A stretch of DNA of 32,646 nt from Betaproteobacteria bacterium (GTDB taxonomy: Bacteria > Pseudomonadota > Gammaproteobacteria > Burkholderiales > SG8-39): contig JAOTWE010000007.1 of the NCBI GenBank assembly GCA_029863065.1, positions 1 through 32,646 of the forward strand, written 5' to 3'. A program made the position numbers and the translations under genes. This document shows, piece after piece, positions 1 through 32,646 of the stretch (positions are counted from its first letter, which is position 1; each line of letters opens with the position of its first letter). A model generated the notes under the pieces. It was not told the DNA's origin. It did no database searches and saw only the letters and a program-made list of their open reading frames with translations.

Positions 1-633
1 CGCACCGAGTACCCAACCGTTCATGTCGTACGTAAGGCCGATCTTGTAGTCGGTGTAATCGAGGTTGCTATAGTTCTTTACCTTTTGCTGCCCGATGTGG
101 CCGACCAGCGTGAGCTTGGGCGCGACCTCGTAGCTGGCACTAAGGTCGATGTAACCGGAGCCTTTGGATTCAAGGCCGGGCGCAGTTACTCCAAACCAGT
201 CGCCCAGGGTGGACGAGTACTTGAGCGTCAGCCACTTCCAGCTCGCACCGATGTAGGCCTCGAGGGTGTCGTACTTAGTGCCTGCCGATTCGGCGTTGGG
301 GTAGTAGTACTGGAGCAGCCCGACGTCGAGGGAGACGGGGCCGGCGCCAAACTTGTAGCCGCCATAGAAGTCCGTCTCGATCGTGCCGTCGACGAAGCTG
401 ATGCCGCTTACGTTCGAGTTCCAATTACCGAGGTAGAAGCCGCTTGAGTGCGAGTAGTCGATGCCGCCCTGGATCGCGGACTGCACGAACGTTTGCGAAA
501 TGCCGCGGAAACGGTAGTCGCTGACGATGCTCATGTTGCCGGCTACGGAGTGCGGCGATGTGGCCTGCGCGCTGGCCAAGCCCGGCAGGGCAGTAGCGGC
601 GGCGAGTGCAGTAGCGAGTACGGTCTTGCGCAT
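1..633 (-). CDS. TorF family putative porin / outer-membrane protein (C-terminus truncated by window edge)
   Basis: Reverse-strand frame open from ATG at 633 to the window edge (absent from ORF track because no stop is inside). Translation MRKTVLATALAAATALPGLASAQATSPHSVAGNMSIVSDYRFRGISQT...DYTDYKIGLTYDMNGWVLGA: signal peptide plus the SDYRFRGISQT motif typical of this family. Confidence 0.88.
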   Translation of the reverse strand, partial: MRKTVLATALAAATALPGLASAQATSPHSVAGNMSIVSDYRFRGISQTFVQSAIQGGIDYSHSSGFYLGNWNSNVSGISFVDGTIETDFYGGYKFGAGPVSLDVGLLQYYYPNAESAGTKYDTLEAYIGASWKWLTLKYSSTLGDWFGVTAPGLESKGSGYIDLSASYEVAPKLTLVGHIGQQKVKNYSNLDYTDYKIGLTYDMNGWVLGA

Positions 634-682
634 GATGGTGATCTCCAGGATGGTGTCGGATGACAAAACTCCCATACCCGTT

Positions 683-698
683 AGCATCTCGCGTGCCA
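683..698 (-). promoter_or_regulatory. Sigma54 (RpoN) -24/-12 promoter match for the porin gene
   Basis: Minus-strand sequence cTGGCACGcgagaTGCT; GG-N10-GC spacing exact against TGGCACG-N4-TTGC, one mismatch in the -12 box; ~50 nt upstream of the porin ATG. Confidence 0.75.
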
Positions 699-759
699 GA
701 TATAAAATTGCTTTCTTTCAACTAGATACATACGCGACAACGGAGATGCTGCAAGACAA

Positions 760-776
760 TGCACGGGCCAGGTGCG
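760..776. promoter_or_regulatory. NtrC-like enhancer site (proximal)
   Basis: TGCACG-GGCCA-GGTGCG versus consensus TGCACC-N5-GGTGCA (10/12). Confidence 0.6.
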
Positions 777-791
777 GCAGCCCAGCCGTCG

Positions 792-808
792 CGCCCCAAT
801 TTGGTGCG
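792..808. promoter_or_regulatory. NtrC-like enhancer site (distal)
   Basis: CGCCCC-AATTT-GGTGCG versus TGCACC-N5-GGTGCA (9/12); centre 32 bp from the proximal site (about 3 helical turns). Confidence 0.45.
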
Positions 809-831
809 GCCTGCATGCTACGCTCGCGCCC

Positions 832-1065
832 ATGATCGAAAAGCGTGTTTTTGAGGAGCTTGGCGAGCGGCTGAGCGAGGCGGCCCGCAACTCTCCGGCG
901 CATGACCTGGAGAAGAATCTGCGCGCCCTGCTGGCCGCCTTCTTCGATCGCTTCGACGTGGTCGTGCGCGAAGACTTCGACGTGCAAAGGAAACTGCTCG
1001 ATCGCGCCCAGGCGAAGCTCGCGGCGCTCGAGGCGCGCGTCGCCGAGTTCGAAGCCAAGCGGTAA
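832..1065 (+). CDS. ubiK: Accessory factor UbiK family protein (YqiC/BMFP)
   Basis: MIEKRVFEELGERLSEAARNSPAHDLEKNLRALLAAFFDRFDVVVREDFDVQRKLLDRAQAKLAALEARVAEFE; short coiled-coil family with F-D-V-V-x-R-E-x-F-D-V-Q motif. Confidence 0.88.
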   Translation: MIEKRVFEELGERLSEAARNSPAHDLEKNLRALLAAFFDRFDVVVREDFDVQRKLLDRAQAKLAALEARVAEFEAKR

Positions 1066-1109
1066 ACCGCGCGCCGCCCGCCGCGTTGTTCCCCTGAAGG
1101 GGGGCGTCG

Positions 1110-2609
1110 ATGGCGCTGGCCAGCGTGGCGAGCCGAGCGCTCGCGGGAGTGGATGCGCCCGAGGTGACCGTCGAGGTGCACCTCGGACCCGGGCTGCCGG
1201 CTTTTCACATCGTCGGGCTGCCCGATGCGCAGGTGCGCGAGGCCAAAGACCGCGTGCGCGCCGCCCTGCACCATGCGCAGTTCGAATTTCCCGCGCGGCG
1301 CATCACGGTCAACCTCGCGCCGGCCGATTTACCGAAGGACTCGAGCCGCTTCGACCTGCCGATCGCGCTCGGCATCCTCGCCGCCAGCGGACAACTTCAG
1401 GGTGCGGCGCTCGCGGGCCATGAATTCGCGGGCGAGCTGTCGCTGACCGGCGAGTTGCGCCCGGTGCGCGGCGCGCTCGCCATGGCGCTCGGTGCGGCGC
1501 GCGCAAAGCGCGCCTTCGTGCTGCCCGCCGAAAACGCCGCGCAGGCGGCGCTCGCCGAGCGCGCCATCGTGCTGCCGGCGGCAAGCCTGCTCGAAGTCTG
1601 CGCGCACCTCGCCGGCGAAGCGCGCATCGCCCCGCGCGGCAACGGCGCCTCGCCCGCGGCGCCGGCGTACGCGGATTTCTGCGACGTAAAGGGCCAGGCC
1701 GCGGCCAAGCGCGCGCTGGAAGTGGCGGCGGCGGGCGGGCACAGCGTGCTGCTGGTCGGTCCGCCGGGCACCGGCAAGTCGATGCTCGCCGCGCGCTTTG
1801 CCGGGATTCTCGCGCCGATGAGCCCGGCCGAAGCGCTGGAGAGCGCCGCCATCCAGTCGGCTTCGAATTCGGGCTTCGACCCGGCGCGCTGGGGCGCGCG
1901 GCCGCTGCGCGCACCGCACCACACCGCATCGCGCGTCGCCCTCGTGGGCGGCGGCAGCCCGCCGCGCCCGGGCGAGATCTCGCTGGCGCATGAAGGCGTG
2001 CTGTTCCTCGACGAGCTGCCCGAGTTCGCGCGCCCGGCGTTGGAAGCGCTGCGCGAGCCGCTGGAAACGGGCTGGATTTCGCTCGCCCGCGGTGCGCGCC
2101 AGGCGCGCTTTCCGGCGCGTTTCCAGCTGCTAGCGGCGATGAATCCCTGCCCCTGCGGCTACCTCGGCCACGCCTCGGGACGCTGCCGCTGCACGCCGGA
2201 TGCGATCGCGCGCTACCGCGCGCGCATCTCCGGGCCGCTCGCCGACCGCATCGACCTCAAGGTGGAAGCGCCGGTGCCGCGCGACTCGGAGCTGCTGGCG
2301 GCGGCGGATGGGGATGCATCGGATGCCATCCGCAACCGCGTCGTCGAGGCGCGTGGGCGGCAGCTGGCGCGCCAGGGCAAAGCCAACGTGCATCTGGGCA
2401 CGCGCGAGATCGAGCAGTTCTGCGGCGTGGACGCCGGGGCCGAGTCGCTCGTCAAGCAGGCCATCGCGCGCCTCGCGCTCTCGGCGCGCGCCTATCATCG
2501 CGTGCTGCGCGTCGCGCGCACCATCGCCGACCTGGCGGCGCGCGACGCGATCGGCGCCGCGCACGTCGCGGAAGCCATCCAGTACCGCCGCATGGACGCG
2601 GCGCTCTAA
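1110..2609 (+). CDS. comM: YifB family Mg chelatase-like AAA ATPase (ComM)
   Basis: 499 aa; EVHLGPGLPAFHIVGLPD, Walker A VGPPGTGKSMLA, APHHTAS, FLDELPEF, AAMNPCPCGYLG. Confidence 0.95.
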   Translation: MALASVASRALAGVDAPEVTVEVHLGPGLPAFHIVGLPDAQVREAKDRVRAALHHAQFEFPARRITVNLAPADLPKDSSRFDLPIALGILAASGQLQGAALAGHEFAGELSLTGELRPVRGALAMALGAARAKRAFVLPAENAAQAALAERAIVLPAASLLEVCAHLAGEARIAPRGNGASPAAPAYADFCDVKGQAAAKRALEVAAAGGHSVLLVGPPGTGKSMLAARFAGILAPMSPAEALESAAIQSASNSGFDPARWGARPLRAPHHTASRVALVGGGSPPRPGEISLAHEGVLFLDELPEFARPALEALREPLETGWISLARGARQARFPARFQLLAAMNPCPCGYLGHASGRCRCTPDAIARYRARISGPLADRIDLKVEAPVPRDSELLAAADGDASDAIRNRVVEARGRQLARQGKANVHLGTREIEQFCGVDAGAESLVKQAIARLALSARAYHRVLRVARTIADLAARDAIGAAHVAEAIQYRRMDAAL

Positions 2610-3067
2610 GCGCTGCGCTCGGTTTGGGCCCGCGCGCGGTTGCGCGCCAGCATGCTTTGCGTGTTCGGTACGTGGAGCAGGTGCGCGATCTTGCGCACGT
2701 AATGGTCTTCGTAGGGATCGAGCTGCTCGTCGGCATAGACGATGCGCCACAGATGCTCGACAAGGCGGATGCGCTCCTCGAGCGAATAGTCGCGCTTGAT
2801 GACGGTGACGGGTGCGTAGAAGCTGGTGAGCTGCGCCGCCCTGGCGCGGCCTTCCTTGAGCAACGCGATGCATTCCTGCGGCGGCAGGCCAAACAGTTCG
2901 GCGAGCGCTCGCCGCGCTATCGTGTGTTCGTCGGCACCTTCGGCGTAGTCCGCGCGGCTCGCTTCGTGAAGCAGCGCCGCGACCGCGACCTGCAGGTGGC
3001 GGCGCTCGAACCCCGGTACCGGACGTGGCTCGGGACCGTCGAACAGGCCTCGCAGGGCTTTGAGCAT
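2606..3067 (-). CDS. TerB family tellurite-resistance-like protein
   Basis: MLKALRGLFDGPEP...LQVAVAALLHEASRADYAEGADEHTIARRALAELFGL...YSLEERIRLVEHLWRIVYADEQLDPYEDHYVRKIAHLLHV; TerB-like acidic helices. Start ATG at 3067 chosen over the longer ORF. Confidence 0.85.
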   Translation of the reverse strand: MLKALRGLFDGPEPRPVPGFERRHLQVAVAALLHEASRADYAEGADEHTIARRALAELFGLPPQECIALLKEGRARAAQLTSFYAPVTVIKRDYSLEERIRLVEHLWRIVYADEQLDPYEDHYVRKIAHLLHVPNTQSMLARNRARAQTERSA

Positions 3068-3127
3068 GGCAGGCGTTAGTCTCGCACGCCGCGGTGCGAG
3101 TTCCGCCGCGCTGTAGACTCGCGTCCG

Positions 3128-3940
3128 ATGGCGACATACGCGATCGGCGACGTTCAGGGCTGCGCGGACGAACTGCAGGCGCTGCTCGCGCGCCTGGAGT
3201 TCCGGCCGGCGAGCGACCGCCTGTGGTTTGTCGGCGACCTGGTGAACCGCGGTCCCAAATCGCTCGATGTGCTGCGCTTCGTGCGCTCGCTGGGCGAGGC
3301 GGCGGTGGTCGTGCTGGGAAACCACGATTTTCACCTCCTGTGCCTCGCCGAGGGTTACGCGAGAAAGCGCGTGGACGACACGCTCGAGGAAGTGTTAGAG
3401 GCGCCAGACGCGCCGCAGCTACTCGAGTGGCTGCGCCACCGGCTACTCATGCACGTCGAGACCGGCTATGCCATGGTGCACGCGGGCCTGCTGCCGCAGT
3501 GGAGCATCGAGCAGGCGTTGGCGCTGGCGCGCGAAGTCGAAGCCGCCTTGCGCGGCGCGCGCCATCGGGAATTTCTCGAGCACCTCTACGGCGCCCGGCC
3601 GCGCGCCTGGCGCGACGACCTTGCGGGCTGGGACCGCCTGCGCGTCATCGTCAACGCCATGGCGCGGCTGCGTTTTTGCACCGACTCCGGCGAGATGGAC
3701 CTTTCCGCCGAGGGCAGGCGGGCGCAGCCCGGTTACCGCCCCTGGTTCGAGCTGCGCCCGCCAAGCGAGGCGCCCATAATCTGCGGCCACTGGTCTGCGC
3801 TCGGCCTGAAGCTCACCGAAAAGCTGGTCGCACTCGATACCGGATGCGTCTGGGGCGGCAGGCTTTCCGCGCTGCGCCTGGAAGACCGCAGGCTGTTTCA
3901 GGTACCCTGCCGCGGCTACCGCGAACCGGGGGACGGATGA
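3128..3940 (+). CDS. apaH: Symmetrical bis(5'-nucleosyl)-tetraphosphatase
   Basis: MATYAIGDVQGCADELQALL...WFVGDLVNRGPKSLDVLRFV...VVLGNHDFHLL: metallophosphatase motifs of ApaH. Confidence 0.95.
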   Translation: MATYAIGDVQGCADELQALLARLEFRPASDRLWFVGDLVNRGPKSLDVLRFVRSLGEAAVVVLGNHDFHLLCLAEGYARKRVDDTLEEVLEAPDAPQLLEWLRHRLLMHVETGYAMVHAGLLPQWSIEQALALAREVEAALRGARHREFLEHLYGARPRAWRDDLAGWDRLRVIVNAMARLRFCTDSGEMDLSAEGRRAQPGYRPWFELRPPSEAPIICGHWSALGLKLTEKLVALDTGCVWGGRLSALRLEDRRLFQVPCRGYREPGDG

Positions 3941-4350
3941 AAGCCGACTGTGTGTTCTGCAAGCTCGTGGCGAAGCAGATTCCGGCGAGCATCGTTTACG
4001 AGGACGAGGCCACCCTCGCCTTCATGGACCTCGGCCAGGTGAATCCGGGGCACGTGCTGGTGGCGTGCAAGGGGCACGCCGACAACATCTACGCGCTGGA
4101 CGAGGCGCAGGCGGCGGCGGTGTTTCGCACCGCGGTGCGCGTGGCGCGCGCCGTGCGCGAGGCTTTCAGGCCGCCGGGGCTCTCGATCTACCAGGCGAAC
4201 GGCAAGCCTGCGGGGCAGACGGTGTTTCATTTTCATCTGCATGTACTGCCGCGCCATGAGGGTGACGGCATGCAGCTCGTGTGGCCGGTGAAGAACCCGC
4301 CGCGCGAACAACTCGAGGCCTACTGCAGGCAGATCCGCGCCAGGCTCTAG
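3937..4350 (+). CDS. HIT family (histidine triad) protein
   Basis: MKADCVFCKLVAKQIPASIVYEDEATLAFMD...QTVFHFHLHVLPRH (HxHxH). ATGA overlap with apaH stop. Confidence 0.93.
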   Translation: MKADCVFCKLVAKQIPASIVYEDEATLAFMDLGQVNPGHVLVACKGHADNIYALDEAQAAAVFRTAVRVARAVREAFRPPGLSIYQANGKPAGQTVFHFHLHVLPRHEGDGMQLVWPVKNPPREQLEAYCRQIRARL

Positions 4351-5285
4351 CCCCAGGGCGATTCGCCGAACGACGCGCGGTAGTACGCCTCCACCGTCGC
4401 GCGATCGGCGTGGTGGTTCTGCGCGCCGCGGCTCGCGATCTTGAGGGCGCCGAGCGCCGCGCCCAGGCGGCCGATGCGCGGCCAATCCCAGCCCTGGGCG
4501 ATGCCGTAGAGCAGGCCCGCGCGATAGGCGTCGCCGCAACCCGTCGGATCCGCGACGCGCTCCGCCACCGCCACGGGAATCTCGTGCTGCCTCTCGCCCG
4601 CGTAGATGCGCGAGCCCAGGGCGCCGAGCGTCACGACGAGCGCCTTCACTTCGCGCGCGAGGCTCTCCAGGCTGCGCCCGGTCTTTTCTTCCAGCATCTT
4701 GCCCTCGTAGTCGTTCACCGCGACGTAGTCGGCGAGGCGCACGAATTCCAGCAGTTCCTGCGGCGAAAACATCGGCAGTCCCTGGCCGGGGTCGAACATG
4801 AACGGAATGCCGTGCGCGGCGCACTCGCGCGCGTGCTGCAGCATGCCGTCCTTGCCGTCCGGGGAGATGATGGCGAGCTGCGCCCCGAGCGTCGCATCGA
4901 TGTGGCTTGCATGCGCGTGGTTCATGGCCCCGGGATGAAAGGCGGTGATCTGGTTGTCGTCGAGATCCGTGGTAATGAAGGCCTGCGCGGTGAACTGGCC
5001 CGCAATGCGCTTCAGGTGCCGCGCGTCGATACCCAGGCGCTGCAAGCGGTAAAGATAGGGCTCGCTGTCCTCGCCGACGGCGGCCATCACCAGTGGGTCG
5101 CCGCCCAGCTGCTTCAGGTTGTAAGCGATGTTGCCCGCGGTGCCGCCGAACTCCCGGCGCATCTCGGGCGTCAGGAAGCAAACATTGAGGATGTGCAGCT
5201 GGTCGGGCAGCAGGTGGTTCCGGAAGCGGTCGGGAAACACCATGATGGTGTCGTAGGCGATCGAGCCGGTGATCAGCGTCTTCAT
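4347..5285 (-). CDS. Carbohydrate/nucleoside kinase, PfkB family (adenosine kinase-like)
   Basis: GSIAYDTIMVFPDRF...FGGTAGNIAYNLKQLGG...DPTGCGDAYRAGLLYG (PfkB signature). Confidence 0.9.
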   Translation of the reverse strand: MKTLITGSIAYDTIMVFPDRFRNHLLPDQLHILNVCFLTPEMRREFGGTAGNIAYNLKQLGGDPLVMAAVGEDSEPYLYRLQRLGIDARHLKRIAGQFTAQAFITTDLDDNQITAFHPGAMNHAHASHIDATLGAQLAIISPDGKDGMLQHARECAAHGIPFMFDPGQGLPMFSPQELLEFVRLADYVAVNDYEGKMLEEKTGRSLESLAREVKALVVTLGALGSRIYAGERQHEIPVAVAERVADPTGCGDAYRAGLLYGIAQGWDWPRIGRLGAALGALKIASRGAQNHHADRATVEAYYRASFGESPWG

Positions 5286-6083
5286 TCAGGCGGGATAAAA
5301 GAGGTAGAGACGGTAGCCGGTAGCGCGCACGCTGCCGGTGTCGAAATGTACGCGCACCACCGCATCGGTGCCGGGCGTCATACCCTGCCCGGGCTTCAAC
5401 AGCGGGGACCCCTGGAGATAGTCTTCGGGCCGCAGCACGCGGCGCACCAGTGGCCGGTCACCGGCATCGGTCAGCGTAAGTTCCAGCGCCGGCAGCTCCT
5501 GCGCGAAGGGCGCGCGGTTGCGGATCACCGCGTTCAGCACGATCAGGTTTTCGCCGCGGGCATCGGCCTGCAGGTCGGAAGACTCGATGCTCAAGAGGTC
5601 CGGGCGGCGCGGCAGGCGCAGCTCGCAATCGAGAAACCGGCAGCCCTCGGCAAGCAACGGCCGCATCTGCGGCGCCAGAGTCGCGAGTTCCGTGCGGTAG
5701 TGATAGGCGAGCTGCCCGGCGAGCGCCGCCAGCGCGATCAGCGCGACGAGGCCCCAGGCGAAGCTGTAGCGCGACCGAGGCAGCTCTTCTTCCAGGAATT
5801 CAGGCAGCGGCTCATCATCCGCCAGGGGCACGCGCCGCGGCGCCGGGCGCGGCACGGCGCGCGCCGCCGGCTTTGCGGCTTGCGCGCCTGCCTCGAACAG
5901 CCCGAGCTGCGGCGAGGGCTCGGCGGCATCGGCGGCCGCGTTTTCCGCAACGAGATTGGCGACACCGTCGAAGGTCGCGGCGCACTTGCCGCAGCGGACC
6001 ATGCCGCTACGGACCGAGAGCTGGGATGGAAGCGCGCGGAAGGCGGTGCCGCACGTCGGGCAGCGTGTGACTAGGACGCTCAC
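5286..6083 (-). CDS. Zinc-ribbon (MJ0042-type) DUF3426 membrane protein
   Basis: N-terminal CPTCGTAFR...VRCGKCAATFDG zinc ribbon, central TM (WGLVALIALAALAGQLAYHY), DUF3426-like C-terminal half. Confidence 0.88.
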   Translation of the reverse strand: MSVLVTRCPTCGTAFRALPSQLSVRSGMVRCGKCAATFDGVANLVAENAAADAAEPSPQLGLFEAGAQAAKPAARAVPRPAPRRVPLADDEPLPEFLEEELPRSRYSFAWGLVALIALAALAGQLAYHYRTELATLAPQMRPLLAEGCRFLDCELRLPRRPDLLSIESSDLQADARGENLIVLNAVIRNRAPFAQELPALELTLTDAGDRPLVRRVLRPEDYLQGSPLLKPGQGMTPGTDAVVRVHFDTGSVRATGYRLYLFYPA

Positions 6084-6904
6084 CGGCGCTGTCCTTCGAT
6101 GAGCGCCCAGCCCTCCTCGCGCGCCGCGACGCGCGCCGCGAAATGTTCACGGTAAGCGGCGACGACCTCGGCGGCCTGCGCGTCGAGGATGCCGGCGAGC
6201 GCGAGACGCGCGCCCGGCCGTGCGCGTGCCGCGAGCAGCGGCTCAAGCACGATCAGGGGCTGGGCAAGGATGTTGGCTACCATCACGTCATAGTCGCCGG
6301 GCGGCAATTGCTCCGGCGCAAAGACGCGCACCTCGACCTCGTTGGCGCGCGCGTTGCCGCCGGTCGCGGCCAGCGCGTCGGCGTCGAGGTCAACGGCGTC
6401 GACGCGCGTGGCGCCGAGCTTGGCGGCGGCGATTGCCAATATACCGGAACCGCATCCGTAATCGAGGACATGGGCGTCCTGCAGGGGAACCGAGGCGAGC
6501 CAGCCGAGCACGAGACGGGTCGTGGCGTGGCTGCCGGTGCCGAACGCGAGGCCGGGATCGAGCCGCAGCACGACGCCCTCGCGCGGCGCCTCGTGCCAGC
6601 TGGGCACGATCCACAGCCTGCCGGCAACGCACTGCGGGCCGAACTGGGCCTGCGTGGCGCGCACCCAGTCTTCGTCCGCCACGTCGTAGGCGCGGTACGG
6701 CGGCATCGGACAGCCCGCGGCCGCGGCGGCGGCACCGAGGAGGGCAGCGGCGTTGGCGCGCGCGTCGAACAGCGCGTGCAGCCGGTGGCTCGGGCGCCCG
6801 GGATCGTCGATCCAAACGGAATGCGCACCCTGCTCCACCAGCGCGTCCGAGAGCGTCTCGGCCTGCGCCGCCGCGACTTCCAGCGTGAGCGCCAGCCAGG
6901 GCAC
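6080..6904 (-). CDS. prmA: Ribosomal protein L11 methyltransferase
   Basis: GTG start ([32 protein letters not shown]) overlapping accC stop; DPGLAFGTGSHATTRLVLGWL, VLDYGCGSGILAIAAAKLGA, VANILAQPL. Confidence 0.93.
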   Translation of the reverse strand: MPWLALTLEVAAAQAETLSDALVEQGAHSVWIDDPGRPSHRLHALFDARANAAALLGAAAAAAGCPMPPYRAYDVADEDWVRATQAQFGPQCVAGRLWIVPSWHEAPREGVVLRLDPGLAFGTGSHATTRLVLGWLASVPLQDAHVLDYGCGSGILAIAAAKLGATRVDAVDLDADALAATGGNARANEVEVRVFAPEQLPPGDYDVMVANILAQPLIVLEPLLAARARPGARLALAGILDAQAAEVVAAYREHFAARVAAREEGWALIEGQRR

Positions 6905-8265
6905 TATTTCACTTTCTGCTTGTTCTCCTGCGCCAGCTTCTGCTCGAGGTAATGGATCGAGGTGCCGCCGCGCAGGAAGCGGCTGTCGTGCAGCAGTTCG
7001 CGATGCAACGGCAGGTTGGTCTGGATGCCCTCGATCGCCATTTCCGAGAGCGCGATGCGCATGCGCCGGATGGCCTGGTCGCGCGTCGCGCCGTAGGCGA
7101 TCAGCTTGCCGACCATGGAATCGTAATTGGGCGGCACGCTGTAGCCGGCGTAGACATGAGAATCGACGCGGATGCCGGGTCCGCCCGGCGGATGGTAGGA
7201 GGTGATCTTCCCCGGCGAGGGCGTGAACTTGTAGGGATCCTCGGCGTTGATGCGGCATTCGATGGCGTGGCCGCGCAGCGTGACGTCTTTCTGGCGCAGG
7301 CGCAGCTTTTCGCCGGCGGCAATGCGGATCTGTTCCTGCACCAGGTCGATGCCGGTGATCATCTCGGTCACCGGGTGCTCGACCTGGATGCGCGTGTTCA
7401 TCTCAATGAAGAAGAACTCGCCGTCCTCGTACAGGAATTCGAAGGTGCCGGCGCCGCGGTAGCCGATCTTGCGGCAGGCCTCGGCGCAGCGCTCGCCGAT
7501 CTTCGCGCGCTGCTTGTCGGTGAGCTCGGGCGCCGGCGCTTCCTCGATGATCTTCTGGTGGCGCCGCTGCATCGAGCAGTCGCGCTCGCCGAGGTAAATG
7601 GCGTTCTTGTGGCTGTCGGCGAGCACCTGGATCTCGATGTGGCGCGGATTCTCCAGGTAGCGCTCCATGTAGAGCGTGGCGTTGCCGAATGCCGCCAGCG
7701 CCTCGCTGCGCGTCATGTTGACGGCATTGAGCAGCGCGGCTTCCGTGTGCACGACGCGCATGCCGCGGCCGCCGCCGCCGGCGGCGGCCTTGATGATCAC
7801 CGGGTAGCCGATTTTGCGCGCGATGCGCACGGTCTCCTTGATGTCCTCGGGCAGCGCGCCTTCCGAGCCGGGCACGCAGGGCACGCCGGCCTTTTCCATC
7901 GCCTGCTTGGCGCTCACCTTGTCGCCCATCAGGCGGATGTTCTCGGGGTGCGGGCCGATGAACACGAACCCCGAGCGCTCCACGCGCTCGGCGAAATCGG
8001 CGTTCTCGGAAAGAAAGCCGTAGCCGGGGTGAATGGCCTCGGAATCGGTGACCTCGGCAGCGCTGATGATGGCCGCCATGTTGAGGTAGCTCTCGCGCGC
8101 CGGTGGCGGGCCGATGCACACCGACTCGTCGGCGAGCTTGACGTACTTCGCCTCGGTATCGGCGGTCGAGTGCACGACCACGGTGCGGATGCCCATCTCG
8201 CGGCAGGCGCGCTGGATCCGGAGCGCGATCTCGCCGCGGTTGGCGATCAGGATCTTCTCGAACAC
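6904..8265 (-). CDS. accC: Acetyl-CoA carboxylase, biotin carboxylase subunit
   Basis: [26 protein letters not shown]...[13 protein letters not shown]...[22 protein letters not shown]; 453 aa. Confidence 0.98.
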
Positions 8266-8269
8266 CGGG

Positions 8270-8740
8270 CTAGGCGATGATGAACAGCGGCTGGCCGAAC
8301 TCCACCGGCTGGCCGTTCTCGACCAGGATGGCCTTGATGACCCCAGTGGCGTCGGCCTCGATCTCGTTCATCAGCTTCATGGCCTCGATGATGCACACCG
8401 TCTCGCCGGCCTTGATGCTCTGCCCGACCTCGACGAACGCCTTCGCTTCCGGCGAGGCCGAGCGGTAGAAGGTGCCGACCATCGGCGCCTTGAGCACGTG
8501 ACCTTCCTGCACCGGCTCCTCGGCCGCGGCAGCGGCGGCAGCCGCAGCGGAGCCAGGGGCTGGGCCGGCTGCAGCCGGGGTGGCTGGTGCCGCCGCCGGG
8601 GCGGCCGGGGCAAGCGGCGTCACCGTCGCCTCGCCGCCCTTCACGATCTTCACCTTCTCCTCGCCCTCAGTGATTTCGAGCTCGGCGATGCCGGACTCCT
8701 GCACGAGGTCGATAAGCTTCTTCAACTTGCGCAGATCCAT
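8270..8740 (-). CDS. accB: Acetyl-CoA carboxylase biotin carboxyl carrier protein
   Basis: [35 protein letters not shown]...[15 protein letters not shown] biotinylation motif; Ala/Pro-rich linker. Confidence 0.97.
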
Positions 8741-8754
8741 GGTGTTTCCTCCCC

Positions 8755-8775
8755 CGGCGGCCTGGCAGGCCGCCG
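8755..8775. repeat. Inverted repeat/hairpin immediately upstream of accB Shine-Dalgarno
   Basis: CGGCGGCCTG-G-CAGGCCGCCG: 10-bp arms with a 1-nt centre. Confidence 0.7.
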
Positions 8776-8782
8776 CGCGCAC

Positions 8783-8800
8783 GCCGGGCCTAGGCCCGGC
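8783..8800. repeat. 18-bp perfect palindrome enclosing the aroQ stop codon
   Basis: GCCGGGCCTAGGCCCGGC; central CTA is the aroQ TAG stop on the minus strand. Confidence 0.75.
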
Positions 8801-9260
8801 CGCTTCCTTTGAGGCGCCCGATGGCGTACTCGAGCGCAAGGTCGTAGCCGCTGCTGCCGAGACCGAGAATCGAGCCGACCGCCACGGCGGTGAAATGCGA
8901 ATGGGCGCGCCACGGTTCGCGCGCGTGGATGTTCGACAGGTGCACCTCGAGGAACGGTATCTGCACCGCTGTCAGCGCGTCCCGCAGGGCGATGCTGGAG
9001 TAGGTAAACGCAGCCGGATTGAGAATGATGAAGCCGATGCGCTCGCGCTTCGCCTGTTGCACGCGGTCGACCGCCACCCCTTCATGGTTGGTCTGCAGGC
9101 ATTCGAGCTTCACGCCCGCGGCCTTTGCGCGCGCTGCAAGGCGCCGCTCGATCTGCGGCAGCGTGTCGCGGCCGTACAGGTGCGGCTCGCGCGTGCCGAG
9201 CAGATTGAGGTTCGGGCCGTTCAACAGCAGGACAGACTGCGATTTGATAGACTTGGCCAT
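8790..9260 (-). CDS. aroQ: Type II 3-dehydroquinate dehydratase
   Basis: [21 protein letters not shown]...[13 protein letters not shown]...[18 protein letters not shown]...[10 protein letters not shown]. Confidence 0.97.
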
Positions 9261-9377
9261 TTTTCCCGGAAGAAGCTGCAATATAGCCGAAATTGCCGTC
9301 GGTCCGGCTTTACGGAGCGGGGCACATTATCGCCCAGTGTGCGCCCCAATGACACGATGTCACACGTTAGAAGCTAT

Positions 9378-10007
9378 TTATCCGCTTTTCGCCGAAGATG
9401 GCCCCGTTTTCGCCACAAGTTGTCCCACCTCAGCGATTCCGGCGCGCTCTACGACCCGTCCAGCCTGTGAAGTTTTTAACGCCAGACGCTCATCCCGGGG
9501 ATCGAAAACCTGCAGGCGCAACGGCGCGCCTTGCCAATCCAGCTTGAACACGCTCACCGAGCGTGCCCGGTCGCCGGCGAAGCGCCGTCCCTCGGCCGTG
9601 TCGAAGGCAAGATTGCGCTCGAGCAGGAATAGCTCCACGTCCTTCGTACTCTCCGGAAACAGCTGCAGCTCTATCTCCGCATAGGGGCCGGCGAGGCCCG
9701 TGAGCACTGGCCCGGTAAGGTACGGGCTGAAGTGCGCGAGCGCGCGCATGGCGTCGAGCGCGACGCGGCGCAGTTCGGCGATCAATTCGGGGTGCTCCTC
9801 GGCCTGATAGAGGTCACGGTAGGCGCGCAGCTCGGCCTCGATCTCGTGATTGGCGGGCAGCGCCTCGGTGCCGGGCGCCCCGAGCTGGCGCGCAGCCTTT
9901 CTCTTGGCGAGCGCGAAATCGTCGATGCCGTCCTCAGCCATCAGGCGGGCGGCAGCGGCGGCGATGCGCACGCGCATGCCGTTCTGCCGCGAATTCGAGC
10001 GGCTCAT
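9378..10007 (-). CDS. Conserved hypothetical protein, possible nucleotidyltransferase-like
   Basis: MSRSNSRQNGMRVRIAAAAARLMAEDGIDDFALAKRKAARQLGAPGTEALP...YLTGPVLTGLAGPYAEIELQLFPESTKDVELFLLERN; intact ORF with normal codon bias, divergent from mpl. Confidence 0.75.
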   Translation of the reverse strand: MSRSNSRQNGMRVRIAAAAARLMAEDGIDDFALAKRKAARQLGAPGTEALPANHEIEAELRAYRDLYQAEEHPELIAELRRVALDAMRALAHFSPYLTGPVLTGLAGPYAEIELQLFPESTKDVELFLLERNLAFDTAEGRRFAGDRARSVSVFKLDWQGAPLRLQVFDPRDERLALKTSQAGRVVERAGIAEVGQLVAKTGPSSAKSG

Positions 10008-10075
10008 AGCCGGGGCATCATAGCGCAACGCCTTAAGGGGTCATCGCGTACAATCGCCGCCCTTCCTCCCCCGCC

Positions 10076-11440
10076 ATGGCCGCACACCTGCACATCCTGG
10101 GCATCTGCGGCACGTTCATGGGCGGCCTGGCGGCGATCGCGCGGCAGGCGGGCCTGCGCGTCACGGGCTGCGATGCGAACGTGTACCCGCCAATGAGCTC
10201 GCAGCTCGCCGCGCTCGGCATCGAGCTGACCGAAGGCTACGGCGCTGGGCAGCTCGCGCTGGCGCCGGATCTCTGGGTCATCGGCAACGTGGTGACGCGC
10301 GGCAATCCGCTCATGGAGGCGATCCTCGATTCGGGCCGGCGCTATGTATCCGGGCCGCAGTGGCTTGCCGAGCACGTGTTGGCGGGCCGCCATGTGCTGG
10401 CGGTGGCGGGGACCCACGGCAAGACCGGCACTGCGGCGATGCTCGCCTGGATCCTGGAGCACGCCGGGCGCAAGCCGGGCTTCCTGATCGGCGGTCTGCC
10501 GGCCAACTTCGGCGTCAGCGCCCGGTTGGGCGAATCCGACCTGTTCGTCATCGAGGCCGACGAATATGACACCGCATTCTTCGACAAGCGCTCCAAATTC
10601 GTCCACTACGGGGCCAAGACCACGGTTTTGAACAACTTGGAGTTCGATCATGCAGACATCTTCGACGATCTTGCAGCGATCGAACGTCAATTTCACAACT
10701 TCGTACGGATACTGCCATCTTCCGGGCTGATTGTGTTGAACGGCAAGGACGAAGATCTGGAGCGAGTGCTTACCCAGGGCTGCTGGACCCCGGTGGAACG
10801 CTTCGGCACAGAAAGCGGGTGGCAGGCCGGTGCGCCCGATGCTGACCAGGGCTTCGAGGTGCGGCTGCAGGGCCGGACACTCGGACGCGTACGCTGGACC
10901 CAGGCGGGCGAGCACAACCGCCTGAACGCGCTGGCGGCGATCGCCGCGGCGCGCCATGTCGGTGTGGAGCCTGCCGCCGCGATCGAAGCCCTGGCGAGCT
11001 ACCAGGGCGTGCGGCGGCGTCTCGAACTGCGCGGCACGGCGCGCGGCGTGTCCATCTACGACGATTTCGCGCACCATCCGACGGCGATCGCCGCGGCGCT
11101 CGAAGGCTTGCGCTCAATGGCCGGCACCGCGCGCATCCTTGCCGTGCTCGAGCCGCGCTCCAACACCATGAAACTCGGCGTGATGAAGGATCGGCTGGCG
11201 GCGAGCCTCGCCGGCGCCGACCGGGTCTACGTGTATGCGGCGGGCCTGGGCTGGGACGCGGGGACGGCGCTGAAGCCCCTAGGGGAGCGCGCGCGCAGCT
11301 TCGAGCAGCTCGACGCGCTGGTGGCAGCGATCGCCGCCGAGGCGCGCCCCGGGGACCACGTGCTCGTCATGTCAAACGGCGCGTTTGGCGGAGTGCACGG
11401 CAAGCTGCTCGCGGCCATCGGCAGCCAGGCCGCGGCATGA
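10076..11440 (+). CDS. mpl: UDP-N-acetylmuramate:L-alanyl-gamma-D-glutamyl-meso-diaminopimelate ligase
   Basis: HILGICGTFMGGLAAIARQAGLRVTGCDANVYPPMS...AGTHGKTGTAAMLAWILEHAG...IYDDFAHHPTAI; Mpl rather than MurC. Confidence 0.95.
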   Translation: MAAHLHILGICGTFMGGLAAIARQAGLRVTGCDANVYPPMSSQLAALGIELTEGYGAGQLALAPDLWVIGNVVTRGNPLMEAILDSGRRYVSGPQWLAEHVLAGRHVLAVAGTHGKTGTAAMLAWILEHAGRKPGFLIGGLPANFGVSARLGESDLFVIEADEYDTAFFDKRSKFVHYGAKTTVLNNLEFDHADIFDDLAAIERQFHNFVRILPSSGLIVLNGKDEDLERVLTQGCWTPVERFGTESGWQAGAPDADQGFEVRLQGRTLGRVRWTQAGEHNRLNALAAIAAARHVGVEPAAAIEALASYQGVRRRLELRGTARGVSIYDDFAHHPTAIAAALEGLRSMAGTARILAVLEPRSNTMKLGVMKDRLAASLAGADRVYVYAAGLGWDAGTALKPLGERARSFEQLDALVAAIAAEARPGDHVLVMSNGAFGGVHGKLLAAIGSQAAA

Positions 11441-12000
11441 TTGTTTATCTGCACGGCTTCAATTCCTCGCCCCGGTCCCACAAGGCGCAGATACTGGCCC
11501 GGTTCATGGCCGAGCGCGGCCTTGGCGATCGCTGCGCCTGCCCGGCGCTGCCGCCGCTCGCCACCGACGCCATCGCCGCGATCGAGGCGCTGATGGCGCG
11601 GCACTCGGGGGCGCGCTTCTGCTTTCTCGGCTCGTCGCTGGGCGGCTACTACGCCACCTATCTCGTGGAAAAGCACGCGATGAAGGCGGTGCTGGTCAAT
11701 CCTGCGATCGACCCCCACGTCGGCCTGCGCGTCTACCTTGGCGAGCAGAAGAATCTGCATACCGGCGAGCCCTATGAACTTACGGAAGCCCACCTGCAGG
11801 ATTGGCAGAAGCTCTGGGTGCCGCGCATCACGCCGTCCCGCTACCTGCTGATCGTGGAGACGGGCGACGAAGTTCTGGACTACCGCCGGGCGCTGGCGCG
11901 CTACCGCGACGCCGACCAGGTGGTGGTGCCGGGCGGCGATCACAGCTTGCAGAGTTTCCCGCAGCACCTGCCGCGCATCCTCGCCTTCGCGGAGCCCTGA
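11437..12000 (+). CDS. YqiA/YcfP family alpha/beta-fold esterase
   Basis: MIVYLHGFNSSPRSHKAQ...FLGSSLGGYYATYLVEKH...VLVNPAIDP; GxSxGG nucleophile elbow. ATGA overlap with mpl. Confidence 0.9.
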   Translation: MIVYLHGFNSSPRSHKAQILARFMAERGLGDRCACPALPPLATDAIAAIEALMARHSGARFCFLGSSLGGYYATYLVEKHAMKAVLVNPAIDPHVGLRVYLGEQKNLHTGEPYELTEAHLQDWQKLWVPRITPSRYLLIVETGDEVLDYRRALARYRDADQVVVPGGDHSLQSFPQHLPRILAFAEP

Positions 12001-12001
12001 G

Positions 12002-13885
12002 ATGCATGTGCTCTACGAGGAAGACGGCGATTTCAAGGTCGGAAGCGTGCTCGCGCAGGCGCCGGCGTCATTCCAAGTCGAAAGCCCGCACGGCCGTCGC
12101 TCCAAGGTGAAAGCGGCGTCGGTGCTGCTGCGCTTCGAGCGGCCCGGCGGCGCCGAACTGCTCGAAGCGGCGAACCGGTTCGCCGCCGGCCTGGACACTG
12201 ACTTCCTCTGGCAGTGCTGCGGCGCCGACGAGTTCGGCTTCGAGGCGCTGGCGCGCGAGTATGTGGGGCGGGAACCGAGCCCTCCAGAGGCGGCGGGGGT
12301 GCTGCTGAAGCTGCACTCGGCGCCGATGTACTTTCACCGGCGCGGGCGCGGCCGCTACCAGGCGGCCCCGGCGGAAACGCTCAAGCTCGCGCTCGCTTCA
12401 GCCGAGAAGAAGAAGCGCGCCCTCGAGCAAATCGCGAACTGGGCGGAAAGCCTGGCGCGCGGCGAATGCCCGCCGGAAATCGCGCGCCTGCGCGACGAGC
12501 TGCTGTACGCGCCCGACCGCAACAAGCCCGAGACCAAGGCGTTCGAGCAGGCCTGCCAGGCGAGCGGGCTGACGCCGGCGCATCTCCTTGAGCGCTGCGG
12601 CCTCATCGCCGACGCCCATGACTACCACCTGAACCGCTTCCTGTTCGAGTTCTACCCGCACGGCACGGCGTTCCCGCCGCACGAGGTGCCCGAGCCGCCG
12701 GCCGACCTGCCGCTCGCCACGGCGCAGGCATTCAGCCTGGATGACGCCGAGACCACGGAAATCGACGACGCGTTCTCGCTCACCCGCGTGTCGGACGAAG
12801 AGTGGCGCGTCGGCATCCACATCGCCGCGCCGGCGCTGGTCTTCGCGCCCGGCTCGGCGCTCGATGCCCTGGCACGCGAGCGGCTGTCCACCGCGTACAT
12901 GCCGGGCTTCAAGGTCACGATGCTGCCGCCGGACGTGATCGCGCGCTACTCGCTCGACGCCGGCGCGGAGCGCGCGGTCTTATCGCTGTACCTGAACGTG
13001 TCGGCGGCGGATCTCGCGGTGCGCGGCCACCACTCGCGGCTGGAGCGCGTGCGCGTCGCCGCCAACCTGCGCCATGGCGCGGTCGCCGCCCTGGATGCGG
13101 CTTTCGAAGCGGGCACCGAGGCGGGCGTGCCGTACGAGGAGGAACTGCGCACGCTGTGGAAGATCGCCGAAGCGCTCGAGCGGCGCCGCGGCAAGCCGAG
13201 CGTCAATGCGGCGGTGCTGGATTACAGCTTTCGCATCGAGGCCGGGCGCGTGCGCATCGAGCCGCGCCGGCGCGGCGCGCCGCTCGACAAGCTGGTCTCG
13301 GAGCTCATGATCCTCGCCAACGCCACCTGGGGCGAACTGCTCGCCGAGCGCGACATCGCCGCCCTGTACCGCGTGCAGTCTTCGGGCAAGGTGCGCATGA
13401 GTGTGCACGCCGAGGCGCACGAAGGGCTCGGGCTCGCGTGCTACGCATGGATGAGCTCGCCGCTGCGCCGTTACGTCGACCTCGTCAACCAGTGGCAGCT
13501 GGTGGCGGCGCTCAGTGCGCGCAAGCCGCCCTTCGCGCGCACCTCCGAAGTGCTGCTTGGGGCGCTGCGCGCTTTCGAGGTGACCCACGCACGCTTCGAT
13601 GAGTACCAGCGCATCATGGAGAACTACTGGTGCCTGCGGTGGCTGCTGCAGGAGGCGGTGGCCGAGGCCAATGCCGTGGTGGTGCGCGAGAATCTGGTGC
13701 GATTCGAAAACCTGCCGCTGTCGGCGCGCGTGCCGTCGCTGCCGGCGCTCGAGCCGGGAACGCGCGTGCGCCTCGCCATCGACTCCGTGGACCTGCTGGA
13801 ACGCAGCCTTGCGTGCACCTACCGCGAGACGCTGCAGCCCGGCAGTGGCGAAGCGCCGCCGGGCGATGAGCGCGAAGATCGCTAA
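12002..13885 (+). CDS. RNB-domain (RNase II/R family) exoribonuclease
   Basis: FSLDDAETTEIDDAFSLTRV...STAYMPGFKVTMLPPDVIARYSL...YAWMSSPLRRYVDLVNQWQL: RNB catalytic motifs. Confidence 0.93.
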   Translation: MHVLYEEDGDFKVGSVLAQAPASFQVESPHGRRSKVKAASVLLRFERPGGAELLEAANRFAAGLDTDFLWQCCGADEFGFEALAREYVGREPSPPEAAGVLLKLHSAPMYFHRRGRGRYQAAPAETLKLALASAEKKKRALEQIANWAESLARGECPPEIARLRDELLYAPDRNKPETKAFEQACQASGLTPAHLLERCGLIADAHDYHLNRFLFEFYPHGTAFPPHEVPEPPADLPLATAQAFSLDDAETTEIDDAFSLTRVSDEEWRVGIHIAAPALVFAPGSALDALARERLSTAYMPGFKVTMLPPDVIARYSLDAGAERAVLSLYLNVSAADLAVRGHHSRLERVRVAANLRHGAVAALDAAFEAGTEAGVPYEEELRTLWKIAEALERRRGKPSVNAAVLDYSFRIEAGRVRIEPRRRGAPLDKLVSELMILANATWGELLAERDIAALYRVQSSGKVRMSVHAEAHEGLGLACYAWMSSPLRRYVDLVNQWQLVAALSARKPPFARTSEVLLGALRAFEVTHARFDEYQRIMENYWCLRWLLQEAVAEANAVVVRENLVRFENLPLSARVPSLPALEPGTRVRLAIDSVDLLERSLACTYRETLQPGSGEAPPGDEREDR

Positions 13886-13894
13886 AGCCCTAGA

Positions 13895-14836
13895 ATGGCG
13901 GCGATTTATCGCCTCGAGGTGCCATTGCAGGGAGCCGTAGCGACCCGCATTCCGGGCGCGGCCGAAATCTGGTCCGGGCTCGACCATCAGTCTCGCGTCC
14001 TGACCGCGGCGGTGGTGGCGTCGCTCCTGCTGCACGCGGTCCTGCTCTCGGTGCACTTCAAGTTTCCGGCGGACTTGCGCTGGCGCAGCAGCGAGCCGGC
14101 TCTCGACGTGATCCTCGTCAATGCCCGCACTCGGCAGCGCCCGTCGCGCAGCGACGCGTTGGCGCAGGCGAACCTCGACGGCGGCGGCGATACCGAACAG
14201 GCGCGGCGCGCGAAATCGCCGCTGCCGGTGATCGACCCGCGAACGCCAGGACGGGATCTGGCGAAGGCCGAGCGGCGCATGCGCGAGCTCGAGGTCGAGC
14301 AGCGAAAGCTCCTGGCGCAGTCGCGCCGGCCGGCGCCACGCGTGCCCGCGGTCGGTGAGCGCCCTGCGCCCGCGGACGATTCCGCACCGCCGCGCGGGGG
14401 GCGCGATCTCGAAGACCTGTCGCTCATCGCCATGCGCCTGCAGGCGGAGATCAGCCGCAACCTGGATGCCTATCAGAAGCGTCCGCGCAAGAAATTCATC
14501 GGCGCCAGCGCCGTCGAGTACCGCTTCGCGCAGTACGAGGAGGACTGGCGGCGCAAGGTGGAGCGCGTGGGGACGGTGAACTACCCGTCGGCCGCACGCG
14601 GCAAGCTCTATGGCAATCTGCGCTTGACGGTGACGCTGCGTGCCGACGGCAATGTCGAGGCGGTGGAGCTCGACCGCTCCTCGGGCCTGAAAGTGCTCGA
14701 CGACGCCGCGTTCCGGATCGTGCGCATGGCATCGCCCTACGCGGCGTTCCCGCCGCAGATCCGCCGCGACACCGACCTGCTGGTGATCACGCGCACCTGG
14801 TTCTTCGGCCGCGGCGATCGGCTCTGGACCGAATAG
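13895..14836 (+). CDS. TonB family energy transducer
   Basis: N-terminal TM (VLTAAVVASLLLHAVLLSVHF), charged/Pro linker, C-terminal VGTVNYPSAARGKLYGNLRLTVTLRADGNVEAVELDRSSGLKVLDDAAFRIVR TonB domain. Confidence 0.9.
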   Translation: MAAIYRLEVPLQGAVATRIPGAAEIWSGLDHQSRVLTAAVVASLLLHAVLLSVHFKFPADLRWRSSEPALDVILVNARTRQRPSRSDALAQANLDGGGDTEQARRAKSPLPVIDPRTPGRDLAKAERRMRELEVEQRKLLAQSRRPAPRVPAVGERPAPADDSAPPRGGRDLEDLSLIAMRLQAEISRNLDAYQKRPRKKFIGASAVEYRFAQYEEDWRRKVERVGTVNYPSAARGKLYGNLRLTVTLRADGNVEAVELDRSSGLKVLDDAAFRIVRMASPYAAFPPQIRRDTDLLVITRTWFFGRGDRLWTE

Positions 14837-14840
14837 CGCC

Positions 14841-15641
14841 GTGCCGGACCGCTATGCGGTGATCGGCCACCCGGTCGCCCATTCCAAATCTCCGTGGATC
14901 CATGCGCAGTTCGCGCGCGCCACCGGCGAGGACATCGCGTATGACGCGATCGACGCGCCGCCCGACGCGTTCGTCGCGGAGGTGGAGAAGTTCCGCGCGG
15001 CAGGCGGCAAGGGACTGAACGTCACGCTGCCGTTCAAGGAACAGGCGTTCCGCTACTGCGCCGGCAGCACCGCGCGCGCCGCGGCGGCGCAAGCCGTGAA
15101 CACGTTGCTGCTCGACCGCGAGCAACCGTTCGGCGACAACACCGACGGCGTCGGGCTGGTGCGCGATCTCACGGCCAATCTCGCACGGAACCTGGTGGGC
15201 GTGCAGGTGCTCCTGCTCGGCGCGGGGGGTGCCGCACAGGGCGTGCTGGCGCCGCTCGCCGCGGCGGGTGCGGCCGCCATCGTCGTCGCCAATCGCACGC
15301 CGGCGCGCGCGCAGGCGCTCGCCGCGCGCGTGCCGGGTGTCCTCGCCTGCGGCTTCGACGCGCTCGGCGGCCGCGCCTTCGACCTCGTGGTGAACGCCAC
15401 TTCCGCGGGATTGAGCGGCGAGCTGCCGCGCCTGCCGCAGGGGCTGTTTCGCGCCGGCGCGCTGGCCTACGACATGCTCTACGGCCGCGACACCGAGTTC
15501 CTCGCCATGGCGCGCGCCGCCGGCGCGGCGACCAGCGACGGCCTGGGCATGCTGGTCGAGCAGGCCGCGGAATCCTTTCTCGTCTGGCGCGGCGTGCGGC
15601 CGGACACGCGCCCGGTGCTCGCCGCGCTGCGCGCGTACTAG
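14841..15641 (+). CDS. aroE: Shikimate dehydrogenase
   Basis: GTG start; YAVIGHPVAHSKSPWIHAQFA...GKGLNVTLPFKEQAF...GDNTDGVGLVRDL...LLGAGGAAQGVL. Confidence 0.97.
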   Translation: MPDRYAVIGHPVAHSKSPWIHAQFARATGEDIAYDAIDAPPDAFVAEVEKFRAAGGKGLNVTLPFKEQAFRYCAGSTARAAAAQAVNTLLLDREQPFGDNTDGVGLVRDLTANLARNLVGVQVLLLGAGGAAQGVLAPLAAAGAAAIVVANRTPARAQALAARVPGVLACGFDALGGRAFDLVVNATSAGLSGELPRLPQGLFRAGALAYDMLYGRDTEFLAMARAAGAATSDGLGMLVEQAAESFLVWRGVRPDTRPVLAALRAY

Positions 15642-15644
15642 GCG

Positions 15645-16352
15645 ATGCTGCGCGCCCTGCGCCGCGCCTGGCGAATCGCCGGCTTCACGCTGGTCGCGCT
15701 GGTCGTCGCGGCACCCGTGATGCAGGCCTGGTACTACGCGCACATCCTCTGGTGGGCGCACAACGCGCCTTCCAGCACCGCCTTCATGGAACGCCGGCTC
15801 GAGCAGATGCGCGAGTCGAATCCCAGGGCGCGCCTGCGCCACCAGTGGGTCCCTTACGCGCGCATCTCGGACGAGCTCAAACGCGCGGTGGTGGCCGCCG
15901 AAGACGCCAAGTTTCTCGACCACGAGGGCTTTGACTGGGAGGCGATCCAGAAGGCGATGGAGAAGAACGAGCGCCGGGGCAGGGTGGTGGCGGGCGCCTC
16001 CACCATCAGCCAGCAGCTGGCGAAGAACCTGTTCCTGTCGGGCCAGCGCTCGTGGCTGCGCAAGGCGCAGGAAGCGATCATCACCGCAATGCTCGAGCAC
16101 GCCATGGAAAAACGTCGCATCCTGGAGCTGTATCTGAACTTTGCCGAGTGGGGCGACGGGGTGTTCGGCGCGGAAGCCGCGGCGCGCTACCACTTCGGCG
16201 TGCCGGCGGCGCGCCTGGATGCCGCGCAGGCGGTCTGGCTCGCCGCCATCCTGCCTAGCCCGCGGCGCTACGTGGGCGGCGCGCGCACCGAATACCTGGA
16301 GAGCCGCATCGACACCATCCGCCGGCGCATGGCGGACGCGCAAATCCCCTGA
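15645..16352 (+). CDS. mtgA: Monofunctional biosynthetic peptidoglycan transglycosylase
   Basis: RAVVAAEDAKFLDHEGFDWEAIQKAMEKN...GASTISQQLAKNLFLSGQRSWLRKAQEAIITAMLE: GT51 motifs. Confidence 0.96.
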   Translation: MLRALRRAWRIAGFTLVALVVAAPVMQAWYYAHILWWAHNAPSSTAFMERRLEQMRESNPRARLRHQWVPYARISDELKRAVVAAEDAKFLDHEGFDWEAIQKAMEKNERRGRVVAGASTISQQLAKNLFLSGQRSWLRKAQEAIITAMLEHAMEKRRILELYLNFAEWGDGVFGAEAAARYHFGVPAARLDAAQAVWLAAILPSPRRYVGGARTEYLESRIDTIRRRMADAQIP

Positions 16353-16967
16353 TCAGGATTTCGGCGGCGGCGCTGCTTTGGGCGGGCTGAGCGGTGGAAC
16401 GGTGAGCACGCCTGCGAGGATGAGACGCCGCGCTACGTCGAACTGCGACTTTAGGGCGTAATCGAACAGTCCCAGGCGCTCGTCGAACAGCGCCTGCGCG
16501 ATGCTCGCCGGGCTTGCCGGCGGCAGTTCGAGCCGCGCGTCCGCCTCGCCGCTTTCGGCGACGACGCGCATGCCCTGCTTGCGCGCCAAGTGCACCATGG
16601 TGCCGTTCTCGGCGAGGCAGTGCATGAACAGCGCGCCGATGCCCCAGTTGCGCGCGTGCCCGTGCGAGCGCGACACGAGCGCCGCGCCGATGCCGCGGCC
16701 GCGGTGGGCGGGCAGGACCGAAACGCCGAGCTCGGCGTGAGCGTCGGCGCGCGCGAGGTGCGCGGCGCCGGCCAGCTGCAGTCGGTCGTCGAACACGCCA
16801 AAGACGACGTCGCGCGCAAAATCGACGCGCGCCACGTACTCATCGATCGCCGCATCGGCGAGGACGATGCCGAAGCGCAGGCGCCGGTCCCCGGCGTCGA
16901 GCGCGCGCAGGTGCGTCGCGAATTTCGCGCGCTCCAGTCTGGGCAGTTCCCGGGTGACGATGCGCAT
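16353..16967 (-). CDS. GNAT family N-acetyltransferase
   Basis: AELGVSVLPAHRGRGIGAALVSRSHGHARNWGIGALFMHCLAENGTMVHLARKQGM: acetyl-CoA binding motif. Confidence 0.87.
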   Translation of the reverse strand: MRIVTRELPRLERAKFATHLRALDAGDRRLRFGIVLADAAIDEYVARVDFARDVVFGVFDDRLQLAGAAHLARADAHAELGVSVLPAHRGRGIGAALVSRSHGHARNWGIGALFMHCLAENGTMVHLARKQGMRVVAESGEADARLELPPASPASIAQALFDERLGLFDYALKSQFDVARRLILAGVLTVPPLSPPKAAPPPKS

Positions 16968-17012
16968 GGCGAGTTCGACAGGCCATTGTCTCGCAAAGTT
17001 CGTGCCGGGAAA

Positions 17013-18296
17013 TCAGGAAGCGCTGCCGAATGCCTCGTTCGCCGCCACGAGCGTCTGTTCGACGTCCGCAGCGTCGTGTGCCGACGACACGAAGCCCGCC
17101 TCGTAGGCCGAGGGCGCCAGATAAATCCCCTGCGCGAGCATCGACTGGAAGAAGCGATTGAAACGCTGCGCGTCGCACTGCATGACTTCGGCAAAGCTCG
17201 TCGGCGGCGTCGCGCGAAAGTAAATGCCGAACATGCTGCCGATGGATTGCGAGGCGAAGGTGACGCCGGCGCGCTTTGCCGCCGCGGCGAGACCCGCAAC
17301 GAGGCTGCGCGTCGTCGCCTCGATGCGCGGCTGGAATTCCGGCGTGTCGACGAGCTTGAGCGTCGCCAGCCCGGCAGCGACTGCGACCGGATTGCCCGAG
17401 AGCGTGCCGGCCTGGTACACCGGGCCGAGCGGCGCAATGCATTGCATGATGTCGCGCCGCCCGCCGACCGCCGCCACGGGCAGCCCGCCGCCGATCACCT
17501 TGCCGAGCGTGGTGAGATCCGGGCGGATGCCGTAGCGCGCCTGCGCCCCGCCCGCAGCGACGCGGAACCCCGTCATCACTTCGTCGAAGATGAGCACCGC
17601 GCCGTGCTGCGTGCACTGCTCGCGCAGCGTCTCGAGAAACCCGGGCGCGGGCAGGACCAGGTTCATGTTGCCGGCCACCGGCTCGACGATGACGCCGGCG
17701 ATCTCGGCGCCGTGCTGCCCGAACAGCGCGCGCACCTTGGCGGCGTCGTTGTAGTCGAGCACCAGCGTGTGCGCCGCGGTTTGTGCCGGCACGCCCGCCG
17801 AGCTCGGATGGCCGAAGGTGAGCGCGCCCGAACCCGCCTTCACCAGCAGTGCGTCGGCGTGCCCGTGGTAGCAACCTTCGAATTTGACGATCAGGTCCCT
17901 GCCGGTGAAGCCGCGCGCCAGGCGGATCGCGGTCATGGTGGCCTCGGTCCCCGAGGATACGAGCCGCACCAGCTCGAGCGAAGGCACGAGCCGGCACAGC
18001 AGTTCCGCCATCTCCACCTCGGCGACGGTGGGCGCGCCGAAGGAAAGGGCGCGCGAGGCCGCGGCCTGCACCGCCTCGACGACGCGCGGGTGCGTGTGCC
18101 CCGCGACCATCGGGCCCCAGGAACCGACGTAATCGATGTAGCGCCGGCCCTCGACATCCCAGAGATGCGCGCCGCTCGCGCGCTCGAAGAACCGCGGCGC
18201 GCCGCCCACGGCGCGAAACGCGCGCACCGGCGAATTGACGCCGGCGGGAATGCGCGCTTGCGCGCGCGCGAACAGCTCCTCGTTACTCGGCTTCAT
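17013..18296 (-). CDS. hemL: Glutamate-1-semialdehyde 2,1-aminomutase
   Basis: [27 protein letters not shown]...[41 protein letters not shown]...[17 protein letters not shown]. Confidence 0.97.
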
Positions 18297-18888
18297 CAAA
18301 CAGCCTCCCGTACTGGCGCGCGCGCGCGGCGACATCCGGCGCGTCGAATAGATCGGAGATCACCGCCAGGCAATCGGCGCCCGCGGCGAGCACCTGCGGC
18401 GCATTGTGCAGCGTGATGCCGCCGATTGCCACCAGCGGCACGCCGAGCGCGCGCGCTTGGGCAAAAAGCGCGAGCGGCGCGCGCACCGCGCCGGGCTTGG
18501 TGGGCGAGGCGAACACCGATCCGAACGCGATGTAGTCGGCGCCCGCCGCCACGGCGCGCTCGGCCAGATCCAAGCGGTCGTAGCAGGAGGCGCCGATGAG
18601 TCGCCCGGGCAGGCGCGCGCGCGCCGCGGCGATGGCGCCGTCGTCGCGCCCGAGGTGCACCCCGGCGGCATCGACCGCGAGCGCGAGCTCCACGTCGTCG
18701 TTGATGATGAAGGGCACGCCGTGCGCGCGGCACAGGCGCGCCAGCATGCGCGCCTCGCGTTCGCGGCGTGCGCCGTCGGCAGACTTGTCGCGGTATTGCA
18801 GCGCGCACAGCGCGCGCGAGGCGAGCGCCTGCTCCACCTGCGACAGGTCCTGCCCGGTGATGGCGTACAGCCCGCGCAGCCGCATCAT
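18283..18888 (-). CDS. thiE: Thiamine phosphate synthase
   Basis: [11 protein letters not shown]...[11 protein letters not shown]...[24 protein letters not shown]...[37 protein letters not shown]. Confidence 0.94.
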
Positions 18889-19643
18889 CGCGCGTGCAGC
18901 CGGTCGGGCACGTGCTGCCCGGTCCCCGGTCGGTAGCCGCGCTTGAGCGCGCACCAGGTGTAGTCCTGGGCGCGCCGCACCGCTTCGGGCACCGCATCGC
19001 CGTGCGCCAAGCGCGCGGCGATGGCCGAGGCGAGGGTGCAGCCCGAACCGTGGTAGCTCCCGGGCAGGCGCGGCCAGCGGTCCTCGCGCACCACGCCCCC
19101 AGCGCCATAAAGCGTGTTCACGACCTCGTCGCCGGGCTCGTGCGTGCCGGTGACCAGCACGTACCTGCAACCGAGCGCGAGCAATCCCTCGGCGCCGCCG
19201 AGTGCGCGTGCCTCGATGCTGTTCGGCGTCGCCACCGTGGCGCGTGGCAGGAGCAGGCTGCGCAGCGCCTGCAGCGTACCTTCGTCGCCGAGTGCATCGC
19301 CGCGCGCCGAGGCGAGCACCGGATCGAGCACCACGGGCACCTGCGGATGCGCGGCGAGCAGCTCGGCGATCGCCTGCGCATTGGCCGCGCTGCCGACGAC
19401 GCCGATCTTGATGGCGAGCGCGGGCGCATCGGCGAGCACGCAGCGCGCCTGCGCCGTGAGCTCGGCGGCAGGCAGGCTGTGCAGCGCCTCGACGCCGTGC
19501 GTGTTCTGCACCGTGAACGCGGTGAGCACCGAAAGCGGGTGGCAGCCGAGGCTCGCCAGCGTGAGGATGTCGGCTTGCAAGCCGGCGCCGCCCGTAGGAT
19601 CGGAAGCGGCGATGACGAGCACATTCGGCGGTGCGGCAAGCAT
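18885..19643 (-). CDS. thiD: Hydroxymethylpyrimidine/phosphomethylpyrimidine kinase
   Basis: VLVIAASDPTGGAGLQADILTLASLGCHPLSVLTAFTVQNTHGV...VVLDPVLASARGDAL...GSGCTLASAIAARLAHG. Confidence 0.95.
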   Translation of the reverse strand: MLAAPPNVLVIAASDPTGGAGLQADILTLASLGCHPLSVLTAFTVQNTHGVEALHSLPAAELTAQARCVLADAPALAIKIGVVGSAANAQAIAELLAAHPQVPVVLDPVLASARGDALGDEGTLQALRSLLLPRATVATPNSIEARALGGAEGLLALGCRYVLVTGTHEPGDEVVNTLYGAGGVVREDRWPRLPGSYHGSGCTLASAIAARLAHGDAVPEAVRRAQDYTWCALKRGYRPGTGQHVPDRLHAR

Positions 19644-19718
19644 GGGGGCGCGGCGCGGCCGCGGCGCGAATTACGCTAAGATGCCGCACGATTCTAACCC
19701 ACACGGCGCTGCCGCCCG

Positions 19719-19904
19719 ATGACCGAGAACCGAGTGCAGAACAAGACCTGGATGTGCCTCATTTGCGGCTACATGTACGACGAAGCCGCCGGCGCGCCCG
19801 ACGAGGGCCTCGCGCCCGGTACGCGTTGGGAGGACGTACCCATCAACTGGACCTGCCCGGAATGCGGCGCGCGCAAGGAAGATTTCGAGATGGTCGAGAT
19901 CTGA
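19719..19904 (+). CDS. Rubredoxin
   Basis: WMCLICGYMYDEAAGAPDEGLAPGTRWEDVPINWTCPECGARKEDFEMVEI: two CxxCG motifs. Confidence 0.97.
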   Translation: MTENRVQNKTWMCLICGYMYDEAAGAPDEGLAPGTRWEDVPINWTCPECGARKEDFEMVEI

Positions 19905-19920
19905 GCGCGCACCGGCGCGC

Positions 19921-21738
19921 TTGGACTTGAAGACGCTGCGCGCGCGCCTCGCGGCGCTGCGGGGCGCGGCGCTGCGCGGGGTCGCGGTGCTGCCCCTGCG
20001 GCGCCAGCTCGCAGTGCTCGCGGCCGTGCTGGTGATGCTGGTCGCCGCGGCGCTGTGGCTGGCCTGGTCGGAGTACCGCGAAGCGCATTTCGGCGAGGGA
20101 CACGTGGCCGCCGCGGCCGAACTGCGGATGCTCTCGCAGCGCCTGGCGAAAGCGGCGCTGCGCGGGCTGCATGGCGACGCCGAGGCCTTCCCGCAGATCC
20201 AGGCGAGCCGCGACGGCTTCACCGCGGCGCTGGCACGCCTGGCGCGCGATGCGCGCGCGCCGCGCGCGCTCGAGGCGCTGAGCACCGACTGGACGCGCAG
20301 CGAGAAGAATGCGGCGCTCCTGCTCCGCGACCAAAAGCTGCTCGTAGCGCTTGCCGCCGCCGCCGCGCGCATGGAGCGCGCCAACCCGCAACTGCTGGAA
20401 CGCGCCGAGCGCGTGCAAAACCTGAAACTTGCGCAAGGCGCGCCGCCCGCGGAGGTGGCCGCGGCCAGTCGCCTGGTGATGCTCAGCCAACGCCTGGCGC
20501 GCGGCGCGCAGCTGCTGGTCGCCGCCGAGCGGGTCGAGCCCGAGACCGAGTTCCTGCTCGGCAAGGACGTGAACGAATTCCGCGGCACGCTCACCCGGCT
20601 GCGCGCCGGCGCGCGCGACGACCAGACCACGGCGGCGCTCGAGGCGCTCGGCGCGAGCTTCGGTCCGTACCAGGACGCCGTGGTCGCGGTGCTCGGCACG
20701 CGCGAGCGGCTCACGGCGGCAAAGGCCGCGGCCTTCGCCATCCACGCCGACTCGGAGCGGTTGCTCGAGTCCGTGGACCGCGTGGTGGCCGCCTACCGCG
20801 CTGCGCCCTCGCGCGTCGCCTATGAGGCGGGCCTGGCCGTCATTGCCCTGGCGCTCATCGCCGCGCTGCTGCTGCTCGCGCTGTTCTACGTGATCGACGA
20901 GCGCCGCGGCCGCGAGGCGGCGGCGCGGCGCCTGGCGGTGATGCGCCGTCACCACGAGCGCGACCTCGATGCCGTGGAGCAGCTGCGCCGCGACCTCGAG
21001 TCGCTCGCCACGGGCGACCTGACCGCGCGCGCCACCGTCGGCAGCGAGATCACCTACCCGGCGGCCGCAGCGCTGAACGACGCGCTGGACGGGCTGCGCG
21101 CCCTGGTGGCGCGCATCGCGCACGCCGCCGAGCGCGTCGGCGGCGCTGCCGGCTCGGCGCAATCGGCGGCCGACGGGCTGCTGGAATCGGCGCGACTGCA
21201 GTCCGCGCGCATCAAGGGTGCGAGCGCGCGCGCGCTCGGCATGGCGCGCGCGGTTACGGATCTTTCGGCGCGCTCCAACCAGACCGTGGAGATGGCGCGC
21301 GGCTCGCTCGAGGCGGCGGTGCAGGGGCGCCAGGCGGTGCAGGCGGCGCTGTCGGTGGTTGGCGACATGGGCAAGCGCGTGCGCCTAGCGGCAGCTACCG
21401 TGGACAAGGTGCGCGGCGCTTCGCCCGAGATGGCGAAAACCGCGCATCTGCTGCACCAGGTCGCGGCGCAGGCCGAAGCGCTCGGCGGCAGCGCCTCGGG
21501 GCGCACGCTGGCCGAGCTCGGCGAGCGGCTGCGCGCGCTTGCCGAGGACATCGGCCGCGTTTCCAAGACCGCGAAGTCGCAGGGCGCGGCGGCGAGCGCC
21601 ATCGCCGGCGGCGTGCGGGAGATGCTGGCGGGCGCCGAGCAGGCGGCGTCGGCGGCGACGCGTGCCGCGGCTGCGGTGGAGGAGGTGGCGGCGCTGCTGC
21701 GCGAGCTGGAGGAAGCGCTGGAGAAACTGCGCTACTGA
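19921..21738 (+). CDS. PilJ-like (type IV pili MCP N-terminal domain) chemoreceptor with degenerate signalling domain
   Basis: Two TMs; two AELRMLSQRLAKAA / SRLVMLSQRLARGA PilJ-type repeats; HAMP-like LATGDLTARATVGSEI; C-terminal coiled coil lacking the canonical tip. TTG start as in the ORF track; start uncertain. Confidence 0.82.
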   Translation: MDLKTLRARLAALRGAALRGVAVLPLRRQLAVLAAVLVMLVAAALWLAWSEYREAHFGEGHVAAAAELRMLSQRLAKAALRGLHGDAEAFPQIQASRDGFTAALARLARDARAPRALEALSTDWTRSEKNAALLLRDQKLLVALAAAAARMERANPQLLERAERVQNLKLAQGAPPAEVAAASRLVMLSQRLARGAQLLVAAERVEPETEFLLGKDVNEFRGTLTRLRAGARDDQTTAALEALGASFGPYQDAVVAVLGTRERLTAAKAAAFAIHADSERLLESVDRVVAAYRAAPSRVAYEAGLAVIALALIAALLLLALFYVIDERRGREAAARRLAVMRRHHERDLDAVEQLRRDLESLATGDLTARATVGSEITYPAAAALNDALDGLRALVARIAHAAERVGGAAGSAQSAADGLLESARLQSARIKGASARALGMARAVTDLSARSNQTVEMARGSLEAAVQGRQAVQAALSVVGDMGKRVRLAAATVDKVRGASPEMAKTAHLLHQVAAQAEALGGSASGRTLAELGERLRALAEDIGRVSKTAKSQGAAASAIAGGVREMLAGAEQAASAATRAAAAVEEVAALLRELEEALEKLRY

Positions 21739-23087
21739 CGCATGGCGGCGTAGCGCGCGAGCGTGCGCTGGCGCGCTACGGCATGGTCGACGACCGGCGC
21801 GCGCGGCTCGTGAATCGCCTGGTCGTCGAAGTGCGCGAGCTCTGGCAGGTACTTGCGGATGAATTTCCCCTGCGGATCGAACTTTCGCGATTGCGTGACC
21901 GGGTTGAAGACGCGGAACCAGGGCTGGGCGTCGCAGCCGGTGGAGGCCGCCCACTGCCAGCCGCCGTTGTTGGCCGCGAGGTCGTAGCCGTTCAGCTTCT
22001 CGGCGAAATAGCGCTCGCCACGCCGCCAGTCGATGCCGAGGTCCTTGACGAGGAACGACGCGCTCACCATGCGCAGGCGATTGTGCATGGTTCCGGTCTG
22101 ATTGAGGCAGCGCATTGCCGCGTCGACGAGCGGATAGCCGGTTCTTCCCTCGCACCACGCTCGCCAGAGCGCATCGTCGTCGTCCCAACGCACCGCGTCG
22201 AACTCGGGCTTGAAGGCGTGATCCACCACATCCGGCCGCGCGGCGAGCACGGCAAAGTAGAAATCGCGCCAGACGAGCTCCGAGAGCCAGGTCGCCGCGC
22301 CCGCGCCCTTGCGTTTCCAGGCGAAGCGGGCGAGCTCGCGAATCGATATGGTGCCAAAGCGTAGGTGCACCGAGAGGTACGAGGGCCCCTTTAGCGCAGG
22401 GAAATCGCGCTTCTTCGCGTAGTCGGCGATGCGGCGCTTGAAGTCGGCGAACAGCCGCTGGCCGCCGCTCGCGCCGGCCGGCAGGGCCATGGCCGCCGGC
22501 GCGAAGCCCAGCTGCCGCAGGGACGGCAGCTCATTTCCGGATCTGGCGAGGCGGTCGGCGTGCTTTTCTATTGGATAGGGCTTGACGAAGAAGTCGTCGA
22601 GCTTCTTCAGCCAGGCGTTCTTGTAAGGCGTAAAAACGGAGTAGGGCGTCCCGGCGCCGCTCAGCACCTCGTCGAGCTCGAAGACCACCTGGTCCTTGCG
22701 CGTATAAAAGGCGATGCCCGCGGCGGCGAGCTTGTCCGCCACCTCCCGGTCGCGCTCGAGCGCCTGCGGCTCGTAATCACGGTTGGCGTAGACCGCCGCC
22801 ACGCCCAGTCGCGCCGCAAGGCGCGGGATTTCCTCGCGCGCGCGGCCGTGCAGCACGTGCAGCCCCCCGCCCAGGGCCGCAAGCGAGCCTTGCAGCTCGG
22901 CGATGCTGTGCCAGATGAAGTCCACGCGGCGGTCGGCGCGCGCGGGCAGGGGGTCGAGGATTTCGGTATCGAAAACGAACGCGCAGTGCACCGCGCCATG
23001 GGCCCGCAGCGCGGCGTGCAGGGCGGCGTGATCGAAGGCGCGCAGGTCGCGCCGGAACCAGGCGAGCGCGGCGGAGTCCAAGGCCAT
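21732..23087 (-). CDS. phrB: Deoxyribodipyrimidine photo-lyase
   Basis: ALAWFRRDLRAFDHAAL...GAGTPYSVFTPYKNAW...LSELVWRDFYFAVL...GRTGYPLVDAAMRCLNQTGTMHNRLRMVSASFLVKDLGIDWRRGERYFAEKLNGYDLAANNGGWQWAASTGCDAQPWFRVFNP. Confidence 0.97.
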   Translation of the reverse strand: MALDSAALAWFRRDLRAFDHAALHAALRAHGAVHCAFVFDTEILDPLPARADRRVDFIWHSIAELQGSLAALGGGLHVLHGRAREEIPRLAARLGVAAVYANRDYEPQALERDREVADKLAAAGIAFYTRKDQVVFELDEVLSGAGTPYSVFTPYKNAWLKKLDDFFVKPYPIEKHADRLARSGNELPSLRQLGFAPAAMALPAGASGGQRLFADFKRRIADYAKKRDFPALKGPSYLSVHLRFGTISIRELARFAWKRKGAGAATWLSELVWRDFYFAVLAARPDVVDHAFKPEFDAVRWDDDDALWRAWCEGRTGYPLVDAAMRCLNQTGTMHNRLRMVSASFLVKDLGIDWRRGERYFAEKLNGYDLAANNGGWQWAASTGCDAQPWFRVFNPVTQSRKFDPQGKFIRKYLPELAHFDDQAIHEPRAPVVDHAVARQRTLARYAAMRQ

Positions 23088-23108
23088 GGGTTAAAATAGG
23101 CGCTGAGC

Positions 23109-23669
23109 GTGTCCTCGATCAATCTGACGCACCACTTCCTGATCGCCATGCCCAACATGGCCGATCCGTACTTTGCGAAATCCCTGACCTACGTCTGCGA
23201 GCATAACGAGCAGGGCGCGCTCGGCGTGGTCGTCAATCGCCCGATCGACATGACGCTGCAGGCGCTGTTCGAGCGCCTGTCGCTCAAGCTCCAGGAGAAA
23301 ACCCTGTCCGACGCGCCGATCTACTTCGGCGGGCCGGTGCAGACTGATCGCGGCTTCGTCCTGCACGAGCCGGCCGGCAACTGGCAGTCTACGCTCAAGG
23401 TGCGCGACGCCATCGGCCTCACCACCTCCAAGGACATCCTGGAAGCAGTCGGTCGCGGCGAGGGGCCGGACAAGCTCCTCGTGACGCTCGGCTACGCCGG
23501 CTGGTCGGCGGGCCAGCTCGAGCACGAGCTCGGTCAGAACGCCTGGCTCACGGTCGAAGCAAAAGACGCCATCATTTTCGACCTGCCCTCGGAAGAGCGC
23601 CTCGCGGCGGCAATGGAGCTGCTCGGCGTGGATTACGCTCGCCTGGCGGATTCGGCGGGACATGCCTGA
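23109..23669 (+). CDS. YqgE/AlgH family protein (UPF0301)
   Basis: GTG start; [51 protein letters not shown]...[15 protein letters not shown]. Confidence 0.96.
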
Positions 23670-24057
23670 GCAGGCGCGCACCGTCCTCGCCTTCGATTTC
23701 GGCATCAAGCGCATTGGCGTCGCGGTAGGGGAGGCGGAGCTCGGCACCGCGCATCCGCTGCCCGGCATCGCCGCGCCTGGCTTTGCCGCCATCGAGAAGC
23801 TGGTGAAGGAGTGGCGTCCCGATGCCCTGGTCGTGGGCCTGCCGGTGGCGGAGCACGGCGAGCATGTCCTCGCCAAGCGCGTGCAGCGCTTCGCCCGCCA
23901 GCTCGCAGGGCGCTTTCGCCTGCCGGTGGCAACGGTGGACGAGCGCTACACGTCGGTCGAGGCCGAGAGCCGGCTGCGCGGCGCGAAGCACAAGCCCGTC
24001 GACTCGGTGGCCGCGCAGTTGATTCTTGAGCAGTACTTCCATGGCCGCGCTGCCTGA
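23662..24057 (+). CDS. ruvX: Holliday junction resolvase RuvX/YqgF
   Basis: [29 protein letters not shown]...[10 protein letters not shown]...[38 protein letters not shown]. Confidence 0.95.
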
Positions 24058-24541
24058 CGCGGAGGCGCTCTGCGCCGCGCTCGCGGCGGCGCTCGCGCCG
24101 CGCATCGGGCCGACGAGTGCCATGATCGGCATCCACACCGGCGGCGCCTGGGTCGCCGAACGGCTGCACGCGGCGCTCGGCATGCGCGAGCCGCTCGGAT
24201 TCCTCGACATCGCGTTCTACCGCGACGACTACGACCGCAAGGGACTGGCGCGCGACCCGAAGCGCTCGAAAATTCCCTTCGACGTCGCCGGCAAGGATCT
24301 GCTGCTGGTCGACGACGTGCTCTACACCGGGCGCACGGTGCGCGCAGCAATCAACGAGCTGTTCGACTACGGCCGCCCGGCGTCGATCTCGCTCGTCGTG
24401 CTTGCCGAGCGCGACGGCCGGCAACTGCCGATCTGCGCGCAGCACGCGGGCGCGCGCATCGAAGTGGCGGCCGGGATGCGCCTGCGCCTGAAGCGCAGCG
24501 AACAAGGCCGGCTCTCGCTGGAGCTCGAACGTGTTGCGTAA
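24041..24541 (+). CDS. pyrR: PyrR-type uracil phosphoribosyltransferase / pyr operon regulator
   Basis: [15 protein letters not shown]...[17 protein letters not shown]...[46 protein letters not shown]. Confidence 0.93.
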
Positions 24542-25484
24542 CCCGCAGCTGAACGCGAAGGGCGAGCTGCAGCATCTCCTGTCCGTAGAAGGGCTGCCAC
24601 GCGAACTGCTGGTGCAGATCCTGGACACCGCCGAATCCTTCGCCGGGGTCACCGAGCGCGACATCAAGAAGGTGCCGCTGCTGCGGGGCAAGAGCGTGTT
24701 CAACCTGTTCTTCGAGGGCTCGACGCGCACGCGCACCACTTTCGAGATCGCGGCCAAGCGGCTCTCGGCCGACGTCATCAACCTGAACGTCGCCGTGAGC
24801 TCCACGTCCAAGGGCGAGTCGCTGCTCGACACGGTGGCCAACCTCTCGGCGATGCAGGCCGACATCTTCGTCGTGCGCCACGGCTCCTCGGGCGCGCCCT
24901 ACCTGATCGCGCGGCACGTGAAGCCGCATGAGCACGTGATCAACGCGGGCGACGGACGCCATGCGCACCCGACGCAGGGGCTCTTGGACCTGTTCACCAT
25001 TCGCCACTACAAGAAGGATTTCTCGCGCCTCACGGTGGCGGTGGTGGGCGACGTGCTGCATTCGCGCGTCGCGCGCTCGCTGATCCACGGCCTGACGACG
25101 CTCGGCGCGCCCGAAGTGCGCGTCATCGGCCCGCAGACGCTGATTCCGGCGGGCGCCGCGGCGCTCGGCGTGCGCGTGTGCCACTCGATGAAGGAAGGGC
25201 TGAAAGACGCCGACGTGGTGGTGATGCTGCGCCTGCAGAACGAGAGGATGAGCGGCACGCTGCTGCCTTCGGCCCAGGAATTCAACAAGCATTACGGCCT
25301 CACCGCCGACAAGCTCGCGCTCGCCAAAGCCGACGCCATCGTCATGCATCCCGGGCCGATGAACCGCGGTGTGGAGATCGACTCCAACGTCGCCGATGGC
25401 CCGCACTCGGTGATCCTGCCGCAGGTGACGTTCGGCATCGCGGTGCGCATGGCGGTGATGTCCATGGTGGCGGGCGGCGGATGA
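24531..25484 (+). CDS. pyrB: Aspartate carbamoyltransferase catalytic subunit
   Basis: [37 protein letters not shown]...[22 protein letters not shown]...[16 protein letters not shown] start. Confidence 0.97.
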
Positions 25485-26743
25485 AACTCCTCGTGAAGGG
25501 AGGGCGGGTGATCGACCCGGCGAGCGGGCGCGACGCCGTCGGCGACGTGGCGATGGCCGACGGGCGAATCGTCGAAGCGCTTTCCGGCAAGCCCGACCGG
25601 ATGATCGACGCCAAGGGCCTGGTGGTCGCGCCGGGCCTGATCGACCTGGCGGCGCGATTGCGCGAGCCGGGGTACGAGTACAAGGCGACGCTCGAGTCGG
25701 AAATGAACGCCGCGGTGGCGGGCGGCGTAACGAGCCTCGCCTGCCCACCCGACACTGATCCGCCGCTCGACGAGCCGGGGCTCGTCGACATGCTGCGGCG
25801 TCGCGCGAAGGCGCTGGCACGCGCACGCGTCTACCCGGTTGGCGCGCTCACCGTGCGGCTCGAAGGCCGCAAGCTCACCGAGATGGCAGAGCTCGCCGAG
25901 GCGGGCTGTGTCGCGTTCTCCCAGGCCGACACCGCGATCGAAAACACGGAAGTCCTGTGGCGGGCGCTGCAGTACGCGGCGACGTTCGGTTTCCCGGTGT
26001 GGCTGCGTGCCGAGGATGTGTGGCTGGCGAAGGGCGGGGTGGCGCACGACGGCGAAGTAGCTACGCGCCTGGGCCTGGCCGGAATTCCAGCGTTTGCCGA
26101 GACCGTGGCGCTGGCGACGCTGCTCGAGCTGGTGCGCGCCACCGGTGCGCGCGTGCACGTCTGCCGCCTCTCCAGCGCCGCCGGCGTCGCCCTGCTCAGG
26201 CGCGCGCGGCACGACGGCCTGCCGCTGACCTGCGACGTGGCCGTGCACCACGTGCATCTGTCGGACATGGATCTCGGCTTCTTCGATCCGCAGTGCCGGC
26301 TCGAGCCGCCGCTGCGCCACCCGCGCGACCGTGACGCGCTGCGCGCTGGGCTCGCCGACGGCACCATCGACTGCATTGTCTCCGACCACACGCCGGTGGA
26401 CGAAGACCGCAAGCACCTGCCGTTCGCCGAAGCCGAGCCCGGCGCCACCGGGCTGGAACTTTTGCTGCCGCTGGCGCTCAAGTGGGGAGTGCAGGCAAAT
26501 CTCACCCTGGCGCAGACCCTGGCGCGCGTGACGAGCGCGCCGGCGCGCATCCTCGGTGTCGACGCGGGACGCATCGCGCCGGGCGCGCCCGCCGACCTGG
26601 TGGTGTTCGATCCGCAGGCGCCTTTTCGCGTCAGCGCGCAGACGCTGAAAAGCCAGGGCAAGAACACGCCGTTCCTCGGCCTCGAGCTCGCCGGGCGCGT
26701 GCGCGCCACCGTGGTCGCCGGCAACGTCGTGTACGAGGCATGA
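25481..26743 (+). CDS. Dihydroorotase homologue, predicted non-catalytic (PyrC'/PyrX type)
   Basis: [34 protein letters not shown]...[48 protein letters not shown]: DHOase fold, but the HxH metal motif is replaced by A-A-R. ATGA overlap with pyrB. Confidence 0.9.
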
Positions 26744-27276
26744 GGCGCTTCGCGCTCGTTCTGCTACTGCTCGCCGGCTGCGGCTCGACCCCCGAGCGCG
26801 GCGGCGGCTACTACAAGGACGACGGCCCGGGCGCGCGGGCGCCGGATCTGGCGTCGATTCCCGATGCGGTTCCTCGCCACGAGCCGCTGCACCGCTGGGC
26901 CAACCGGCCTTACGAGCGCTTCGGCAAGCGCTACGTGCCGCTCACGCGCATCGGCGCGTTCGAGCAGCGCGGCACCGCCAGCTGGTACGGCAAGCGCTTT
27001 CATGGCAGCGCGACCTCGAGTGGCGAGACCTACGACATGTACAAGATGAGCGCCGCGCATCCGATCCTTCCCATCCCGAGTTTCGCGCGCGTCACCAACC
27101 TCGCCAACGGGCGTACGGTGGTGGTGCGCGTGAACGACCGCGGGCCATTCCACTCCAGCCGCATCATCGACCTGTCCTACGCCGCAGCCTACAAGCTCGG
27201 CTACGTGGCGGCGGGCAGCGCGCGCGTCCTGGTCGAGCAGCTCGTTCCGGGCGGCACGCCGCTCGCCGTTCGCTAG
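26740..27276 (+). CDS. rlpA: RlpA family septal-ring lipoprotein/lytic transglycosylase
   Basis: Lipobox LLLLAGCGS; GTASWYGKRFHGSATSSGETYDMYKMSAAHPILPIPSFARVTNLANGRTVVVRVNDRGPFHSSRIIDLSYAAAYKLG (DPBB domain). Confidence 0.94.
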   Translation: MRRFALVLLLLAGCGSTPERGGGYYKDDGPGARAPDLASIPDAVPRHEPLHRWANRPYERFGKRYVPLTRIGAFEQRGTASWYGKRFHGSATSSGETYDMYKMSAAHPILPIPSFARVTNLANGRTVVVRVNDRGPFHSSRIIDLSYAAAYKLGYVAAGSARVLVEQLVPGGTPLAVR

Positions 27277-27287
27277 CTGCGCGCGCC

Positions 27288-28415
27288 ATGCGGTCCCTCC
27301 TGTTCGCGGCGTTTTGCCTTTTCGCCCTCGAGGGCGCACGCGCGCAGGTGCCGCAGGCGCCGCAGATCGCGGCGCGCGCCTATTACATCTCCGACCTGAC
27401 GAGCGGCCAGGTCCTGGCGCAGCACAAGGCCGACGAGCGCGTCGAGCCGGCCTCGCTCACCAAGCTGATGACCGCGTACCTGGTGTTCGCTGCAATGCGC
27501 GAACACCGGCTGGCGCCGGCGCAGCAGGTGCAGGTTTCCGAGCATGCCTGGCGCGCGCCCGGTTCGCGCACCTTCCTCGAGCCCGGCAAGCGCGTGAGCG
27601 TCGACACGCTGGTGCGCGGCATGGTGGTGCAGTCGGGCAACGACGCCTGCGTCGCGCTCGCCGAGGCGCTCGCGGGCTCCGAGGAACTCTTCGCGCAGCA
27701 GATGAACCGCGAGGCCGCCCGCCTCGGCATGCTGAACACGCGCTTCGCCAACGCCACCGGACTGCCGCATGACCAGCACTATTCGACGGCGCGCGATCTC
27801 GCGCTCCTCGCGGCGGCCCTGATCCGCGATTTTCCGCGGGAGTACGCGCGCTACTACCCGCTGAAGGAATTCCGCCACAACGACATCACGCAGATGAACC
27901 GCAACCGCCTGCTGTGGCTCGACCCGAGCGTCGACGGCATGAAGACGGGCTTCACCGAGGCCGCGGGCTATTGCCTGATCGCCTCCTCCGCGCGCGGCGA
28001 GCGGCGCCTGCTGTCGGTGGTGCTGGGGGCGGACTCGGACGCCGGGCGGGCGCGCGAGTCGCAGAAGCTGCTCAACTGGGGCTACCAGTTCTTCGACGGC
28101 GTGCGCCTCTACGAGCCCGGGCAGGAAGTGAAGGCGATCCCGGTGTGGAAGGGCGAGGACCAGGCGGTGCGCGCCGGATTCGAGCGCGGCCTGGTGGTGA
28201 CGGTGCCCAAGGGCGAAGCGAAAAGGCTCGCCGCCGAGATTCTCACGCATCCGCCGGTTCTGGCGCCGGTGCTCAAGGGCGACCAGGTGGGCGTGCTGCG
28301 CGTGGCGCTCGACGGCCAGCCGCTCGGCGAATACCCGGTGGTGGCGCTCAAGAGCGTGCCGCAGGCGGGAATCTTCGGCCGTGCCTGGGATACACTGAGG
28401 CTCTGGCTCAAGTAG
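27288..28415 (+). CDS. dacC: D-alanyl-D-alanine carboxypeptidase (PBP5/6 family)
   Basis: EPASLTKLMTAYLVF (SxxK), QSGNDACVALAE (SxN), GMKTGFTEAAGYCLIASS (KTG). Confidence 0.95.
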   Translation: MRSLLFAAFCLFALEGARAQVPQAPQIAARAYYISDLTSGQVLAQHKADERVEPASLTKLMTAYLVFAAMREHRLAPAQQVQVSEHAWRAPGSRTFLEPGKRVSVDTLVRGMVVQSGNDACVALAEALAGSEELFAQQMNREAARLGMLNTRFANATGLPHDQHYSTARDLALLAAALIRDFPREYARYYPLKEFRHNDITQMNRNRLLWLDPSVDGMKTGFTEAAGYCLIASSARGERRLLSVVLGADSDAGRARESQKLLNWGYQFFDGVRLYEPGQEVKAIPVWKGEDQAVRAGFERGLVVTVPKGEAKRLAAEILTHPPVLAPVLKGDQVGVLRVALDGQPLGEYPVVALKSVPQAGIFGRAWDTLRLWLK

Positions 28416-28426
28416 CGGGGGCAACA

Positions 28427-29260
28427 ATGGTCTTTCTCAACGGCAGATTCCTGCCGCTCGAGCAGGCGACGGTGCCGGTGCTCGACCGCGGCTTCATCTT
28501 CGGCGACGGCGTCTACGAGCTGATTCCGGTGTATTCGCGCGCGCCGTTCCGCATGGACGAGCACCTGGCGCGGCTCGAGCGCAGCCTTGCGGCGGTGAGG
28601 ATCGCGAACCCTTACGCGCGCGACAAGTGGCGCACCGTCATCCTCGAGCTGGTGGCGCAGCAGCCCTGGGAGGACCAGGGCGTGTACCTGCAGGTGACGC
28701 GCGGCGTGGCCAAGCGCGACCATGCGTTTCCCTCGGACGTCGAGCCGACGGTATTCGCCATGTCGAATCCGCTGGTGAATCCGCCCAAGGAAGTTGTGGA
28801 CAAGGGCGCGGCGGCGGTCAGCGCGCCGGATAACCGCTGGCTGCGCTGCGACATCAAGTCGATCTCGCTCATCGGCAACGTGCTCCTGCGCCAATTGTCG
28901 GCGGACGCGGGCGCCGTGGAGACGATCCTGTTTCGCGACGGCATTCTCACGGAGGCCTCGGCCTCCAACGTCTTCGTGGCGAAGAACGGACTCCTGCTAT
29001 CGCCGCCCAAGTCGAACCTCATCCTGCCCGGCATCACCTACGACGTGGTGGTGGAGATCGCGCAGCAGCTCGGCATGCCGCTCGAATTCCGCGACGTCCG
29101 CGAGGCCGAAGTGCGCGCCGCGGACGAGGTCTGGGTGACCTCCTCGTCGAAGGAAATCCTCGCGGTGTCGAGCTGGACGGCAAGCCGGTGGGCGACGGCA
29201 AGCCGGGGCCGCTCTACCGGCGCGCCTGGCAGGGCTACCAGGAATTCAAGCGGCGCGTGA
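28427..29260 (+). CDS. D-amino acid aminotransferase, class IV; C-terminus frameshifted (canonical frame would end at 29286)
   Basis: VFLNGRFLPLEQATVPVLDRGFIFGDGVYELIPVYSRAPFRMDEHLARLERSL...SISLIGNVLLRQLSADAGAVETILFRDGILTEASASNVFVAKNG. Expected C-terminus ELDGKPVGDGKPGPLYRRAWQGYQEFKRRVMRKEAVSA* is in another frame from 29170. Confidence 0.9.
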   Translation: MVFLNGRFLPLEQATVPVLDRGFIFGDGVYELIPVYSRAPFRMDEHLARLERSLAAVRIANPYARDKWRTVILELVAQQPWEDQGVYLQVTRGVAKRDHAFPSDVEPTVFAMSNPLVNPPKEVVDKGAAAVSAPDNRWLRCDIKSISLIGNVLLRQLSADAGAVETILFRDGILTEASASNVFVAKNGLLLSPPKSNLILPGITYDVVVEIAQQLGMPLEFRDVREAEVRAADEVWVTSSSKEILAVSSWTASRWATASRGRSTGAPGRATRNSSGA

Positions 29261-29285
29261 TGCGGAAGGAGGCAGTCTCGGCCTG

Positions 29286-29558
29286 ATGCCGATTCGCAAC
29301 GAAGAGACGCTGCTTTCGTACCCGACCGATTTCCCTATCAAGGTCATGGGTCGCAAGGAAAAGCGCTTCGCCGCGACCGTCCTCGGCATCGTCAAGAAGC
29401 ACGCGCCGGACTTCGACCCCGCCACCATGGAACTGCGCCCGAGCCGCCAGGGGACCTACATCAGCGTCACCTGCACCATCCGCGCCACGTCGCGCGAACA
29501 GCTCGACGACCTGTACAAGGATCTCTGCGACCATCCGTCGGTGGTCATGGTGCTCTAG
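29286..29558 (+). CDS. YbeD / DUF493 family protein
   Basis: ETLLSYPTDFPIKVMGRKEKRFAATVLGIVKKHAPDFDPATMELRPSRQGTYISVTCTIRATSREQLDDLYKDLCDHPSVVMVL. Confidence 0.95.
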   Translation: MPIRNEETLLSYPTDFPIKVMGRKEKRFAATVLGIVKKHAPDFDPATMELRPSRQGTYISVTCTIRATSREQLDDLYKDLCDHPSVVMVL

Positions 29559-30185
29559 ATGGAAGCCGCGCTCGCGCCCCGCCTGAAGAGTCTCGGCCTC
29601 GCCGAGTACACGGCAGTGGCGGCGCGCATGCGCGAATTCACCCTGCAGCGTGACGCCGACACCCCGGACGAGTTGTGGGTGGTGGAACATTTGCCGGTGT
29701 ACACGCTGGGGCAGGGCGCCGATCCGGCGTTCGGACCGAAGCAGGCGAGTGGCATCCCGCTGGTGCAGTCCGAGCGCGGTGGCGAGGTCACTTATCACGG
29801 GCCGGGGCAAGCGGTGGTCTACACCCTGGTCGACCTGACGCGCCGCGGCATCAAGGTGAAAGCATTCGTGCACCTGCTCGAGCAGTGCGTGATCAACTTT
29901 CTGGTCAGGCACGAAGTCCAGGCCGAGCGTAAACCCGGCGCGCCGGGGGTCTACGTCGGCGGCGCGAAGATCGCCTCGCTCGGCATCCGCGTCACGCGCG
30001 GGCGCGCCTGGCACGGTCTGGCGTTGAACGTCGACATGGACCTGTCGCCGTTCCAGGCGATCGATCCCTGCGGCTATCCGGGCCTGAGCGTGGTGCAGGC
30101 GCGCGACTTCGGCGTCACCGGGACGGCGAAGGAAGTCGGCATCCGCCTGGCGCGGCTCATCGCGCAGAGGCTCGAACATGCGTGA
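29559..30185 (+). CDS. lipB: Octanoyltransferase
   Basis: [22 protein letters not shown]...[30 protein letters not shown]...[42 protein letters not shown]. Confidence 0.96.
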
Positions 30186-31119
30186 AGCCGGCGTCAAGGA
30201 GAAAGGCCGGGAGAAGACGGCGCGCATCCCGGTGAAGATCGTGCCGCGCCCGCCGTTGCCGAAGCCGGCGTGGATCCGCGTCAGGGCGCCGGTCCTCGGC
30301 TCGCGCTTCACCGAAATCAAGCAGATTCTGCGCGAGCAGAAGCTGCACACGGTGTGCGAGGAAGCCACGTGCCCGAACATCGGCGAGTGCTTCGGTAAGG
30401 GCACCGCCACTTTCATGATCCTCGGCGACATCTGCACGCGCCGCTGCCCGTTCTGCGATGTCGGCCACGGCCGGCCGTTGGCGCCCGATGCCGAGGAGCC
30501 GGCGCATCTCGCCGACACCATCGCCCGGCTGAAGCTGAAGTACGTCGTCATCACGAGCGTCGATCGCGATGACCTGAAGGACGGCGGTGCGCAGCATTTC
30601 GTCGATTGCATCCGCGCCGTGCGCGAGAAGAGTCCGCAGACGACTATCGAGGTGCTGGTGCCCGATTTCCGCGGGCGGCTGGACCGGGCGCTGGAGATCC
30701 TGCTGGCGGCGCCGCCCGATGTCATGAACCACAATCTGGAGACCGTACCGCGGCTTTACCGCCAGGCGCGACCCGGCGGCGACTACCACCACTCGCTCAG
30801 GCTTCTTCAGGAATTCAAGAAGGCCGTGCCTGCCGTTCCCACCAAGTCAGGCCTGATGGTCGGGCTGGGGGAAACCGACGAGGAAATCCTCCAGGTGATG
30901 CGCGACCTGCGCGCGCACGACGTCGAGATGCTCACCATCGGCCAGTACCTGCAGCCCTCGCCGCATCACCTTAACGTGGAGCGCTACGTGCATCCGGATG
31001 TCTTTTCGATGTTCGAGCGCGAGGCGGATGCGATGGGGTTCCGGCACGCGGCGATCGGGGCGATGGTGCGTTCGTCGTACCACGCGGACAAGCAGGCAGA
31101 AGAGGCGGGGGTGGGGTAG
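30178..31119 (+). CDS. lipA: Lipoyl synthase (radical SAM)
   Basis: [41 protein letters not shown]...[20 protein letters not shown]...[29 protein letters not shown]. Confidence 0.98.
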
Positions 31120-31122
31120 GTC

Positions 31123-31150
31123 AAAACCTCTCTGATTTGAGAGCGGTTTT
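31123..31150 (+). terminator. Possible hairpin terminator after lipA
   Basis: AAAACCTCTC-TGATTT-GAGAGCGGTTTT: outer AAAACC/GGTTTT and inner TCTC/GAGA arms with a 2-nt bulge, right arm ends TTTT; just after lipA TAG. Confidence 0.5.
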
Positions 31151-31356
31151 GCGATTTGCAGCAGCCTAAGCTCTTATACGTATGCGTGTTGCATGCGGTC
31201 CTAGGGCTTTCCGGGTATTAGTCCCCAAGATATGTAGCTGAGTTGAATCGAGAAATGGCGTGATGCTTTTCGTGGGTGTCTAATTACACGTCATTTACGC
31301 AGTTCACTATACGTTCGGTGGCACGATAGAGCACGGTCACAGTCAAGCGAGACGCC

Positions 31357-32094
31357 ATGACCCCTGACACCCTGATCGTCCCGCCGAAGTACTGCGGCCC
31401 GTCGCAAACGGGAAACGGCGGATACGTGGCCGGCCTGCTGGCCGCCCACTTGCCAGGACCCGTCACGGTGCGGCTGGTGAAAGGCGTGCCCCTGGACGTG
31501 CAGATGCGCGTCGAGACCAATGGAGACGGGTTGCGGCTGCTGCTCGGGGACACCCTCATCGCCACCGCCCGGCAGTCGTCGCTGGACCTTCAGCCACCGG
31601 CCGCTCCGTCCTTCGCCGAAGCCGAGGCAGCGAGCCGCACTTTCTTCGGCCACGAGCGGCACGTCTTCGCTCGCTGCTTCGTGTGCGGCACGGATCGGCA
31701 GCCGGGGGACGGCCTGCGAATCCATCCCGGAGCGATCCCCTCCCGTTCGCTAGTTGCCGGTCCCTGGGTCCCGCATGACTCGCTGGCTGACACGACTGGA
31801 CACGTGCGCCCCGAGTTTCTCTGGGCCACACTGGAATGCACGGGGGGCGTGGCGCTGTTTCCCCAGTTAGTGGTCATGGGCGAACTGACCGGACGTATCG
31901 ACGGCACACTGAGGCCCGGCGAGAGATGCGTGTCTGCGGGTTGGCAAATTGGTCAGGACGGACGCAAGTACTACGCAGGTACCGCGCTGTTTGGGGAGGA
32001 CGGCCGCGCCGTCTCCGTAGGCCACGCGACCTGGATCGAGATTTCCAAGGACGCCTTCAAGACCCTGGTACGTACAGGGAAGAGCGGGACGTAG
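31357..32094 (+). CDS. Hotdog-fold thioesterase-like protein (cassette-type ORF)
   Basis: MTPDTLIVPPKYCGPSQTGNGGYVAGLLAAHL...RCFVCGTDRQPGDGLRIHPG...FLWATLECTGGVALFP...SVGHATWIEI; followed 22 bp later by an attC-like site. Confidence 0.72.
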   Translation: MTPDTLIVPPKYCGPSQTGNGGYVAGLLAAHLPGPVTVRLVKGVPLDVQMRVETNGDGLRLLLGDTLIATARQSSLDLQPPAAPSFAEAEAASRTFFGHERHVFARCFVCGTDRQPGDGLRIHPGAIPSRSLVAGPWVPHDSLADTTGHVRPEFLWATLECTGGVALFPQLVVMGELTGRIDGTLRPGERCVSAGWQIGQDGRKYYAGTALFGEDGRAVSVGHATWIEISKDAFKTLVRTGKSGT

Positions 32095-32116
32095 CTGCGC
32101 TCCATCTCTCCATGCC

Positions 32117-32180
32117 ACCGAACTATGGCTTGCAGGATGACGCGCCGCAAGCGGCGCGCGCCTGAAGCCGGACGTTAGGC
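32117..32180 (+). mobile_element. attC-like integron recombination site 1
   Basis: R'' ACCGAAC (32117-32123), L'' GGCTTGCAGG (32127-32136), central hairpin CGCGCCGC-AA-GCGGCGCG (32141-32158), L' CCTGAAGCC (32161-32169), R' GTTAGGC (32174-32180). L''/L' pair except for one extra base on the L'' side. Confidence 0.85.
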
Positions 32181-32183
32181 ATC

Positions 32184-32480
32184 ATGGAACCGCAGATCAA
32201 AGAGGTTGTCGCGGTATCGCCAAAAACAGCCGCCAAATTGGCCGCTGTGATCATGTTTGGCCTTACCGCAGTATTCCTAATTCCCATGGCGCTTATGTTC
32301 ATGTTCATTCCGCCGCACCCCGAGCCACCCTGGCCCTTCCACTTGTTCTTTCTCGTTGCGCCATTTCTGTACGCTGGCTTTGGCGCCCTCTTTGCCGCGT
32401 TCGCCGCCTGGCTCCATAACCTCGCTGCAAAGCGTCTGGGTGGGCTTCAGATTGCCATCATCGACAAGCATGATGCCTAA
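32184..32480 (+). CDS. Small two-TM membrane protein (cassette-type ORF)
   Basis: MEPQIKEVVAVSPKTAAKLAAVIMFGLTAVFLIPMALMFMFIPPHPEPPWPFHLFFLVAPFLYAGFGALFAAFAAWLHNL; lies between two attC-like sites; TAA stop lies inside the R'' box of the second. Confidence 0.75.
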   Translation: MEPQIKEVVAVSPKTAAKLAAVIMFGLTAVFLIPMALMFMFIPPHPEPPWPFHLFFLVAPFLYAGFGALFAAFAAWLHNLAAKRLGGLQIAIIDKHDA

Positions 32481-32564
32481 CCCCCCGGTCAACGCGAACG
32501 CGCGCGACGTGCCGGCGCATGCTGTCGACCGCGCTGCGCGCGCCGGTTGCTGGGCACGTTGGGC
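32475..32564 (+). mobile_element. attC-like integron recombination site 2
   Basis: R'' GCCTAAC (32475-32481) and R' GTTGGGC (32558-32564); L'' CCCGGTCAAC (32484-32493) versus L' GTTGCTGGG (32546-32554), complementary apart from one mismatch and one extra base. Confidence 0.85.
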
Positions 32565-32600
32565 GTCATAGCTGTCCTAGCAATAAGGGAGGAACGGATC

Positions 32601-32646
32601 ATGTCGACGAAAAATGGGAAGTCCGATTTCGATCAGGCAAAGGCCG
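32601..32646 (+). CDS. Third cassette ORF, truncated by window edge
   Basis: Strong SD (AAGGGAGGA) then ATG at 32601: MSTKNGKSDFDQAKA...; 37 bp after the second attC-like site. Confidence 0.6.
   Translation, partial: MSTKNGKSDFDQAKA

Follow-up and report, generated by a model that had tools for sequence, protein, structure and literature searches.

Among the routes by which bacteria make D-glutamate is that through MurD2/MurL. A bifunctional DapF provides an alternative bacterial route (PMC5885031), and the D-amino-acid aminotransferase Dat is able to turn D-alanine into D-glutamate (PMC5458566). A turn of the form LDGxPVGxGxPGP is common to the intact relatives, as is a helical region at the C-terminus, and a C-terminal helix has been described for this aminotransferase fold (PMC11673721). 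Pseudogenes that are made by the assembly itself are well documented in draft genomes (Cooley and Wright 2024, PMC11017572). Here, we examine a frameshift near the 3' end of a dat gene in a 32,646-nucleotide stretch of DNA (the window), which belongs to a draft genome of 3.07 Mb in 360 contigs (G000). This genome was very probably assembled from a metagenome, and the named relatives returned by the search are mostly metagenome-assembled Betaproteobacteria/Burkholderiales.

Reading frames and gene context

The features of dat and its neighbors are as follows, with G003 and G002 denoting two congeners of G000.

27288–28415, plus strand: dacA-type D-Ala-D-Ala carboxypeptidase gene, intact, upstream of dat (PF00768, E 5.5e-79)
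28427–29260, plus strand: dat, D-amino-acid aminotransferase (PLP fold type IV), read in frame as 277 aa, of which the C-terminal 30 are aberrant (PF01063 and TIGR01121)
29165–29167, plus strand: one-base loss relative to relatives, seen in a MAFFT alignment with eight of them as one gap column between 29166 and 29167
29167–29286, plus strand: ancestral-frame C-terminus (VELDGKPVGDGKPGPLYRRAWQGYQEFKRRVMRKEAVSA) and its TGA, open, with third-position-biased change (translation and alignment)
29168–29257, plus strand: 30 out-of-frame codons in place of the native 39-residue C-terminus (translation compared with G003 and G002)
29258–29260, plus strand: TGA stop of the shifted frame (translation)
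29268–29272, plus strand: GGAGG, candidate ribosome-binding site for ybeD (putative function), 13 nt before the ybeD ATG
29286–29558, plus strand: ybeD (DUF493), intact (PF04359, E 3.3e-32), its start overlapping the ancestral dat stop (TGATG)
29559–30185, plus strand: lipB-like ORF, intact, downstream, named by sequence recognition only

Read in frame from the ATG at 28427, dat encodes a protein of 277 aa that ends ...SSSKEILAVSSWTASRWATASRGRSTGAPGRATRNSSGA, the aberrant tail before the TGA at 29258–29260 being SSWTASRWATASRGRSTGAPGRATRNSSGA. The frame that begins at 29170 gives ELDGKPVGDGKPGPLYRRAWQGYQEFKRRVMRKEAVSA and closes with a TGA (29284–29286) that overlaps the ATG of ybeD (29286). 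The initial annotation had reported these two readings, and its coordinates and both translations were borne out by re-translation. The encoded protein agrees with those of relatives to codon 247, after which 30 unrelated residues stand in place of the native 39. The same annotation had attributed the shift to one base missing at about 29165–29170, and this was upheld by the single-base gap in the alignment, which sits among otherwise gap-free columns; it had also named an "extra base" in the reads as what would overturn its reading, whereas the alignment has a base missing relative to the relatives. The presence of a one-base frameshift near the 3' end of dat is therefore confirmed.

The shifted stop precedes ybeD by about 26 nt, whereas the ancestral stop overlaps the start of that gene, and the GGAGG sequence could support independent initiation of ybeD if the shift is real. 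At the next junction (29286–29559), the TAG of ybeD abuts the ATG of the lipB-like ORF in one frame, whereas the two ORFs are in different frames in G003; both are intact.

Domains and C-terminus of the encoded protein

The dat product matches PF01063 over the entire profile (E 7.8e-47, profile positions 1–223 of 223, residues 28–250), which places it among the class IV aminotransferases. Its best equivalog is the D-amino-acid transaminase TIGR01121 (E 1.1e-71, profile positions 2–259 of 276), and it matches the solved structures 4m0j (E 1.4e-77) and 1daa (about 4e-53). The TIGR01121 score of 241.2 bits is below the curated equivalog cut-off of 277.45, which none of the 61 genomes scanned reached, intact relatives included (best 274.5), and which is non-discriminating in this clade. 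The profile match ends at position 259 in G000, compared with positions 268–273 in intact relatives, and across the 61 genomes the G000 protein was the sole C-terminally short match away from a contig edge. The native in-frame C-terminus of a D-amino-acid aminotransferase is absent from the G000 reading: lost with the shift are the C-terminal helix, an L-D pair that is nearly invariant, and the glycine turn, whose invariant columns align to G265 and G268.

The dat locus in relatives

The congeners G003 and G002 carry a full-length dat at 82–84% DNA identity, each encoding a protein of 286 aa (ending ...AVVELDGKPVGDGRPGPVFRRAWQGYQEFKRRVMRKESVPA and ...AVVTLDGKPVGEGKPGPLFRKAWQAYQEFKAKVMRKEAVSA), and in both the gene meets ybeD in the same TGATG. 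Because these proteins are intact at this level of DNA identity, chance is ruled out for the frameshift. In a further congener, G001 (L011, G001:C369), the contig stops within dat at codon 212, so the locus was left out of the comparison at the site. The ancestral C-terminus is kept in all 28 relatives of a first set whose contig reaches the gene end, and in 79 of the 79 testable loci in a second set of 80 that overlaps the first. The comparison with close relatives that the initial annotation had proposed was thus uniform in its outcome, and the one-base loss is unique to the G000 assembly among testable relatives.

The substitutions on either side of the site were counted by codon position. 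Upstream, the counts were 18/19/75 against G003 and 19/22/77 against G002; downstream, by ancestral codon position, they were 3/2/10 and 5/6/11, respectively. Judged by these substitutions, the tail sequence is still conserved in the old frame, with no decay, and the change must therefore be very recent or absent from the organism. As in pseudogenes that arise through assembly errors, the loss is absent from the closest relatives and is not followed by downstream decay.

The surrounding DNA was also searched for frameshift signals. No X_XXY_YYZ slippery heptamer was found in the region of about 29031–29280, and no homopolymer is present at the site, the only nearby run of at least four identical bases being GGGG at 29205. 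A shift conserved in relatives was not found either, as all of the testable ones encode the C-terminus in a single frame.

A one-base loss elsewhere in the draft genome

The frequency of frameshifts was estimated from about 105 kb of G000 aligned to G003, of which about 85 kb is coding sequence. Broken frames in this coding portion were sought with an ORF-integrity test, which replaced a noisy offset scan. Outside the window, the widely conserved gene phoH (contig 16, G000:C16; locus L136, about 14,300–14,350) is one base short relative to G003. Its first 254 residues match G003 at 91%, whereas the last 68, which match at 90%, are encoded in the next frame. Together with dat, this amounts to two one-base losses over the roughly 85 kb of coding sequence compared, a small sample, and the reverse comparison gave no confirmed one-base loss. 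The remaining flags were judged by inspection to be upstream ORF extensions, and dat itself went unflagged owing to such an extension. Frameshift candidates from tblastn at 4350 and at ybeD/lipB were artefacts of shadow frames and were rejected, since ybeD and the HIT-family ORF are intact. Draft assemblies are known to give rise to false pseudogenes (PMC11017572), and a pair of one-base losses in conserved genes over 85 kb is in line with this.

D-glutamate supply

The profile for the glutamate racemase MurI (TIGR00067) had no match in G000, a 94%-complete assembly, and it was likewise unmatched in three congeners (one of them 98% complete) and in most of the family. An Asp/Glu-racemase-like fragment (L252:3-392, G000:C145; PF01177, 98 bits) was considered as a possible MurI and set aside, as it does not match TIGR00067, though it is a partial sequence at a contig edge. 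Alanine racemase is present in G000 and able to feed Dat. No class IV aminotransferase of the D-amino-acid type was seen in this genome besides the dat product, the other PF01063 protein being IlvE.

The presence of dat and murI is complementary across 61 genomes, including relatives G001–G036. A murI gene was found in five of the six genomes without a strong dat match and in 13 of the 55 with dat (Fisher p = 0.007, uncorrected for phylogeny), and the single genome without either gene is 88% complete. Thus, dat may be the usual source of D-glutamate in this lineage. Taken together, these observations suggest that Dat is probably the source of D-glutamate for the cell wall in G000 and that dat is probably essential there. 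With murI not found and Dat probably filling this role, loss of dat would be costly and strongly selected against. A literature search for dat replacing murI in Betaproteobacteria found no report with the terms used.

Origin of the frameshift

We consider it probable, from comparison of the sequences, that the frameshift is explained by an error, the deletion of one base in the G000 consensus as assembled. Such an error would have entered the consensus of the draft genome, while the dat gene of the cell would most likely be intact, encoding a normal 286-residue enzyme with a stop codon that overlaps the ybeD start, and the source reads would be expected to contradict the consensus at the site. 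This explanation is favored because the loss is unique to the assembly, no frameshift signal or decay accompanies it, and a second loss is present in phoH; it gains weight because dat is probably indispensable with murI not found. Against it, the site has no long homopolymer and is thus not a textbook error spot, and a natural recent mutation can look identical.

The runner-up is indeed such a mutation, a genuine loss of one base that arose very recently in the sampled population and by which 39 residues gave way to 30 unrelated ones, and we regard it as unlikely. Dat would then probably be impaired or destabilized, and any translational coupling to ybeD would be loosened. A site outside a homopolymer is in keeping with a real deletion, which would likewise leave the downstream ancestral frame undegraded, and some activity could survive, as the PF01063 match almost wholly precedes the shift. 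However, the lost part spans the C-terminal helix (PMC11673721) as well as the nearly invariant L-D pair and the glycine turn, and with murI not found and dat as the sole gene of its type, the loss would, in the absence of another route, probably be lethal. The comparable second slip in phoH also argues against a genuine deletion. If the frameshift were real, the lineage made D-glutamate via Dat alone, and the 277-residue enzyme worked, the C-terminal turn and helix would be dispensable, a conjunction that we consider very improbable.

We give next to no credence to the idea that the new 30-residue tail is functional and has become fixed in the species. The core domain is retained, but the tail occurs in no relative, and the DNA downstream of the site still has the appearance of conservation in its ancestral frame. 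A structure model says little, as the tail has only moderate confidence in it (block mean pLDDT 63–73) and the active-site parts are themselves uncertain. A programmed -1 frameshift during translation (or slippage during transcription), ranked least likely by the initial annotation as well, is equally hard to credit. An open -1 frame does extend from 28834 to 29284, and a slip shortly before the site would yield full-length Dat, but the site lacks both a slippery heptamer and a homopolymer, and such a shift is neither needed nor seen in any relative.

The frameshift is thus most likely an assembly error, because the same kind of slip is present in another conserved gene of the draft, and is of little biological interest in itself. 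It is a cautionary case, as automatic annotation would call this dat truncated or a pseudogene and, with murI not found, metabolic reconstruction would then wrongly deny the organism D-glutamate for its cell wall. The observation that dat seems to stand in for murI across most of the family is more useful than the frameshift.

Comparison with known systems

The G000 dat product aligns with bacterial Dat/DAAT proteins (TIGR01121, PF01063; solved relatives 4m0j, 4pbc, and 1daa) to about residue 247; unlike these proteins, the assembled version ends in 30 unrelated residues instead of the native 39. The other comparison is with spurious pseudogenes attributed to assembly errors (PMC11017572). The G000 case, which differs from them in being known from the consensus sequence and relatives, resembles them in that a single-base frameshift disrupts a conserved gene, is absent from close relatives, and has a counterpart elsewhere in the draft.
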